From assembly GCF_023238205.1 (NCBI RefSeq), contig NZ_CP096659.1, forward strand, positions 3,179,626 through 3,243,625: a DNA stretch of 64,000 nt. The letters are read 5' to 3'. This DNA is from Halorussus limi (GTDB lineage Archaea > Halobacteriota > Halobacteria > Halobacteriales > Haladaptataceae). Shown piece by piece: positions 1-64,000 of this stretch. The position numbers were made by a program, and so were the translations under genes. Below the pieces are notes generated by a model, which had not been told where the DNA came from, made no database searches, and saw nothing but the letters and a program-made list of their open reading frames with translations. Each line of letters begins with the position of its first letter. Positions within the stretch are counted from its first letter, which is position 1.

Positions 1-1
1 C

Positions 2-484
2 ATGGCCGGCGTGCGCGACACGTTCCTGCTGAAGGTGTTCGGGGCGTGGTTCCTCTTTAACGGCATCTTCGCGTTCGGACTGGCGAAACTGGCGGGCGCG
101 CGCTGGACCTCCGCGGGCGTCGGCGGCGCGGTGGCGTGGCTGACCAGCGTCAACCCGCTGCTCGCGCCGGGGTGGTTCGCGGGCTACGTCGAACTCAAGT
201 ACACCTCGGTCAACGTCGGCGACATCGCCAAACTCAACGACATCCTCTCCGACGAGGAGAGTCCGCTCCGCGACATTCTGGGCCGGATGCTCGACGTGCC
301 GCTGTTCCGACTCATCGCCATCGTGGCGATGACCAACGTCGGGAGCATGATAGCGAGTTTCGCGTTCCCGTTCGTCGTCCTGCCGCTGCTGGGGTCCGAA
401 GTCGGTGGCGTCGCCCAGATAACCGACTGGATGATAGAGGGCGCGCGCAACAGCGCAGATATCATCGTGCAGGCACTGACATGA
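2..484 (+). CDS. TraB-family membrane protein, C-terminal part (5' end outside window)
   Basis: The reading frame is already open at the left edge, so the Met at position 2 is probably internal and only the C-terminal 160 residues are visible. They form a hydrophobic membrane domain containing NPLLAPGWFAGYVELK, which resembles the C-terminal region of archaeal TraB/PrgY (pheromone-shutdown) family proteins. A second hydrophobic stretch runs from about residue 100 to 130. The stop codon overlaps the start of the M50 protease gene by 4 nt (ATGA), which points to translational coupling. The biochemical role of TraB proteins in archaea is not established. The family call rests on the tail only. 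Confidence 0.65.
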   Translation: MAGVRDTFLLKVFGAWFLFNGIFAFGLAKLAGARWTSAGVGGAVAWLTSVNPLLAPGWFAGYVELKYTSVNVGDIAKLNDILSDEESPLRDILGRMLDVPLFRLIAIVAMTNVGSMIASFAFPFVVLPLLGSEVGGVAQITDWMIEGARNSADIIVQALT

Positions 485-1098
485 GGGTGGGCAACGTCCG
501 GTTCGGCAAGCGCGAACTGCTCGACATCTCGGTCGCGTGGGCGGCCCTCACCGTCGCCTTCGCGGTGTTCTTCGGCGGCGGCGGGCGGGCGATTCTCTAC
601 CGCCCCGGCGTCCTCGTCGGCCTGCTCCCGGCGAGTCTCGTGACCGCGGGACTGGGCTTCCTGCTCCACGAGATGGCTCACAAGGTCACGGCGATTCGGT
701 ACGGACAGGTCGCCGAGTTCCGCGCCGACTACGGCATGCTGTTTCTGGCCGTCGCCGGCGCGCTGGCCGGGTTCCTCTTCGCCGCGCCGGGCGCGGTGTA
801 CCATCAGGGCCGGGCGACGCTCCGGGAGAACGGTCTCATCGCGCTCGCCGGGCCGCTGACCAACGTCGCGCTCGGAATGGTGTTCTTCCCGCTAGAACTC
901 CTGCTCGGCGGTGCGCTCGGGAGCGTCGCGGCGCTCGGCGTTCGCATCAACTTCCTGCTCGCTGGCTTCAACATGATTCCGTTCGGCCCCCTCGACGGCA
1001 ACACGGTCAAGAAGTGGAGCGTCCCGGCGTTCGTCGGGTTCGGCCTCCCCTGCTTCGCGCTGGCGGCGTGGGCGCTGTTCGGCTTCTCGTTCCTCTGA
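481..1098 (+). CDS. M50-family membrane metalloprotease (site-2 protease type)
   Basis: This 205-residue polytopic membrane protein has the zinc motif HEMAH (HExxH) in a hydrophobic segment near residue 62. The second M50 signature lies near the C terminus in NMIPFGPLDG, where the Asp would be the third zinc ligand. M50 proteases cut substrates inside the membrane, often anti-sigma-like or membrane-anchored regulators; the substrate here is unknown. The ATG is chosen because it gives the 4-nt ATGA overlap with the upstream TraB-family gene, so the two are probably one transcription unit. At 205 residues it is a minimal-core M50 protein without PDZ or CBS domains. Confidence 0.85.
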   Translation: MRVGNVRFGKRELLDISVAWAALTVAFAVFFGGGGRAILYRPGVLVGLLPASLVTAGLGFLLHEMAHKVTAIRYGQVAEFRADYGMLFLAVAGALAGFLFAAPGAVYHQGRATLRENGLIALAGPLTNVALGMVFFPLELLLGGALGSVAALGVRINFLLAGFNMIPFGPLDGNTVKKWSVPAFVGFGLPCFALAAWALFGFSFL

Positions 1099-1105
1099 GT
1101 CGGGG

Positions 1106-1366
1106 TCAGCGCTCGCCGGCCTCTCGCTTCTGGCCGTCCTCACCCAGCACGATTTCGTCGGCAGTCACCGACTCGACGTGGGTCTCCTGAAACGTGTAGT
1201 CGCCTTGGTCGCCCCAGTCGAGTCGCTCCTTGACCGCCTCGGACACCGACGACTTTGGGTCGACGTGGGCGACGCCCGCGTCTACCTTCTCGACGGTGCC
1301 GATTTCCTCCCCGTCGGGACCGACGACTCGCTTGCCCTCGTCGTCTTCGCTGAGTGGCTGATTCAC
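1106..1366 (-). CDS. PRC-barrel-like small conserved haloarchaeal protein
   Basis: This 86-residue acidic protein contains a short segment typical of PRC-barrel proteins (GKRVVGPDGEEIGTVEKV), followed by AHVDP and a C-terminal half with repeated EI/ET beta-type segments. PRC-barrel domains occur in RimM and in photosynthetic reaction-centre H subunits, but the function of the haloarchaeal stand-alone forms is unknown. The chosen start is a GTG at 1366, because the frame stays open far upstream without resembling the family. Its 3' end lies only 7 nt from the convergent M50 gene. The family is fairly clear; the start is uncertain. Confidence 0.65.
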   Translation of the reverse strand: MNQPLSEDDEGKRVVGPDGEEIGTVEKVDAGVAHVDPKSSVSEAVKERLDWGDQGDYTFQETHVESVTADEIVLGEDGQKREAGER

Positions 1367-1467
1367 GAGTGTACGCCCAACGCGTTTCGCCAAGAGTCCT
1401 GTGGGCGCGGGCTGATAGGAGCAGTGATGAAGTCGATTTCGGGGGCGAGTCGGACCCGAAACCGGTG

Positions 1468-3846
1468 TTACGAGTCGGCGACTACGTTCCGGAAGTCGAA
1501 GCGCGCGCCGCCGTCCTCGCTCTCGGTTATCGTCACCGTCCAGTCGTACACCTCGGCGAGTTCCTCGACGAACGCGAGGCCGAGTCCGGTCCCGCCGTTG
1601 TCGGACGCGGTCGTGAACCCCGCCTCGAAGACCTGTTCGCGCTCCTCGACGGGGATGCCCGCCCCGTCGTCGGCGACGTAGAACCCCGTCGGCGCGTCGC
1701 CGACCGCGACGGTTACGTCGTCGCCGCCGTGTTTCACCGCGTTCTCGAACAGGTTGCGGAACAGGTGGCGGACGTACGTCGCGTCGGCCTGAATCGCGCG
1801 GTCGACGGTCACCGCTAGCGTCGCGTCGGGCGCCTCCACCTCCTCCCACGCCTCGTGCGCGACCGTCGAGAGGGGTACCGTCGTACACTCGTCGACCGCC
1901 TCGCGGCCCTTGGTCAGCACCAGCATCACGTCTATCATGTCCTCGATGCGGTCGAACGCCTCCGTCACGTACTCGACCGCCTCGGAGTCGGACTCGTCCG
2001 GAAGCTGCTGGCTGTAGATTTCGCCGATGGTGACGGGGTTGCGGAGTTCGTGGGCGAGCATGCTGGCGAACGATTCGAGTCGGTCGTTCTTGCTCTGGAG
2101 TTGGGACTCGCGTCGGTCGGTTTCGAGTTCGTACTTCACCCACTGGCCCATCAGGTGCTGGAAGGTCCGCTCGGCCTCCGAGAATCCCTCGTCGCGCGGT
2201 TCCGAAGAGACGAAGAACAGCGACCTGTCGAGGTCGTCGGTCAACTCGATGCGAGTTCCGAGGTACGTCCGGACGCCGAACTCGTCGTAGGCCTCGGTGG
2301 CCCCGAAGTCGGCGTCCAACGGGTCGGTGATGCCGGTCACGTCCGCGGTGTCGGTCAGCACCCGACAGTACGTCTCCGAGAGCGACACCTGCGCGCCCGG
2401 TACCAGATGTTCGTGGTCGCCGCTGACGGCCTCCACCTCGAAGAAGTCCGTCCCCGGGTCGATGCGGGCCATCCCGCCGAGTTCGAGGTCGAACCGCTCG
2501 CAGCCGAGTTCGAAGAGCGCCTGCAACTTCTGGTCGAACGTCCGGTCGGCGTCGGCCGCGATTTCGTACAGCGTCCGCTGGTGTCGCTCGCGCTGCTGGC
2601 GTTCGAGTTCGTACTTCACCCACCGCCCCAGAAGCCGGTGGAACGTCCGTTCGGCCTCCGAGAACGCCTCGCCGCGAGGGTCCGAGGACACGAAGAAGAA
2701 CGTCCGGTCGAAGTCGCCGTCGACCGGGACGTAGGTGCCGAGGTACGTCCGTATCCCGAACTCCCGGTGGACGGTGGTGTCCTCGTACCCGTCCGCGAGC
2801 GGGTCCGTGACGCTCGCGGGGCCTCCCGTCTCCGTGACCGTGGCGCAGTAGGTCTCCGACAGCGGGAGTTCGGTTCCGGGTTCGAAGTGGTCGTGGTCGT
2901 CGCTCGTGTACTCGACGACGAACCCGTCGGTCTCGGGGTCGACGCAGGCCATCGCCCCGAGTTCGAGGTCGAACCGCTCGCAACCGAGTTCGAAGAGCGC
3001 CTGCAACTTCTGGTCGAACGTCCGGTCGGCGTCGGCCGTAATCTCGTTCTGGCGACGCAGGCCGCGGTGGCGCTCCTCCAGCGTCGTCTTCATCTCGGTT
3101 CGCTCGCGCATCGCGCTCATCATCCGCTCGACGTCGCGGGCCGGGTCGTCGGGTCCGAAGTACTCCTCGGGCGGCCTGTAGAAGCCGTTGTGGTGGACCG
3201 CGCCGTCCGACACGACGTGGGGGTGAGTCCGGATGATATCGCGGAGGACCTCGTCCGGGAACCGCTCGCGGTTGTACTGGCAGAGAACGGTGTAGTCTTC
3301 GTCCGCGAACACGGAGTTGAGAATCGCCTCGTACTCGACCAGCAGGTCGTCGTCCGTCCGACCGTCGAGCGCCCACGTCATCTCGGCGGTCGCCCGGACG
3401 CCCGAGAACTCCCCATCGTCGGTCGCTCGCGCGAGGGTGTCCTCCCAGAACCCCACCATCGCATCTATGTCGAATTCGCCGGTACTGCGGTAGGTCTCGG
3501 CCGGAGTGAGGACCGAGAGCGCCCCCGATTCGAGCGCGGCGTCCGCGTCGACGCCGTGGGACCGAATCGCGCCCAAAACCTCCGCTCTGGTGTTCTCGTC
3601 GGCGATGTATACGCACTTCTCGCCGCGTTCGAGCCCTTGGCACAGGAACGGAATGGCCGCCCCGAACTGCTCGTCGCGGTCGGCGTAAATCGACGCCAAG
3701 TGGTCGTTTGCCTCACCCTCCCCGTGAATGGGGTCGTCCGGCGGGTCGACCGGGCCGCGAAACTCCGGTCTCCGGCGGAGCGCGTCCACTCCGCTCTCGA
3801 CGTTCGGGGATTCTAGTCGGTCGTCGCTCTCGACACGGTGACTCAT
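1468..3846 (-). CDS. Sensor histidine kinase: MEDS domain, two tandem GAF domains, HisKA-HATPase
   Basis: This 792-residue protein has no transmembrane segment and is probably a cytoplasmic signal sensor. Residues about 45-225 resemble the MEDS (DcmR-type) sensory domain, with the segment FLCQGLERGEKCVYIAD. Two GAF domains follow at about 250-410 and 410-570; they share the near-identical block FDQKLQALFELGCERFDLEL exactly 160 residues apart. The transmitter has the H-box AHELRNP (His about 599), N-box NLFENAVKHGG (about 700), DDGAGIP and GTGLGLAF, so all kinase motifs look intact. No response regulator is adjacent, so the partner is unknown. The ligand of neither GAF domain can be read from sequence. 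The start codon is the first ATG after an AT-rich stretch near 3880. Confidence 0.9.
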   Translation of the reverse strand: MSHRVESDDRLESPNVESGVDALRRRPEFRGPVDPPDDPIHGEGEANDHLASIYADRDEQFGAAIPFLCQGLERGEKCVYIADENTRAEVLGAIRSHGVDADAALESGALSVLTPAETYRSTGEFDIDAMVGFWEDTLARATDDGEFSGVRATAEMTWALDGRTDDDLLVEYEAILNSVFADEDYTVLCQYNRERFPDEVLRDIIRTHPHVVSDGAVHHNGFYRPPEEYFGPDDPARDVERMMSAMRERTEMKTTLEERHRGLRRQNEITADADRTFDQKLQALFELGCERFDLELGAMACVDPETDGFVVEYTSDDHDHFEPGTELPLSETYCATVTETGGPASVTDPLADGYEDTTVHREFGIRTYLGTYVPVDGDFDRTFFFVSSDPRGEAFSEAERTFHRLLGRWVKYELERQQRERHQRTLYEIAADADRTFDQKLQALFELGCERFDLELGGMARIDPGTDFFEVEAVSGDHEHLVPGAQVSLSETYCRVLTDTADVTGITDPLDADFGATEAYDEFGVRTYLGTRIELTDDLDRSLFFVSSEPRDEGFSEAERTFQHLMGQWVKYELETDRRESQLQSKNDRLESFASMLAHELRNPVTIGEIYSQQLPDESDSEAVEYVTEAFDRIEDMIDVMLVLTKGREAVDECTTVPLSTVAHEAWEEVEAPDATLAVTVDRAIQADATYVRHLFRNLFENAVKHGGDDVTVAVGDAPTGFYVADDGAGIPVEEREQVFEAGFTTASDNGGTGLGLAFVEELAEVYDWTVTITESEDGGARFDFRNVVADS

Positions 3847-3999
3847 TGCAGAACGATAGCCGACGAAGACGCATATATTTAGCCTTCATCGTGATAACGA
3901 ATGACAGTTTCCGGCCGGCGAGGCGGCGACGGGGCGTCGGGACGCGCCGTCGCGCTCGCAAACGGTGGAACTTTACTCGCGGGACGCGCCGGTTCCACC

Positions 4000-5007
4000 A
4001 TGACCGAAGAGGAGGAACTCACCTACGCGGACGCAGGGGTGGACATCGAGGCCAGCGAGGCCGCCACCGCCGCGCTGGTCGGCGCGGTCGGCGACATCGA
4101 CGAGAGCGAGTACGCGGGTCTGCTCGACATCGGCGACCGCTACCTCGCGCTGGCGACCGACGGCGTGGGCACGAAACTGCTGGTCGCGGAGGCGCTGGGC
4201 GACTACTCGACGGTGGGGGTCGACTGTATCGCCATGAACGCCAACGACCTCGTGGCGTCGGGGGTCGAACCCGTGGCCTTCGTAGACTACCTCGCGGTGG
4301 ACGAACCCAGCGAGCAGTTCTCGAAGCAGGTCGGAGACGGCCTCGCGGCGGGCGCGGAGGAGGCCGGCATCGCGCTGGTCGGCGGCGAGACGGCGGTGAT
4401 GCCCGAAGTCATCAAAGGACTCGACCTCGCCGGCGCGTGCGTCGGTCTCGCGCCGAAGGACGCCGTCTTCCCCGGCGAGGCCGAGGTCGGCGACGCGCTG
4501 GTCGGGTTCCCCTCCAGCGGCATCCACTCGAACGGCCTGACGCTCGCGCGGGAGGCCGCGACCCGGAACCACGACTACGACGACCCGTTCCCGCTCGAAA
4601 CGGAGGCAGACGGCGACGATAACGGAGGCGAATCCGCGACTCCCTCCGTCGGCGAGGTCCTGCTGGAACCGACCCGCCTCTACACGTACCTGCTCGACCA
4701 CCTCCGCGACCGGGAGGTCCACGCCGCGGCCCACGTCACCGGCGGCGGGTGGACGAACCTCTCGCGGATGGGCGAGTTCCGGTACGAGATTACCGACCCG
4801 TTCGACGCCCAACCGGTCTTCGAGTTCGTCCAACAGGAGGGCAACGTCGGCGACGAGGAGATGCACCGGACGTTCAACATGGGAACCGGCTTCGTCGTCG
4901 CGCTTCCCGAGAGCGACGCCGAGGCGCTGGCCGACGAGACCGACGGACGGATCATCGGCGCGGTGCGCGAGGGCGACGCGGTCGCGATTCGGGGCCTCGA
5001 ACTGTAG
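4000..5007 (+). CDS. purM: Phosphoribosylformylglycinamidine cyclo-ligase
   Basis: PurM (AIR synthetase) converts FGAM and ATP to aminoimidazole ribonucleotide in de novo purine synthesis. The 335-residue protein shows the family blocks YADAGVDI at the N terminus, ATDGVGTKLLVA, MNANDLVASGVEP, GGETAVMPE and the C-terminal HVTGGGWTNLSRM and NMGTGFVV. The ATG at 4000 is preferred over an in-frame upstream ATG at 3901, because the extra 33 residues are Arg/Gly-rich and unlike the family. A short acidic insertion (about residues 205-215) is typical of halophilic surface adaptation. The gene is monocistronic in this window. Confidence 0.95.
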   Translation: MTEEEELTYADAGVDIEASEAATAALVGAVGDIDESEYAGLLDIGDRYLALATDGVGTKLLVAEALGDYSTVGVDCIAMNANDLVASGVEPVAFVDYLAVDEPSEQFSKQVGDGLAAGAEEAGIALVGGETAVMPEVIKGLDLAGACVGLAPKDAVFPGEAEVGDALVGFPSSGIHSNGLTLAREAATRNHDYDDPFPLETEADGDDNGGESATPSVGEVLLEPTRLYTYLLDHLRDREVHAAAHVTGGGWTNLSRMGEFRYEITDPFDAQPVFEFVQQEGNVGDEEMHRTFNMGTGFVVALPESDAEALADETDGRIIGAVREGDAVAIRGLEL

Positions 5008-5222
5008 CGGGTCGGCGGTTCGGACCCGACGGCGGTTCCGCTTCCACGCGAGTCGCGCGGTACTGGCGGTCGACCGGAGTCACCATCTCCGGCCAACTTG
5101 GGAATCGTATATGTTTCTCAGATGATTATACACCTGTCTATAACGTCTCTATATCATGCTGTAGCGGCGGTCCTGCGCGCGGCCACAAGACGCTACTCGA
5201 ATCGCGTCGTAGCGTCGGTGCC

Positions 5223-5438
5223 ATGACGGCAGTGAAAATAATCAAAGTTCTCGGCACGTCGGAGGAGGGATGGGAGCACGCCGCCCAAGAGGCGGTCGAC
5301 CAAGCGAGCGAGACCATCGACGATATCCACGGCGTCGAGGTCGAGGACTGGACCGCCGACGTGGAGAACGGCCAGATTCAGGAGTACAAGACCACCGTCG
5401 AAGTCGCGTTCCCGGTCCACCAACAGCAGAGCCAGTAG
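5223..5438 (+). CDS. Dodecin-like small protein
   Basis: This 71-residue protein has the size and pattern of dodecins, which assemble into hollow dodecamers that bind riboflavin or FMN in haloarchaea and bacteria. The N-terminal strand KIIKVLGTS, the helix with WEHAAQEAVDQASETI, and the C-terminal strand YKTTVEVAFPV fit the family. The flavin-stacking Trp expected about ten residues after that helix (position 36 in Halobacterium dodecin) appears to be Gly here (DIHGVEVEDW), with a Trp four to six residues later. It may be a dodecin-fold protein that binds another ligand. An AT-rich stretch at 5108-5157 suggests a leader of about 50 nt or more. Confidence 0.8.
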   Translation: MTAVKIIKVLGTSEEGWEHAAQEAVDQASETIDDIHGVEVEDWTADVENGQIQEYKTTVEVAFPVHQQQSQ

Positions 5439-5509
5439 GTCCGTCGCTCCGGGAGCAGCGCGACGCCCGCTTTTTCGACCCGAAGCGCGACGTAAGCCGA
5501 CGGACTCGC

Positions 5510-6292
5510 CTACAACTCCACCGCCATCATCACTTCGTCCACGTACTCGCCGTCTATCTTGTAGTGGTCCTCGCGGACCGCCTCGGTCTCCCATCCGTGG
5601 TCGCTCAGGAACTCGATTGCGGTCTCGTTCGTCGAGGGTGCGCTCTGGTAGACCTTCTCGTAGCCGTTCGAGGCGGCCCACTCCAGTCCGCGTTCGAGCA
5701 GGTGGCTCCCGATACCGTGATTCTGGTAGTCCTCCAGCACGCCGACGGTCAGTTCCGCGGTGTGGGCCAACTTGTCGAGTTCCGGCGCGTAGAGGTGGAC
5801 CCACCCGACCACGTCGTCGCCCGGACGAACCCCGGTCGAGTCTCCCGAGGCGCCTCGCGCCTCGCCACCGCCCACCGTTGCGACGAAGAACATCCGAGAC
5901 TCTATCTCGTTGTGCCGGAGCAGGGCCTCGTCGTGGTCGATTTCGTCGGCCACGCTCTCGGCGACGATGTATCGCCCCTGCTCGGCGACCCGCCGAATCG
6001 CGCCGACGATTCCCGAGAGGTCCTCCTGGCGCGCGGGTCGGATGGTGAACTCGACGCCGCCGGCCTCGTACTCCTCGGCCGCGCCCTCCTCGAACGACGC
6101 TTGGAGTTTCCCCTCCCGCTCCTCCAGATAGCCGTCGCGCTTGAGGATGGCGACGTGGTGTCGGAACCCGCCGGGGTCGACGCCCAGTACGTCTCGGGCC
6201 TCCTCGACGTCCACCTCGCCGCGACTCTCGACGTACTCGTAGATGCGCTTGCGGTCCTCGTGTCCGAATTCGAGCGTTTCTGAAAACTTCAT
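5510..6292 (-). CDS. Winged-helix plus GNAT acetyltransferase fusion
   Basis: The N-terminal about 75 residues look like a helix-turn-helix domain (EEARDVLGVDPGGFRHHVAILKRDGYLEE). Residues about 85-260 are a GNAT acetyltransferase with the acetyl-CoA loop in VGVLEDYQNHGIGSHLLERGL and the C-terminal segment ATNGY-like ASNGYEKVYQS. The substrate is unknown; GNAT proteins acetylate amines on proteins or small molecules, and the DNA-binding module may couple this to gene control. The ATG at 6292 was chosen over a GTG five codons upstream because a TATA-like TTAAG lies about 30 nt before it, which fits a leaderless transcript. It is divergent from nothing: the neighbouring dodecin gene converges on it. 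Confidence 0.8.
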   Translation of the reverse strand: MKFSETLEFGHEDRKRIYEYVESRGEVDVEEARDVLGVDPGGFRHHVAILKRDGYLEEREGKLQASFEEGAAEEYEAGGVEFTIRPARQEDLSGIVGAIRRVAEQGRYIVAESVADEIDHDEALLRHNEIESRMFFVATVGGGEARGASGDSTGVRPGDDVVGWVHLYAPELDKLAHTAELTVGVLEDYQNHGIGSHLLERGLEWAASNGYEKVYQSAPSTNETAIEFLSDHGWETEAVREDHYKIDGEYVDEVMMAVEL

Positions 6293-6320
6293 GGTTAATG
6301 GTAACACACTCCGCGCTCAC

Positions 6321-6719
6321 TTAACTGTTTCTCGCGCCCGCACGCCACGGCGCGCTCCGGTCGCAGTCGGGGACGCCGGTCAGGAGTCGCGCGGTCTCGA
6401 CCACGTCGCGGGTCTCGATTACGGTCTCGGCAACCTCTCGGACCGTGAACTCGGCGTCGATTTCTCGACCGTGACACCGGGCGTACAGTTCCAGCCAGTC
6501 GTTGGCGGCCCGCTCCAGTCCGGCCATCTCGGCGGCGTCGAGCGGTGCGTACTCGCCGGTCCGGGCCTCGACGTACACCGCGACTACCTCGCCGACGCCG
6601 TCCCTGAGGTAGCGCAGGGCCCGCTCCTCGGCCGGCAGGTCCGCGGGCGGGGAGAAACTCCGCCGCTCCTCGCGGGCGCGCTCTGCCAGCGCCTCGATTC
6701 GGTCGCGGTAGTCGCTCAT
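6321..6719 (-). CDS. Conserved hypothetical protein downstream of the fix operon
   Basis: This 132-residue soluble protein is rich in Glu, Arg and Ala and predicted to be mostly helical, with no membrane segment and no catalytic motif I can recognise. Near its middle is VYVEARTGEYAPLDAAE, followed by NDWLELYARCHG. It starts 33 nt after the stop of the fixCX gene on the same strand, so it may be the last gene of the electron-transfer operon. I cannot name a family or function. Confidence 0.6.
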   Translation of the reverse strand: MSDYRDRIEALAERAREERRSFSPPADLPAEERALRYLRDGVGEVVAVYVEARTGEYAPLDAAEMAGLERAANDWLELYARCHGREIDAEFTVREVAETVIETRDVVETARLLTGVPDCDRSAPWRAGARNS

Positions 6720-6752
6720 GGTCGGAGCCCACGAGCGGGCGCTGTCATCCGG

Positions 6753-8420
6753 TTATCCCTCCCTGAACTCGACGCCCTTGCCGCCGCGGGGGTGTTCCCA
6801 CTCGGTGTCTGCGACCACCGCGCAGGTCCCGCACTCGACGCAGGGTTGGGTGTCGAGGCTGACGCGCTTCTCCTCGCTCCCGTTGGTCTCGACCGTCTCC
6901 TCGCGGTAACAGCCACCGCCGAAGTCCTCCGCGCTGACCGGACAGGCGGTGACGGCCGCGCCGCTGGCCTCCATCGAGTTGTCCCGCAACCTGATGTGGG
7001 GGTTGCCCACGTCGGTGTCGTAGGTCAGGTCGCCGATGCGCGCGGCGAGGTCCTTCGGTTCGAAGTCGGCCTCGCCGGTGACTCGCTCGCCCAACTCCTC
7101 GGCGATGACGGTCGGCAGGGTGACGTACGGCGTCCGGGTGTCGGGAACGATTTGCGAGAGGTAGGGCGACGAGTAGATGTCTTCGAGGCGGTCGCCCAGC
7201 AGGCGCACGCCGAGGCGACCGACAGACGAGGTCAGCAGCGAGTCGGTCGCGTTCGCCACCGCGTCGCGCTCGCCGAGCGCGCTGGCGACCCGATACCCCG
7301 TCGGCCGGAGTTTGCCCATGACGCCCTCGTCGCGGAGCTTTCGCTCGTAGAGGTCGCCCGCCTTCTCGGGCTTGCCGCGCAACTTGGCCTCGGCGAACGC
7401 CTCGCCCGCGAGCGCCCCGGCCGAGACGGCGTGGTTCATCCCCTTGATGATGGGACCCTGCGCCTGCATCTGGCCCGCGGCGTCGCCCACCGCGAGCAGG
7501 CGGCCCTCGTGGGGCGAGGGGTTGGCGGCCTTCTTCGAGTCGGGCACCAGTTTCGCGCTGTACTCGACTTCGTCGTAGTGGTCCTCCAGCCAATCCGCGA
7601 GCAGCGGATGAGTCAGCAGGTTGTCGAGCAACTGGTGGGGTTCGGCCTCCCGTTCCACGATGCTGTCGAGGTGGAACACCGACCCGATGGACAGCGAGTC
7701 CTCGTTGGTGTAGACGAACCCGCCGCCGCGCACGCCCTCGAACAGGTCGCCCGAGAACAGGTGGGCCTCGCCCTCGTCGTCGCTCACGCCGAATCGCTCG
7801 GCGATGATTTCCGGGGGCACGTCCACGACGGCCTTGACGCCTTGGAACCACTCGTCGGGGTCCTCCCAGTCCATCAGGCCCGCGTCGCGGGCCAACTCGG
7901 AGTTGACGCCGTCCGCGGCCACCACGAGGTCGGCCCGAATCGGGTCGAGTTCGTCGCAGGTGACGCCGGCAATCTCGCCGTCCTCGCGGAGCAGGCCGTT
8001 CACTCGCACGTCGGTCAGCAGACCGCCGCCAGTCTCGCTGGCCATCTCGTGGACGCGGTCGGCGAGCCACGAGTCCATCTTCCGCCGGAGCACGGCGTCG
8101 GACCACTCGGTGTCGTGTTCGTGGAGGTCCGTGATGTCGAAGGTCTCGACCTTCTCTCCCGCCACGTTGTGGAGGTAGTAGTCGGTGACGGGGCGCTCGG
8201 TCGCCGCCTCGCGGAAGTCGGGGAACAGTCCGTCTATCGTGTACGGTGCCGACTCCTCGGCGTAGACGAGTCCGCCCGTCACGTTCTTCGACCCGGCTTC
8301 GACCCCGCGTTCGAGGACGAGGGTCTCCACGTCGTTTCGCGCCAGTACCGCCGCCGCCGCGGCCCCGGCGGGTCCGGCCCCGACCACGACCGCCTCGTAA
8401 TGTTCACGTTCGTCAGTCAT
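6753..8420 (-). CDS. fixC: ETF-quinone oxidoreductase-type flavoprotein, FixC-FixX fusion
   Basis: This 555-residue protein begins with a FAD-binding Rossmann motif, VVVGAGPAGAAAAAVLARN, followed by the FixC/ETF-QO segment LVLERGVEAGSKNVTGG. The last about 75 residues look like a FixX ferredoxin, with Cys residues in ACPVSAEDFGGGCY and CVECGTCAVVADTEW-HPRGGKG, enough for one 4Fe-4S cluster. It would accept electrons from the FixAB flavoprotein and pass them to quinone. The ATG at 8420 overlaps the end of fixB by 8 nt. One chain carrying both FixC and FixX is the layout of mitochondrial ETF-QO, whereas bacterial FixC and FixX are separate. Confidence 0.9.
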   Translation of the reverse strand: MTDEREHYEAVVVGAGPAGAAAAAVLARNDVETLVLERGVEAGSKNVTGGLVYAEESAPYTIDGLFPDFREAATERPVTDYYLHNVAGEKVETFDITDLHEHDTEWSDAVLRRKMDSWLADRVHEMASETGGGLLTDVRVNGLLREDGEIAGVTCDELDPIRADLVVAADGVNSELARDAGLMDWEDPDEWFQGVKAVVDVPPEIIAERFGVSDDEGEAHLFSGDLFEGVRGGGFVYTNEDSLSIGSVFHLDSIVEREAEPHQLLDNLLTHPLLADWLEDHYDEVEYSAKLVPDSKKAANPSPHEGRLLAVGDAAGQMQAQGPIIKGMNHAVSAGALAGEAFAEAKLRGKPEKAGDLYERKLRDEGVMGKLRPTGYRVASALGERDAVANATDSLLTSSVGRLGVRLLGDRLEDIYSSPYLSQIVPDTRTPYVTLPTVIAEELGERVTGEADFEPKDLAARIGDLTYDTDVGNPHIRLRDNSMEASGAAVTACPVSAEDFGGGCYREETVETNGSEEKRVSLDTQPCVECGTCAVVADTEWEHPRGGKGVEFREG

Positions 8421-10026
8421 CGCTGGCCTCCGCTTCCGCTTTCGTCCGCAGTTCGCCCGCCTCGACGGAATCGACGAGGCGGGGGAGCACCTCAAACAGG
8501 TCGCCTTCCACGAAGTAGTCGCTGAAGTCCCGGATGCGGGCGTCGGGGTCGGTGTTGACCGCGACGATGGTGTCGGACTCGTCCATCCCGACCTTGTGCT
8601 GGACCGCCCCGGAGATGCCTGCGGCGATGTACAGGGTCGGTTCGACCTCCTGACCGGTCTCGCCTATCTGGCGCTCCTCGGCCACGTAGTCGGCGACGTG
8701 GCCGTCCACGTCGTAGGACGCCGTGACGACGCCCCGGGAGAGTCCGAGCGCGGCGTCGTCGAAGGCGTCCACGAGGTCCAAGCCCAGTTCGATGCCCCTC
8801 GTCGGGTCGTCGCCGATGCCCCGGCCGAGCGCGACGACGACCTCGTGGCCCGTCAGGTCCACGCCCTCGTCGAGGCGGTCGAACTCCGTCACGTCCACCC
8901 GGAACCAGTCGTCCGGCAGGTCGAGGTCGTGTTCGATTACCTCGCCCTCTCGGTCGTAATCGGGGTCGATGGGGTCGAAGCTCCCCGGAATCACCGAACA
9001 GCCCTGCGGGTGGAACTCCCGGCCGGGGTTGTCGAGACAGAGAATCGTGGAGTACTCGAACCCCGAGAAGTCGGGTCGCTTCATGTGGAGGACGCGCTCG
9101 AACTCCACCTTCTCGCCGGGTTCGCCGGTCTTGACCGGATTGGAGACGAGTTCCTCCTCGATGGTCAGCCCCGAGCAGTCGCTGGCCAACCCGGAGTCGA
9201 GTTCGCCCTGCACCTGCGCTGAGAGGTCCCGGCCGTTGTTGGTCGCCGGGAAGAGGAAGTACCGCGGCTTGTCGTATTCGCGCCACTCGGCGGTGGGTTC
9301 GGTGCCGGGGTCGCCGGTCTCCCAGTTCGGGGGGTCGGCGCCGCCCCTCGCCATGTCGGCGACGATTTCGGTGTAGGGCTTGTGGCGGAACCGCCGGAGG
9401 CGGTCGTCCTCGTGGTAAATCGCCACGTCGGCGCCGTAAGCCACCACTTCGTCGGTGAGGTCCGAAATCGTCTCGTCGCCGACGAGGACGCCGACGACGC
9501 GTTCGGTCTCGTACTCCTCGTTGTAGGTGTCCATCAGGTCGCGGGCCTTGCCCAGCATCTCCTTGGACACGTCGAGCAGTTCGCCGCCCTGCGTCTCGCA
9601 GTAGACCCACATGTCGCGGTAGTCGCCGCCCTTGAGCGCTCGGACGTGCTTCTTGTCGCGGGTCCGGTTCTCGACTCCGTAGTCGGGGGTGCTCTCGTCC
9701 TCCGCCTCGCCCGCTTCGTCGGGGGCGGCCGCGCCCTGGTCGGCGTCTCCGGCCGCTTCGTCGAGGGTCTCGGTTCCCTCCGTGTCGGCGTACTCCTCCT
9801 CGTGGTCGGTGTCGGCCGCCGCCTCCCCGCCTTCGGTCTCCTCCTGCAACTCGTCGATTCGGCGCTGGATGGCCTCTCTGGCGGTCTTCCGGTCCTTGCC
9901 CTCCTGCTCGGCCGCGAGCGTCGCGTCGAGTTCCGCGGGGTCGTCGGCCGCCGCGAGTTTCTCCTCCAGTTCGTCCACCGTGTACTCGCTCGGGTCGAGG
10001 TCCACGTCGTCGTTCTCGTCGGCCAC
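8413..10026 (-). CDS. fixB: Electron transfer flavoprotein alpha subunit, with acidic N-terminal extension
   Basis: This is the FAD-binding EtfA/FixB subunit. The C-terminal domain contains LYIAAGISGAVQHKVGM and IVAVNTDPDARI, the classic EtfA FAD signature. Residues about 125-330 are the N-terminal domain that pairs with EtfB. The first about 120 residues are an unusual helical, highly acidic extension (YTVDELEEKLAAADDPAEL, then Asp/Glu/Ala-rich linker), which makes the protein 537 residues against about 320 for standard EtfA. The start is GTG, two bases after the fixA stop. It forms an operon with fixA and fixCX and should act as a heterodimer with FixA. Confidence 0.93.
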   Translation of the reverse strand: MADENDDVDLDPSEYTVDELEEKLAAADDPAELDATLAAEQEGKDRKTAREAIQRRIDELQEETEGGEAAADTDHEEEYADTEGTETLDEAAGDADQGAAAPDEAGEAEDESTPDYGVENRTRDKKHVRALKGGDYRDMWVYCETQGGELLDVSKEMLGKARDLMDTYNEEYETERVVGVLVGDETISDLTDEVVAYGADVAIYHEDDRLRRFRHKPYTEIVADMARGGADPPNWETGDPGTEPTAEWREYDKPRYFLFPATNNGRDLSAQVQGELDSGLASDCSGLTIEEELVSNPVKTGEPGEKVEFERVLHMKRPDFSGFEYSTILCLDNPGREFHPQGCSVIPGSFDPIDPDYDREGEVIEHDLDLPDDWFRVDVTEFDRLDEGVDLTGHEVVVALGRGIGDDPTRGIELGLDLVDAFDDAALGLSRGVVTASYDVDGHVADYVAEERQIGETGQEVEPTLYIAAGISGAVQHKVGMDESDTIVAVNTDPDARIRDFSDYFVEGDLFEVLPRLVDSVEAGELRTKAEAEASDD

Positions 10027-10028
10027 GC

Positions 10029-10880
10029 TCAGTCACCTCCCGCGAGGGGCCGCATCGTTTCGAGGACCTGCTCCATCCCCTCCTCGTCGTCGGGCGTCAC
10101 CATCGTCGCCTCGCGCTCGGAGGGCGCCTTCGGAATCGGGTCCACGCCCGAGACGATGGTCGGCGACCCGTCGAGACCGATGAAGTCGGGGTCGAGGTCG
10201 AGTTCCTCGGCGCTCCACGTCGTGAGGTGGTCCTCGTAGTTCTCGACGCGTTCCTCGGTCTCGGCCCTCAACTGCTTGTGCCGGAGTCGGTGTTCGGCCC
10301 GGCGGTACGAGGGTTCGAACTCGGGGTCGGTCACGACGAACGCGGGCAGGGGAGCCTCGACCGTCTCTATCTCGTCCACGTCGCCCTCCACGAGTCGCTT
10401 CGCCCGGAGTCGGCCCGCCTCCTCGTCTATCTCCATGGAGACGACGTGGGTCACGATGGGCCGGTCGAGACACCAACTCGTCTGGGGACCGGTCTGGCCG
10501 GTCTCGCCGTCCGCGGTCTTGAACCCCGCGAAGACGAGGTCCGGTTCCTCGTCTATCTTCTCGATGCCCGCCGAGAGCGTGATGGAGGTCGACCACGTGT
10601 CGGCCGCGGCCATCTCGCGGTCCGAGAGCAGGTAGAGGTCGTCGGCGTAGACGCCCATCGCCTCCTCCAGCACGCTCTCGTAGCCCGGCGGCCCCATGCT
10701 CATCACGCTCACCGTGCCGCCGCGCTTGACCTTCGTCTGGAGCGCGGCCTCCAGCGCGAACTCGTCGTTCGGGTTCATCACCGTGGGGGTCGCACCGCGT
10801 TCGAGGTGGCCGTCCTCGTCGAACGACACCTGTCCCTCCCTGAAGTCGGGGACGCCCTTCGTGAGCACTACCGAGTGCAT
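10029..10880 (-). CDS. fixA: Electron transfer flavoprotein beta subunit
   Basis: This 283-residue protein is EtfB/FixA. It starts MHSVVLTKGVPDFREG, has MNPNDEFALEAAL, the segment DLVFAGFKTADGETGQTGP that shapes the nucleotide site, and the C-terminal ERV and PKAPSERE region. With FixB it forms the flavoprotein that collects electrons from acyl-CoA or other dehydrogenases and hands them to FixCX. The ATG at 10880 is preferred over a GTG three codons upstream. A TATA-like GATATAC lies near 10925-10931, about 45 nt from the start, suggesting a short leader. It is the first gene of the fixA-fixB-fixCX operon. Confidence 0.93.
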   Translation of the reverse strand: MHSVVLTKGVPDFREGQVSFDEDGHLERGATPTVMNPNDEFALEAALQTKVKRGGTVSVMSMGPPGYESVLEEAMGVYADDLYLLSDREMAAADTWSTSITLSAGIEKIDEEPDLVFAGFKTADGETGQTGPQTSWCLDRPIVTHVVSMEIDEEAGRLRAKRLVEGDVDEIETVEAPLPAFVVTDPEFEPSYRRAEHRLRHKQLRAETEERVENYEDHLTTWSAEELDLDPDFIGLDGSPTIVSGVDPIPKAPSEREATMVTPDDEEGMEQVLETMRPLAGGD

Positions 10881-11121
10881 CGACACCACCTGACAAGATT
10901 GAGTCTCTCTCCCATACGTCGTCCGTATATCATCGTCAATGTTTATTACATTAACCCCGAAGGAGGCGTCTCAGGTTCGGAACGGCGGCGTACGACTCGC
11001 CCACGACGAGTGAGGCGGTCGAGCGGTTCCGAGTCGCGTCTCCCGAATCAGTCGAACGACTCCGAGTCGTCCGGCGAAGTCGCTACGCGGTTAGGTTAGC
11101 GTCGAGTCGAGCGGCGGAGAA

Positions 11122-12396
11122 TCAGTCCTCGGTCGGCGTCTCGTCGTCGGGGTCTTCGGTCTCGGCGGCGAACTCGAAAGTCTCCTCGTCGTCGGTCTCG
11201 GCGGATTCAGCGTCGGTCTGACCCGGCTCGACTTCGGCCTCGTCTTCCGGTTCGACTTCGGTCTCGCTTGCGTCTTCGGACTCGGCCCGAGATTCGGCTT
11301 CGACTTCGGAATCGCCTTCGGCGGCGGTCCCGGCCGGCGCTCCGTCGCCTTCGTCCGCCGACTCCGCGTCTCCCGCATCTTCCGCGTCTTCCGCGTCTTC
11401 TGCGCCTTCCGCGTCGGCGTGGTCAGCGCCGACGCTCGCCGTGCTACTGGACGTCTCGTTCGGCGCGCGACCGGGACGGCCGCCGACCGCGCTCTCGGCG
11501 TCGTCGCCGTGGAAGCGCTTGCGGCCGCCGTCGCCGTCCGCGGCGATGTGTTCGTGAGTTCCGGCCTTCACCATCGACATCTCGCCGCTCGCGCGCATCG
11601 TTCCGTCCACGATTGCGCCCTCGTGGAAGTGGAGGTCCTCGCAGGAGACGTCCCCGCGAATCTCCACGTCGTCGGCGAGTTCGACGGTCCCGTTCCGCGT
11701 CGTCACGTCGCCGTGGATGACCGTGCTCTCGCCGACCGAGATGTCGCCGCGGGCGCGCAGGCTTCCGAACACGTCGTTGCGCTGGCCCACGTCGATGGAC
11801 TCGGCGCGGATGTTGCCGTGGAGTCGGCAGTCGTCGCCGATGGTCGCGGGTGTCGAGACCCGCCACGAGTCGTCGGAGACGTGGCCGTTCCGCGGGACGA
11901 CGACGGGTTCGGCCTCGACCTCCTCGTTTTCGAGCAGTTCGGACATGACCTCCTCGGCGGCCTCCTCCTCGCCGATGCGGAGCAGTTGCTGGAGGTAGAC
12001 GAAGACGAAGACGATGGTCGGCATCGGGTTCCGGATGACTATCCACCCGTTCGCCTCGAACCCCTTCTCGATGTCCACGTCGTCGCCGATGTCGAGGTCG
12101 CCACTGACCATCAGGCGACCGCCGACGTGGACGCGTTCGCCGAGGTAGGCGTCGCGGCCGACCAGCACGTTGTCCCGAACGTCCGACCACATGTCGAGGC
12201 GGCAGTCGGCCTCGGCCTCGATGTGGCCGCCGAACTGGACGCGTTCGCCGGCGATGACGTTGTGGCCTCGGACGCCGAACTCGACCGTACTCTGACCGCC
12301 GACGATGACGTCGCCGTCGGTCACGAGGTCGTGTTCCTCGACGGTCGTTCCGTCCGGGATTGCGAGTTCGTCCAAGGGGTCCGAACCAAGCGGCAC
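11122..12396 (-). CDS. Bactofilin/halofilin-like polymer-forming beta-helix protein
   Basis: This 424-residue protein is built of short repeated beta-strand turns with the pattern (I/V)xGD(V/L), for example VIHGDVTTRNGTVELADDV, typical of bactofilin-type parallel beta-helices that polymerise into cytoskeletal filaments. Two beta-helix blocks (about residues 20-120 and 180-280) flank a hydrophobic and amphipathic segment (PTIVFVFVYLQQLL followed by EEEAAEEVMSELLENEE), a possible membrane contact. Residues about 300-424 are a disordered acidic tail of Ala/Asp/Glu repeats. Halofilins, bactofilin relatives that control cell shape, are known in Haloferax. The halofilin assignment is by resemblance only; a plain polymer-forming (DUF342/bactofilin) protein is the safer label. 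Confidence 0.7.
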   Translation of the reverse strand: MPLGSDPLDELAIPDGTTVEEHDLVTDGDVIVGGQSTVEFGVRGHNVIAGERVQFGGHIEAEADCRLDMWSDVRDNVLVGRDAYLGERVHVGGRLMVSGDLDIGDDVDIEKGFEANGWIVIRNPMPTIVFVFVYLQQLLRIGEEEAAEEVMSELLENEEVEAEPVVVPRNGHVSDDSWRVSTPATIGDDCRLHGNIRAESIDVGQRNDVFGSLRARGDISVGESTVIHGDVTTRNGTVELADDVEIRGDVSCEDLHFHEGAIVDGTMRASGEMSMVKAGTHEHIAADGDGGRKRFHGDDAESAVGGRPGRAPNETSSSTASVGADHADAEGAEDAEDAEDAGDAESADEGDGAPAGTAAEGDSEVEAESRAESEDASETEVEPEDEAEVEPGQTDAESAETDDEETFEFAAETEDPDDETPTED

Positions 12397-12480
12397 ACCG
12401 GTCAGTTCCGATTCGACCCTAATAAACTTCAGTCAGACACCAGACGGATATCTGACAGTCTCCCGCCGAGATTCGGAGAT

Positions 12481-12490
12481 GTTTTTAAAT
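12481..12490 (+). promoter_or_regulatory. TATA box for the 65-residue protein gene
   Basis: The motif gtttttaaat is centred about 26 nt before the ATG at 12512. This spacing places transcription start at or next to the ATG and predicts a leaderless mRNA. Confidence 0.6.
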
Positions 12491-12511
12491 AGCGCGGTCA
12501 AACGCGGGGGT

Positions 12512-12709
12512 ATGACGACGCTCGCGTTCGACGAGGACGGTGTGGACGTGGTGTACGAGGGGACCGAGTTCCGCCTCTCGAAGGATCTCATCGAGGGGGC
12601 GACCGGCAAGTCCTACTTCGACGTGACCGACCACGAGGTGCTGCGAATCGTGGAGAAGAACCCGGACCTCGCGGGCGAGGCCCGGCGAATCGGCGACATC
12701 CTCCGGTGA
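12512..12709 (+). CDS. Small conserved haloarchaeal protein (DUF5800-like)
   Basis: This 65-residue acidic protein has the segments VVYEGTEFRLSKDLIEGATGK and FDVTDHEVLRIVEKNPDL, and it ends with RRIGDILR. I believe it matches the haloarchaeal DUF5800 family, from memory. The strong TATA box at leaderless spacing supports a real gene. It is divergent from the bactofilin-like gene, and the two starts are about 115 nt apart. The function is unknown. Confidence 0.7.
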   Translation: MTTLAFDEDGVDVVYEGTEFRLSKDLIEGATGKSYFDVTDHEVLRIVEKNPDLAGEARRIGDILR

Positions 12710-12761
12710 GTTCCCGCGGGTTTCAGGTAGGGTTAAGGCCCGCTGGTCCGACGAGTCGAAC

Positions 12762-12899
12762 ATGAACCTACCCGCCGACTTCGACCACCCCTCGTGGTTG
12801 ACCGCGTTCGGAACGCTCGCCGGTTACGGCGCGATTCTGCTGGCGATGTTCGTCGTGCTGTTCCTCCTTCCCTACGCGGCCTTCCTCGTCCTCGGGTGA
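12762..12899 (+). CDS. 45-residue single-pass membrane protein
   Basis: The frame runs from ATG at 12762 to TGA at 12897-12899. The product has a short polar N terminus (MNLPADFDHPSWLTAFG), then one long hydrophobic segment of about 25 residues that reaches the C terminus. A TATA-like GGTTAAGG lies about 27 nt upstream of the ATG, giving the leaderless pattern seen in neighbouring genes. It is probably a membrane-anchored microprotein. The role is unknown; it could regulate a membrane complex, but nothing nearby says which. Confidence 0.6.
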   Translation: MNLPADFDHPSWLTAFGTLAGYGAILLAMFVVLFLLPYAAFLVLG

Positions 12900-13049
12900 C
12901 GGCGCTCGCCGCGTCCGCCGCTCCGATGTAGTGAGTCACGAACACCGACCGCCGGTCCGGAGCGTCGCCCCCGACGGCCGGTCGGCTACTCCGTTAGACT
13001 CGAAAGGAAAAGTACGACGAGGAACCGCGTCGTCAGCCGAGAGGTCGCC

Positions 13050-14264
13050 TCAGGCGAACGTCTTCGAGATTTCCTCTTCCTCGTCCTCGGCGTCGATTTT
13101 CGCCTTGGCGCTCTCGAAGTCCTCCATCGTGATTTCGGTCCGGTCGTCGCGGATGGCGAACATCCCGGCCTCGGTGCAGATGGCCTTGATGTCCGCGCCG
13201 GAGGCGTCCTCGGCGTTCTTCGCGAGTTTGTCGAAGTCCACGTCGTCGGCGATGTTCATGTCGCGGGTGTGGATGCGGAAGATCTTCTCGCGGCCTTCGA
13301 GGTTCGGCTTGGGAACCTCGATGAGGCGGTCGAAGCGACCGGGCCGGAGGATGGCGCGGTCGAGCATGTCGAAGCGGTTCGTGGCCGCGATGATGCGGAT
13401 GTCGCCACGCTCCTCGAAGCCGTCCATCTCGCTGAGGAGTTGCATCATCGTCCGCTGGACCTCGGCGTCGCCCGAGGTCTTCGAGTCGGTGCGCTTGGCC
13501 GCGATGGCGTCTATCTCGTCGATGAAGAGGACGGCGGGTTCGTGCTGGCGGGCGACCTCGAACAGGTCTCGGACCAACTTCGCGCCCTCGCCGATGAACT
13601 TGTGGACGAGTTCGGACCCGGCCATCTTGATGAAGGTGGCGTCGGTCTGGTTGGCGACGGCCTTCGCGAGCATCGTCTTGCCGGTCCCCGGCGGACCGTA
13701 GAGCAGGACGCCGCTCGGCGGTTCGATGCCGACCTCGCCGAACATCTCGGGGTGTTCGAGGGGCATCTCGACCGTCTCGCGGACCTCGTTCATCTGCTCT
13801 TCGAGACCGCCGATGTCCTCGTAGGTGACTCCGGGACTCTCCTCGACCTGCATGACCCGGGCCCGGACGTCGGTCTCGTTCTCCAGCGTCTTCACGATAG
13901 ACAGAGAGTTGTTGACCGCGACGCGGTCGTCGGGTTCGAGGTCCTCGCGCATCTCGTCGGTGACCTCGGTGACTGCCTCCTGATTGTTGCCGTGCTGCTT
14001 GATAATGACGCCATCGTCGGTGAGTTCCTGTACGGTGGCGACGAACAGCGGCGACTGCTTGAGTTTCTTGTTCTCGTGCGTCAGACGTTCGAGCTTCTGC
14101 TGGTACTTGTTGTTCTCGGCGTTCGCATCCAGAAGCTTGTCTCGCATCTCCTCGTTCTGAGATTCCAGGACCTCCAACCGCTCTTGGAGGGCCTCGATCT
14201 TGTCCTGCTGGGACGCGCTCTCCTCGTCGTAGGGGAGGTCGACGTCTTCCACAGTGTCGGTCAT
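13050..14264 (-). CDS. pan: Proteasome-activating nucleotidase (AAA ATPase)
   Basis: PAN is the hexameric archaeal homologue of the 19S base; it unfolds substrates and feeds them to the 20S proteasome. The 404-residue protein has an N-terminal coiled coil (about 15-70), an OB domain (about 75-140), Walker A GPPGTGKT, Walker [11 protein letters not shown], sensor-1 AATNRFD and Arg fingers in LRPGRFDR. The C terminus reads ISKTFA: the penultimate Phe could serve in the HbYX docking role, but the preceding residue is Thr rather than hydrophobic. A TATA-like CTTATGAG lies about 26 nt before the ATG. The proteasome beta gene psmB is in the same window at 42.4-43.1 kb. Confidence 0.95.
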
Positions 14265-14476
14265 CAAGACGCCCTAGGTTCCTCCCTCATAAGAGGCTTC
14301 GGGTGAGTGTGACACGTGTCGTACACGTCTACGCGCCTCGGAGTCGGGCCGGGGAGAGCGACTCTCTCCGCCGGGACTGCGGCGGTGACCGAGACTCGAC
14401 GATACCGCTCGCCGACCGGACCCCGCGGGACGCGCCGGACCGGTGTGATGCCCGACAGTAATACATCTAAAGGAGA

Positions 14477-14487
14477 AATATTATTAA
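14477..14487 (+). promoter_or_regulatory. TATA box for the winged-helix regulator gene
   Basis: An AT-rich element, aatattattaa, preceded by purine-rich AAAGGAG (a BRE-like position), is centred about 30 nt before the ATG at 14513. A leaderless transcript is predicted. Confidence 0.6.
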
Positions 14488-14512
14488 GCCGTATCCAAAA
14501 GTAGACCTTAGC

Positions 14513-14788
14513 ATGAGTGCGTCAGAGACTGCACGAACGAAGGAGAGTCGACTCACGGGGGAGAACGCCACCGAGGAAATTCGCGACCTGCCGCCGAGCG
14601 CCAAGTTGGTCGCCAAGGTGCTGGAGTACAACGACACCCTGACTCAGAGCCAAATCGCCGAGGAATCGCTCCTGCCCGACCGGACGGTCCGCTACGCGCT
14701 GAACCGCCTCGACGACGAGGGAATCGTGAGTTCGCGGTTCTCGTTCTCGGACGCGCGCAAGCGCCTCTACACGCTGGACCTAGACTAA
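14513..14788 (+). CDS. MarR-like winged-helix transcriptional regulator
   Basis: This 91-residue protein has the segments LPPSAKLVAKVLEY, LTQSQIAEESLLPDRTVRYALNRL and DEGIVSSRF, and ends with a beta hairpin (ARKRLYTLDLD). This is a single winged helix-turn-helix, similar to the short MarR-like regulators common in haloarchaea. It lacks a ligand-binding domain, so it may respond through a partner or act as a dedicated local factor. Its target is not apparent; the divergent neighbour is pan. Confidence 0.8.
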   Translation: MSASETARTKESRLTGENATEEIRDLPPSAKLVAKVLEYNDTLTQSQIAEESLLPDRTVRYALNRLDDEGIVSSRFSFSDARKRLYTLDLD

Positions 14789-15014
14789 CCGGGACCGACC
14801 TCGACGGACTCGGCGTCGACGGTATCGGTGCCGACGGGGGCGATTGCCGCTTAGCTCTCTTCTCCGTTCTTTTCGGTTGGTACGTATGGTTAAGAGGAAT
14901 CTCTGTATTGCTCTGAACGGTATAGTACGTCTTCTTATCGCGCCCGCACCGCCACGCGACGGAACGTCCGGCGGCGGCCGAAGTCTTGAGGGAGCGCGAG
15001 CGGGAAGTGCGACC

Positions 15015-15311
15015 GTGACCGACGAACTACAACCGAACGACCTCCGAGAGGAAGAACGCGTCCGCGTCGAGTGGTCCCCGCGGGGCGGTCGCGGGACCGG
15101 CGACGACGCGACGGGCGAAGTCACGCGGGTCTGGCGGCCCGACGCGGACGTCGAGGAGTTCACCGTCGAACGCGGCGACGACGCCATCAACGTCTACACC
15201 GACTACCGAACCCCGGTGGTCGAGCGCGTCGAGGGCGGACTGGAGGACGGCGAGGAACCGGAGACGGAGACCGTCGGGCGCTTGGACGCGATTCTCCCCG
15301 CGAGCGAGTGA
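15015..15311 (+). CDS. Conserved hypothetical acidic protein
   Basis: This 98-residue protein starts from a GTG at 15015 (VTDELQPNDL). The frame continues upstream, but that part is Arg/Gly-rich and not protein-like. The body is beta-rich, with EVTRVWRPDADVEEFTVE and VYTDYRTPVVERVEGG. There are no membrane segments and no motif I can assign. It precedes the bolA-like gene by 51 nt on the same strand. Confidence 0.55.
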   Translation: MTDELQPNDLREEERVRVEWSPRGGRGTGDDATGEVTRVWRPDADVEEFTVERGDDAINVYTDYRTPVVERVEGGLEDGEEPETETVGRLDAILPASE

Positions 15312-15362
15312 CGCCGGCGGCGTATCCACACGCATTTGGCCTCCCACTCCGTATCTGACTCC

Positions 15363-15614
15363 ATGGACGCCGACGACGTGCGGGAACTCATCGAATCGAA
15401 TCTCGAAGACGCCGAGGCGACCGTCAGCCACCCGCGCGGCGTGGACGACGAGGACCACCTCGCGGCCACCGTCGTCTCGCCCGCGTTCGAGGGCGAGTCG
15501 CTGGTCCAGCAGCACGAACTGGTCTACGACGCGCTGGGCGACCACATGACCGAGGACATCCACGCGCTCGAACTCAAGACCTACACTCCCGACGAGTACG
15601 CCGAGCAGCAGTAG
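15363..15614 (+). CDS. BolA family protein
   Basis: The 83-residue product begins MDADDVRELIESNLEDAEATV and contains HLAATVVSPAFEGESLVQQHELVYDALG, which match the BolA/IbaG fold with its conserved surface after strand 2. In bacteria and eukaryotes BolA proteins partner monothiol glutaredoxins in iron-sulfur and redox handling; the archaeal partners are not defined. The start is the ATG at 15363, because upstream residues are not family-like. Confidence 0.85.
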   Translation: MDADDVRELIESNLEDAEATVSHPRGVDDEDHLAATVVSPAFEGESLVQQHELVYDALGDHMTEDIHALELKTYTPDEYAEQQ

Positions 15615-15690
15615 CCGGACGAACCGAGTGGCGCCGTCGTCCGCAGCGGAGACGTAGCGCTCAAGGCGCTCACCGCCGTAGCCCGAGTCA

Positions 15691-16365
15691 GTGCTTCGGG
15701 ACATCGTCGGAACGCTCCTCGCCGACCCGTTTACCGTCATGAACACGGTCGGACTGGTCGCGTTCGCGCTCGTCGGCGCGACCAAGGCGATACGCGAGGA
15801 GTTCGACGTGTTCGGAATCGCCGTCGTCGGCCTCGTCACTGCGTTCGCCGGCGGGGCAACGCGCGACCTTCTCGTGAACCGCGTTCCGCTGGCGCTCCGG
15901 TCGCTGGGCGAAATCAGTCTCGGACTGCTCGGCGTGGGTCTGGCGGTCGGTCTGAGCGTCGTCCTCGACTCGCCGGACGACCACCCGATTACGCTCGTCG
16001 CCGACGCCGTCGGACTCGCGGCGTTCACCACGGCGGGCGCCATCGTGGCGACCGACGCCGGCCTGTCGGGGTTCGGCGTCGTCGCGGTGGCGACCATCAA
16101 CGCGGTCGGCGGCGGCGCGTTCGCGGACATCCTGTTGGACCGGTCGCCGTTCATCCTCTTCGACGACTTCTACGCGAGTTGTGCGGTGCTGGGCGGTAGC
16201 GCCTACTGGCTAGCGGTCGCCGTCGGCGCGGCGGGGAGTACCGCCGCGGTGGCGTGTGCGACGGTCGCGGTCGGAACGCGGGTGGCCGCGGTCAACTACG
16301 GGTGGAGTCTCCCGACGGTACAGATGTTCGGCCCGACCCGCGAGCGAATCGGCGACAAGCGGTGA
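15691..16365 (+). CDS. TRIC-like (UPF0126) membrane protein
   Basis: This 224-residue protein has about seven hydrophobic segments and a duplicated glycine-rich motif: VTAFAGGATRDLLVNRVPLAL in the first half and INAVGGGAFADILLDRSPFIL in the second. That internal duplication defines the UPF0126/YicG family, which is structurally related to TRIC potassium channels. It probably conducts a monovalent cation, an inference from the family. The start shown is GTG at 15691; an internal ATG at 15739 is a possible alternative but would shorten the first helix. Confidence 0.85.
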   Translation: MLRDIVGTLLADPFTVMNTVGLVAFALVGATKAIREEFDVFGIAVVGLVTAFAGGATRDLLVNRVPLALRSLGEISLGLLGVGLAVGLSVVLDSPDDHPITLVADAVGLAAFTTAGAIVATDAGLSGFGVVAVATINAVGGGAFADILLDRSPFILFDDFYASCAVLGGSAYWLAVAVGAAGSTAAVACATVAVGTRVAAVNYGWSLPTVQMFGPTRERIGDKR

Positions 16366-16412
16366 CTGCGGCCCGCCACGAGAAGAGAAATCGCGACGAG
16401 AGCGACCGGAGA

Positions 16413-17843
16413 TTACCGAGCGCGCTCGACGAGTCGGCGGAGGTCGAGGTGGCCCGCGCCGTGGTACGCCTCGCCGCCGGGCGCGTCGCGGGCGGTCTCT
16501 CGAATCAGATTCTCGACTTCTGCGGCGCTGGCGTCCGGGCGGAGCGAGCGCACGAGCGCGACTGCGCCCGTGACCTGCGGGGCCGCCATGCTCGTTCCGG
16601 CTTTCCAGCCGTAACCGGGTTCGGTCTCGCCGTTCTCGTTCGTCTCGTAGACGCTGGAGAACACGAGGTCGTAGTACCAGCCCTCGACGCCGTCCGCGTA
16701 GGCGTCGAGGTCGTAGTTCCCGCCGCCGGCGCTCACGTCCACGGCCTCGCCGTAGTTGGTGTACTTCGCGGGTTGGGACGTCGATTTCTCCAACTTCTTC
16801 AGCCCCTTGTCCTCGCGGCTCGGTTTCTCGTCGTCCCAGAGGTAGCCGATGGGACCGGTCGCCGCGACGCCGAAGATTCCCTCGACTTCGGTCGGGAGGC
16901 TGAGGACGCCCTTGCGGTCCATGTCGAGCGCGTCGTTGCCCGCGGAGTTGACGATGACCATGTCCTGCTCGCGGGCGAAGTTTGCGGCGCGCCGGTACAG
17001 TTCCTTCACGTCGAGCAGGAACGGGTACTTCTCGGGGTAGACGTACGGGACCGGATAGCCGAGACTGATGTTCGCGGCGTCACAGCCCTTACTCGCCGCG
17101 TCCACGAGCGCCGCGATGACGTCGCCGCTCGCGCCACTCACGCCGGAGAAGACCCGATGGGAGAGGACTTCGGTGTCGGGCGCAGTGCCGAGAATGCCGT
17201 CCCCGGCGGCGTTCGTCCCCGCGACGATGCCCGCGACGTGGGTGCCGTGGTCGCCCGCGCCGTTCGGTCGGAAGTCGTACGGGTCGGTGGTGAAGTTCTC
17301 CGACAGTTCCTCGTTGACGACGCCTTCGAGGTCCGGGTGGTCGTAGACTCCGCTGTCGATGACCGCGACGCGGGTCCCCTCGCCGGTCGTCGTGTCTTGG
17401 ACCGTCCGGCCGTCGCCGGGGTTCTCGGTCAGGTCGCCGACGCGTTGGGCGCGTTTGTCCCACTGGAGTTCCGTGTTGGTGGGAGCGCCACTGTCCCACG
17501 CCGGACCCTTGCTTCCGGGGCCCTTCGCCGAGTGCTCCTTGACGGGACCGCCTTCGGGCGTCGCGTCGTGCTGGTAGACCGCGAGGTCCGCGACCGTCGA
17601 GGCCGAACCGGGCACCGCGCCGGGGTCGCCGCGCGCCGCCAGCACGTCGATTTCGGAGATGTCGTGGATGATTTCGACTTCGTCCGGAACCTCGCTACGC
17701 GACACCTCGCGCAGGTCCACGAGGAATCGGCGGTCCGGTCCGCTCGCGCCACCGTCGGCGCTCGCCGCACCCGTCAACAGCGCGGCACTGCCGACCGCTC
17801 CGCCAGCCGCTTTGAGAAACGTCCGTCTGCTATGGTCTGACAT
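16413..17843 (-). CDS. Tat-exported subtilisin-like serine protease (S8), stand-alone
   Basis: This 476-residue protein has a twin-arginine signal (SDHSRRTFLKAAG, hydrophobic stretch to about residue 29), a short propeptide-like region, and an S8 catalytic domain. The catalytic set is intact: Asp163 in VAVIDSG, His199 in GDHGTHVAG, oxyanion Asn303 in NSAGND and Ser418 in AGTSMAAP. It is only distantly similar to the tandem protease cluster at 54-59.5 kb: it has a longer insert between Asn and Ser and no C-terminal domain. It is probably secreted. A strong AT-rich TATA region lies at 17870-17890, about 34 nt upstream. Confidence 0.9.
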   Translation of the reverse strand: MSDHSRRTFLKAAGGAVGSAALLTGAASADGGASGPDRRFLVDLREVSRSEVPDEVEIIHDISEIDVLAARGDPGAVPGSASTVADLAVYQHDATPEGGPVKEHSAKGPGSKGPAWDSGAPTNTELQWDKRAQRVGDLTENPGDGRTVQDTTTGEGTRVAVIDSGVYDHPDLEGVVNEELSENFTTDPYDFRPNGAGDHGTHVAGIVAGTNAAGDGILGTAPDTEVLSHRVFSGVSGASGDVIAALVDAASKGCDAANISLGYPVPYVYPEKYPFLLDVKELYRRAANFAREQDMVIVNSAGNDALDMDRKGVLSLPTEVEGIFGVAATGPIGYLWDDEKPSREDKGLKKLEKSTSQPAKYTNYGEAVDVSAGGGNYDLDAYADGVEGWYYDLVFSSVYETNENGETEPGYGWKAGTSMAAPQVTGAVALVRSLRPDASAAEVENLIRETARDAPGGEAYHGAGHLDLRRLVERAR

Positions 17844-18049
17844 TCCAGTCCGACGATTGAACGTCGACCACTTAATATTTTATATAATATCGGAAGAGTT
17901 TAATTAGGTTTCGTGGATGTAGCATAAATGTACTCCAAGAATATACTAACCCTATCTGGGTCAGAGACGACGAAAGTCAGCGAGCGACGAGCGAGCGCCG
18001 CGACACATCGCCGAGACGCGGGACGGCTACCCGAGTCTCGCACGGACCG

Positions 18050-18067
18050 GAAAAAAGCGAACCGAGG
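18050..18067 (-). terminator. T-rich terminator after the sugar ABC operon
   Basis: Read on the minus strand, the bases just after the ATPase gene stop include a run of six T (18054-18059) after a C/G-rich stretch. This matches the simple oligo-T terminators of archaea. Confidence 0.4.
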
Positions 18068-19228
18068 TCAGAAGTTGGGCTGTGCGACTTCCGTTCGATT
18101 CAGTTCTCGGTTGTGAAGCGACTCTCCCGTGTCGCGGTCGAAGACGTGAATCGCCTCCTCGGGGATGTGAGCGACGACCTCTTGGCCGCTCTCGACGTTC
18201 CGCATCCCCGAGACGGTGGCGACGAACGTCTCGACGTCCTCGTCGGAGGACGCCGCGGCGGCGTCCGCGAACGTGAGGTAGACGTTGTTCTCGTCGCCCA
18301 TCGGTTCGACCACGTCCACGGACGTCCGGAACTCGTGGCGACCGTCGCCCTCGGCCGCGAGTTCGATGTCCTCGGGACGGATGCCGAGGACGAGTCGCTC
18401 GTGGCCTTCCACGTCGGTCAGCACGTCGTCGGAGAGCGGATACTCGAACTCGTCGGCCACGAGGCTCCCGCCCTGCAGTTCCACGTCGAAGAAGTTCATC
18501 GAGGGTTCGCCGATGAACCCGGCAACGAAGACGTTCGCCGGTTCGTGGTAGCACTCCAGCGGCGTGCCGACCTGCTGGAGTTCGCCGTCGTTCAGGATGG
18601 CGATGCGGTCGCCCATCGTCATCGCCTCGGTCTGGTCGTGGGTGACGTACACCGTCGTCACGCCGAGGTCCTCCTGCAAGCGCTGAAGCTCCGTCCGCAT
18701 CTGCGAGCGGAGCTTCGCGTCGAGGTTCGAGAGCGGTTCGTCCATCAGGAACACCTCGGGGTCTCGGACGATTGCCCGGCCGAGCGCCACCCGCTGTTGC
18801 TGACCCCCCGAGAGTTCGCCGGGCTTGCGGTCGAGCAGGTCGGCGATGCCCATCATCTCGGCGGTCTGCTCGACCTGCGTGGCGATTTCGTCGTCGGGCA
18901 TCTCGGTCGACTCCTCCAGTCCGAAACTCATGTTCTCCCGCACGGTCATGTGGGGGTAGAGCGCGTAGGACTGGAACACCATCGCGATGTCCCGCGCAGT
19001 CGGCGGTTCGTCGGTGATGTCGTGGTTGCCGAGTCGGATGTCACCCTGCGAGACGGTTTCGAGCCCCGCTATCATGCGCAGAGTGGTCGACTTGCCACAG
19101 CCGGACGGCCCGACCAGCACGAGGAACTCGCCGTCCTCGATTTCGACGTTGGCGTCGTCGACCGCCACGATGCGGTCCCCGTCGTCGTCGAACCACTTCG
19201 TGACTCCGTCTAACGTCAGTTCGGCCAT
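18068..19228 (-). CDS. Sugar-type ABC transporter ATP-binding protein (MalK/UgpC/MsmK-like)
   Basis: The 386-residue ATPase has Walker A GPSGCGKSTT, the Q-loop MVFQSYALYPHM, signature LSGGQQQR, Walker B VFLMDEPLSNLDA and H-loop VTHDQ. After residue about 240 it carries a MalK-type TOBE/OB regulatory domain (LGIRPEDIEL). Such ATPases power carbohydrate importers and can be inhibited by regulators through this domain. A Shine-Dalgarno-like GGAGGA stands about 10 nt before the chosen ATG at 19228. It is the last gene of the operon. The sugar cannot be deduced from the ATPase. Confidence 0.93.
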   Translation of the reverse strand: MAELTLDGVTKWFDDDGDRIVAVDDANVEIEDGEFLVLVGPSGCGKSTTLRMIAGLETVSQGDIRLGNHDITDEPPTARDIAMVFQSYALYPHMTVRENMSFGLEESTEMPDDEIATQVEQTAEMMGIADLLDRKPGELSGGQQQRVALGRAIVRDPEVFLMDEPLSNLDAKLRSQMRTELQRLQEDLGVTTVYVTHDQTEAMTMGDRIAILNDGELQQVGTPLECYHEPANVFVAGFIGEPSMNFFDVELQGGSLVADEFEYPLSDDVLTDVEGHERLVLGIRPEDIELAAEGDGRHEFRTSVDVVEPMGDENNVYLTFADAAAASSDEDVETFVATVSGMRNVESGQEVVAHIPEEAIHVFDRDTGESLHNRELNRTEVAQPNF

Positions 19229-19265
19229 CGTTCTGTCCTCCGTCGTAGAGTAGTGTAAGTCTTTG

Positions 19266-20231
19266 TCATGCTTCGCCTGCGACTCCTTTCGCGAACTGTT
19301 CACCGAACAGGACGTACACCAGCAGCGTGGGCAGGGCCGCGACGAACGCGCCCGCCATCTGGGTGTTGAACGATTCCACGATGCCGCCGGTCAGACTGTT
19401 GAGCGCGACGGTCACGGGTGCGGCCGCACCGCCGCCCGACGGCAGGATGACCAGCGCGAACAGCAGGTCGTTCCAGACCTGCGTGAACTGGTAGATGAGC
19501 GTCACCGCGAACATCGGCTTCGACAGCGGCAGGATGATGTTGCGGTAGATGCTGTAGACGCTCGCGCCGTCCAGTCGCGCGGCCTCTATCATCTCATCGG
19601 AGAGCGACTGGTAGTAGCCCCGGAACAACAGGAACGTGATGGGAATCCCGTACGCGGTGTGGGTGACGATGAGGTTGATGATGCTCGCGTAGTGGTCGTG
19701 CATCAGCGGCAAGCCCCACAGGAACGACAGCAGTTCCTGCGTGTTGACGATGGCGTAGAGCCGCGAGAGGGGCACCAGCACTGCCTGATACGGGATGAAG
19801 ATGCCCGCGATGAACAGCGCGACCAGCGTGGTCTGGTACTTCCAGTCGATGGTCGTCAGCCCGTAGGCCGCGATGGACCCGAGGGTCGCCGACAGGACCG
19901 TCGCCGGGACCGCCAACAGGAGGCTGTTTATCAGCGCGCCCGACATCGCGTCGAACGCGACCCGCCACGGTTCGACCGTGAATCCCTCGACGGCGACGAG
20001 TCCCGACTCGAAGGTGATCGGCGGCAGGAACGGGACCGTCCTGTTGAACGCGTCGGTCGTCTTGAACGCGGTCATCAGGCCCGCCTCCAGCGGCGCGAGG
20101 TAGAACGCGACGAGCGCGAGGAGTACAGCGTAGAGCGCGGCTCGCCGGCCGTCGGTGTCTCGAACCGTCTGTTCGACTCGCTCGCGTCTGGTGTGGTCCT
20201 CCGGATTCGGACTGGCTGGCGGACTGCTCAT
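19266..20231 (-). CDS. Carbohydrate ABC transporter permease (MalG-like)
   Basis: This 321-residue membrane protein has about six hydrophobic segments and the EAA loop EAARLDGASVYSIYRNIILPL, which docks with the ATPase. It belongs to the binding-protein-dependent permease family of type I importers (MalG/UgpE branch). Its start overlaps the end of the MalF-like gene by 4 nt, so the two permeases are translationally coupled. The N-terminal about 30 residues are a polar cytoplasmic extension. Confidence 0.92.
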   Translation of the reverse strand: MSSPPASPNPEDHTRRERVEQTVRDTDGRRAALYAVLLALVAFYLAPLEAGLMTAFKTTDAFNRTVPFLPPITFESGLVAVEGFTVEPWRVAFDAMSGALINSLLLAVPATVLSATLGSIAAYGLTTIDWKYQTTLVALFIAGIFIPYQAVLVPLSRLYAIVNTQELLSFLWGLPLMHDHYASIINLIVTHTAYGIPITFLLFRGYYQSLSDEMIEAARLDGASVYSIYRNIILPLSKPMFAVTLIYQFTQVWNDLLFALVILPSGGGAAAPVTVALNSLTGGIVESFNTQMAGAFVAALPTLLVYVLFGEQFAKGVAGEA

Positions 20232-21304
20232 AGTTCACCTCGTCGGTATTCGCTGTAGAGGTACGGTGCGACCACCGCCAGCGCCATGGCGAACAGCACG
20301 ATGGCGATGGCCGACCCGTACGCCCAGTTGTTCGACCCGAACGCCTCGCGGAACATCAGCGTCGCGAGGATGTCCGCGGCCGGGCCGGGGTTGTTGCCGA
20401 ACATCACGTAGAGGAAGTCGAAGGCCTTCAGCGCGAACACCATCAGCACCACCGCGGCGCTCATGGTCGAGGCCCGAAGTTGGGGCAGGATGACCCGCCA
20501 GTACATCTTCAGGGTGCTCGCGCCGTCGACCTTCGCGGCCTCGTAGTGAGACGTCGGAATCGCTCGAAGCCCCGCGAGGTACACGACCATCGCGTACCCC
20601 GAGAACTGCCAGATGAGCGCGAAGATGACCGCCGCCAGTTTGGTGTCGGGGTTCGAGATCCACTGGAGCGTCAGGAAGTCCAGACCCAACTGGCGGAGCG
20701 TGACGTTTATCATCCCTATCTGGGGGTTGTACATCCACGCCCAGAACTTCGCGGTCACGACGAACGACAGGCTCATCGGCAGCAGATAGATGATTCGGAA
20801 GGTGTTCTCGAACCGTATCTCCTGGTCCACGAGGATGGCGAGCAGGAGGCCGACCACGAGACAGACCCCCGTGAACGCCACCAGCAGGACCAGCGTGTTC
20901 TGGGCCGCGGTCCAGAACGACGGGTCCGAGAACGCCTCGCGATACATTTCGAGGTCGAATTGGGAAATCTTGTACTCCGGCAGCAACAGCCCCTCGAAGT
21001 CGGTCAGCGAGATGACGAGGTTCCACCCGATGGCTCCGTACACGAAAAAGCCCATCAGCAGGAACGGCGGCAGCCAGAACGGCATCGACTGGACGAAGTC
21101 GCTCGACAGGAACGACCCGCCGCTCCGCGTCTCGGACTCGGTGGCTTCGGCGGACTCGCCGCTGACCGTGGCCCCGCCGTCGGTGCGGAGGTCCGGCGAG
21201 GCCCGCGAACCGTCGGCCGACTCCCCGCCATCCGTGCGAACCGGCCCCGTCTCGTCGCCGTTCCGGGGGGTTATCCGTCGGAGTACGTCTCTGAGTCGTT
21301 GCAT
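20228..21304 (-). CDS. Carbohydrate ABC transporter permease (MalF/UgpA-like)
   Basis: This 358-residue protein has an about 75-residue acidic, Ser/Gly-rich cytoplasmic N terminus, then six hydrophobic segments. The EAA loop reads YEAAKVDGASTLKMYWRVILPQL. It pairs with the adjacent MalG-like permease to form the heterodimeric channel. It lies 27 nt downstream of the proximal binding-protein gene and overlaps the next permease gene by 4 nt. Confidence 0.92.
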   Translation of the reverse strand: MQRLRDVLRRITPRNGDETGPVRTDGGESADGSRASPDLRTDGGATVSGESAEATESETRSGGSFLSSDFVQSMPFWLPPFLLMGFFVYGAIGWNLVISLTDFEGLLLPEYKISQFDLEMYREAFSDPSFWTAAQNTLVLLVAFTGVCLVVGLLLAILVDQEIRFENTFRIIYLLPMSLSFVVTAKFWAWMYNPQIGMINVTLRQLGLDFLTLQWISNPDTKLAAVIFALIWQFSGYAMVVYLAGLRAIPTSHYEAAKVDGASTLKMYWRVILPQLRASTMSAAVVLMVFALKAFDFLYVMFGNNPGPAADILATLMFREAFGSNNWAYGSAIAIVLFAMALAVVAPYLYSEYRRGEL

Positions 21305-21331
21305 GTGAAAAAGGAACAGTCGGAACTGTCT

Positions 21332-22717
21332 TCAGTTGAACGCCTTGGTCAGTTGGCTGTAGGTCTTGTCGACGTTCCAGCCGGACGTGAACGTGGACAT
21401 CGCGTCGCCGAAGTTGCTCTTGGCCTCCGGCGGGATGGCGAGTCCGTGTTGGATGGACTTGACCTGCGCCTTCGAGTTCTTGAAGTCGTCCATCTGGCGG
21501 CTGAGGAACGGACCGAACTTGTCCTTGGGAACGTCGGTCCGGGGCGGAATCGACCCCTTCTTCGGGTTGAACCGCTCCTGGGCATCGACCGAGCCACAGT
21601 ACTGCAGGAACTTCTCGGTGGCCTTCGGCGAAGGGTTGTTCTTCGGGAAGGGGAACGAGTCCATGTTGAGCGCGTAGATGCCCTCGGTGCCGGGGAACGG
21701 AACCTGACCCCACTCGGAGTCGAACTTGAACCCGTCCTGCGAGCGGTACATGCCCGCGGCCCAGTCGCCCTGATGGAAGAAGGCGGCCTCGCCGTTGATG
21801 ACCTTCTTGTTCGCCTCGGTCCACGAGATGGACCCGGCGTCGTCGTTGAAGTACTGCTTGTAGTCTTTGACTATCTGGAGCGAGTCCTTGATGGCCTTCT
21901 TGTTCTCCTCGACCTTCCCCTCGGTGAACGCCACGTAGGTCTCCTTACCGTACTCGCCGAGGAGGACCTGCGCCCAGAGCTGGGAGGTGGACCACGCGGA
22001 CTTGGTCTGGTGGGCCATGCCGACCGCGTCGGTGTTGTTCTCGACCTTCTTCATCGCGGCAACGAGGTCACTGGGCTTCGAGATGGACGCGGGGTCGACG
22101 CCCGCCTTCTCGACGACCTTCTTGTTGTAGAAGAGGTTGTTGAGTCGGTGGATGTTGATGGGGACCGTGACGAACTTCCCGCCGGGCTTGGCGACGTCCT
22201 TCGGCCCCTGCTTGTACGCGCTCTTCATGTTGTTGGTCGACCAGACCGAGTCGCCGATGTCCTTCAGTTTGTCCGCTTCCACGAACGGCTGGAGGTGCGC
22301 GCCCGGCCACGCCTGCCACGAACTCGGCGGGTTGTTGTTCAGCACGCGCTTCTTGATGACCGTCTTGAGGTTCTGGCCCGCACCGCCGGGGACGGGGTTC
22401 TGGTTGACCTTGATGTCGGGGTGCTTCTCCTTGAAGCCCTCGAACAGCGCCTTGACCGCCGCGGCACCGTCACCGCCGGTCCACCAGTGCTGGACCTCCA
22501 GCGGCTTGTAGTTCGAGGACTGCTCCTCGGTGGTAGTGTCGCCGCCGTCGGACGACCCCGTGGTCGTCTCCGAACCGGAGTCGGTGGTCGTCGTAGAGTC
22601 GCCCTCGCCACCGCCACCCATGCAACCGGCCAGTCCGGTTACGCCGATAGTACCCGCACCGGCCGCTTTGATGTAATCGCGCCGAGAAACGTCGGAACCT
22701 TCGTTGGCATCTGTCAT
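21332..22717 (-). CDS. Sugar ABC substrate-binding lipoprotein, copy 1
   Basis: This 461-residue protein carries a Tat-type signal (SRRDYIKAAG) followed by the lipobox LAGC (Cys about 32), a Gly/Ser/Thr-rich linker, and a solute-binding domain of the family-1 (sugar) type starting LEVQHWWTGGDG. It should be exported folded, lipid-anchored, and deliver a sugar to the MalFG-like permeases encoded just downstream. The ATG lies about 42 nt from a TATA-like GTTTAAG at 22755-22763, so it has its own promoter. A paralogue of exactly the same length lies upstream at 23252-24637. Confidence 0.93.
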   Translation of the reverse strand: MTDANEGSDVSRRDYIKAAGAGTIGVTGLAGCMGGGGEGDSTTTTDSGSETTTGSSDGGDTTTEEQSSNYKPLEVQHWWTGGDGAAAVKALFEGFKEKHPDIKVNQNPVPGGAGQNLKTVIKKRVLNNNPPSSWQAWPGAHLQPFVEADKLKDIGDSVWSTNNMKSAYKQGPKDVAKPGGKFVTVPINIHRLNNLFYNKKVVEKAGVDPASISKPSDLVAAMKKVENNTDAVGMAHQTKSAWSTSQLWAQVLLGEYGKETYVAFTEGKVEENKKAIKDSLQIVKDYKQYFNDDAGSISWTEANKKVINGEAAFFHQGDWAAGMYRSQDGFKFDSEWGQVPFPGTEGIYALNMDSFPFPKNNPSPKATEKFLQYCGSVDAQERFNPKKGSIPPRTDVPKDKFGPFLSRQMDDFKNSKAQVKSIQHGLAIPPEAKSNFGDAMSTFTSGWNVDKTYSQLTKAFN

Positions 22718-23251
22718 ACTGTAAGCCTAACAGATGTAATCTGCCACCAGCCACTTAAACGTTGTTGAAATTAATGCAGGACCGAGTAAATTGTGAGACG
22801 ATAACACGCTCGGTGAGTAGACCGGGTGTAAACCCGATTTTACGAGTGTTATCGAAAATCCCGGAGTGGATTTACGAACGAAGCTATCGGAAAAATTTGC
22901 CGTTCGTCGGCTAACAGTTACCGGCTCGGTCGTTTCGTTTCGCTGTCTCTTCCCGTCGTTCTATAAGTTCAATTACAGTATCTCGCGTTCGCTCCGACAC
23001 TGTCGCGTCCAAAATACGAGGTGGCGAGTTCGTGAAAGTGAAGCACGCTCGACACTCAGGGACACGGCCAGTCGCGATTCTGCGCTCGCTCGATTCCGAG
23101 GTCGGCTCCCGTCAACTGCTGTTCCTATCCCGAACGTGTGACTCACCGACCGCTTCTCCGGGGGTTTCCGGCCGGTCTCGCGACGCACGTCACGAAAGAA
23201 GACTCGTCTCCGTCGAGGCGCGCTCTCGCCCACGGAAGACAAGAGGCGTCC
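22718..23251. other. 534-bp intergenic region between the two binding-protein genes
   Basis: It holds the minus-strand TATA-like GTTTAAG (22755-22763) of the copy-1 gene and an AT-rich block to about 22870. The rest (22870-23250) is lower in GC than genes and shows no frame with protein-like content. I see no tRNA, repeat or insertion-sequence end. Confidence 0.5.
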
Positions 23252-24637
23252 TCAGTTGAACGCCTGTTTCATCTGCTGGAACGTCTTGTCGACGTTCCAG
23301 TCCGAGGTGAAGGTCGCCGTCGCGTCCTTCATCCCCGTCAGCGGTTCGGGTGCGACCGCGAGTCCGTGCGTGATAGACGGGACCTGCGCCTTCGAGTTCT
23401 TGAAGTCGTCCATCTGGCGCTGGAGGAACGGACCGAACTCGTCCTTGGGAACGTCGGTCCGGGGCGGAATCGACCCCTTCTTCGGGTTGAACCGCTCTTG
23501 GGCGTCCACGGAACCGCAGTACTGCAGGAACTTCTCGGTGGCCTTCGGCGAAGGGTTGTTCTTCGGGAAGGGGAACGAGTCCATGTTGAACGCGTAGACG
23601 CCCTTCGACCCGGGGAACGAGACCTGGTCCCAGTGGGTGCCGAACTCGAAGCCGTCCTGCCCGCGGTACATGCCCGCGGCCCAGTCGCCCTGCTGGTAGA
23701 ACGCCGCCTCGCCGTTGATGACCTTCGTGTTCGCCTCGGTCCAACTGACCGAACCGTTGTCCTCGTTGAAGTACTGCTTGTAGTCTTTGACTGTCTGGAG
23801 GGCACCCTTGACGGCCTGCTGGTTCTCGGCAATCTTGCCTTCGGCGACTGCCTGGTAGGTATTGCGCCCGTACTCCCCGAGGAGCACGGCCTCCCACAGG
23901 TCGAGCGTCGGCCACGGGTGCTTGGTCGAGTGCGCCATGCCGACCGCGTCGGTGTTGTTCTCGACCTTCTTCATCGCGGCAACGAGGTCACTGGGCTTCG
24001 AGATGGACGCGGGGTCGACGCCCGCCTTCTCGACGACCTTCTTGTTGTAGAAGAGGTTGTTGAGTCGGTGGATGTTGATGGGGACCGTGACGAACTTCCC
24101 GCCGGGTTTCGCGGCGTCCTTCGGCCCTTTCAGGTAGGCGTCCTTCATCCCGTTCTTCGACCAGACCGAGTCGCCGATGTCCTTCAGTTTCCCCGCCTCC
24201 ACGAACGGTTGGAGGTTCTTACCCGGCCACGCCTGCCACGAACTCGGCGGGTTGTTGTTCAGCACGCGCTTCTTGATGACCGTGTGGAGGTTCGTCCCGC
24301 CGCCGCCCGGAACCGGGTTCTCCTTCAGTTTGATGTCGGGGTACTTCTGCTTGAAGCCCTCGAAGAGCGCGGTCACTGCCTTGTTGCCGTCACCGCCGGT
24401 CCACCAGTGCTGAACCTCCAGCGGTTTGTAGTCGGTCGAGGACTCCCCTTCGGTTGTGGTGTCCCCGCCGTCCATCGACTCCGTCGTCTCTGTGGTGGCG
24501 TCGGTAGTAGTCGTCGTCGCTTCGCTCCCACCGCCGCCGGTACAACCGGCGAGACCGGTTAGTCCGATGGTGCCCGCGGTTACGGTTTTCAAATACGTCC
24601 GTCTCGAAGCCTCGTGACTGTCCTCGCTACCTGTCAT
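23252..24637 (-). CDS. Sugar ABC substrate-binding lipoprotein, copy 2
   Basis: A paralogue of copy 1: 461 residues, Tat signal (SRRTYLKTVTAG), lipobox LAGC and the same LEVQHWWTGGDG start of the binding domain. The two genes line up with a constant offset of 1,920 bp and no visible indel over most of their length. Differences cluster in the linker and in several surface loops (for example residues 215-260), while pocket-like blocks such as PNNNPPSSWQAWP are shared. An upstream in-frame ATG at 24667 was rejected, because it would place ten extra residues before the Tat signal. A TATA-like GTTAAG near 24675 gives a leader of similar length to copy 1. Confidence 0.92.
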   Translation of the reverse strand: MTGSEDSHEASRRTYLKTVTAGTIGLTGLAGCTGGGGSEATTTTTDATTETTESMDGGDTTTEGESSTDYKPLEVQHWWTGGDGNKAVTALFEGFKQKYPDIKLKENPVPGGGGTNLHTVIKKRVLNNNPPSSWQAWPGKNLQPFVEAGKLKDIGDSVWSKNGMKDAYLKGPKDAAKPGGKFVTVPINIHRLNNLFYNKKVVEKAGVDPASISKPSDLVAAMKKVENNTDAVGMAHSTKHPWPTLDLWEAVLLGEYGRNTYQAVAEGKIAENQQAVKGALQTVKDYKQYFNEDNGSVSWTEANTKVINGEAAFYQQGDWAAGMYRGQDGFEFGTHWDQVSFPGSKGVYAFNMDSFPFPKNNPSPKATEKFLQYCGSVDAQERFNPKKGSIPPRTDVPKDEFGPFLQRQMDDFKNSKAQVPSITHGLAVAPEPLTGMKDATATFTSDWNVDKTFQQMKQAFN

Positions 24638-24843
24638 ACAAGTGGAGCCTACGAAGTCTAACTTCAACGACCAACTTAACAGTTATCAAAGATAAGCAAC
24701 ATTATAGTTGCACATGAAATTGTGTCAGTGAGTCGCGTAAACCGAGCGACTAGAAGCGCGCGAAGTACCAGAGCGGGCAGTACGTCCGTCGTCCGCCGTG
24801 CGCGAGTCCCGACCGACCCCGGACAGGGACTCCGTTTCGGTGG

Positions 24844-24851
24844 GTTTTACG
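24844..24851 (+). promoter_or_regulatory. TATA box for fumarase gene
   Basis: The motif gttttacg is centred about 30 nt before the ATG at 24877, consistent with a leaderless transcript. Confidence 0.5.
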
Positions 24852-24876
24852 CCCGGCACCGCGAACGCCGACACGT

Positions 24877-26292
24877 ATGAGCGACGACGAGGACTACCGG
24901 ATAGAGGAGGACAGTCTCGGAGAGATGCAGGTCCCGGCAGACGCCTACTGGGGCGCACAGACCCAGCGCGCGCTACAGAACTTCCCCGTCTCGGGCATCA
25001 CCTTCGGGCGGCGCTTCGTCCGTGCGCTCGGCGTCGTGAAGAAGGCCGCCGCGCGGGCCAATCGGGACCTCGAACTGATTCCCGAGGACAAGGCCGACGC
25101 CATCGTCGAGGCCGCCGACGAGGTCATCGAGGGCCGCCACGACGACCAGTTCCCGGTGGACGTGTTCCAGACCGGGTCGGGGACCTCCACGAACATGAAC
25201 GCCAACGAGGTCATCGCCAACCGCGCGACCGAAATCTACGGCGGCGAAGTCGGGTCCCGCGAGATTCATCCCAACGACCACGTCAACTTCGGCCAGTCGT
25301 CGAACGACGTGATTCCGACCGCGATGCACGTCGCGTCGCTCGAAGCCGTCGAGAAGGACCTCCTGCCCGCGCTCGATTCGCTCCGCGAGGCCCTCGAAGA
25401 CAAGGAGGAGGAGTTCGACGACGTGGTCAAGACCGGTCGCACTCACCTGCAGGACGCCACGCCGGTCCGCCTCGGTCAGGAGTTCGGCGGCTACCGCACG
25501 CAGGTCGAGAAGGGCCTCTCCCGGGTCGACTACGTGCGCGACCACCTCTCGGAGTTGGCGCTCGGCGGGACCGCGGTCGGTACCGGTCTCAACACCCACC
25601 CCGACTTCCCGGAGAAGGCCGCCGAGTACATCTCCGAGGAGACCGGCGTCGAGTTCCGCGAGGCCGACAACCACTTCGAGGCGCAGGCCGCCCACGACGC
25701 GATGTCGGAGGCCCACGGCGCGCTCCGCACCATCGCGGGGTCGCTCAACAAGATAGCCAACGACCTCCGCCTGCTGGCCTCCGGGCCGCGGAACGGTCTC
25801 GGCGAGATAGAACAACCGGAGAACCAGCCCGGTAGCTCCATCATGCCCGGCAAAATCAACCCCGTCGTCGCCGAGGCGGTCAATCAGGTCCACAAGCAGG
25901 TCGTGGGCAACGACGCCGCCGTGAGCGCCGGGGCCGCGGAGGGCCAGATAGACCTCAACCTCTACAAGCCGGTCCTCGCGCACAACTTCCTCCAGTCCGC
26001 GGAGATGCTCGCCAACGCTTCGGAGGTGTTCGGCGAGAAGTTCGTCCGGAAACTGGAAGCCAACGAGGAACACTGCGAGCGACAGGTCGAACAGAGCATG
26101 GCGCTGGCCACCGCGCTCAACCCCCACATCGGCTACGACAAGGCCAGCGACGCCGCCAAGACCGCCCTGAAGGAGGGCAAGACGGTCAAGGAAGTCGTCG
26201 TCGAGAAGGGCTATCTCAGCGAGGAGGAGGCCGAGGAGGTCATCGACCCCGAGGCCATGACCCACCGGGGGATTCTCGGAAGCGGCGAGTAA
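24877..26292 (+). CDS. fumC: Class II fumarate hydratase
   Basis: This 471-residue homotetrameric enzyme interconverts fumarate and malate in the TCA cycle. It shows the superfamily blocks FQTGSGTSTNMNANEVIANRA, PNDHVNFGQSSND, TGRTHLQDATP and the signature GSSIMPGKINP, whose loop holds the catalytic Ser. Length and motifs are typical, and nothing is missing. It appears monocistronic, between the ABC operon and a small hypothetical gene. Confidence 0.96.
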   Translation: MSDDEDYRIEEDSLGEMQVPADAYWGAQTQRALQNFPVSGITFGRRFVRALGVVKKAAARANRDLELIPEDKADAIVEAADEVIEGRHDDQFPVDVFQTGSGTSTNMNANEVIANRATEIYGGEVGSREIHPNDHVNFGQSSNDVIPTAMHVASLEAVEKDLLPALDSLREALEDKEEEFDDVVKTGRTHLQDATPVRLGQEFGGYRTQVEKGLSRVDYVRDHLSELALGGTAVGTGLNTHPDFPEKAAEYISEETGVEFREADNHFEAQAAHDAMSEAHGALRTIAGSLNKIANDLRLLASGPRNGLGEIEQPENQPGSSIMPGKINPVVAEAVNQVHKQVVGNDAAVSAGAAEGQIDLNLYKPVLAHNFLQSAEMLANASEVFGEKFVRKLEANEEHCERQVEQSMALATALNPHIGYDKASDAAKTALKEGKTVKEVVVEKGYLSEEEAEEVIDPEAMTHRGILGSGE

Positions 26293-26700
26293 CCGTAATT
26301 CCCTAACAGTCGGAAAGTAAATAATTTATACCATTATTACTACGTTTCTAGCCGTCGGTTTCGAACCGTCAGGAGATGAATCAAATGTTTGGTTTCGTCT
26401 TCGGCGTTTCCACGAACTGCGGAATGCGGTGTCTCTGGCCGCAGCAGTGAACGGAACGCCTGTCGGGCGTATCGGTTTCGAACCGAGACGGCACCCCCGT
26501 CTCCGCCGTGGAGGTGCGGACGCGACGCTTCTCCCGAAGTACGATAACAGTACGTTTCGCAGTGACGCGTACGACCTGCGTACGGTCGAGTCCGAGCGAC
26601 GGAACTGCGGTACGACCGTCGAGCGGAGTTCGTCGCGACGCTCGGCCCGCCGCCGGAACGCCCACCAGTCGTTTCAGGCAGGCCACCGTGTCTCTACTCT
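26293..26700. other. 408-bp intergenic region after fumC
   Basis: It begins with an AT-rich stretch (26320-26350) that may hold the fumC transcription end. It contains two copies of ggtttcgaaccg (near 26356 and 26472). These resemble tRNA T-arms, but I find no acceptor or D-arm around them. No convincing frame is present on either strand. Confidence 0.5.
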
Positions 26701-27093
26701 ATGTCAGACCGCGACGCAGCGACATTCGAGATGACGCGCAACGAGGCCCGCGTGGTCATCGCCGCGCTCGCCGACGAGGAGATGACCGCCTCGGGCGACC
26801 GGGGGATGCGGCTCCAGAACGTGCAGGACCACCTCGCGGCCGAGTTCGACTTCGACGAACACCGCGGGGTCGAGAAGGGCGAGATGGCCGCCGAGGACGA
26901 CGAGGGATGGCTCGACAACGACTCCATCTTCGGCGGCAACGACCCCGACGACACCGAGACGGTGGAACTCGCGCGCGCCGAGGCCACCGCGGTGACCGAC
27001 GCGCTCGCCGCCTTCGAGTTGGACGAGACCCACGAGAACGCCGGGACCGCCGAGAACGTGCGCGAGCGAATCGCCGACGCGTTCGACTCCTGA
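26701..27093 (+). CDS. Conserved hypothetical acidic protein
   Basis: This 130-residue soluble protein is highly acidic. It has an N-terminal helical part (MTRNEARVVIAALADEEM), a central Asp/Gly-rich loop (SIFGGNDPDDTE) and a C-terminal helical part. No catalytic or membrane motif is visible. It converges on the GDT1-type transporter gene with a 3-nt gap. I cannot assign a function. Confidence 0.6.
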   Translation: MSDRDAATFEMTRNEARVVIAALADEEMTASGDRGMRLQNVQDHLAAEFDFDEHRGVEKGEMAAEDDEGWLDNDSIFGGNDPDDTETVELARAEATAVTDALAAFELDETHENAGTAENVRERIADAFDS

Positions 27094-27096
27094 ACG

Positions 27097-27798
27097 TCAG
27101 AGCGGCAACGCGGCCGTAATCACGCCGGCTATCGTGCCGACCGCGGTCTCCCACACCGAGAACCCCGTGAAGACGGAGAGGGCAGTGTCGAGACCGAAGA
27201 ACAGGAACAGCACCGCGCCGGCGTAGTGGGCCTTCCGCACGTCGAACTTGTGGGAGAACTTGTGGAAGAAGAACGCGTTGGCGAGGCTGACCGGGATGAC
27301 GGCCAGCATCTCTCCCGCCCAGATGGCCGGGGTCGCGCCGTACCGGACCGCCAGCCCGATGGTGACCAGTTGGGTCTTGTCGCCGAACTCGCCGGCCGCC
27401 AGCATCACGAAGATGGGGAGAAACCCGCCGAGCGCGTCGGGGACCTCGCGGCCGAACAGCGACACGTCGAGGTCGCCCGTGCCCATCATTCCGCCGTCGG
27501 TCTCGGCCGGCGTCTCGCCGCGCTCGGGGGCCGACTCGACGAGGAGGACCGCGAAGACGAGGAAGAGGCCCACGGTGAACACGTCGAGGTAGACCTGCGG
27601 GAGCGCGCCCTTCAGCGCGCTCCCGAACCAGATTTCGAGCGCGGTCCACCCGGCGAACGCGCTCCCGGCGGCCGCCACGACGACCCACGGGTTGTACCTC
27701 GTCGAGAGTCCCGCGATGATGAACTGGACCTTCTCGCCGGGCAGCACCGCCAGTTGGGCCGTGAACGCCACGACGAGGATTTCGAGCCAGCCGTTCAT
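27097..27798 (-). CDS. GDT1/TMEM165 (UPF0016) family cation transporter
   Basis: This 233-residue membrane protein has six hydrophobic segments in two repeats. The family motif ExGD(K/R)(T/S) is intact in the second repeat (GEFGDKTQ, about residues 136-143), but the first repeat reads LPGEKVQ (about 19-25), a degenerate copy. Family members move Mn2+ or Ca2+ (often in exchange for H+), so this is probably a Mn/Ca exporter; the degenerate motif leaves the ion open. Upstream lie an inverted repeat at the promoter and a 23-codon ORF that overlaps this start. Confidence 0.85.
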   Translation of the reverse strand: MNGWLEILVVAFTAQLAVLPGEKVQFIIAGLSTRYNPWVVVAAAGSAFAGWTALEIWFGSALKGALPQVYLDVFTVGLFLVFAVLLVESAPERGETPAETDGGMMGTGDLDVSLFGREVPDALGGFLPIFVMLAAGEFGDKTQLVTIGLAVRYGATPAIWAGEMLAVIPVSLANAFFFHKFSHKFDVRKAHYAGAVLFLFFGLDTALSVFTGFSVWETAVGTIAGVITAALPL

Positions 27799-27866
27799 CG
27801 AGTCGCCACCTCCGCGCTTCGAGCAGGGCGGGCCGCCCGCGAGGTGAGCGTGTCGGGGGAGCCCAT
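27795..27866 (-). other. Upstream 23-codon ORF overlapping the GDT1-family start
   Basis: On the minus strand an ATG at 27866 opens a 23-codon frame (MGSPDTLTSRAARPA...) whose TGA (27797-27795) overlaps the transporter ATG (27798-27796) as ATGA. A TATA-like element near 27891-27900 would start transcription at about 27868, almost on this ATG. The peptide has no recognisable domain. It may be a leader peptide that couples translation to the transporter, or a chance frame. Confidence 0.4.
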
Positions 27867-27878
27867 CGTTACCAAAGA

Positions 27879-27892
27879 TTAGACTCGTCTAA
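27879..27892. promoter_or_regulatory. Perfect inverted repeat in GDT1-family promoter (candidate metal-regulator operator)
   Basis: TTAGAC-TC-GTCTAA is a perfect 6-bp inverted repeat with a 2-bp spacer. It sits just downstream of a TATA-like element (minus strand, 27891-27901) and before the expected transcription start. DtxR/MntR-type regulators bind palindromes of this general size near metal-transport genes, so a repressor site is likely. The regulator is not identified. Confidence 0.5.
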
Positions 27893-28077
27893 ACTAAAAG
27901 ACCTTTCCTTCTAATAAGTCGCGCCGGCGTGACTCGCGGCCGGTCGGCCGCGCGGGACGGTCCTGCGGGTCAGTCCAACGAGTCGGCTCTCGGTCCGACA
28001 GTCGTGCGCGACTGGTCGGACAGGACGGCTTCGACGTAGCAAAGCGGAGCGACGGACAAAAGCGACGCGGCCGACGG

Positions 28078-28797
28078 CTACTGGTTTCGACTGCTTTCGA
28101 GGTAGAGGTGGCCGAGCGCGAGACCGAAAAGCGGTAGGAGGACCGCGGACAGCCCCGCCGATATCAGTCCGCCGACGACTGTGAGCGGTCCGAAGATACC
28201 CGCTACGTAGTTCGAGACGCCGATGAGCGCGAAGTAAACGAGACTGACGCCCACCAGTTTGAGGACGTTTCCGCCGCCCGCGCGCCAGCCCGCCTTCAGA
28301 CTCGCCAGCGGTCCCTTCCGGTCGATGACGCAGGCCGGGAAGGCCAGCACGAGTCGGTGGAGGACGTAGATGCCGGGCAGGACGAACAGGAGGAGACCCA
28401 CTACGAAAAGTATCCACGTCGGGATTGCCACCGCAACGAGCGCCGGGACTCGCTTCGCGGCCGCGACGACGTGGTCGCGTAGCGGCCGCTTTCGGTTCGC
28501 CACCGCGTCCGCGGCGCTCGTGTACGCGACGCTCCAGACGACTGTGACGGCGAGGAAGTAGACGAGATACAGCGGCCAGACCCAACTGGCGAACTCGGGC
28601 GTCTCGCCCGCCGTCGCCGGCGAGACACCGAGGTTGGCGACGACCGTTATCAGGGCGACGAGAAAGACGAAGCCGACGAGTTCGAGGCGGTCGGTCAGCG
28701 CCTCCCACGACCAGCGCAGGGTGTCCACCACCCCGAGCGTGCGGACGTGAACCCGGTCGGTCTGTTCGACAGGTCCGGAACGTGGTTCGGTTCCCAT
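28078..28797 (-). CDS. Multi-pass membrane protein (DUF7847/YciC-like)
   Basis: This 239-residue protein has about six hydrophobic segments. The pattern DTLRWSWEALTDR, then helices, then FPACVIDRKGPLASLKAGWRA resembles the haloarchaeal and bacterial YciC-like or glycerophosphodiesterase-associated membrane domain. The same segment type (DSLADALTRSYRLA) occurs in the protein at 38594-39607. No catalytic residues are evident. The start at 28797 follows a TATA-like TATAAAT (near 28822, minus strand). Confidence 0.65.
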   Translation of the reverse strand: MGTEPRSGPVEQTDRVHVRTLGVVDTLRWSWEALTDRLELVGFVFLVALITVVANLGVSPATAGETPEFASWVWPLYLVYFLAVTVVWSVAYTSAADAVANRKRPLRDHVVAAAKRVPALVAVAIPTWILFVVGLLLFVLPGIYVLHRLVLAFPACVIDRKGPLASLKAGWRAGGGNVLKLVGVSLVYFALIGVSNYVAGIFGPLTVVGGLISAGLSAVLLPLFGLALGHLYLESSRNQ

Positions 28798-28884
28798 TGC
28801 CCTCCGGTTAACAGACGTTTGATATAAATTCCGGGGGTGCGGGGTCTCGATGCAACTCGACCGACGGGAGTTCGACGCTCCCGG

Positions 28885-30816
28885 TCACTCCGGCGACTCG
28901 CCGCTCCCGATGCCCTCGCGGGCGACCCGCGCGCTGGCCCGCTCGACGAACTCGTCGGGCAACCGCTCGATTTCGCCCGCCTGTACCCGCCAGAGGTTCG
29001 CGTAGAGACCGTCCGCGTCGAGCAGGTCCTCGTGGGTGCCCCGCTCCACGATGCGGCCGTCCTCGACCACGAGGATGGTGTCGGCGTCGCGGACCGTCGA
29101 GAGGCGGTGGGCGATGACGAACGCGGTTCGGTCGGCCGCGAGTTTGTCTATCGACTGCTGGATGAGCATCTCCGTCTCGGTGTCCACCGCGGAGGTCGCC
29201 TCGTCGAAGACGAGAATCTCCGGCCGCCGGAGGATGGTCCGAGCGATGGCGACTCGCTGGCGCTGGCCGCCCGAGAGTTTCACGCCGCGCTCGCCGATGT
29301 CGGTGTCGTAGTCCTCGGGCAGGTTCTGGATGAACTCGTGGGCCTCGGCGCGCTTCGCCGCCTCGACCACCTCCTCGTCGGTAGCGTCGAAGTGGCCGTA
29401 CTCGATGTTCTCGGCGACCGTGCCGTCGAACAGGAAGTTGTCCTGTCCGACGTAGCCCATCGACCCGCGGAGACCGGCCAGCGTCACGTCGCGAACGTCG
29501 CGGCCGTCGATTTCGACGACTCCCTCGTTCACGTCGTAGAGGCGCAACAGGAGTTTGACGATGGTCGTCTTGCCCGCCCCGGTCGGCCCCACGACGCCGA
29601 CGGTCTCGCCCGGTTCGACCTCGAAATTCACGCCTTCGAGGACCGTCTCGTCCTCGTAGGCGAACGACACGTCCCGGAACCGGACTCGGCCGCGCACGTT
29701 TTCGAGGTCGGTCGCGTCGGGCGCGTCCTCGACGCTGGCGGGGAGGCTCATCAGGCCGAGGATGCGCTTGGTCGAGGCCTTGGCGTCCTCGTAGCGCTCC
29801 ACGATGGTTCCCATCTGAGCGAGCGGGTTGACCATGCGCTGGGTCAGCAGGAGGAACGTGACCAACTGGCCGACCGAGAGGTCGCCCGAGAGCGGGCCCG
29901 GCGGTCCCTCCAGAATCCAGATGCCGCCGACGACGAACGTGGCGATAAAGGCCAGCGAGGTGAGCGCCTGCAGACCCGGCCGATAGACGAAGCTGAGTCG
30001 GAGCGCGAGCCAGTCGAGGCGGAAGTACTTGTAGGAGTGGTCCTCGACCCGGTCGTCCTCGTACTCCTCAGTGTTGCTCGCCTTGATGACCTGAATCCCG
30101 TTGAGGTTGTTCTCCAACCTGCTGTTGAGGTCGCCGATGGACGACCGCACGTCGGCGTACCGCTCCTCGGCGAGTCTGGTGTACCAGTAAGTGAACAGTA
30201 TCGAGAGCGGGATGACGACGAGGGTAATCGCCGCGAGTTGGGAGTTTATCCAGAGCAGGACGACCGCGGTCCCGAGCATCAGGACGCCCAACTGGATGGC
30301 CTCGCCCATCATCGAGTCGAGGAACTGCTCCAGTCGGTTCGTGTCGTTTGAGAGGATGGAGATGAGTTCGCCGGTCTGCATCTCGTCGAAGAAGTCCATG
30401 TCGAGTCGCTGCATCTCCTGATAGGTCGCGGTCCGGACCTCGTGTTTCACCCGGTGGGAGAAGAGGTTGAGCGAGGTCTGGCGCACGAAGTTGAGGACGG
30501 CCTGCCCGACCATCGCCACGCCCATCAGGACGATGGCGAACCAGAACTGGTCTTCGGTCCCGTCGGGGAGCCACGCCGCCGGGACGCCGGGCAGCGCGAA
30601 CGCCTGATTGTCCCGGAAGATGGCGTCGATGGCGACCCCGAGGACGACCGGCGGGACCAGCGAGAGGAAGCGCGCGCCGATGCTCGACAGGATGCCGACC
30701 GCGAACCAGCGCCGACTCCCCTCCCCGTAGCGCAGGAACAACTGAACCAGCGGATGCTCTACCTCTCGGCGGTGTTTCTCGACGTACTCGGCGTCGATGG
30801 CTTCGTCGGTACTCAT
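28885..30816 (-). CDS. MDR-type ABC exporter, fused permease and ATPase
   Basis: This 643-residue half-transporter has six transmembrane segments (about 40-340) and an ATPase domain with Walker A GPTGAGKTT, Q-loop VGQDNFLFDG, signature KLSGGQRQR, Walker B ILVFDEATSAVD and H-loop IAHRLST. It should act as a homodimer and export lipids, drugs or peptides. The ATG at 30816 is used because the longer open frame upstream is not conserved-looking. The divergent neighbour is the YdbS-like gene at 31051. Confidence 0.92.
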   Translation of the reverse strand: MSTDEAIDAEYVEKHRREVEHPLVQLFLRYGEGSRRWFAVGILSSIGARFLSLVPPVVLGVAIDAIFRDNQAFALPGVPAAWLPDGTEDQFWFAIVLMGVAMVGQAVLNFVRQTSLNLFSHRVKHEVRTATYQEMQRLDMDFFDEMQTGELISILSNDTNRLEQFLDSMMGEAIQLGVLMLGTAVVLLWINSQLAAITLVVIPLSILFTYWYTRLAEERYADVRSSIGDLNSRLENNLNGIQVIKASNTEEYEDDRVEDHSYKYFRLDWLALRLSFVYRPGLQALTSLAFIATFVVGGIWILEGPPGPLSGDLSVGQLVTFLLLTQRMVNPLAQMGTIVERYEDAKASTKRILGLMSLPASVEDAPDATDLENVRGRVRFRDVSFAYEDETVLEGVNFEVEPGETVGVVGPTGAGKTTIVKLLLRLYDVNEGVVEIDGRDVRDVTLAGLRGSMGYVGQDNFLFDGTVAENIEYGHFDATDEEVVEAAKRAEAHEFIQNLPEDYDTDIGERGVKLSGGQRQRVAIARTILRRPEILVFDEATSAVDTETEMLIQQSIDKLAADRTAFVIAHRLSTVRDADTILVVEDGRIVERGTHEDLLDADGLYANLWRVQAGEIERLPDEFVERASARVAREGIGSGESPE

Positions 30817-31050
30817 CGGAGGCGGTAATCCTTGGGAGATATTGCCAGCCGATTGAAAAGCCTTGCCGAACCAGCACGGGCGTCCGGGTTCGCCCGCACT
30901 CGGTCCGACTTTCGCTGTACGGCCTCGGAACACGGAGGCCTCGCGTGACCTCAGACTGAGAGGCCACGCCCGACCCCGGACGCCGGAGCAGGCGTTTTCG
31001 CGCGAGCGAAGACGGGGGGACTTATCGGCCGCGAGGTAGATGGAACCCGC

Positions 31051-31515
31051 ATGGAAGTCCTGAATCCGCGCGTCCGCCTCGCGTGGGGCGTCGGCGCGGT
31101 CGTGACCGCAGTCATCGTCGGCGTCCTCGCGGCCGTGGTCAGCAGGTTCACCCTCGGTCCCGGCGTCACCGTGGGGCTGGCCGTCGCGCTCGGGGCGCTG
31201 GCGCTCGGTCTCGTGTTCGCCGTGTTGCGCTATCGGACCTGGCGATTCGAGGTGCGCGACGACGACCTCTACCTCGAACGCGGCGTGCTGACCCGGGTCA
31301 ACACCGTCGTCCCGTTCGTCCGCGTCCAGCACGTCGACACCCAGCGCGGACCGGTCGAGCGCGCGCTCGGACTGGCGAGCGTCGTGGTCTACACCGCGGG
31401 CTCTCGCGGGGCCGACGTGTCGATTCCCGGCCTGACGCCCGAGCGGGCCGACGACCTGCAGGAACAGCTCCGTCGCCTCGCCATCGAGAGCGAGCGCGAG
31501 ACCGACGCGGTATGA
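31051..31515 (+). CDS. PH-domain membrane protein (YdbS-like)
   Basis: This 154-residue protein has two N-terminal membrane helices, then a bacterial PH (DUF304/bPH2) domain with LYLERGVLTRVNTVVPFVRVQHVD. In Bacillus the YdbS/YdbT pair affects membrane composition and resistance to some bacteriocins. It overlaps the next gene by 4 nt (ATGA), so the two proteins are made together. A TATA-like ACTTATCG lies about 28 nt upstream. Confidence 0.82.
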   Translation: MEVLNPRVRLAWGVGAVVTAVIVGVLAAVVSRFTLGPGVTVGLAVALGALALGLVFAVLRYRTWRFEVRDDDLYLERGVLTRVNTVVPFVRVQHVDTQRGPVERALGLASVVVYTAGSRGADVSIPGLTPERADDLQEQLRRLAIESERETDAV

Positions 31516-33020
31516 AACTCCATCCGCTGTCGATTCCCTACCGGGCGGCCTCGCGAGGACTGAGCGCGGGCCTGATGCTGTTCTTCGTCGGCCGGTCGCT
31601 CGGTGACGCCGAGGCGCTCCCGGTCCCGATGGCGGGTCCGGCGCTGGTCACGCTGGCGGCAGTCGGCGTCGTCGGCGCGGCGGCGTGGCAGGTCGCCTAC
31701 TACCGGCGGTTCGAGTACCGACTCACCGGCGACGGCCTCGAAATCGCCTCGGGGGTCGTCTCCCGGCGCAACCGCGAGATTCCGCTCGGGCGCATCCAGA
31801 ACGTCGACATCTCGCGCAACGTGATTCAGCGCGCGCTCGGCGTCGCAGTTCTAGACATCGAGACGGCGGGCGGCGGCGCGACCGAGGCCAGCCTCCGGTA
31901 CGTCGGCTACGACGAGGCCAAGCGCGTCCAGCGCGAGATTCAGCGCCTGAAACGCGGTGCGGAGGACGCCGAAAGCGGGACCGAACCCGACGAGCGGGCC
32001 GACCCCGAGGAACGCGGGACCGTCCTCTTCGAGCTTCAGTCCGGCGAACTGCTGCTCCTGAGCGCCCTCTCGTTCGACTTCCGGTACCTCTCGCTGTTGG
32101 CGTTCGGTCCGGCCGCGCTCCCGTTCGTGCCGGGGGTCGCGGAACTGGCGTTCCTCGGCGGGATGCTGCTGGTCGCGCTTCTCGTGGTCGCGCTCTGGGT
32201 GCTGAGCGCCGGAATGACGTTCGCCCGCTACTACGACTTCCGGTTGACCCGCCTCGGCGACGAACTCCGGTACGAGCGCGGCCTGCTCCAGCGCTACGAC
32301 GGGTCGATTCCGCTCGGGAAGGTGCAGGCGCTCACGCTCGACGCCAACGTCCTGATGCGGCGGTTCGGCTACGCCACGCTCGCGGTCGAGACCGCGGGCT
32401 ACGGGCCGGGACAGGCGCCCTCCGGCGGGTCGGAGGCCGCGGTCCCGCTGGCGACTCGCGAGCGGGTGCTTCGCCTCGCCCGAGAGGTCGAGGACTTCGA
32501 GGTGCCGGCGTTCTCGCGGCCGCCCGAGCGCGCCCGGACTCGGTACGCGGTCAGGTACGCGCTCGTCCTCGCGGGCCTCGCGGCGGTGCTGTTCGCGTTG
32601 CAGGCGGTCGTCGGCCCGCCGGCGCCGATTCCGTTTCCGCTCGCCGTGGTCCCGCTCGCGTTCCTGCTCGTCGTTCCGGTCGCGGCCCACCTCAAGTGGC
32701 GCAACCGGGGCTACGCGGTGGGCGAGGACCACGTTCTCACCCGCAACGGGTTCTGGACGCGGACGACCAAGGTGGTGCCGTACTACCGGGTCCAGACCGT
32801 GATTCAGAGCGCGACCGTCTTCCAGCGCCGGCGGCGGTTGGCGAGCGTGGTCGTCGACACCGCGAGTTCCGCGGGCGGCGTGGCCGCCGCGGTGGACGTG
32901 GACGCCGAGACGGCGAGGGAGTTGCGCGAGACGGTCGGCGAGAAGTTACAGGCGAGTCTGGCGGCGCGTCGCGGCGAGGCCGACCGGGAGTCGGACCTCG
33001 ACTCCTCGCGTCGAGACTGA
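31512..33020 (+). CDS. Multi-PH-domain membrane protein (YdbT-like)
   Basis: This 502-residue partner of the preceding protein contains three PH (DUF304) units, recognisable by repeats of EIPLGRIQNVDISRNVIQRALG (near residue 90), SIPLGKVQALTLDANVLMRRFG (near 260) and VVPYYRVQTVIQSATVFQRR (near 425), with membrane-helix pairs between them. Family length and domain order match YdbT. The role is inferred as membrane-surface organisation. It ends 37 nt before gatE, which has its own TATA box. Confidence 0.82.
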   Translation: MKLHPLSIPYRAASRGLSAGLMLFFVGRSLGDAEALPVPMAGPALVTLAAVGVVGAAAWQVAYYRRFEYRLTGDGLEIASGVVSRRNREIPLGRIQNVDISRNVIQRALGVAVLDIETAGGGATEASLRYVGYDEAKRVQREIQRLKRGAEDAESGTEPDERADPEERGTVLFELQSGELLLLSALSFDFRYLSLLAFGPAALPFVPGVAELAFLGGMLLVALLVVALWVLSAGMTFARYYDFRLTRLGDELRYERGLLQRYDGSIPLGKVQALTLDANVLMRRFGYATLAVETAGYGPGQAPSGGSEAAVPLATRERVLRLAREVEDFEVPAFSRPPERARTRYAVRYALVLAGLAAVLFALQAVVGPPAPIPFPLAVVPLAFLLVVPVAAHLKWRNRGYAVGEDHVLTRNGFWTRTTKVVPYYRVQTVIQSATVFQRRRRLASVVVDTASSAGGVAAAVDVDAETARELRETVGEKLQASLAARRGEADRESDLDSSRRD

Positions 33021-33023
33021 ACG

Positions 33024-33032
33024 GTTTTTTAC
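33024..33032 (+). promoter_or_regulatory. TATA box for gatE
   Basis: The motif gttttttac is centred about 29 nt before the ATG at 33057, consistent with leaderless transcription. Confidence 0.5.
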
Positions 33033-33056
33033 CCTTCGCGGTCCGAGTGGCGAGTA

Positions 33057-34928
33057 ATGACCGAACACGACTACGAGGACCTCGGCCTCGTCGCGGGGCT
33101 GGAGATTCACCAGCAACTCGACACCGAGACGAAGCTGTTCTGCAACTGTCCGACCGAACTCCGAGAACCCGAGGAGTCCGACCGGCGGTTCACGCGCTTC
33201 CTCCACCCGACCAAGAGCGAACTGGGCGAACTCGACCAAGCGGCGCTCGAAGAGAGTCGCGTCGAGCGCGAGTTCGAGTATCTGGCGTACGACACGACCT
33301 GTCTGGTCGAGGAGGACGACGAACCGCCCCACCGACTCGACGACGAGGCCCAAGCGGTCGTCCTCGAAATCGCGCAACTGCTCGACATGGACGTGGTGGA
33401 CCAGGCCCACGTCATGCGGAAAATCGTCGTGGACGGGTCGAACACCTCCGGCTTCCAGCGCTCGACGCTGATGGCCTCCGACGGCGAGATTTCGACCAGC
33501 GACGGGGCGGTCGGTATCGAGGACCTGATGCTCGAAGAGGAGTCGGCCCAGCGCGTCGAGGAGACCGACGACGGCGTGCGTTACTCGCTCGACCGACTCG
33601 GCATCCCGCTGGTCGAAATCGGTACCAAGCCCGACATCCGGTCGCCCGAGCAGGCCCGCGAGGCCGCGGAGACCATCGGGATGCTCCTGCGCTCGACCGG
33701 CAAGGTCAAGCGCGGCCTCGGCACCATCCGCCAAGACGTGAACATCTCCATCGAGGAGGGCGCGCGCGTCGAGGTCAAGGGCGTCCAGAGCCTCGAGGAC
33801 ATCGACGACCTGGTCGAGAACGAGGTCCACCGGCAGGTACGCCTGCTCGAACTCCGTGACGAACTCCGCGAGCGCGACGCCTCGGTCGGCGACGTGGTGG
33901 ACGTGACCGACACCTTCGCCGACACCGAGTCGGGGGTCATCGGTTCGGCGCTCGAATCCGGCGGGAAGGTCACGGCGGTCCCGCTCTACGGCTTCGACGG
34001 ACTGGTCGGCGCGGAGATTCAACCGGACCGCCGCCTCGGGACGGAACTGTCCGACCACGCCAAGCGCCACGGCGCGGGCGGCATCTTCCACACCGACGAA
34101 CTCCCGGCATACGGCGTCACCGGAGACGAAGTAGCCGCGCTCCGAGAGGCCGTGGGCGCGGGCGACGACGACGCGGTGGCCATCGTCGCGGCCGACCCCG
34201 AAACCGCGGACCTCGCCGTCGAGGCCGCCGCCGAGCGCGCCGAGACGGCCTTGGAGGGCGTGCCCGAGGAGACCCGGGGCGCGAACGAGGACGGCACGAC
34301 GCGCTACCTCCGACCGCTCCCCGGCGCGGCCCGCATGTACCCCGAGACCGACGTGCCGCCGGTCGAACCCGACCCGAGCGAGGTCGAGACGCCCGAACTA
34401 CTGACCGAGAAGGTCGAGCGCTACCAGTCGGAGTACGACCTCGGCGCGGCGCTCGCCGAGCAGGTCGCCTACGGCGAGCGCATGCCGCTGTTCGAGCGCG
34501 CGGTCGAGCGACTGGGCGCGGACCCGACGCTCGCGGCCCAGACCGTCGAGAGCACCGTCACCGAACTCCGGCGCGACGGCGTGCCGGTCGAGAACCTGAC
34601 CGAGGACCACTTCCTCGGGACGCTCGAAGCAGTCGCCGACGGCGAGACGGCGAAGGGCAACGTCGGCGAAGTCCTCACGGCGCTCGCCGAGAGTCCGGAC
34701 CTGACCGCGGCCGAAGCCATCGAACAGGAGGGTCTCGGCAGTGCAGGCGAGGACGAGGTCCGCGAGGCCGTGGTCGAAGTGGTCGAGCGAAACGAGGGAC
34801 AGGTCGAGGAGCAGGGCATGCAGGCGTTCTCGGCGCTGATGGGCGAAGCGATGGGAGCGCTCGGCGGGAAGGCCGACGGCGACACCGTGAGCGAGTTGCT
34901 GCGCGAGGAAATTCAGAAGCGGGCCTGA
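33057..34928 (+). CDS. gatE: Archaeal Glu-tRNA(Gln) amidotransferase subunit E
   Basis: GatE works with GatD to convert Glu-tRNA(Gln) to Gln-tRNA(Gln), the only archaeal route to this charged tRNA. The 623-residue protein has the GatB/E catalytic cradle (VAGLEIHQQLDT, then the Cys pair LFCNCP, MRKIVVDGSNTSGFQRSTL) and a GAD-like insertion (about 270-400). The C-terminal tail-YqeY-like domain ends GEAMGALGGKADG. Length fits GatE rather than bacterial GatB (about 480). gatD is not in this window. Confidence 0.95.
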   Translation: MTEHDYEDLGLVAGLEIHQQLDTETKLFCNCPTELREPEESDRRFTRFLHPTKSELGELDQAALEESRVEREFEYLAYDTTCLVEEDDEPPHRLDDEAQAVVLEIAQLLDMDVVDQAHVMRKIVVDGSNTSGFQRSTLMASDGEISTSDGAVGIEDLMLEEESAQRVEETDDGVRYSLDRLGIPLVEIGTKPDIRSPEQAREAAETIGMLLRSTGKVKRGLGTIRQDVNISIEEGARVEVKGVQSLEDIDDLVENEVHRQVRLLELRDELRERDASVGDVVDVTDTFADTESGVIGSALESGGKVTAVPLYGFDGLVGAEIQPDRRLGTELSDHAKRHGAGGIFHTDELPAYGVTGDEVAALREAVGAGDDDAVAIVAADPETADLAVEAAAERAETALEGVPEETRGANEDGTTRYLRPLPGAARMYPETDVPPVEPDPSEVETPELLTEKVERYQSEYDLGAALAEQVAYGERMPLFERAVERLGADPTLAAQTVESTVTELRRDGVPVENLTEDHFLGTLEAVADGETAKGNVGEVLTALAESPDLTAAEAIEQEGLGSAGEDEVREAVVEVVERNEGQVEEQGMQAFSALMGEAMGALGGKADGDTVSELLREEIQKRA

Positions 34929-35182
34929 AGGAATCTACAGGCGGCCTTTAGACGCCTACGTATTGGTGTTAGAATTTTTCAGATTTTCTTCAGCCATATA
35001 CAGGAGTGTTTGCTTCGCCACCGAGCGGAACCCGGTGGTCTGCGTTACCGAGCGCCCGAAATCGAAGACGGAACGGAGCGGTCGACGCTCGACCACCGAC
35101 TCGCATCACCGGCCGGAGCGCCGTTGGCGGTGGCGGCGGCCGGGCCGCCGAGTTATTGTGCGCCGGCGTGGAACTCCCCGCG

Positions 35183-36004
35183 ATGCGAGGCGTCGGGAAG
35201 TACGGGGAAATCGGGAAAGGAGTTCTGGCGGTCGCCCGCGAGGAACACCTCTCGGTCACGGCGGCGGGGCTGGCTTACTACATGTTCCTCTCGGCGATTC
35301 CGCTGTTGCTGTTCGGGTTCATCGGCTTCTCGGCGCTCGACGGAATCGGGTCGCTCGTCCTCGCAGTCGAACTCGCCACCGACGACTCCGTGGCGCGGTT
35401 CTTCGAGCAGTCCATCAGGGACGATGCGAGTCGGACCCGGGCGGCGGTCATCGCCGCGGTCCTCGTGGTGTGGTCGGCGCTCCGGATGTTCGCGACGCTG
35501 CGGCGCATCTTCGCCGACCTCTACAGCGTGCGCAAGCAGAAGTCGGTGTTCGACCGGGTGATGACGGTCGGACTCGGGTTCGGCGTCGTGACGCTGGCGC
35601 TGGTCCTGCTCGTCGCGTTGGGAGTCGCCCGGTCGATAGTCTTCACGTCAACCGCGTGGACCGTTCTGGGGCCGCTGCTGCTGTTCGGCGGGCTCTCGGT
35701 CGTGTTCTTCCCGCTGTACTACGTCTTCCCGTCGGAGACGAGTCCGCGCGAGGCGCTCCCGGGGACCGTGTTCGCGGCCGCCTCGTGGACGGTTTCGAGC
35801 GGGGTGTTCCGGTGGTACGCCGGACTCTCGGAGAGCGTTCGGTTGTACGGAATCGTCGGCGGGGTGCTGTTGCTGCTCGCGTGGCTCTACGTCGCCGCGC
35901 TGGTGGTGCTGCTCGGAATCGTGCTGAACGCCGTGCTGGACGGGCGAGTGACTCCGGACTACGACTGGCTCCCCTCGGTGCTGTCGGACGCGAAGGCCGA
36001 CTGA
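35183..36004 (+). CDS. YihY/BrkB family membrane protein
   Basis: This 273-residue protein has six hydrophobic segments and the family features HLSVTAAGLAYYMFLSAIPLLL near the N terminus and the YVFPSETSPREALPG loop between later helices. YihY/BrkB proteins are widespread transporters or permeases of unproved substrate. The ATG at 35183 is preferred, because the frame upstream encodes residues not typical of the family. The 254 bp between gatE and this gene hold an AT-rich stretch near 34970 and no gene I can support. Confidence 0.85.
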   Translation: MRGVGKYGEIGKGVLAVAREEHLSVTAAGLAYYMFLSAIPLLLFGFIGFSALDGIGSLVLAVELATDDSVARFFEQSIRDDASRTRAAVIAAVLVVWSALRMFATLRRIFADLYSVRKQKSVFDRVMTVGLGFGVVTLALVLLVALGVARSIVFTSTAWTVLGPLLLFGGLSVVFFPLYYVFPSETSPREALPGTVFAAASWTVSSGVFRWYAGLSESVRLYGIVGGVLLLLAWLYVAALVVLLGIVLNAVLDGRVTPDYDWLPSVLSDAKAD

Positions 36005-36023
36005 CCCGAGGAGCCCGAATCCG

Positions 36024-36845
36024 CTACAGCGGCGTCCGCCGCCGGACGCCCGAAATGAACTCCCGGGAGACGACCGACCAGTGGGGCTCGCTGACCCGCT
36101 GGGAGAGTCGGTAGGCGACCCAGACCAGCAGGATGGCGAACGCGGCGTCGGTCACCCAGTGGACGCCGAGGTAGAGCGTCGAGAAGACGATGGCCCCGGC
36201 GAGGATAGCGGCGGTGTAGGCGTACCGTGCGTCGGCCTTCCGGGCGTAGAGCGCCGCGAGGACCGACAGACCGGTGTGGAGACTCGGGAACGCCTTGACC
36301 AGCGTGTCGGTGCTGTAGATGCCGTGCTGGATGGCGGGCGTGAGTTCGTACATCAGCGGTTCGACCGTCGAGAGGTACAGCGACGACACCTTCACCGGGA
36401 ACAGGATGAAGAACGGCACCGCACACACGACTACGATGACGTAGGCGAGCGCGTAGCGGTGGGCCTCCTCCTCGTCGTGGGCCTTGACCTTGAAGTACGT
36501 GAAGAGGACGATGAAGGGGAACCCGACGAGGTATACCCCGGTCGCTAGCACCGTCAGCGGCGTGGCCGCGAACGCCTGAAACGCCGCGACGGTCGCGCCC
36601 TCGATGGCGTAAATCGCGCCGGTGAACGTTCTGGCGACGTGGAAGTTGAGCGCGAGTTTGTTCACGATTTCGGTGACGACCCACGCGACCCCGAGGTACT
36701 TCCAGTCGGTCCGGAGGAAGTCGGCCAGCAGGGTCCGGAACCGCTGGTCGGGGAGGAAGAGTCGCTTGCCCACGAGCATGGCCGCGATGCTCGGGACCGC
36801 GACGAGGAGGGTGAACTGCGTACCGAGCGGGAGGGAGGCAAACAT
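36024..36845 (-). CDS. PAP2-superfamily membrane phosphatase
   Basis: This 273-residue polytopic protein carries PAP2 motifs 2 and 3: AFPSLHTG (near residue 192) and LYLGVHWVTD (near 232), both His-bearing. The first motif is less clear. The arrangement resembles the inositol-phosphoryl or lipid-phosphate phosphatases that act on the outer membrane face. The substrate is unknown, possibly an isoprenoid or archaeal lipid phosphate. It converges with the BrkB-like gene. Confidence 0.85.
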   Translation of the reverse strand: MFASLPLGTQFTLLVAVPSIAAMLVGKRLFLPDQRFRTLLADFLRTDWKYLGVAWVVTEIVNKLALNFHVARTFTGAIYAIEGATVAAFQAFAATPLTVLATGVYLVGFPFIVLFTYFKVKAHDEEEAHRYALAYVIVVVCAVPFFILFPVKVSSLYLSTVEPLMYELTPAIQHGIYSTDTLVKAFPSLHTGLSVLAALYARKADARYAYTAAILAGAIVFSTLYLGVHWVTDAAFAILLVWVAYRLSQRVSEPHWSVVSREFISGVRRRTPL

Positions 36846-37011
36846 ACTCGTACGTAGCTATCTCCCGGTCCGATAAAAGATTTGACTTTCCCTATGCGAG
36901 CGCCGCCGAGACCGTGATATGCGACGTTTTAGCACGAATGGAACCCCCACAACGTCTCTGCCCGAACGTATCCCGCCGAGAGTGAAAACCGTTCGGGCGG
37001 AACCGACGGCG

Positions 37012-37788
37012 TTACCCGTCGTCCGGGGTCGCGGCCGTCTCGGCGGAATCGGCCTCGGGGCGGTCCCCGCCGTCCTCGGCGTGGTACATCGCGCGCCGGA
37101 GGAGGCCCCGGAGCGTCCGGACCTCGCGGCCGGTCGGGTGCGCGCGCCCGAGGAGTCGCCGGGCGAGTCGCACCGTCTTGGCCCGCTTCTCCGCGGGGTG
37201 GTCGATGGCGTCGAGGAACTCGGCGAAGTGGTCGTAGAAGCCCTCTATCTCGGATTCGTCGGCCCGTTCGCGCTCCACGTCCGGAAGTTGGGTCTCCTCG
37301 ACGGTGAGGTCCCGGAGTTCGTAGAGCGTGACGGTCGCGGCCTGCCCCAGATTCAGCGACGAGTAGTCGGCGCTGGCGGGAATCGAGCACACCTCGTCCA
37401 CGCGGGCCATCTCGTCGTTGGTCAGGCCGTTGTCTTCCCGGCCGAAAATCAGGCAGGTGTCGGCCGCCACGTCGCCCAAACTGTCGGCCAGTTGGTCGGG
37501 CGTCTTGAAGGGGAACCGGCGGTGTTTCCGGGCGTCCTCGTTTGTCGTCGCGGTCAGCCCGACGGTGTGGTAGTTCTCTACGAGGTGGTCGAACGTCACC
37601 TCGTCGGCGTTCGGTAACACGTCCTCGCGGGCCTGTCCGGCGAAGCCGTAGGCCTCGCTGTCCCGGCCGAACTCCGGCGGGTCGACCAGTTTGAGGTCGT
37701 GCATGCCGAAGTTCTTCATCGCTCGCGCGATGGTTCCGATGTTGCCCGGGGTCTTGGGTTCCACGATGGCGACGGCGGGCGGAGTCAT
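37012..37788 (-). CDS. SPOUT RNA methyltransferase (TrmJ-like)
   Basis: This 258-residue protein starts [26 protein letters not shown] and has [14 protein letters not shown] and [18 protein letters not shown], the three SPOUT/TrmH motifs that form the SAM-binding knot. The C-terminal about 80 residues match TrmJ-type extensions. TrmJ methylates ribose 32 of tRNA; other rRNA or tRNA 2'-O targets are possible. The start overlaps the previous gene's stop by 4 nt. Confidence 0.88.
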
Positions 37789-38375
37789 GACGGGTAGTCG
37801 CGACCGAGGTCGAGGTCGTCGTCGAGCGATTCGTCGTCTTCGTCGGCCGATTGGCCGCCGTCTCCGCTCTCGACCTCCATGTTCCTGAGGTCGATGCGCT
37901 CGCGCTCTTCCTCCGGTATATCGACGTTCAGGTCCTCCATGTCGGGTTCGGGCGGTTCGGGGATGTCGTCGGGGTCGGTCTCGACGTGTTCGACCCCGCC
38001 GTACCCCTCCGGCGCGCGCCCGCCGTCCGCGAACCACTCGTGGAACTCGTCCTGTAGCTCCTGTTGGCCCTTGTACTGGCTCCCGCCCGCCTCGCCGAAC
38101 CAGTAGAGGAAGTCGGGTTCGTGGTCGGCACAGAGGACGACTTCGCCGAGCGGTTCGCCGTAGACGACCTCCGACTCGTTGCACTTGTGGATGTCCTCGT
38201 CGCCGTGAATCAGCCAGCAACCGTCGCACGGCGAGGCGACCAGCGCCTGCAGTCGGACGAGTCGCTTGCGCTGGTCGGCCGGAATGTCGTCCATCGGCCG
38301 GAACTCGCCGTCCTCGGTGAACACCGCGTCCTCGTCGAACCGCCAGCCGCGAAGCCCGATACTGATTTTACCCAT
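37785..38375 (-). CDS. Conserved haloarchaeal protein with Cys-rich motif
   Basis: This 196-residue protein starts [19 protein letters not shown] and has a CDGCWLIHG, then HKC, then VVLCADHE cluster (about residues 50-83) that could bind zinc. The last 75 residues are very acidic and probably disordered. It is translationally coupled (ATGA) to the SPOUT methyltransferase gene, which suggests an RNA-related role, but I do not recognise the family. Confidence 0.65.
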
Positions 38376-38593
38376 TTGCGCGAGGCTTCGGTTTCGGTGG
38401 TGAAAAAGAGCGCGTTCTCCGCGCTCGCCGCACGTGTTCGGGCGTGTCCGGTTCCGAAGTGTCTGAAACGATAGCGTCGGGTGTCACAGCGACGAGGAAC
38501 GGTCGCGTCGAAGCGTCGGACGCCGACGTTCGACGCGCGCCGACCTGCAAGGAAGACAACCTTTTTCGCCTCGGGGTGAGCCAGTCACTGGCG

Positions 38594-39607
38594 ATGCCCT
38601 CCACAGACGCGTCCCGGACGCCGCCAGACGGGAAATCGTTCGGCACTCGACTCGAAATCGGCTGGGAGCGAGCGACGGACCACCTCCCGCTCGCGGCCGT
38701 CCCGCTCCTGTCGAGTCTGCTCGCGGTGGACAACGTCCGGCGCGTCCGCTCGGCCGAGGGAGTCAACATCGGCGTGAGTCTGCCGTTCCCCGCCGCGCTC
38801 CCCGACCTCTGGACCTTCGTGAACGTGCCGAGTCCCGGCCCCGGCGTCCACTTCTCGCCAACCATCGCGCTGCTCCCGGTCCAGATTCTCCTGCAGGCCG
38901 CGCTCGTGGCCGGTCTGGTCGGGAGCGTCGCCGAGGTCCTCCGGACCGGGCGCTACGACTTCGCGGCGAACGCCCGCAGGTACTTCGCGCCGATGCTCGG
39001 TTTCGTCGCGCTCGTCAGGGCCGTCACGCTCGCGCTCGCTGGCCCGGTCGTGGCCGCTCCGCTGTTGATCGTCTTTCTGATTCCGGCGTTCCTCGTGCTG
39101 AAGTACCTCTTCTACGCGACGACGTACCTCGTCGCGGTCAACGACGACTCGCTGGCGGACGCGCTGACCCGGAGCTATCGGCTTGCGACCGCGGGCGGCC
39201 CGTACCTCTCCTACGGCGCGGGCTACCTGCTGTTCGCCGCCGCGGTCTCGCTGGTGACGTCGGCCTTCGTCGTCAATCTCGGCCTCCTCGGCGTCGCGGT
39301 CGGCGCGGTGGCGACCGCACCGGTCGCGCTCGCGCTGACGTTCGCCACGACCGAGTTCGTCGCGGACTTGGACGCGAACGAGCGCGGCGACGGCGAAGTC
39401 GATGGTCGCGGCGGGGGATTCGGCGGCGCCGAGGGGTTCGGCGCTGGCAGTGAAGGATTCGACGGCGACACCGCCGGTCCGGGCGGAGAGTTCGGCGCTG
39501 ACCGCGACGACCGCGAGGGACCGACGACCGCGGACGACGTCGGCGAGACCGCCGACGAACCGCGGGACGACTACTGGGACCGCCGAAAGGACGGCGGTGA
39601 GCGGTAG
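38594..39607 (+). CDS. Multi-pass membrane protein with acidic tail (DUF7847-like)
   Basis: This 337-residue protein has about six hydrophobic segments between residues 40 and 265. A recurring segment, DSLADALTRSYRLATAG, resembles the one in the membrane protein at 28078-28797. The last about 75 residues are Gly/Asp-rich and disordered. The ATG at 38594 is chosen because a T-rich box (CTTTTTC, near 38566) lies about 28 nt upstream. It is directly followed by two more membrane-protein genes. Confidence 0.65.
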   Translation: MPSTDASRTPPDGKSFGTRLEIGWERATDHLPLAAVPLLSSLLAVDNVRRVRSAEGVNIGVSLPFPAALPDLWTFVNVPSPGPGVHFSPTIALLPVQILLQAALVAGLVGSVAEVLRTGRYDFAANARRYFAPMLGFVALVRAVTLALAGPVVAAPLLIVFLIPAFLVLKYLFYATTYLVAVNDDSLADALTRSYRLATAGGPYLSYGAGYLLFAAAVSLVTSAFVVNLGLLGVAVGAVATAPVALALTFATTEFVADLDANERGDGEVDGRGGGFGGAEGFGAGSEGFDGDTAGPGGEFGADRDDREGPTTADDVGETADEPRDDYWDRRKDGGER

Positions 39608-40090
39608 ATGCTCGCGGTTCGCGCGCTCCACGTCCTCGGCATGGCGTTCGTCCTCGGCGGGGCGACCCTGACGTGGTGGCTGTTCCGGCAGGTCGGCGAC
39701 GTAGCCGCGAGCGAGAGTGCGGGCGGAACTGCGACTGCGGGCGGGACGGCGGACGCGCTCCCGGTCGCGGCCGCCTACGAGCGGGGGTTCTGGGCCGCGA
39801 TGGGCGTCCTCGTGATGACCGGCGTCGGCAACCTCGGGAGTCTCGCGCCCTTCGTCCCCGCGGCCGGGACCGAGTGGGGCACCGTCTTCGCGGCGAAACT
39901 CGCGCTCGTCCTCGCGGTGCTGGCGCTCTCGCTGGTCCGGACGCTCGCCGTCGCTCGGTTTCGCCGGGCCGAGCGCGGGGCGGCCGCGGGGTCAAATCTC
40001 GATACGCGGAGTCTCGAACTCGGCTACGGCGCGACCGCGCTCTCGCTCGCGGTCCTCGTCGTGCTCGCGGAGGTGTTGGCACATGGCTGA
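39608..40090 (+). CDS. CopD-like small membrane protein
   Basis: This 160-residue protein has four hydrophobic segments. The start MLAVRALHVLGMAFVLGGATLTWW and the His/Trp content are reminiscent of CopD/PcoD-type integral proteins. Its ATG directly follows the previous stop (39605-39607), and it overlaps the next gene by 8 nt. It probably works in a membrane complex with its two neighbours. The family call is tentative. Confidence 0.5.
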   Translation: MLAVRALHVLGMAFVLGGATLTWWLFRQVGDVAASESAGGTATAGGTADALPVAAAYERGFWAAMGVLVMTGVGNLGSLAPFVPAAGTEWGTVFAAKLALVLAVLALSLVRTLAVARFRRAERGAAAGSNLDTRSLELGYGATALSLAVLVVLAEVLAHG

Positions 40091-40631
40091 GGAGTCGCCG
40101 CCGTCGCTCGCGCTTCACCGGGTCGCCGACGACCCGCTGGTCGTCTGGACGCTCGCGTCGTTCCACACCGCGGCGCTGACCGCCGTTCTCGTCGCCGCGC
40201 TCTACCTCTCGGGGGCGCTCGGCGACCTGCTCGCGGGTCTCGACACCGTCGTCGGCCTCGGTCTCTACCTCGGCCTCTGGGCGAGCACGTGGTGGACGAC
40301 CCGCCGGGCGTTCGCCGCAATCGCGGCCGCCGGGGACGACGCCTCGCTCTCGGTCGTCCTCGGTACCGGCGGGAAGTGGGCCGGGGTCGACGGCGTCCTG
40401 TTCCTCTGGATTCTGGTCGCCGTCGTCGTGTTCCCGGTCGGGTCGGTCGAAGGCCCCGAGGCGGTCCTCTCGTTCATCGCCGTCGTCGGCGTCGGGTCGC
40501 TGCTGGCGTTCGTCGTCGGGACGGTCGTCGGCCTGCTGTTCGCGGCGCTCGACCTCGCGGCGTTCCGTGTCGCGGGAGGCCTCGCGCCGGGGTCTCGCGA
40601 GCGCGACCCGCCGTCGGACGGGGCGGCGTAG
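40083..40631 (+). CDS. Small multi-pass membrane protein
   Basis: This 182-residue protein has four to five hydrophobic segments and a short polar tail. It overlaps the CopD-like gene by 8 nt. No catalytic motif is visible. It is the third gene of a tight membrane-protein cluster (38.6-40.6 kb) that precedes the ligase homologue. Confidence 0.55.
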   Translation: MAEESPPSLALHRVADDPLVVWTLASFHTAALTAVLVAALYLSGALGDLLAGLDTVVGLGLYLGLWASTWWTTRRAFAAIAAAGDDASLSVVLGTGGKWAGVDGVLFLWILVAVVVFPVGSVEGPEAVLSFIAVVGVGSLLAFVVGTVVGLLFAALDLAAFRVAGGLAPGSRERDPPSDGAA

Positions 40632-40722
40632 CGACCTTGGGGATGCGGAGCAATCCCGTGGGACGCGGCGCAGCGACCCCGTGGCCCGTGGATTCAAGGC
40701 GGTTCCGTGAGACGTACCGGGT

Positions 40723-42270
40723 ATGCCCGAGTCCGACCTCGCGGCGCAGGTCGAAGACGTGCTTTCGGTCGACCCCGACGAGTTCCAAGCGAGGGTCGAA
40801 GCGGACGCAGAGGTCATCGTCGAAGAGGTAGACGCGGGAACGTTCGACAACCCGCAGGCCATCATCGGCTTCGAGTACGAGTTCTACGCGGTCGACGCCG
40901 AGACCGGTGCGCTCCGGCGGGTCCCGCGCCGACTCCTCGACCTCATCGGCTTCGAGAAGGAACTGGGCCTCCACAACGCCGAGATGTCCACCAGTCCCCA
41001 ACCGCTGAACACCCACGGACTGGCGTCCCAAGAGGCCGAGGTGAAGGCCCGACTCTCGGCCGCCGAGGACCGCACCGGGGCGGAGGGGATGCGACTGGTC
41101 AGCGACGCGATGTGGACCGTCCCGCCCGAGGGCGAGACCGCCCGACAGTATCTGACCGACAGCGTCTCGGACCGCGGGGTCCGAATCGCCTCGAACATGA
41201 GCGACTCGGTGCGCTACCACGCGATGGCCAACTCCGACGGTCAGGCCGGCATGCGTCTGGACGCCCCGCACGTCTCGCTGTCGGCCGACACGGTGATGCC
41301 CGAGAGCCTCATCACCTCCATCCAACCTCACTATCAGGTGCCCCACGCCCGCGACCTGCCGACCTACTTCCAGTACGCGATTCGCATCGCCGGACCGCTG
41401 CTGGCGCTCGGGGTCAACTCGCCGTTCTTCCCGCCGGGCCTCTACGACGACGACGCCGACCCCGACGAGATTTTGTCCGACGGCTACGACGAGCATCGCA
41501 TCGGCGTCTTCGAGTCCGTGCTGAACCGGTCGGCCGACGACCCCGACAAGGTCCGGTTCCCGCGGGACTTCGACAGCGTCGAGCAAGCCGTCGAGCGCAT
41601 CGCTCGCGACCGGACCATCGTACCGATGCCGGTCGGCACCAGCGACCGGTTCGACGACGAGTTCGCCCACTTCCGACTCAAGCACGGCACCTACTGGCGG
41701 TGGGTCCGGCCGGTGTTCGGCGGGGCGACCCGGTCGGCCGCCAACGCCCGCATCGAGTTCCGGCCCATCGCAGCCCAACCCACCGTCAGGGACTCCATCG
41801 CGTTTCAGGCCGCGTTCGCCGGCCTGCTCGAATCGACCTACCGGCGCGAACACCCGGTCCGGCACCTCGACTGGGTGGTCGCCAAGGACAACTTCTACGA
41901 CGCGATGGAGGACGGACTCGACGCCGACCTCTACTGGATAACCAACGACGGCAAGGAGACGACGGACCACGAACAGGTCTACGAGGACATCTTCGCCCAC
42001 GCCAAGGACGGACTCCAGATGCGGGGTCTGAGCGACCAAGACGCCGCGAAGTACCTCTATCCGCTCCGCCAGCGCGCCCGCCACCGACTCACCCCGGCGA
42101 GTTGGAAGCGCGAACGCGTCCGGGAACGACTCGACGACGGCGATGACTTCGAGGACGCGGTGTACGGGATGCAGAAGCAGTACGTCGAGAAACAGGCCGA
42201 CACTCTCATCGACGGCACGTTCGCCGACTGGGTGGGACGCGGCGACACGGAGTTGGAGCGCGACGAGTAG
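40723..42270 (+). CDS. Glutamate-cysteine ligase (GCS2) superfamily protein
   Basis: This 515-residue protein has the GCS2-type segments FEYEFYAVD (near residue 49), ELGLHNAEMSTSPQP, DAPHVSLSADT, GTYWRWVRPVFGG and ARIEFRPIAAQPTVRD. These are the glutamate- and ATP-binding elements of gamma-glutamyl ligases. Haloarchaea make gamma-glutamylcysteine, but the characterised GshA is shorter, so this longer protein may act on another amine. The start has a TATA-like ATTCAAG about 28 nt upstream. Confidence 0.75.
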   Translation: MPESDLAAQVEDVLSVDPDEFQARVEADAEVIVEEVDAGTFDNPQAIIGFEYEFYAVDAETGALRRVPRRLLDLIGFEKELGLHNAEMSTSPQPLNTHGLASQEAEVKARLSAAEDRTGAEGMRLVSDAMWTVPPEGETARQYLTDSVSDRGVRIASNMSDSVRYHAMANSDGQAGMRLDAPHVSLSADTVMPESLITSIQPHYQVPHARDLPTYFQYAIRIAGPLLALGVNSPFFPPGLYDDDADPDEILSDGYDEHRIGVFESVLNRSADDPDKVRFPRDFDSVEQAVERIARDRTIVPMPVGTSDRFDDEFAHFRLKHGTYWRWVRPVFGGATRSAANARIEFRPIAAQPTVRDSIAFQAAFAGLLESTYRREHPVRHLDWVVAKDNFYDAMEDGLDADLYWITNDGKETTDHEQVYEDIFAHAKDGLQMRGLSDQDAAKYLYPLRQRARHRLTPASWKRERVRERLDDGDDFEDAVYGMQKQYVEKQADTLIDGTFADWVGRGDTELERDE

Positions 42271-42399
42271 TCCAGAAGCGAGCGGTTCTCGTTTCGTCCA
42301 CGCGGGCCCCTACCGGTCGGTATCTCCGACGCCGGGAGCCGTCGCTATCGAGCGAAAAATAGCGGGCGGCGAGCGCCCGAGCAACCGGAGAAGAGCCTC

Positions 42400-43128
42400 T
42401 TACAGCGCCTCGTCGTAGTCCTCGTAGTTCGAGATTTCGACGCCTTCCGCGTCGATTTCGGCGAGCCACATGCCGTTGCCGGAGGCGGTGTCGCGTTCGA
42501 CCGCGCTCTTGAGCGCGCGGATGGCGACTTCGCGGGCCTCGTCCTGACTCAGGTCCTCGTGGTAGTCCTGTTCGAGGACGCCGAGCGCGAACTGCGACCC
42601 GGACCCGGAGACGCTGTAGGTCTCCTCGGTCACGCCGCCGAGCGCGTCGTAGGAGTAGATGTGTCCGCCCTCCTCGTCGACGCCGCCGAGGACCGGCACC
42701 GTGATGAGGAAACCGCCAGAGCGCAGGAGGTTGCTGGTCAGCGTCGAGAGCGCCGTCATGCTCATCTCCTCGCCGCGTCGGGAGTCGTAGAGGTTCCTCT
42801 CGACCTTGAGCGTGCGGATGAGCGACTGGGCGGCCGAGACCGACCCGGAGATGGTGAGCGCGGCGGAGGGGTGGACCTGCTCGACCTTCTGGGCGGTCTT
42901 CGAGGAGACCATGTTACCGAGGCTCGCACGCTGGTCGGTGACCATCACGACGCCGTCGTTCGTCGTCAGACCGATGGTCGTGGTCCCGGTCTTGAGCTCC
43001 TGAATGTCCTCGGCGTCGACCGAGCGGTTCGGGAGCGAGCCGAGTTCCGGCTCGTACGGGTTCGTGTCGTCGGCTGCGAGGCGCGAAGCGTTCTGGGAAA
43101 ATTCGGAACCGTGCATTGGGCTACGCAT
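42400..43128 (-). CDS. psmB: 20S proteasome beta subunit
   Basis: This 242-residue precursor has a 48-residue propeptide ending LKTG, cut before Thr49 (TTTIG), the N-terminal nucleophile. Downstream are Asp in TDQRASLGN and Lys in SSKTAQKVE, matching catalytic Asp17 and Lys33 of the family, and SGSGSQFALGVLE near the C terminus. It assembles with alpha rings and is fed by PAN, encoded at 13 kb in this window. The TATA-like box GGTTTTATC (near 43158) lies about 30 nt before the ATG. Confidence 0.96.
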   Translation of the reverse strand: MRSPMHGSEFSQNASRLAADDTNPYEPELGSLPNRSVDAEDIQELKTGTTTIGLTTNDGVVMVTDQRASLGNMVSSKTAQKVEQVHPSAALTISGSVSAAQSLIRTLKVERNLYDSRRGEEMSMTALSTLTSNLLRSGGFLITVPVLGGVDEEGGHIYSYDALGGVTEETYSVSGSGSQFALGVLEQDYHEDLSQDEAREVAIRALKSAVERDTASGNGMWLAEIDAEGVEISNYEDYDEAL

Positions 43129-43153
43129 TACCCGTCCCTAGACCGCCAGCACT

Positions 43154-43163
43154 GATAAAACCA
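43154..43163 (-). promoter_or_regulatory. TATA box for psmB
   Basis: The minus-strand motif ggttttatca is centred about 30 nt upstream of the psmB ATG, which predicts a leaderless transcript and supports this start over the ATG four codons downstream. Confidence 0.55.
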
Positions 43164-43261
43164 ACTCTTCACGAAACTGCGGTGGCGGCCGCGCTCGCCG
43201 GAGTCGGTGCTGTCTAGGTCGGGAGCCGAGAGAATCGTCGTCGCTTCGCCGACGGTCGGAC

Positions 43262-43429
43262 TCAGGCCGTCGCGTCGTAGGCGTACTCCAACTTCTGTAC
43301 GATCTTGTGCGCCGGGAGCGTGACGCCGAGCTGTCTGGTCAGGATTGCGAGCGGCAGCAGCAGGATGCTGGCCGCGACGCTCGTCTGGTACAGGGCGAAC
43401 AGGATTGCACGGTGAATCCGCGTGGGCAT
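43262..43429 (-). CDS. 55-residue membrane protein
   Basis: The product (MPTRIHRAILFALYQTSV...) has one hydrophobic segment of about 20 residues and a polar C terminus with KIVQKLEYAYDATA. The minus-strand TATA box at 43467-43474 would give a leader of about 15 nt. A longer frame exists upstream but lacks a protein-like N terminus. It is probably a small membrane protein of unknown role. Confidence 0.55.
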   Translation of the reverse strand: MPTRIHRAILFALYQTSVAASILLLPLAILTRQLGVTLPAHKIVQKLEYAYDATA

Positions 43430-43775
43430 CTGGGTTCGTACCTCGACCGAGGGTCGGCCGAGGGAGTATAAAAGCGTTACTGATAGATAAAATCCATAAT
43501 GAACTATATTGCAGTTCGAGGGCGGCGCAGTCTTGCGATTCAACCTAGTTTGCGTTCGGTTCAACGAAAGAGGAGTTTCGGCGCGCGCAGACGTAGGCAC
43601 CGACTTGGCGACGCTCGGCGTACGTATAACTTATGAGGATTATACGGCTCACGTCCGCGCCTCGCGCGCGCTCCGGCCCGCCTGCGAGCGTCCGTGCGTC
43701 ACGTGTGACCACCGGCCACCCACGAACTCGTTTCAAAACCGAAAGACACGAACCACCGCGGAACGACCCCCCGAT
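43430..43775. promoter_or_regulatory. 346-bp divergent promoter region (minus-strand TATA at 43467-43474)
   Basis: The sequence tataaaag on the minus strand (43467-43474) is a strong TATA box for the 55-residue gene. The rest is AT-rich around 43610-43650 (tataacttatgaggattatac), which may serve the plus-strand DUF555 gene with a longer leader. I see no gene in it. Confidence 0.5.
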
Positions 43776-44156
43776 ATGAGCAACTATCTCGTTGCGATGG
43801 AGGCGGCATGGTTGGTACGCGACGTAGAGGACATCGACGACGCCATCGGCGTCGCGGTCAGCGAGGCCGGGAGGCGTCTGAACGAGAAGGACATGGACTA
43901 CGTGGAGGTAGACGTCGGCGCGACCGGGTGTCCGGCGTGCGGCGAACCCTTCGACTCGGCGTTCATCGCGGCCGGAACCTCGCTCGTGGGTCTGGTGCTG
44001 GAGATGAAGGTCTTCAACGCCGACAGCGAGGAACACGCCCAGCGCATCGCCAAGAGCGAAATCGGCGGCGCGCTCCGCGACGTTCCCCTCGAAGTCGTCG
44101 AGACCATCGAGTACGAGGAGGACGAGGACATCGAACTCGGCAGCGACGACGAGTAG
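43776..44156 (+). CDS. DUF555 (UPF0212) family protein
   Basis: This 126-residue protein contains [18 protein letters not shown], the Cys pair [13 protein letters not shown] and [15 protein letters not shown], followed by an acidic tail. These match DUF555, a conserved archaeal family that may bind zinc or another metal through CPAC. Function is unknown. The ATG at 43776 gives the family's usual length. Confidence 0.85.
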
Positions 44157-44262
44157 GCCGGTCCGACCCGAACCGGTTTCCGACGGCAGTTCGGACGACC
44201 GAACGGCGGGCGCGTCGGGGCCGGTGGTCGTCGAACCGTCAGTTCTGACGCGCGGAACCGAA

Positions 44263-44275
44263 CCTTTATTTATAA
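44263..44275 (+). promoter_or_regulatory. TATA box for the HTH-CBS regulator gene
   Basis: The element ctttatttataac is centred about 27 nt before the ATG at 44295, so the transcript is probably leaderless. Confidence 0.6.
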
Positions 44276-44294
44276 CCGTTAGTTATCCGAGGGC

Positions 44295-44834
44295 ATGGAA
44301 CTACCGACGCCCCAAGACATCCGGGAGCGCCGGACCGAACTCGGCCTGACCCAGAGCGAACTGGCCGACCGCGCGGGCGTCTCTCAGCCGCTTATCGCCC
44401 GCATCGAAGGCGGCGACGTGGACCCGCGGCTCTCGACGCTCCGGCACATCGTGGACGCGCTGGACGAGTCGGAGGGCGACATCGTCCGTGCGGGCGACCT
44501 GATGCACGAGGACGTTGTCAGCGTGGGTCCCGACGACTCGGTCAGCCAAGCGGTCACGAAGATGCAGGACGCCGGCTTCTCGCAGTTGCCCGTCATCAAG
44601 GACGGCGTGCCGGTCGGCTCCATCAGCTTCGAGGACCTGATGAGCGTCGGCGAAGACGCCCGCGACCAACCCGTCTCGGAGTTCATGGGCGAGAGCTTCC
44701 CCACCAAGTCCCGGAACGCCACGCTGGACGAACTCAGCACCGACCTCGGCCACAACAAGGCGGTCATCGTGACCGAGCGGGGCAACACCGTCGGCATCAT
44801 CACCGAGGCCGACATCGCGGCGCGACTGTCCTGA
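44295..44834 (+). CDS. XRE-type helix-turn-helix plus CBS-pair regulator
   Basis: This 179-residue protein fuses an N-terminal HTH (TQSELADRAGVSQPLIARIEGGDVDPRLSTL) to a CBS pair (MHEDVVSVGPDDSV and FMGESFPTKSRNATLDEL, ending IITEADIAARL). CBS pairs bind adenosyl ligands such as AMP, ATP or SAM, so this may be a DNA-binding energy or metabolite sensor. It converges on the M23 peptidase gene, with terminators between the two. Confidence 0.88.
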   Translation: MELPTPQDIRERRTELGLTQSELADRAGVSQPLIARIEGGDVDPRLSTLRHIVDALDESEGDIVRAGDLMHEDVVSVGPDDSVSQAVTKMQDAGFSQLPVIKDGVPVGSISFEDLMSVGEDARDQPVSEFMGESFPTKSRNATLDELSTDLGHNKAVIVTERGNTVGIITEADIAARLS

Positions 44835-44845
44835 CACTCGTCTCC

Positions 44846-44876
44846 GTCGAAAAAAGCCGCCGTCGGGACCGCCGAC
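44846..44876 (-). terminator. Terminator after the M23 peptidase gene
   Basis: On the minus strand the bases after the stop contain GTCGGCGGTCCCGACGGC, then a run of six T. The GC-rich element can fold (GTCGGCGG against complementary CCGACGGC) and is followed by an oligo-T tract, fitting an intrinsic-type terminator. Confidence 0.5.
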
Positions 44877-45629
44877 TTACAGGCCGCTGTAGTCTTTGTT
44901 TATCGCACCGAGTGCGCTGACGTTCTGATAGTTGTCGCTCGGGATGGGCTTGGGACTGTTGTTCTGCTCGATGCCGAAGTGGAGGTGCGGTCCGGTCGAG
45001 TTGCCGGAGTTGCCCATACCGCCGATGTGGTCGCCTCGGCTGACCTGCTGGCCGTCCGAGACCGCGAAGCTGTTGAGGTGTCCGTACTCCGTCTCGTAGC
45101 CGTTCTCGTGGACGATGTAGACGTAGTTGCCGTAGCCGCCGGAGTCGTAGGCGGTGTACGCGGTTCCGGCGCGGGCGGCGTAGACGGGCGTTCCGACGCC
45201 GGTGTTGTTGTTGTCGATGTCCACGCCGCCGTGGAACCCGCTGGAGCGCTGGCCGTAGTCCGACGAGATGATGCCGTCCATCGGCCAGACGATGTCGGTT
45301 CCGGCGCCCCCGCCGCCGGCGGAGGTCAGGTACCGTTCGACCGACCAACCCCACACGTCGCGGTTGAGCCAGTGGATGCCCCACCACGTGTAGCCGTCTT
45401 CGGCGGTCGGCCCGTTGACGATTTCGCCGACCTCGCCGGGGTTCACCGTGGCGACGACGGACGACTCCGTTCCGGGTCGCTTCCGCGTGTTCAGGTCGGT
45501 GGTCGCTTCGACCCGCTCTCCCTCTGCGAACGCGCTCACGGTTCCGCTGAGTGCGGCGGTTCCGGTGATTCCCGTCGCGGCGATTCCGAGCGACTTGACG
45601 ACCGAGCGTCGATTTAGTTTCCGTGTCAT
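44877..45629 (-). CDS. Tat-exported M23-family metallopeptidase with SH3-like domain
   Basis: This 250-residue protein has a twin-arginine signal (LNRRSVVKSLG, hydrophobic to about residue 33) and an SH3b-like domain (about 35-105, DLNTRKRPGTESSVVATVNPGEVG). The C-terminal M23/LytM peptidase domain has the zinc ligands FHGGVDID and GPHLHFGIE. M23 enzymes cut peptidoglycan cross-links in bacteria; haloarchaea lack peptidoglycan, so the substrate must differ (glycoprotein S-layer or rival cells). The catalytic metal-binding residues look intact. Confidence 0.9.
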   Translation of the reverse strand: MTRKLNRRSVVKSLGIAATGITGTAALSGTVSAFAEGERVEATTDLNTRKRPGTESSVVATVNPGEVGEIVNGPTAEDGYTWWGIHWLNRDVWGWSVERYLTSAGGGGAGTDIVWPMDGIISSDYGQRSSGFHGGVDIDNNNTGVGTPVYAARAGTAYTAYDSGGYGNYVYIVHENGYETEYGHLNSFAVSDGQQVSRGDHIGGMGNSGNSTGPHLHFGIEQNNSPKPIPSDNYQNVSALGAINKDYSGL

Positions 45630-45853
45630 CTTCGTATACGTAATGAATATCCTTATACTAAATTTTTGTTCTACTAGTTATTAATTTTATATTTGCGGTG
45701 GTTCGATATGCGATAGGCTCCGAACGCCCTGAGAGCGATTCGGGTCGCGACCCGTTCGCCAGTAGGTGAGAGCGAAGTAGCTCCGGAATTAGTGTGGTTC
45801 GTTCACTTCCCCCACACGAAGAATTATCCGGTCCGATTCCGTGGGTTCGCGGT

Positions 45854-46975
45854 ATGACGGGTTTCTCCGACAGGGTCGAATCGGTCTCCATCAGCGGCAT
45901 CCGCGAAGTGTTCGAGATGGCGGGCGAGGACGCCATCAACCTGGGCATCGGGCAACCCGACTTCCCGACGCCGGAACACGCCCGGCGGGCCGCGGTCGAG
46001 GCCATCGAGGGCGGTCGGGCCGACGCCTACACCTCCAACAAGGGGACGCTCGAACTCCGGGAGGCCATCAGCGCGAAGCACGACCGGGACAACGACTTCT
46101 CGGTTCCGCCCGAGAACCTCATCGCCACGGCGGGCGGGAGCGAGGCGCTCCACCTCGCGCTGGAGGCCCACGTGGACATCGGCGAGGAGGTAATCTACCC
46201 CGACCCCGGGTTCGTCTCCTACGAGGCGCTGACTCGCATCGCGGGCGGCGAACCCCGACCGGTCGGTCTGCGCGAGGACCTCACGCTCGACCCCGCGGCG
46301 GTCGAAGAGGCGATTACGGACGACACCGCGGCGTTCGTCGTCAACAGTCCCGCGAACCCCACCGGCGCGGTCCAGAGCAAGGAGGACGTGCGGGAGTTCG
46401 CCCGCATCGCCGACGAACACGACGTGCTGTGTATCTCCGACGAGGTGTACGAACACATCGTCTTCGACGGCGAACACCACTCGCCGATGGCCTACGCCGA
46501 GTCGGACAACGTGGTCGTGGTCAACGCCTGCTCGAAGACCTACTCGATGACCGGGTGGCGACTCGGGTGGGTCGCCGCGAGCGAGCGCCGCATCGAGCGC
46601 ATGCTCCGGGTCCACCAGTACGTGCAGGCCTGCGCCAGCGCCCCGGCCCAGTTCGCCGCGGAGGCGGCGCTCTCCGGCCCGCAGGACCCGGTCGAGGAGA
46701 TGGTGGCCGCGTTCGAGGAGCGCCGCGACGTGTTGCTCGACGGCTTCGCCGACATGGGCATCGACTGCCCGACGCCCGAGGGCGCGTTCTACGCCATGCC
46801 GAAGGTTCCCGAGGGGTGGACCGACGAGGTGCTGGACCGCGGCGTCATCGTGGTCCCCGGCGAGGCCTTCGGCGACAACGGCGAGGGCTACGCTCGCATC
46901 TCCTACGCGACCGACATGGACCAGATACAGGAGGCGCTGGAAATCATGCGCGAGGCGACGAATGCGGTCCGGTGA
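45854..46975 (+). CDS. PLP-dependent class I/II aminotransferase
   Basis: This 373-residue enzyme has LGIGQPDFPTPEHA, the PLP-aldimine Lys in NACSKTYSMTGWRLGW, NSPANPTGAV and the phosphate-binding Arg near GYARISYA. It is of the aspartate/aromatic aminotransferase superfamily (fold type I). The exact amino acid cannot be called. The ATG at 45854 has a TATA-like AATTATC about 29 nt upstream and removes a short non-family N terminus. Confidence 0.88.
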   Translation: MTGFSDRVESVSISGIREVFEMAGEDAINLGIGQPDFPTPEHARRAAVEAIEGGRADAYTSNKGTLELREAISAKHDRDNDFSVPPENLIATAGGSEALHLALEAHVDIGEEVIYPDPGFVSYEALTRIAGGEPRPVGLREDLTLDPAAVEEAITDDTAAFVVNSPANPTGAVQSKEDVREFARIADEHDVLCISDEVYEHIVFDGEHHSPMAYAESDNVVVVNACSKTYSMTGWRLGWVAASERRIERMLRVHQYVQACASAPAQFAAEAALSGPQDPVEEMVAAFEERRDVLLDGFADMGIDCPTPEGAFYAMPKVPEGWTDEVLDRGVIVVPGEAFGDNGEGYARISYATDMDQIQEALEIMREATNAVR

Positions 46976-47226
46976 GCGATTGAGAAACCAACTCGTTTCT
47001 TTTCCAATTATATGTATCGCCGATAGAATCGTCTGTATTGCTTTGCGGTCGCACTGTCACGGACGGCCCTCCCGCGCACGGCGCGTCCGATGGTCGGCGA
47101 AAGCGGGCGGGTCCGACAAGAGGGCTCCGTTCGCGCCGACGGAGTTCCGTAAGCGCCCGTTCCACCGCGGAACCCAGTCGTTGGTCGCATGAGATTTTAT
47201 GCGTCTCGCTCCCGTCGATGGGTACC

Positions 47227-48078
47227 ATGTCCATCGCTCGCCGGGAGTCCGGCGTCGTCCCCGCGGTCCGCGCTCTCGCCTCGCAGGTCCATCCGGTGTT
47301 CATGACGCCGCCGGTCGCCTCCTCGCTGTTCGGCGGCGTGCTGGCCGGGCGCTTCGGCCTCGCGTCGGGAGCGGTCCACGCGCTGGCCATCTTCGCGGCG
47401 GTCTACACCGCCCACGTCAAGGACGGCTACGTGGACTTCTACGTCCGCGACGAGGACGACGACCACCCGCTCTCCGAGCGGGGGTGTAAGGCCGCGCTCG
47501 CCGGTTCGACCGCGCTGTTCTTCGGCAGTCTGCTCGCGCTCTGGGCGCTCGCGGGCGGCCTCGCCGCCCTGCTGACGCTCCCGACGTGGCTCGTCGCGTA
47601 CCACCACGCGCCGCAACTCGACACCAACCCCGTGACCGCGACGACGGGCTATCCGCTCGGCATCGCGCTCGCCATCCTCGGGGGCTACGCCGCGCAGGCC
47701 GGAACGCTCGCGCCTATCGCGCTCGCGTTCGCCGCCGTCTTCCTCGTCCTGCTCTCGGGCGTGAAGGTCATCGACGACGCCCAGGACTACGACTACGACC
47801 GCTCCATCGAGAAGCGCACCGTGGCGGTCACGCTCGGTCCCGAACGCGCCAGAACCGCGGCATACGCGCTGATGACGACCGCGCTGGTCCTCGTCGTCGC
47901 GCTCGCGGCGCTCGCGGTCTTTCCGCCGAGCAGCGTTGCCGCCGCCGCCGGATTCGGCGCGGTCGCCGGGGTCGCTAGCCGGGCCGACGCCGAACTGGCG
48001 ACGATGTTGCTGGTCCGGGGGTCGTACGTCTTCCTCGCGCTCTTGCTCGCGGCGGTGTGGTTCCGGCCGCTGGGGTGA
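47227..48078 (+). CDS. UbiA-family prenyltransferase-like membrane protein
   Basis: This 283-residue protein has about eight hydrophobic segments. The Asp-rich loop HVKDGYVDFYVRDEDD (about 64-79) and DDAQDYDYDRSIEKRTVAVTLG (about 182-203) resemble the two Mg-prenyl-diphosphate motifs of UbiA enzymes. Substrates could be lipid, quinone or carotenoid intermediates; none is identifiable. A TATA-like GATTTTATG lies about 30 nt before the ATG at 47227, which is preferred over the one at 47218. Confidence 0.75.
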   Translation: MSIARRESGVVPAVRALASQVHPVFMTPPVASSLFGGVLAGRFGLASGAVHALAIFAAVYTAHVKDGYVDFYVRDEDDDHPLSERGCKAALAGSTALFFGSLLALWALAGGLAALLTLPTWLVAYHHAPQLDTNPVTATTGYPLGIALAILGGYAAQAGTLAPIALAFAAVFLVLLSGVKVIDDAQDYDYDRSIEKRTVAVTLGPERARTAAYALMTTALVLVVALAALAVFPPSSVAAAAGFGAVAGVASRADAELATMLLVRGSYVFLALLLAAVWFRPLG

Positions 48079-48101
48079 TGCGGTTCCGGCCGCTGGAGTG
48101 A
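48057..48101 (+). repeat. Tandem duplication of the prenyltransferase 3' end
   Basis: The last bases of the gene, ggttccggccgctggggtga, are followed after 2 nt by a second copy, ggttccggccgctggagtga, which includes a second TGA-like end. It is a two-unit, about 20-bp direct repeat spanning the stop codon. Confidence 0.7.
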
Positions 48102-48321
48102 ACGTCTCCCGCGTCGGCGACTAGAGGTGGAAACCGGCGTTTTCTGCACGCCTGCGTCGATGTAATTCGTAACTTAACCGCGAGAAATACGCCGCTGTGG
48201 CCGCGTAACTCCGGTTACGACGGAGCGAGTGCAGATACGTTCGAGGTTATCGTTCGTTCGGCCACTGAACGATGTGACGCCTTCTTTCCGGAATCGGTCG
48301 TGGCACCGGTGAGGTGTAACG

Positions 48322-49005
48322 ATGACACGAAAAGTAACACTCGTAGCGGTAGTTGTAATGCTCGCGATGGGAACGTCGGCGGCGCTGGCACTCGGTGCCG
48401 GTCCGCAGGCGACGGCGGACGCTCCGGCCGCACAGGAGACGACCACCACGGCAGAGGAGACGACGGTGGCGGCACAGCAGACCACCATGGCGGCAGAGCA
48501 GGCGAACGTCACCTTTACCAACCAGACCTCGAACGGTACCGCCGTCATGGTCGAGCGCCTCGTCGTGCCCGAGGGCGGCTTCGTCGTGATTCACGAGGCT
48601 GAGAGCGCCGCGGCCGGTGCGGAGGGGACGGCCACGAAGACCACGGCCGCGCTCGCCACGACCATGGTGGGAACCACGACCGCGGCCGAGCAGATGGACC
48701 AGCAGTACACTGCGGGTGCGGTTATCGGTAACTCGACGTACCTCGAACCCGGCGTCCACCAGAACGTGACGGTCCAACTCGACGAGCAGATCCAAGGCGA
48801 TCAGGTCCTCATCGCGATGCTGCACCAGGACACGAACGACAACCAGCAGTACGACTTCCCCGGAGCCGACGACCCCTACACGGTCGACGGCCAACCGGTC
48901 ACTGACTGGGCGAACGTGAGCGTCCAAGCGGGCGCGACGACGACCGCGGCGGGCGTCCAGACGACGACTGCGGAGCAAGTCGAGACCACGACCGAGGAGG
49001 CGTAA
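48322..49005 (+). CDS. Secreted DUF7282-like protein, copy 1
   Basis: This 227-residue protein has a Sec-type signal (MTRKVTLVAVVVMLAMGTSAALA), then Thr/Ala-rich linkers and a conserved beta domain: VVPEGGFVVIHEA, IGNSTYLEPGVHQNVTVQL and HQDTNDNQQYDFPGADDPYT. Many NxT/S sites suggest N-glycosylation. The C-terminal Thr-rich stretch could be a surface linker, but no PGF-CTERM motif or transmembrane anchor is visible. A Shine-Dalgarno-like GAGGTG precedes the ATG. DUF7282 is recalled from memory. Confidence 0.7.
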   Translation: MTRKVTLVAVVVMLAMGTSAALALGAGPQATADAPAAQETTTTAEETTVAAQQTTMAAEQANVTFTNQTSNGTAVMVERLVVPEGGFVVIHEAESAAAGAEGTATKTTAALATTMVGTTTAAEQMDQQYTAGAVIGNSTYLEPGVHQNVTVQLDEQIQGDQVLIAMLHQDTNDNQQYDFPGADDPYTVDGQPVTDWANVSVQAGATTTAAGVQTTTAEQVETTTEEA

Positions 49006-49359
49006 CACCGAGAGCCGAGTCGACGGCTCCGTCGGCTTTTTTGCGGTTCCGTTCGTCGCAACTCGACTCTTCGTCGCGCCCTGAGCGTTCGTCTCATATA
49101 GAGTATCCGACAGCATAGGGGATCCTTATCCCGGGAACTCCCCCTCACGGCGAGGAATCGACGCCGCTACTGGTGGGCACTAACGGGCAACGTCGGGGTT
49201 CGGCCGAAAGAATCGACTGACGGAGTCGGGATTGGGCGGACAGCGTCTCGGGGTTCGACGGGCGGTAAAGCGAGATTCACGAGCGGTATTCGGTCGTTCC
49301 GAGATAAACGATTGATACGCTCTTCCCCGCGTCCGGCGTGTGTCCGGACGGAGCGACTC
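49006..49359. other. 354-bp intergenic region between the two DUF7282-like genes
   Basis: It contains the terminator at 49011-49042, then plain sequence. AT content is not high near the second gene; the second start has only a Shine-Dalgarno-like CGGAGCG. No frame is supported. Confidence 0.5.
49011..49042 (+). terminator. Terminator after DUF7282-like copy 1
   Basis: An agccga/tcggct inverted repeat with a short internal GC hairpin is followed by six T (49037-49042), consistent with a stem-loop plus T-tract terminator. Confidence 0.55.
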
Positions 49360-50052
49360 ATGACACGCAAGACAGCAGTACTCGCTATCGTCGCACTGAT
49401 GGTCGTCGGAACCTCGGCCGCGCTCGCGGTCGGGTCCGGTCCGGCCGCGACCGGCGACGCACCGCTCGCACAGGACACCGAGACGACGACGGAGAACGAG
49501 ACGGCCGCCGAGGGCGAGACGACGCAGGCGGAGGAAGCGACGACGACGGCTGAAGGGCAGGTCGGTGCCGAGTCCGCGCGCGTCACCTTCCTCAATCAGA
49601 GCGCCGGATTCACCTTCACCGGCGACCAGCCGAACGAGACGACCGTGATGATAGAGCGCGTCGTCGTGCCCGAGGGCGGCTTCCTCGTCCTCCACGAGGC
49701 CCGGAACACGACGGGCGAGTACGCCACCGAGGGGCAGGTGGAGGTCGGTGCCGTGGTCGGTAACTCGACGTACCTCGAACCCGGCGTCCACAGCAACGTG
49801 GTCGTCGAGTTGAACGAGACCGTCAACAGCAGTCAGACGCTCGTCGCGATGCCGCACCGGGACACGAACGACAACCGGCAGTACGACTTCCCGGAGGCCG
49901 ACGAACCGTACACCCGTAACGGGTCGCCGGTCATCGACACCGGGTACGTCATCGTGGAGTACGACGCGATAGACCTCACCTTCGGCGAGACGACGACCGC
50001 GGCCGGTGACGAGACGGCGGCGGCCGCGAACGAGACGACGACCGAGGCGTAA
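49360..50052 (+). CDS. Secreted DUF7282-like protein, copy 2
   Basis: This 230-residue paralogue of the preceding gene has the same layout: a Sec-type signal (MTRKTAVLAIVALMVVGTSAALA), a Thr/Glu-rich linker, and the block VVPEGGFLVLHEA, VVGNSTYLEPGVHSNVVVEL and HRDTNDNRQYDFPEADEPYT. The linkers diverge strongly, while the beta core is kept. The two copies are 354 bp apart on the same strand. The ATG at 49360 is preferred, with a weak Shine-Dalgarno-like CGGAGCG upstream. Confidence 0.7.
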   Translation: MTRKTAVLAIVALMVVGTSAALAVGSGPAATGDAPLAQDTETTTENETAAEGETTQAEEATTTAEGQVGAESARVTFLNQSAGFTFTGDQPNETTVMIERVVVPEGGFLVLHEARNTTGEYATEGQVEVGAVVGNSTYLEPGVHSNVVVELNETVNSSQTLVAMPHRDTNDNRQYDFPEADEPYTRNGSPVIDTGYVIVEYDAIDLTFGETTTAAGDETAAAANETTTEA

Positions 50053-50095
50053 CCACCGCCTCAAGCTTTAATCGTCAGTCACTCGCACGTCCGGT

Positions 50096-51028
50096 ATGAC
50101 GACCGAGGGAAGTGAGCGCGAGACCGCGCCCGGCGACGCCGACCGACCGTGGAGCCACGAGCAGGCCGTCGTCGGCGACGTCCGTCTCCACTACGTCGCG
50201 GCGGGCGACGAGGACGACCCGCTGGTGGTCCTGCTCCACGGCTTCCCCGAGTTCTGGTACTCGTGGCGCGAGCAGATTCCCGCGCTCGCCGACGCGGGCT
50301 ACCGGGTCGTCGCGCCCGACATGCGGGGGTACAACCTGTCGGAGAAACCCCGCGGCCTCGACGACTACCGGACGGTGGAACTCGTCGGCGACGTGGTCGG
50401 CCTGATAAACCACTTCGACCGAGACGCGGCGCACCTCGTCGGCCACGACTGGGGCGGCGTGGTGGCGTGGGAGACCGCGATTCGCCGCCCCGAGGCGGTC
50501 GAGCGGTTGGCGGTCCTCAACGCGCCTCATCCCGAGCGGTATCGGCAGGAACTCCGACGGAACCCCGAGCAGTGGGGTCGGTCGCTGTACGTCCTCTACT
50601 TCCAACTCCCGTGGCTCCCGGAGACGACGCTCGGTGCCAGCGACTGCGCCGGGGTCGCGGAGATGTTCCGGGAGACGGCGGGGCCGGACACCTTCAGCGA
50701 GACCGACCTGCGCCGATACCGGATGGCGGCGTGTCGTCCGGGCGCGCTCACGTCGGCCCTCGACTACTACCGGGCGTTCTTCCGCGAGAACCTGCGCCGC
50801 GAGGTTCGGCGACTGCTCGGTCGGGAGACCAGCCAGTACGTCGTTCGAGCGCCGACCCTGCTGGTCTGGGGCGAGCGAGACCCCGCGCTCGGCGTCGAAC
50901 TGACCGAGGGACTGGAGCGGTGGGTGCCGGACCTCCGCGTCGAACGACTGCCCGACGCGACCCACTGGGTCCAGAACGACCGCCCGGAACGGGTCAACGA
51001 CCTGCTGGTCGAGTTCCTCGGAGAGTGA
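50096..51028 (+). CDS. Alpha/beta hydrolase (epoxide hydrolase-like)
   Basis: This 310-residue enzyme has the oxyanion motif LLHGFPEFWYSWR, nucleophile Asp in LVGHDWGG (about 120), a cap domain, the acid in WGERDPALG (about 264) and the base His in DATHWVQ (about 286). An Asp nucleophile in GHDWGG fits epoxide hydrolases and haloalkane dehalogenases. A TATA-like GCTTTAAT lies about 28 nt upstream. The substrate is unknown. Confidence 0.85.
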   Translation: MTTEGSERETAPGDADRPWSHEQAVVGDVRLHYVAAGDEDDPLVVLLHGFPEFWYSWREQIPALADAGYRVVAPDMRGYNLSEKPRGLDDYRTVELVGDVVGLINHFDRDAAHLVGHDWGGVVAWETAIRRPEAVERLAVLNAPHPERYRQELRRNPEQWGRSLYVLYFQLPWLPETTLGASDCAGVAEMFRETAGPDTFSETDLRRYRMAACRPGALTSALDYYRAFFRENLRREVRRLLGRETSQYVVRAPTLLVWGERDPALGVELTEGLERWVPDLRVERLPDATHWVQNDRPERVNDLLVEFLGE

Positions 51029-51032
51029 CCGC

Positions 51033-51578
51033 TCAGTCCGACTCCTCCTTCGGAAGCCGAATCAGTTCCTCCGGGTTCTGGAAGGCGTAGAGGACGAGCG
51101 ACCCCTCCAGACGCTGGTTCTTCAGGAGATTCTTGGACGTACTGCGGTCCACGTCGCCGATTATCTCGACCGCGGTCAGAAGTTCGTCCTGCGCGACGCC
51201 GAGGTCGCCACGCGCGACTTCGACGCCCTCGGGCGCTCGCACGCTCTCCAGCATCACGTCCACGTAGTCCGAGAGGTCCGTCGTGTCCGCCAGTTGCTCG
51301 TGCCACGAGGGCGGGTAGATGCTGACGTTCTCGCTGACGCGGTAGAGTCGGTTCCCGGGTTGCCACGACCGGGCGTCGGTGAGGCGGTCCTCGAAGGAGG
51401 TGTCGAACCGCTCGCGGTCGTACTCCAACTCGTCGGCGTAGGCCTCCACGAGGTCGCGGGGCACGCCCGGACCCTCGACGGGGTGGTGGCGTTCGAGGTA
51501 CTCCACGAGTTCGCGGGCGGTGAAGTACTCGTCGTGGCGGGACAGTTCGTCGGCGAGGTCCGTATCGACGGCGGTCAT
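51033..51578 (-). CDS. Conserved haloarchaeal protein (possibly DUF5806)
   Basis: This 181-residue soluble, mostly helical protein contains the segments SRHDEYFTARELVEYLERHHP, SWQPGNRLYRVSENVSIYPPSW and STSKNLLKNQRLEGSLVLYAFQNP. The DUF5806 name is from memory and unverified. It converges with the hydrolase gene (4-nt gap). Function is unknown. Confidence 0.6.
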   Translation of the reverse strand: MTAVDTDLADELSRHDEYFTARELVEYLERHHPVEGPGVPRDLVEAYADELEYDRERFDTSFEDRLTDARSWQPGNRLYRVSENVSIYPPSWHEQLADTTDLSDYVDVMLESVRAPEGVEVARGDLGVAQDELLTAVEIIGDVDRSTSKNLLKNQRLEGSLVLYAFQNPEELIRLPKEESD

Positions 51579-51664
51579 AGGCGTCGTGCGACGCCGACGC
51601 GGAAAAACGCCGCGTAAGATTTCCGACGCGTGACCGGAGGAAGAGACAGCGGGGAAGGGTCGTT

Positions 51665-51709
51665 GGAAGGAGAGACGTCGGAAGGAGGGACGTCGGAAGG
51701 AGAGAGACC
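51665..51709. repeat. 15-bp tandem repeat, three units
   Basis: Units ggaaggagagacgtc, ggaaggagggacgtc and ggaaggagagagacc run head to tail between the hypothetical gene start and the GTPase gene end. The purine-rich unit GGAAGGAG is Shine-Dalgarno-like on the plus strand, but no plus-strand gene follows. Confidence 0.75.
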
Positions 51710-51722
51710 GACCCGCGGGCGA

Positions 51723-52904
51723 CTACTTCGCGGTGCTCACGATTTTCACCACGTCGCCTTCCTCCAACTCGTAGTCGTCGCCGATTTCCCGGTTGGTCTT
51801 CCCGTTGACGGCGTGGAGGTAGCCGTCGCCGATGTCGCTGTGGACCGCGTAGGCGAGGTCCACGGGCGTGGACCCGCGCGACAGGAGGAAGGCGTCGGGC
51901 AGGACGTTGCCCTTCGCGTCGGTCCACTTGGTCTCGTTCTGGACCGGGTAGGCCGTAATCTGGTCGAGCAGGTCGTAGACCGCGGCGTTCAGCGACTCCT
52001 GCACTCCGGTCCCGCCCCAATCGCGCATGACCTCCCGAATCCGTTCGAGGCCGCTCTCCTGTTCCCCGCTGAGGTCGCCGACCACCTCGAAGTCCTCGTC
52101 GCCGGGGTCGTAGTCCACGACGCCGGCCTGCTCGGCCTGCCGGAGCGCCAACTCGCCCTCCGCGGTCGCCGGAATCACGGGCTTGCCGGTCTCCTTGAGT
52201 CGCTCGACGTTCTCCGGGGGAGCCACGTCGGCCTTGTTCGCCACGAGGATGATGGGCTTGGTTCGGGCGCGCACGTCGCGAGCGAGCGCGACTCGGTGGT
52301 CGTCGGTCCACTGAATCGGGTCTTCGGGATAGTCGAGGTCCCGGAGGCTGGCGGCCACGTCGGCCTCGCTCGCGCCGAACCCGGTCAGCATGTCGGCCAG
52401 CGCGTCGTCGATGTCGAAGTCGGGCGACCGGGACTTGCGCTCGACGCTCTCCCAGTTGCGCTCGACGATGCTGGCGAGCCACTGGTCCATCTCTTCCTCG
52501 ATGAAATCGACCTCCTCGACGGGGTCGTACGTGCCGATTTCGACGGGGTCGCCCTCCTCGTTGGTGCCGCCGGAGGCGTCCACGACGTTGATAATCGCGT
52601 CGGCGTTCGTGAGTTCGTCGAGGAACTGGTTGCCGAGGCCCCGGCCCTCGTGGGCCCCGGGGACGAGTCCGGCCACGTCGAGCAGTTCGATGGGGACGTA
52701 GCGCTTGCCGCCGTGGCAGTTCTCGTCGCCGCAGCGCTCGTCGCGTTCGAGACAGGGGCAGTCGGTCCGGACGTGGCTCACGCCCCGGTTGGCGTCGATG
52801 GTCGTGAACGGGTAGTTGGCCACGTCCACGTCGGCCATCGTCGCGGCCTTGTAGAAGGTGGACTTGCCCGCGTTGGGCTTGCCCGCCAGCGCGATGGAAA
52901 TCAT
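51723..52904 (-). CDS. OBG-family GTPase with TGS domain (YchF-related)
   Basis: This 393-residue protein has G1 GKPNAGKST, G2 YPFTTIDAN, G3 DVAGLVPGAHEGRGLG, and the base-specificity motif ANKAD (NKxD), which predicts GTP rather than the ATP used by true YchF (NMxE). A Cys cluster (CPCLERDERCGDENC, about 49-63) may bind zinc, and the C terminus is a TGS domain (SRGSTPVDLAYAVHSDIGDGY). Such proteins bind ribosomes. It begins divergently from the repeat region at 52905-53067. Confidence 0.88.
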   Translation of the reverse strand: MISIALAGKPNAGKSTFYKAATMADVDVANYPFTTIDANRGVSHVRTDCPCLERDERCGDENCHGGKRYVPIELLDVAGLVPGAHEGRGLGNQFLDELTNADAIINVVDASGGTNEEGDPVEIGTYDPVEEVDFIEEEMDQWLASIVERNWESVERKSRSPDFDIDDALADMLTGFGASEADVAASLRDLDYPEDPIQWTDDHRVALARDVRARTKPIILVANKADVAPPENVERLKETGKPVIPATAEGELALRQAEQAGVVDYDPGDEDFEVVGDLSGEQESGLERIREVMRDWGGTGVQESLNAAVYDLLDQITAYPVQNETKWTDAKGNVLPDAFLLSRGSTPVDLAYAVHSDIGDGYLHAVNGKTNREIGDDYELEEGDVVKIVSTAK

Positions 52905-53023
52905 GCGAGAAGCTACCGGCGTATCGGGGAACTGCCTTTCGGTTCCGCGGGTTCCGGGCGCGGGCAGTCGGTCGTCGGGGGTCGGGCGGCCGACCGCTCG
53001 CGGCCCGGGCGCGCGACGACGCT

Positions 53024-53090
53024 CGGAACGCGCCGAAATTCGATTCAGAACGCGCCGAACCCCGGACTCAGAACGCGCCGAGACTCGATT
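53024..53090. repeat. 22-23-bp tandem repeat spanning the end of the DUF2797-like gene
   Basis: Three head-to-tail copies of about 22 bp share the core agaacgcgccga (the first copy has ggaacgcgccga). The rightmost copy contains the last codons and TGA of the minus-strand gene, and the others lie just downstream of it. On the minus strand they end TTCTGA, TTCTGA and TTCCGA, so the stop codon is itself repeated once. Confidence 0.75.
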
Positions 53091-53880
53091 GAAGCTGTCG
53101 CAGACTCTCCTCCTCGGTGACCTCGTAGCCGACTAAATCCCGCAAATCGACCGCGTAGGTCGTGCCGCCGCGGGCCAGCACCAGCACCCGGCCCTGCACG
53201 CCGACGACTTCGCCGGTCGCCAGCGTCTCCGCGACGGGTCGGGTCGAGAGGTCGAGGCCGTAGTCGAAGTCGAACCGCTCGACGGGGTCGAACTCGGCGA
53301 GGGCGTCGTGCCACGCCGCGGCGTCCACGTCGCGGTGGAGCCCCGAAATCTTGTCGGGGACCCGCACTCGGTCGGTGAACTCCTCGGCCAACTGGGACTC
53401 GATTTCGCGGGCGACCCGGCCGTTCTCGACCGTCCGGAGGTGGGCCGCGCGGTCCGCGCCCTGTTCTCGCAGGCGCGTGCGGAGTCGCCACTCTCTGGTC
53501 ACGCCGACCTTGAACGTCGCGGGCGCGAACGCGGCGAGGTAGATGGCGTGGTCGTCGTAGCAGTCCATCTCGTCCTTCAGACAGGTGCCGGTACATCGTG
53601 CGCAGACCCACGTGCTGGTGTGCTGGTCGCAGTAGGGCGCGCCCTCGTTTGCGCACTCGTAGTGGGTCGGGCCGTCGAGTGCGCCCGCGCACCGGCGCTC
53701 GCCGAGCGAATAGCCGAGCGTCCGGCCGGGTTCGAGTCGCTCGCGACGCACCGCTCCGTCGTCCGCGACGACCAGCGCCCCGCGTACACGCTCGTCGTTT
53801 CCGCTCCCGTCGCTCTCGTCGCTTCCGTCCTCGCCGCTCGCACCGCCCTCGCGCTCCGTCTCGTACCCGACGATTTGCAC
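53068..53880 (-). CDS. DUF2797 family protein
   Basis: This 270-residue protein has an acidic N-terminal about 30 residues. A Cys cluster then follows in RRCAGAL, ECANEGAPYCDQH, WVCARCTGTCLKDEMDCYDDH, likely zinc-binding. A GIY-YIG-like stretch comes next, IYLAAFAPATFKVGVTREWRLRTRL. These are the hallmarks of the DUF2797 family, of unknown function. A 22-bp tandem repeat includes its stop codon. Confidence 0.8.
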   Translation of the reverse strand: MQIVGYETEREGGASGEDGSDESDGSGNDERVRGALVVADDGAVRRERLEPGRTLGYSLGERRCAGALDGPTHYECANEGAPYCDQHTSTWVCARCTGTCLKDEMDCYDDHAIYLAAFAPATFKVGVTREWRLRTRLREQGADRAAHLRTVENGRVAREIESQLAEEFTDRVRVPDKISGLHRDVDAAAWHDALAEFDPVERFDFDYGLDLSTRPVAETLATGEVVGVQGRVLVLARGGTTYAVDLRDLVGYEVTEEESLRQLQSSLGAF

Positions 53881-54034
53881 GAGACCGGCTACGGGTTCGG
53901 TTCCTAAAGGCGTGCGGTTTGCTCCCCCAATTGTTTTCCCCTTTCCAACTACGCCAACAACTCCACTCTAGATATAAAATTAGTATATTTTTCTTAGAAA
54001 AATTCATTAGGGCTTAGTCTTATTTACACATGTC

Positions 54035-55231
54035 ATGATACGAAATGATAATGGTGTGTCGAGGCGTAACGTTCTGAAAGGCGTCGGTGCGTCCGTGGCG
54101 ACCGCGGGCGTGGGAAGCGGTCTGGCGGCGGCCAAGCCAGACGACACGGTCGAGGTCAACGTCGGGTTCGCGTCCGAGCGCGGTCGTCAGGCGGCGCTCA
54201 GTCAGGCCGAGGAGACGGTACGGAAGTTCGACTCCATCGACGTGGTCACGCTCCGCCTGCCCAAACAAGCCGCGACGGCGCTGGAGAAGAATCCGAACAT
54301 CCGGTACGTCGAGGAGAACGGCACGATGCAGGCGCTCGCCCAGACCCTGCCGTGGGGCGTCGACCGCGTGGACGCGGAGGTCGCGCACGCCAACGGCGAG
54401 ACGGGGTCGGGCGCGGACATCGCCATCGTGGACACGGGCATCGACGACGACCACCCCGACCTGCAGGGCAACCTCGGGACCGGCAAGGCCTTCGTCTCGT
54501 GTGGGAACGGCGGCTACTTCGGAAACTGCGGGTTCTCGGGCAACGACAACTCGTGTAACGAACCGTGGTCCGACGACAACGACCACGGGACCCACTGCGC
54601 GGGCATCGCCAACGCGGTGAACAACAGTCAGGGCGTCCGCGGCGTCTCCACCGAGGCGACGCTCCACGCGGTCAAGGTTCTGGACTGCTCGGGGAGCGGT
54701 TCGTTCTCGGACATCGCGGCGGGAATCGAGTACGTCGCGAATCAGGGCTGGGACGTGGCCAGCATGAGCCTCGGCGGCAGTTCGGGGTCGTCGGCGCTCA
54801 AGGACGCGGTTCAGTACGCGCAGGGGCAGGGCGTCCTGCTCGTCGCCGCGGCCGGGAACTCGGGTTCCTGTACCGACTGCGTGGGCTATCCCGCGGCCTA
54901 CTCCGAAGTCGTCGCGGTCAGTTCGACCAACAAGGACGACAACCTGTCGAGTTTCTCCTCGCAGGGTCCGGAGGTCGAAATCGCCGCGCCCGGCACCGAC
55001 ATCTACTCGACGGTTCCCAGCGGGTACGCCACCTTCTCGGGCACCTCGATGGCGTGTCCACACGTCGCGGGCGCTGGCGGTCAACTGATGGCCAACGGCG
55101 CGACCAACGGCGACGCCCGGAGCCAACTCAAGTCCACCGCCGAGGACGTCGGTCTGTCCAGCAACGAATCGGGGTCGGGTCTGCTCGACGTGGCCGCCGC
55201 GCTCGGTCTGGACTCCAGCGACAGCACGTAA
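54035..55231 (+). CDS. Tat-exported proteinase-K-like subtilase, copy 1 of 4
   Basis: This 398-residue protein has a twin-arginine signal (SRRNVLKGVG, to about 33), an inhibitor-I9-like propeptide (about 40-103, ending YVEENGTM) and an S8 catalytic domain. Active residues are Asp133 (IVDTGID), His184 (DHGTHCAG), oxyanion Asn275 (AAAGNSG) and Ser338 (SGTSMACP). HGTHC and CxxC (CTDC) resemble proteinase K-like extracellular enzymes. It has no C-terminal domain. The TATA-like TTCATTAGG lies about 29 nt upstream of the ATG. Two stretches are nearly identical to copy 2 (the Tat signal and residues 240-266), suggesting recent duplication or gene conversion. Confidence 0.93.
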   Translation: MIRNDNGVSRRNVLKGVGASVATAGVGSGLAAAKPDDTVEVNVGFASERGRQAALSQAEETVRKFDSIDVVTLRLPKQAATALEKNPNIRYVEENGTMQALAQTLPWGVDRVDAEVAHANGETGSGADIAIVDTGIDDDHPDLQGNLGTGKAFVSCGNGGYFGNCGFSGNDNSCNEPWSDDNDHGTHCAGIANAVNNSQGVRGVSTEATLHAVKVLDCSGSGSFSDIAAGIEYVANQGWDVASMSLGGSSGSSALKDAVQYAQGQGVLLVAAAGNSGSCTDCVGYPAAYSEVVAVSSTNKDDNLSSFSSQGPEVEIAAPGTDIYSTVPSGYATFSGTSMACPHVAGAGGQLMANGATNGDARSQLKSTAEDVGLSSNESGSGLLDVAAALGLDSSDST

Positions 55232-55391
55232 GCGATTCGCCGACCGCCGCTTTTTCGATAGTTCCGGGGTGGCGTCGCTTAGCGTCGCGTTTTCCTCCCG
55301 CGCATAACACTTGAGAACATCCCACTCAGACATTATTTCTATATTTTCACGAAAAACATTTATTGAGGGTTGGTGCCATTATTTCCATGCC

Positions 55392-56585
55392 ATGAGAGAT
55401 AACGACAATGGTGTGTCGAGGCGTAACGTTCTGAAAGTGGCCGGTGCGTCCGTCGCGACGGCCGCGGCGGGCGGTCTGGCGGCGGCCAAGCCGGACGATA
55501 CGGTCGAAATCAACGTCGGGTTCGCGTCCGGGAAAGGCCGACAGAAGGCGCTCGCCGCGGCCGACGAGGTCGTCCGGAAGTTCGACTCCATCGACGTGGT
55601 GACCATCCGCGCGGCCAAGCGGGCCGCGACGGCGCTGGAGAAGAACCCGAACGTCCGGTACGTCGAGGAGAACGGCACGATGGAAGCGCTCGCCCAGACC
55701 CTGCCGTGGGGACAGGACCGCGTCGACTCCGACGTGGTCCACGCGAACGGCGACCTCGGTGCCGGTGCCGACGTGGCCATCCTCGACACGGGCATCGACG
55801 ACGACCACCCCGACCTGACCGACCACCTCGGCAAGGGGAAGGCGTTCGTCACCTGCGACACGAGCGGTGGCTGTCGGTACGGCGCGAAACCCGCGGACAA
55901 CACGTGCAACTACTCGTGGACCGACGACAACAACCACGGGACGCACTGCGCGGGCATCGCGGCGGGCGACGACAACTCGCAGGGCGTCGTCGGTGCCGCG
56001 CCCGACGCGACGCTCCACGCGGTCAAGGTGCTGGACAAGTGCGGGAGCGGTACGTACTCGGACATCGCGGCGGGCGTCGAGTACGTCGCCGACCAAGGCT
56101 GGGACGTGGCCAGCATGAGCCTCGGCGGCAGTTCGGGGTCGTCGGCACTCAAGGACGCGGTCCAGTACGCGCAGGGGCAGGGCGTCTTCGTCGTCGCGGC
56201 CGCGGGTAACTCGGGTCCGTGTTCGGACTGCGTGAGCTACCCCGCCGCCTACTCCGAGGTCATGGCCGTGAGTTCGACCGCGAGCGACGACTCCCTCTCG
56301 GACTTCTCCAGCACGGGACCGGAAGTCGAGATAGCCGCGCCCGGCACCGACATCTACTCGTCGGTCGCGAACGGCGGCTACGACACCTACTCCGGTACCT
56401 CGATGGCGACGCCGCACGTCGCCGGCGTCGCGGGCCAACTCGCCTCGAACGGGACGACCGGCAGCGACATCCGGTCGACGCTGAAGAACTCGGCCGAGGA
56501 CATCGGTCTGGCCAGCAACGAATCGGGGTCGGGTCTGCTCGACGCCGCGGCCGCACTCGGCTACGACTCGTCGGACGACACGTAG
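55392..56585 (+). CDS. Tat-exported proteinase-K-like subtilase, copy 2 of 4
   Basis: This 397-residue paralogue has the same layout: Tat signal (SRRNVLKVAG), I9-like propeptide, S8 domain. Catalytic Asp132, His182, oxyanion Asn273 and Ser337 are intact. The ATG at 55392 is used, because the longer frame from 55311 would put the Tat motif too deep. A TATA-like CATTTATT is about 31 nt upstream. Its Cys-rich loop (residues 155-172, CDTSGGCRYGAKPADNTC) differs in spacing from copy 1. Confidence 0.93.
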   Translation: MRDNDNGVSRRNVLKVAGASVATAAAGGLAAAKPDDTVEINVGFASGKGRQKALAAADEVVRKFDSIDVVTIRAAKRAATALEKNPNVRYVEENGTMEALAQTLPWGQDRVDSDVVHANGDLGAGADVAILDTGIDDDHPDLTDHLGKGKAFVTCDTSGGCRYGAKPADNTCNYSWTDDNNHGTHCAGIAAGDDNSQGVVGAAPDATLHAVKVLDKCGSGTYSDIAAGVEYVADQGWDVASMSLGGSSGSSALKDAVQYAQGQGVFVVAAAGNSGPCSDCVSYPAAYSEVMAVSSTASDDSLSDFSSTGPEVEIAAPGTDIYSSVANGGYDTYSGTSMATPHVAGVAGQLASNGTTGSDIRSTLKNSAEDIGLASNESGSGLLDAAAALGYDSSDDT

Positions 56586-56866
56586 GCCGACCTTCGACCC
56601 GACTTCTTTTCGGAGCGCGAACGGCGTCGTCGTGCCCGACGGTTCGACCCTCGCCAGCGACGCGTCGCCGGCATCTCGGCGGCAGTGAGCGTACCGATGT
56701 GACCGACCGCGGTCGTCCTGTGACGCTCGGTCGATTTGCTCACCGAGTAAAACTCGCAAATGAGCATTCAGGCATCGAATCGCCTCGGAGCCGGGCTCAG
56801 ATTTTATTTCATTGTCAGATACTAGAATAAAAGTTTATTTCAGTAGTCTTCTATTGTTAGAATGCG

Positions 56867-57997
56867 ATGCTTGGTAACGAAAACGGCGTTTCCCGACGTA
56901 ACGTACTGAAAACTGCGGGCGGTTCCCTCGCCGCGATGGGCGCGACGGGCCTCGCGGCGGCCAAACCCGACGACACGGTCGAGGTCAACGTCGGGTTCGA
57001 CTCCGACAAGGGCCGCCAGATGGCGCTCTCCTCCGCGGACAACGTGGTCCGGAAGTTCGACTCCCTAGACGTCGTGACCGTTCAGGTCCCGAAGAAGGCC
57101 GCGACGTCGCTCGAAAGGAGCCCCGATATTCGGTACGTCGAGGAGAACGGCACGATGCAGGCGCTCGCCCAGACCCTGCCGTGGGGCGTCAATCGCGTGG
57201 ACGCCGACCGCGCGGCCTCGGGCGGAAGCGGTGCCGACGTGGCCATCATCGACACGGGTATCGACGGCAACCACCCCGACCTCGAAGCGAATCTCGGCGC
57301 AGGTGCCTACGCCGTCGCGTGTAACTCCTCCTCCGCGGAGTGCACCTACGGCTGGGGCGACGACAACGGCCACGGTACCCACTGCGCCGGTATCGCGGGC
57401 GCCGTCGACAACAATCAGGGCGTCGTCGGCGTCGGTGACGCCGTCACGCTCCACGCCGTGAAGGTCCTCAACTCCAACGGCGGTGGCTCCTACTCCGACA
57501 TCGCGGCCGGTATCGAGTACGTCGCCGACCAGGGCTGGGACGTGGGGTCGCTCTCGCTGGGCGGAAGTGCGTCCTCGACGGTCCGCGACGCGGTCCAGTA
57601 CGCCGACAGTCGCGGCGTCACGCTGGTCGCGGCGGCCGGGAACTCGGGTCCGTGTTCGGACTGCGTGGGCTACCCCGCCGCCTACCCCGAGACCATCGCA
57701 GTCAGTTCGACCAACAGGAACGACGACCTGTCGAGTTTCTCCTCGACCGGTCCCGAAGTCGACATCGCCGCGCCCGGTTCCGACATCTACTCGTCGTACG
57801 TCGGCGGCGGCTACAACACGCTCTCGGGCACCTCGATGGCGACCCCGCACGTCGCCGGTGCCGCGGGCATCCTCCGCGCGCAGGGCTACTCCAACTCGCA
57901 GGCCAAGAACCGACTCCTGAACACCGCCGAGAACATCGGTCTGGCCAGCAACGAGTCGGGCGCGGGCCTGCTCGACGTGGAAGCGGCGACTCAGTAA
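56867..57997 (+). CDS. Tat-exported proteinase-K-like subtilase, copy 3 of 4
   Basis: This 376-residue paralogue has the Tat signal SRRNVLKTAGG, I9-like propeptide and S8 domain with Asp129, His169, oxyanion Asn259 and Ser323. It is about 20 residues shorter, mostly because the loop before the catalytic His is only 22 residues and the C-terminal tail is trimmed. The Cys-rich loop has two Cys (ACNSSSAECTYG). An AT-rich TATA region (AATAAAAGTTTATTTC, 56825-56842) lies about 29 nt upstream. It has diverged further from copies 1 and 2 than they have from each other. Confidence 0.92.
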   Translation: MLGNENGVSRRNVLKTAGGSLAAMGATGLAAAKPDDTVEVNVGFDSDKGRQMALSSADNVVRKFDSLDVVTVQVPKKAATSLERSPDIRYVEENGTMQALAQTLPWGVNRVDADRAASGGSGADVAIIDTGIDGNHPDLEANLGAGAYAVACNSSSAECTYGWGDDNGHGTHCAGIAGAVDNNQGVVGVGDAVTLHAVKVLNSNGGGSYSDIAAGIEYVADQGWDVGSLSLGGSASSTVRDAVQYADSRGVTLVAAAGNSGPCSDCVGYPAAYPETIAVSSTNRNDDLSSFSSTGPEVDIAAPGSDIYSSYVGGGYNTLSGTSMATPHVAGAAGILRAQGYSNSQAKNRLLNTAENIGLASNESGAGLLDVEAATQ

Positions 57998-58350
57998 GCC
58001 GCCGCTCTCGGCACGCCGGCCCGGTAACTGCGGCGTCGTAGCAACCCCGCGACTCCCGCTCGAACGCGGTTCGTCATCCAACCGCGATTCACCCGACTCG
58101 TCACCCACCGCGACTCGTCACTCACCCAAGTCGTCACCCACCTGCGACACGTCGCCATCCGCGGGTGACGAAACGCGAGTCCCCCGCGTTTCCACCCCGT
58201 TCGCAGTCGGGCGTGGCCCCGGCAGGGCCGCGCCCCGGCGAGTCCGCCTGCCTTTCCGTTCGACAGTGAGACGAGTGCCGCATCACCCGCCATTTTGTTT
58301 CGTTAATTCTAGATGAAAATTTTTGTTCCGATAGGACGTATAGTCGAACG
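57998..58350. other. 353-bp intergenic region between protease copies 3 and 4
   Basis: It holds a 17-bp tandem repeat (58096-58146) and a C-rich stretch to 58290, then an AT-rich block (58296-58330) with the TATA-like AAAATTTTT about 30 nt before the copy 4 start. No frame is supported. Confidence 0.6.
58096..58146. repeat. 17-bp tandem repeat, three units
   Basis: Three consecutive 17-bp units (58096-58112, 58113-58129, 58130-58146) share the core TCGTCACCCACC or TCGTCACTCACC; degenerate partial copies flank them from 58069. The region lies in the spacer between protease copies 3 and 4. Confidence 0.7.
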
Positions 58351-59487
58351 ATGTTCGACGAACAGTCCATATCGCGACGCACCGTCCTCAAGACGACCGG
58401 CGGGTCGCTCCTCGCCGTCGGTGCGGGCGGTCTCGCCGGGGCCGACCCCGGCGAGACGGTCCGGGTCAACGTCGGGTTCGCGTCCGAGCGCGGCCGGTCG
58501 GCCGCCCTCGACGCCGCCGACGACGTGGTCCGGGAGTTCACCTTCGACGCCGCGACGCTCGACCTACCCAAGCGCGCGGCCACCGCACTCTCAGAGCGCG
58601 CCGGGGTGCGCTACGTCGAGCGCGACGGCACCGCTCGCGCGCTCTCGACGACGTGGGGTTACGACCGAATCGACGCCGACGTGGCGAACGCCAGCGGCTA
58701 CACCGGCGACGGGGCCGACGTGGCCGTCATCGACACGGGACTGCCCTGCGACGACCCCTGCCTGCCGAACGTCGGCGCGGGCGAGGCGTTCGTGGACTGC
58801 TCCGGCGGGTGTTGCGCGCCGTGGGACGACGACAACGGTCACGGCACGCAGGTCGGGGCCGTCATCGGCGCGAGCGAGGCCTGCGAGTGTACGACCGGTG
58901 TCGCTCCCGACGCGACCCTCCACGCGGTCAAGGTGCTGGACGGCTACGGCGCGGGGTCGTACTCCGACATCGCGGCGGGCGTCGAGTACGTCGCGAATCA
59001 GGGGTGGGACGTCGCCAACATCAGCCTCGGCGGTAGTTCCGGGTCGTCGGTCCTCCGGGATGCCGTGCAGTACGCGACCGACAACGGCGTCCTCCTCGTC
59101 GGCGCGGCGGGCGGGGGCGGTCCGTGTTCGAGTTGCGTGGGCTACCCCGCGGCCTACTCGGAGGTGGTCGCGGTCAGCGCGACCAATTCGAACGACGAAC
59201 TCGCCTCCTTCTCCAGCAGGGGGCCGGAAGTCGAACTCGCCGCGCCGGGGTCCGACGTCACCACGGGCGGGAGCGACGGCGGGTGCGCCACCTTCTCGGG
59301 CACGTCGTACGCCACCGCTCACGTCTCGGGCGTCGCCGCGCTCGTGATGGCCGAGGGCTACGCCAACACCGGCGCTCGCACCCGACTCCGGAACACCGCC
59401 GAGGACGTCGGCCTGTCGAGCGACGAGCAGGGGTACGGACTGGTGGATGCCGCGGCCGCGGTCGGACTCGATTCGGGCGACGACTGA
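58351..59487 (+). CDS. Tat-exported subtilase homologue, copy 4 of 4, oxyanion Asn missing
   Basis: This 378-residue paralogue has a Tat signal (SRRTVLKTTGG) and I9-like propeptide. Asp128 (VIDTG), His164 (GHGTQVG) and Ser319 (SGTSYATA) are present. The oxyanion-hole Asn of the AAAGNSG motif is replaced by Gly255 (GAAGGGGP), and the Pro after the Ser block is Ala (YATAH against MATPH). Asn loss usually cuts subtilisin activity drastically, so this copy is probably weak or inactive. The region before the His is shortened and Cys-rich (CSGGCCAPWD). It is the last protease before the inhibitor-like gene. Confidence 0.9.
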   Translation: MFDEQSISRRTVLKTTGGSLLAVGAGGLAGADPGETVRVNVGFASERGRSAALDAADDVVREFTFDAATLDLPKRAATALSERAGVRYVERDGTARALSTTWGYDRIDADVANASGYTGDGADVAVIDTGLPCDDPCLPNVGAGEAFVDCSGGCCAPWDDDNGHGTQVGAVIGASEACECTTGVAPDATLHAVKVLDGYGAGSYSDIAAGVEYVANQGWDVANISLGGSSGSSVLRDAVQYATDNGVLLVGAAGGGGPCSSCVGYPAAYSEVVAVSATNSNDELASFSSRGPEVELAAPGSDVTTGGSDGGCATFSGTSYATAHVSGVAALVMAEGYANTGARTRLRNTAEDVGLSSDEQGYGLVDAAAAVGLDSGDD

Positions 59488-59534
59488 GCGGTCCCCGCGA
59501 AAAGTTTTCAGGCCTCCGACGGCCAGTAGAAAGT

Positions 59535-59867
59535 ATGGCGCTTCAGAGTTCCGTCGACGCGACGGTCGAGTCCGACCGCGTGGTCTTCGAGTACACCGTC
59601 GAGAACGTCGGCGACGCCCCCGAGGAGGTTCAGTTCCGAAGTTCCCTGCTGGCCGACTTCGCGGTCGTGGCGGACGGCGAAGAGGTCTGGCGGGCCAGCG
59701 ACGACCAGATGTTCGCCCAGATGATACAGACCGAGCGCATCGACGCCGACGACGGCGAGACGTTCGCCGAGGCGTGGGACGACCCTGCGCCCGGCGACTA
59801 CACCGTCGTCGCCACCCTGAACGCGACCGGCGACGACGCCGAGGCCCGGACCGACTTCTCGGTGTAA
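59535..59867 (+). CDS. BsuPI-type intracellular proteinase inhibitor homologue
   Basis: This 110-residue protein, with no signal peptide, contains the BsuPI core: VQFRSSLLADFAVVADGEEVWRASDDQMFAQMI and FAEAWDDPAPGDYTVVATL. BsuPI of Bacillus inhibits its intracellular subtilisin. The start ATG at 59535 has an AAAGTTTTC TATA-like box about 31 nt upstream, so it has its own promoter. It lies 47 nt after copy 4 of the protease cluster. A role in holding folded, Tat-bound proteases in check in the cytoplasm is an inference from position and family; inhibition is not shown. Confidence 0.8.
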   Translation: MALQSSVDATVESDRVVFEYTVENVGDAPEEVQFRSSLLADFAVVADGEEVWRASDDQMFAQMIQTERIDADDGETFAEAWDDPAPGDYTVVATLNATGDDAEARTDFSV

Positions 59868-59966
59868 GTCGAGTCGCAACCCACCAGACTTCTGACAGAC
59901 TTCTTACCTAACTCCGTTTCAGCGAGTCTTGAAGTCGCTCGCGGCAGGAGTTCGACCCGAGAACGC

Positions 59967-60800
59967 ATGTCGAACTCCGACACCGCGGCCGCCGCGAACC
60001 CCGACGACTACCTCGAACGAATCGGTCTCGACCCGGGCGCAGTCCGCGCGTCCGACGCCGCGGACCGCGAGACGCTGGCGGCGCTTCAGCGGGCCCACGT
60101 CGCGACCGTACCGTTCGAGACGCTCGCGGTCACGGGCGACCCCTTCGGACCCCGCGACGGCGAGGGCGTGACGCTGACCCTGCCCCACCTCTACGAGAAG
60201 GTCGTGGACCGCGAGCGCGGCGGGTTCTGCTTCGAGTTGAACGGCCTGTTCGGGTGGTTGCTCGCCGAACTCGGCTTCGACGCGGACCGAATCGCCGCGC
60301 GGATGCTAAGCGACGACGGCGACCCGAGGCCGCCCGCGAACCACCACGCGCACCTCGTGTCGCTCGACCGCACCTACGTCGTGGACGTCGGATGCGGGGT
60401 GCCGACGATGCGCCGACCGCTTCCGCTCGGCGGGAGCGTCCGCGAGGACTCGGCGGGCGTCGCGTGGCGCGCGGTCGAGAGCGAGCGACCGGACGCCGCG
60501 TATCTGACACAGTACCGCACGCCGGGCGACGAGGAGTGGCGCGACCGGTACGTCTTCGACGCGACGCCCCGCAAACTCAGTTACTTCGAGGCGACCTGCG
60601 ACCACCTCGCCACCGCGCCCGAGTCGTCGTTCACGGGCGACCCGACCGTCTCGATAGCGACCGAGCGCGGCCACCTCAAACTCTCGCCGGAGAAACTCAC
60701 TCGGTCGGACCGGAGCGAGCGCTCCGAACGCGAAATCGGCGAGGACGAGTGGTACGACCTGCTCGAATCCGAGTTCGGACTGCGGTACACGTCGGAGTGA
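59967..60800 (+). CDS. Arylamine N-acetyltransferase
   Basis: This 277-residue enzyme has the NAT catalytic triad: Cys in RGGFCFELN (about 92), His in NHHAHLVS (about 132) and Asp in VVDVGCG (about 147). The start PDDYLERIGLD and VATVPFETLAV fit the family. NATs transfer acetyl from acetyl-CoA to aromatic amines or related compounds; in some bacteria they serve secondary metabolism. Its neighbours give no clue to the substrate. Confidence 0.9.
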   Translation: MSNSDTAAAANPDDYLERIGLDPGAVRASDAADRETLAALQRAHVATVPFETLAVTGDPFGPRDGEGVTLTLPHLYEKVVDRERGGFCFELNGLFGWLLAELGFDADRIAARMLSDDGDPRPPANHHAHLVSLDRTYVVDVGCGVPTMRRPLPLGGSVREDSAGVAWRAVESERPDAAYLTQYRTPGDEEWRDRYVFDATPRKLSYFEATCDHLATAPESSFTGDPTVSIATERGHLKLSPEKLTRSDRSERSEREIGEDEWYDLLESEFGLRYTSE

Positions 60801-60881
60801 CCTCCGGTACGCAGTTGCGCCACCGCCGACTCGCCGCCGCGTTCCGAAACCCCCTAACCCGCCGACCACCGACGCCCTGAC

Positions 60882-61427
60882 ATGCAAGGCGAACCCGAAG
60901 TTGCGGTCCTCCGACTCGGCCACCGGCCGGGCCGCGACGAGCGCATGACGACCCACGTCGGCCTGACCGCGCGGGCGCTGGGGGCCGACCGCGCGATTCT
61001 GGCGGGCGACGCGAGCAAGTCACGGGGTACCGTCGAGGACATCACCGACCGCTTCGGCGGACCGTTCGACGTGGAACTGACCGAAAGCCCGAAGGCGGTC
61101 ATCCGCGACTGGGAGGGGCAGGTCGTCCACCTCACGATGTACGGCGAGCGGGTGCAGGACGTGGAGGCCGAAATCCGCGAGCGTCGCGCGGACGGCGACC
61201 CGATTCTCGCGGTCGTCGGGTCTCAGAAGGTGTCGTTCGACGTGTACGAGGCCGCCGACTGGAACGTCGGCGTGACGAACCAACCGCACTCGGAGGTGGC
61301 CGGACTGGCGGTGTTCTTGGACCGCCTGTTCGAGGGCCGGGAGTTGGACCGCGAGTGGGAGGACGCCGACCAGACCGTGATTCCGAAGGCGACGGGCAAG
61401 AAAGTCGTTCCCGCCGACGAGGAGTGA
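60882..61427 (+). CDS. trm56: tRNA (cytidine(56)-2'-O)-methyltransferase
   Basis: aTrm56 2'-O-methylates C56 of the T-loop in archaeal tRNAs. The 181-residue protein contains VAVLRLGHRPGRDERMTTHVGLTARA, then LTMYGERV, ILAVVGSQKV and VTNQPHSEVAGLAVFLDRL, the SPOUT motifs of the family. It has no added domains. It is a free-standing gene between NAT and the nucleotidase remnant. Confidence 0.93.
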   Translation: MQGEPEVAVLRLGHRPGRDERMTTHVGLTARALGADRAILAGDASKSRGTVEDITDRFGGPFDVELTESPKAVIRDWEGQVVHLTMYGERVQDVEAEIRERRADGDPILAVVGSQKVSFDVYEAADWNVGVTNQPHSEVAGLAVFLDRLFEGRELDREWEDADQTVIPKATGKKVVPADEE

Positions 61428-61596
61428 CTCGGGGACCGTCGGGGACGATGGGGTTCGAATCGCTGTCGGAACGACGGCCGGAAGTACACCGACGCGGTGG
61501 CACCGAATACCGCCGATAACATGGGTGAAGCCGACTGTAGGATTCTGAAAGAAATCTATATATTTCTGAGAACATTCTATGAATTTCTTCGGGGCT

Positions 61597-61977
61597 CTAC
61601 ACCCGTCGCAGCCGACCGTCCAACTCCACGTCCAGCCCCGCCTCACGGGCGTATTCTACGATGGCTTCGTACTGGACGCCGAACGACTCCACCACGTCGT
61701 CCGGGTAGATTGGCTCGGAGCCGTACTCGACGGCGTAGGCGTTCGTGGCGACCGAGTAGTCCGCGTCCGGGGCCACCGGCTCGCCGTCGAGGCGGACCTC
61801 GCGAATCTCGCCCTCCTCCGGGTCGTAGGCGACTTCGACGCCCGCGAAGTGGCCCGCCCAGAGCCGGCCGTGTTCGTCGTCGGGCGTGAAGACCGTCTCG
61901 ACCAGTTCCCGGAGGCGCGCGCCAGGCACGACAGCGGTCTGGAGTTCCCCGCCGAACGGCGAGACGCCTTGTCCCTT
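61597..61977 (-). pseudogene. Truncated 5'-nucleotidase C-terminal remnant
   Basis: The minus-strand frame from 61597 to an in-frame TGA at 61978-61980 encodes a 5'-nucleotidase C-terminal domain: VSPFGGELQTAVVPGARLRELVETVF, then VAYDPEEGEIREVRLDGEPV and YSVATNAYAVEYG. Homology continues upstream of the first available GTG (61929), and the catalytic N-terminal domain with its metal motifs is absent. It is most likely a decayed gene end. Confidence 0.75.
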
Positions 61978-62130
61978 TCAGTCCGTCAGGGGTGGCGGTC
62001 GAAGCACCGAGCGACGCCAGCGGACGCGTGACCGAGCGATAGTGGCGGTCAGGTCTCCGACCGACGCCATCGCCCGTCGCAAGTCACGACCCACCGGGGC
62101 CAGTTCTGCGAGGAATGACGTGTTCCCGAT

Positions 62131-62140
62131 GGTTTTAAAC
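62131..62140 (+). promoter_or_regulatory. TATA box for tfe
   Basis: ggttttaaac is centred about 29 nt upstream of the tfe ATG at 62165, giving the leaderless pattern. Confidence 0.55.
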
Positions 62141-62164
62141 GCTCCAACGCCCCAGTACACGATA

Positions 62165-62701
62165 ATGGCTTTTGAGGACTTACTGGAGGACCCAGTAATT
62201 CAGAAATATCTTCACGAATTGGTCGGTCCGAAGGGAATGCCGGTCGCGGCGGCCCCGCCGGACGGCGAAGTCACCGACGAGGAACTCGCCGAGGAGTTGG
62301 ACCTCGAACTCAACGACGTGCGCCGCGCGTTGTTCATCCTCTACGAGAACGACCTCGCCACGTACCGACGACTCCGCGACGAGGACTCGGGGTGGCTGAC
62401 GTACCTCTGGACGTTCCAGTACGAGAACATCCCGGACAACCTCGAAGAGGAGATGCACCGCCTGCTCGAAGCGCTCGACCAGCGCGAGGACTACGAGCGC
62501 CAACACGAGTTCTACCTCTGTGAGGTCTGTTCGATTCGGTTCGAGTTCGGCGAGGCGATGGACTTCGGCTTCGAGTGTCCCGAGTGCGGGTCGCCGCTCG
62601 AATCCATGGAGAACAGTCGGCTCATCGACGCGATGGAGCGGCGAATCGCGGACCTCCGCGAGGAACTCAACGTCGAGAAACTCGAAGAGGCCGAGGCATA
62701 G
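62165..62701 (+). CDS. tfe: Transcription factor E (TFE, TFIIE-alpha homologue)
   Basis: This 178-residue protein has an N-terminal winged helix (about 5-90, DEELAEELDLELNDVRRALFILYENDLA) and a zinc ribbon with CEVCSIRFEF and CPECGSPLE (about 120-145). TFE stabilises the open promoter complex with archaeal RNA polymerase. The next gene starts right after its stop, so the DUF2110 protein is likely co-transcribed, as in other archaea. Confidence 0.95.
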   Translation: MAFEDLLEDPVIQKYLHELVGPKGMPVAAAPPDGEVTDEELAEELDLELNDVRRALFILYENDLATYRRLRDEDSGWLTYLWTFQYENIPDNLEEEMHRLLEALDQREDYERQHEFYLCEVCSIRFEFGEAMDFGFECPECGSPLESMENSRLIDAMERRIADLREELNVEKLEEAEA

Positions 62702-63379
62702 ATGGTCGTACTCGCCACCAAGGTGTACGTCGAAGGCGACGCCCGCGAGCGCTCGCTCGACGCGCTCCGGTCGCTGGTCGCCAACGAAATCGAGGACTTG
62801 GACGTGGAGTACACCGTGGGCGTGCGCCGCGACGACTTCGCGGTCGTCACCATCGAAGGAGACGACGAGGTCGTCGCGCGAAACCTCCTCCGCGAGGAGT
62901 ACGGCGAGGTCACGCCGGACTTCGAGGCGGGCGAGACGTACGTCGGCACGCTCGAAGCGTGGGACGATGACGGCTTCGTCCTCGACGCGGGCGAGGACGT
63001 TCGCGTGCCCGCCGACGAACTCGGACTCGGGCAGGGGACGCCCGTCCAAATCGTCGAGCGCTTCGGACTCGTCCAGCACATGCCGCTCCGGTTCGTGTAC
63101 GACGACCCCGACACCGAGAGCCACCGCCTCGCCGACGCCGAGCGCGACCGACTCTACGACTGGACGCGCGGGGCCGGTCGGGTCAACGTCAACAGCGCGA
63201 CTCGCGGAGAGGTCCGCGCGACGGTCAACCGCGCCGGCCACGCCCGCGACATCGTCACCGTCGAGCGCCTCGGCCTGCTGGAGCAGAGCATCGTCTGCAA
63301 GGACGAGACCGACCCGCCGGGTCTGCTCGCGGCCATCGGCGACTACCTGCCCGCGGAGATTCGGTGCGTGATTCCGTAA
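62702..63379 (+). CDS. DUF2110 family protein
   Basis: This 225-residue protein begins VVLATKVYVEGDARERSLDALRSLVANEI and ends DYLPAEIRCVIP. DUF2110 is commonly encoded next to tfe in archaea; the function is unknown but the linkage hints at transcription or RNA. The ATG abuts the tfe stop with zero spacing. Confidence 0.85.
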   Translation: MVVLATKVYVEGDARERSLDALRSLVANEIEDLDVEYTVGVRRDDFAVVTIEGDDEVVARNLLREEYGEVTPDFEAGETYVGTLEAWDDDGFVLDAGEDVRVPADELGLGQGTPVQIVERFGLVQHMPLRFVYDDPDTESHRLADAERDRLYDWTRGAGRVNVNSATRGEVRATVNRAGHARDIVTVERLGLLEQSIVCKDETDPPGLLAAIGDYLPAEIRCVIP

Positions 63380-63385
63380 CTCAGC

Positions 63386-64000
63386 ATGAATCGGCGACTC
63401 CTACTCGCGTGCGCGACGCTGGCCGTCTTGGCCGCAACCGCCGGCTGTACCGGTATCTTCGGCGGCGACCAGATAAGCGAGAAGCGACTCGAAGGCGACA
63501 GCAACGCGACCTACGACTGGAACACCACCGCGGAGGTGACGCTCAACGTCACCGGCGGACAGTACCGCGCCATCTACGACTTCTCCAACCGGTCGCAACT
63601 CAAGATATTCCAGCGCGAGTCGCTCGGCGAGGAGGCCCCGGTCGACGTGAAGACGGTTCGGTTCCGCTACCCGAACGGCACCGTCGTCACGCTAGACCAG
63701 TCGCAGGTCCAGCGCAAGGACTCCCGGACGGTGTTCACGCTCCCCTCGCGCGAGGGGAAACTCGCCTACACCGCGCCACACCGCGGGAAGTCGTTCAGCA
63801 CGCCGACGTACGTCGAGGGGTCCTACGAGGTCATCCTGCCGAGCGGAATGCGAGTCGGCACGCCGATTCTGAGTCAGGTCCGTCCCGACGCCGACCAGAA
63901 GCATCAGATCGGCGGCCGGGTCCACCTCTCGTGGGCCGAGGTCACGGCGAAGAACGTCACCGTCCGGTACTACCTCGCGCGCGACCTGCTCATCTTCGGG
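63386..64000 (+). CDS. Lipoprotein (possibly DUF5803), 3' end outside window
   Basis: The ATG at 63386 opens a frame that stays open to the window end (205 codons). It has a lipoprotein signal (MNRRLLLACATLAVLAATAGC, lipobox ATAGC), then SNATYDWNTTAEVTLNVTGG and VRFRYPNGTVVTLDQ, a beta-rich extracellular domain with NxT/S sites. The DUF5803 name is from memory. It lies only 7 nt after the DUF2110 gene, so it is probably the third gene of the tfe operon. Confidence 0.65.
   Translation, partial: MNRRLLLACATLAVLAATAGCTGIFGGDQISEKRLEGDSNATYDWNTTAEVTLNVTGGQYRAIYDFSNRSQLKIFQRESLGEEAPVDVKTVRFRYPNGTVVTLDQSQVQRKDSRTVFTLPSREGKLAYTAPHRGKSFSTPTYVEGSYEVILPSGMRVGTPILSQVRPDADQKHQIGGRVHLSWAEVTAKNVTVRYYLARDLLIFG

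Follow-up and report, generated by a model that had tools for sequence, protein, structure and literature searches.

A signal-less BsuPI-family gene recurrently follows Tat-signal subtilase genes in haloarchaea

Four Tat-signal subtilase genes lie in tandem in Halorussus limi. Within the window, which is the whole 64,000-nucleotide stretch of DNA that we analyzed, four intact S8 genes run along the plus strand (54035-59487, +). Copy 1 (54035..55231, +) encodes 398 amino acids with a Tat motif (SRRNVLK), a PF22148 prodomain and the residues D133/H184/N275/S338. The same architecture is found in copy 2 (55392..56585, +; 397 amino acids) and copy 3 (56867..57997, +; 376 amino acids), which are 75% and 69% identical to copy 1, respectively. 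Copy 4 (58351..59487, +; 378 amino acids; 60% identity with copy 1) carries Gly in place of the oxyanion Asn and falls within a conserved group of oxyanion-less paralogues. All four match PF00082 in a search with Pfam profiles (E 2e-44 to 2e-58), which, together with the coordinates, confirms the original prediction of four paralogous plus-strand S8 genes in tandem.

The prodomain of copies 1-3 is PF22148 (Fervidolysin_NPro-like), at or above the cut-off, and copy 4 has no prodomain match in the Pfam profile search. The Pfam Inhibitor_I9 model matches none of the four subtilase prodomains; thus, the I9-like propeptides first assigned to these genes give way to PF22148 in copies 1-3 and to no match in copy 4. 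A twin-arginine signal had also been assigned to each copy. The motif SRRxVLK is visible by eye in all four; the Tat profiles leave copies 1-3 marginally below the cut-off and do not match copy 4 at E values up to 0.1. The catalytic Asp, His and Ser and the oxyanion Asn are complete in copies 1-3 (at the positions given above, in copy 1 numbering). The C-termini of the four copies lie 9 to 25 residues past the S8 match, and the halolysin-type C-terminal extension is absent. An AT-rich element can be seen by eye near -30 of each subtilase gene. Elsewhere in the window, a further subtilase with a Tat motif is encoded on the minus strand (about 16473-17384); it belongs to a different subfamily.

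A BsuPI/IPI homologue lies 47 nt downstream of copy 4 (59535..59867, +). The encoded protein has 110 amino acids, no signal peptide and the wedge-loop motif W52-R53...M59-F60-A61-Q62. Its match to PF12690 (E 6.5e-24; 84.3 bits against a cut-off of 22.9) spans model positions 2-99 of 101, and this match and the start codon at the domain edge bear out the expectation of a signal-less BsuPI-like gene just after the array. It matches B. subtilis IPI (3isy) in phmmer (E 3.7e-7). An AlphaFold model based on 37 aligned homologues has an Ig-like fold with an extended wedge loop and a mean pLDDT of 93.8, and its top PDB match is again 3isy (TM 0.94, E 2.2e-9).

The wedge loop is conserved among the homologues. 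Among 120 BsuPI homologues, N24, W52 and G87 are conserved at 100% (rounded), F60 and W81 at 97%, R53 at 95% and Q62 at 94%. The M59-F60-[A/T]61-Q62 segment aligns to M-F-T-Q of IPI, and docking places IPI residues 62-68 in the active site of Isp1 (PMC3901451). None of the 120 homologues has a signal peptide; 119 have a start codon at the edge of the domain and one is without a clear start. From its sequence, the window homologue is predicted to be cytoplasmic. BsuPI is carried by 164 of 293 haloarchaeal genomes, almost always as a single copy. Homologues are also held by Gemmatimonadota contigs (L246-L280), where a subtilase was not found within the fetched flanks.

BsuPI has a promoter-like element of its own. 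The BRE/TATA-like element gaaaagttttca (59499..59510, +) occupies -36 to -25 of the BsuPI start and is a putative leaderless promoter. In the 60 nt preceding 120 BsuPI starts, A is overrepresented at -34/-33 and at -10, and T at -28 to -26; no comparable enrichment lies further upstream. Leaderless haloarchaeal promoters have this spacing. The enrichment pools BsuPI loci with and without subtilases, which suggests that BsuPI need not depend on subtilase promoters. Operon status is thus doubtful despite the 47-nt gap, and a shared operon was rejected, in its simple form, as the whole explanation of the arrangement, since the element is positionally conserved whether or not subtilases are present.

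Copy 4 represents a group of paralogues that lack the oxyanion Asn. Its oxyanion hole reads AAGGGG in place of AAGNSG (Asn to Gly), and Asp, His and Ser are retained. Seventeen copies share Gly for Asn with an intact D-H-S triad, and they are confined to the window's genus and Haladaptatus (58351-59487 of the window and members at L048, L050-L052, L055-L058, L061, L063-L065, L068-L070 and L072). A single origin of these copies is neither rejected (AU p 0.48) nor demonstrated. One member (L048_loc1) groups elsewhere in the tree, possibly through gene conversion. The dN/dS values of the group (0.09-0.27) are similar to those of catalytic paralogues (0.11-0.28) and indicate purifying selection, and the oxyanion-less genes are thus being maintained. 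Subtilisins without the oxyanion Asn are strongly impaired. Judged by its residues, copy 4 probably has little or no proteolytic activity, and speaking of four proteases overstates the catalytic set. Given this impairment, the maintained oxyanion-less copies may plausibly act in regulation or binding.

The adjacency of BsuPI and Tat-type subtilases recurs across haloarchaea. Subtilases were sought within about 8 kb of BsuPI in 119 fetched haloarchaeal loci. They are present in 45 of these, always on the BsuPI strand, and lie directly upstream of BsuPI in 44 of the 45 (gap 9-839 nt, median 63 nt), with one to six copies per linked locus. The sole linked locus with its subtilases downstream of BsuPI (L080, from genome G253) has three of them. 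Linked loci cover 18 of the 49 BsuPI genera and seven of the eight families sampled. With the window included, linked loci make up 23/27 in family f1, 10/18 in f3, 5/44 in f6 (Natrialbaceae), 3/14 in f2, 2/3 in f5, 2/5 in f10, 1/7 in f4 and 0/2 in f11. Adjacency has changed at least 18 times on the BsuPI tree, which is poorly resolved. A contig scan of named records, which overlaps the 119-locus set in part, shows the array followed by BsuPI in Haladaptatus, Halostella, Halegenticoccus, Halobium, Halapricum, Haloglomus, Haloprofundus, Haloferax marinum, a Halobacterium sp. and others. The same order is absent from the Natrialbaceae and Gemmatimonadota loci returned by that scan.

This pairing is not due to chance. 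The original prediction held that BsuPI should not occur equally often away from subtilase genes, and the loci speak on both sides: BsuPI is not beside a subtilase in 74 of 119 loci, mainly those of Natrialbaceae, yet a simple random-placement model expects about 0.08 linked loci, which puts the observed adjacency at about 500 times chance.

BsuPI and halolysin-like subtilases also occur together at the level of whole genomes. We counted as halolysin-like any subtilase matching P0001 at E <= 1e-40 in 293 haloarchaeal genomes. Both genes are found in 141 genomes, BsuPI only in 23, the subtilase only in 30 and neither in 99, giving an odds ratio (OR) of 20 in which kinship is not fully corrected. 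The control hydrolase GH18 has an OR of 1.8 with BsuPI (p 0.08), and the proposed co-occurrence of BsuPI with Tat-signal S8 genes is supported. Counted by genus, the corresponding numbers are 45, 4, 7 and 22 (OR 35, kinship again not fully corrected). BsuPI is present in 76 of the 77 genomes with at least three halolysin-like subtilases and in all 44 with at least four. Among the 23 genomes that have BsuPI and no P0001-like subtilase, 17 retain some S8 gene; in the remaining six, no S8 match was detected. In genomes lacking a P0001-like subtilase, the BsuPI wedge loop shows about the same conservation. Loop decay in halolysin-less genomes was uninformative as a functional test, the loop being largely conserved there too.

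The pair occupies a syntenic slot whose gene order is conserved across families: DUF2797, zero to six subtilases, BsuPI, then Trm56 and TFE. In the window, the left edge of the slot is a divergent conserved neighbor (53068..53880, -), which we take to be DUF2797-like by recognition of its sequence. The conserved markers downstream (60882..61427, +, and 62165..62701, +) are presumably Trm56-like and TFE-like genes, named in the same way. The DUF2797-like gene is the divergent neighbor of BsuPI in most haloarchaea, with subtilases or with none. In three loci (L053, L054 and L125), the slot subtilase is broken across overlapping frames, which suggests a frameshift or sequencing error.

This conserved order raises the main alternative to a protective role, namely that DUF2797, one or more subtilases, BsuPI, Trm56 and TFE already stood side by side in the haloarchaeal ancestor, and that the arrangement was inherited without present function while BsuPI binds some other partner. 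The fetched stretch contains DUF2797 in 99 of 119 loci (35/45 linked and 64/74 unlinked). Because its linkage to BsuPI persists in 64 subtilase-less loci, regional synteny explains part of the linkage between subtilases and BsuPI. The order of the markers across families and the 23 BsuPI genomes without a close halolysin, six of them without an S8 match, also favor inheritance. Inherited order does not, however, predict the genome-wide co-occurrence, in which the OR is far above that of GH18. Furthermore, the subtilase-BsuPI pair is intact in seven genomes from four families where DUF2797 is far off (G233, G239, G222, G270, G041, G015 and G057), and the slot is occupied by subtilases of several subclades. 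We therefore regard inherited order alone as unlikely. In two genomes (G118 and G270), a subtilase is kept at DUF2797 and away from BsuPI. On the subtilase tree, slot copies are mixed with non-slot copies, so that a single clade of slot subtilases is rejected; the mixing is compatible with repeated recruitment and equally with losses from an ancestral slot of several copies.

The host genome points to Tat subtilases as the putative targets of BsuPI. Of its 12 S8 genes, ten encode RR motifs and the other two hydrophobic N-termini; not one of them is a signal-less, plain cytoplasmic subtilase. Without a signal-less subtilisin, the Tat subtilases before export are the obvious targets. Tat exports folded proteins, and a Tat-exported, self-activating protease is therefore a hazard to its maker. 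Our preferred reading, which we hold to be moderately likely, is that BsuPI is a cytoplasmic inhibitor guarding against Tat-exported halolysin-type subtilases. These would fold in the cytoplasm ahead of Tat export and could self-process there. BsuPI, made from its own promoter and remaining in the cytoplasm, would insert the conserved wedge loop (W52-R53...M59-F60-[A/T]61-Q62) into the active site of any subtilase maturing ahead of export and so block it. We infer that BsuPI inhibits the window subtilases and that this protection keeps the genes together.

Support for this reading comes from two sources. Our own analysis establishes the gene order, the absence of a signal, the family, the predicted fold and the conservation of the loop, as well as recurrent adjacency, co-occurrence and the fact that the host genome offers no other cytoplasmic subtilase as a target. 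The literature contributes the Tat export of SptA, the toxicity of retained halolysin and the inhibition of subtilisins by IPI. According to PMC6085418, citing Du et al. 2015, when the Tat signal of SptA is mutated the protein matures within Haloferax volcanii and the cells die; an inhibitor goes unmentioned in this halolysin paper. The putative protease-inhibitor module first proposed for the locus is supported in part: adjacency, co-occurrence, the lack of a signal-less subtilase, BsuPI homologues without signal peptides, the conserved loop and the published toxicity speak for it; the doubtful operon and a copy 4 that is probably weak or inactive qualify it.

The same genomic evidence would be compatible with an export chaperone. 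BsuPI would then bind folded Tat subtilase precursors and keep them soluble or export-competent, and a binding-only role for IPI has been raised before: PMC3901451 asks whether IPI merely binds the peptidase, its structural neighbors being mediators of protein-protein contacts. However, B. subtilis IPI inhibits Isp1 with a Ki near 1e-9 M (PMC3901451), and the conserved surface of BsuPI is the loop that docking places in the active site; we consider a chaperone improbable. That BsuPI instead controls a signal-less intracellular subtilisin as in Bacillus, with the adjoining Tat array incidental, is very improbable given that all 12 host S8 genes have RR motifs or hydrophobic N-termini, even though B. 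subtilis IPI inhibits Isp1 and two haloarchaea have predicted intracellular subtilisins (PMC3901451).

As a candidate guard, BsuPI gives concrete form to the question of how haloarchaea may avoid self-digestion, and its recurring pairing with subtilases suggests an answer. The data are relevant, too, to whether BsuPI/IPI truly inhibits subtilases, a question left when the IPI family (former I22) was removed from MEROPS because an inhibitor and a competing substrate could not be distinguished (PMC3901451). The adjacency runs counter to the 2013 statement that the IPI gene was near a subtilisin gene in no complete genome then available (PMC3901451). In a search of literature drawn mostly from outside the subscription journals, BsuPI was tied by name to haloarchaea only in PMC3901451, and no paper was found connecting any inhibitor to halolysins. 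The component families are known; what is new, as far as the literature was searched, is that they are associated, how widely they are, and how this bears on the role of BsuPI.

Several known systems are comparable. In the staphostatin-staphopain and SpeB-Spi systems, a secreted protease is encoded with a cytoplasmic inhibitor gene just downstream, and the inhibitor is proposed to guard the producer. These systems involve cysteine proteases and inhibitors of unrelated folds, whereas the window pairs Tat-exported folded serine proteases with a putative Ig-like inhibitor. The B. subtilis IPI/Isp1 system shares with the window the inhibitor family (PF12690), the fold, the MF[A/T]Q loop and the signal-less cytoplasmic form; it differs in that its target is an intracellular subtilisin encoded apart from the inhibitor (PMC3901451), while the neighbors in the window are Tat-exported subtilases. 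The halolysins SptA (Natrinema J7-2) and Nep (Natrialba magadii) resemble the window subtilases, whose Tat signals are predicted from the motif, as Tat-signal haloarchaeal S8 proteases with a prodomain. SptA carries a C-terminal extension (PMC3158780), and the four window proteins (376-398 amino acids) are without one.

A bolder proposal joins BsuPI and copy 4. BsuPI could be a general haloarchaeal safety inhibitor that makes the Tat export of self-activating subtilases tolerable, and the adjoining oxyanion-less paralogue could serve specifically to regulate it, for instance as a decoy that binds BsuPI and so adjusts the amount of free inhibitor; we put this forward as a long shot. The protective reading of BsuPI has a further possible counterpart in NSI, which PMC3403918 cites as an intracellular inhibitor of subtilisin purified from Natrialba magadii and whose gene is not identified in that paper. 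Like NSI, BsuPI would be a haloarchaeal intracellular subtilisin inhibitor, putatively so in its case, and the BsuPI family is a candidate for the NSI gene.
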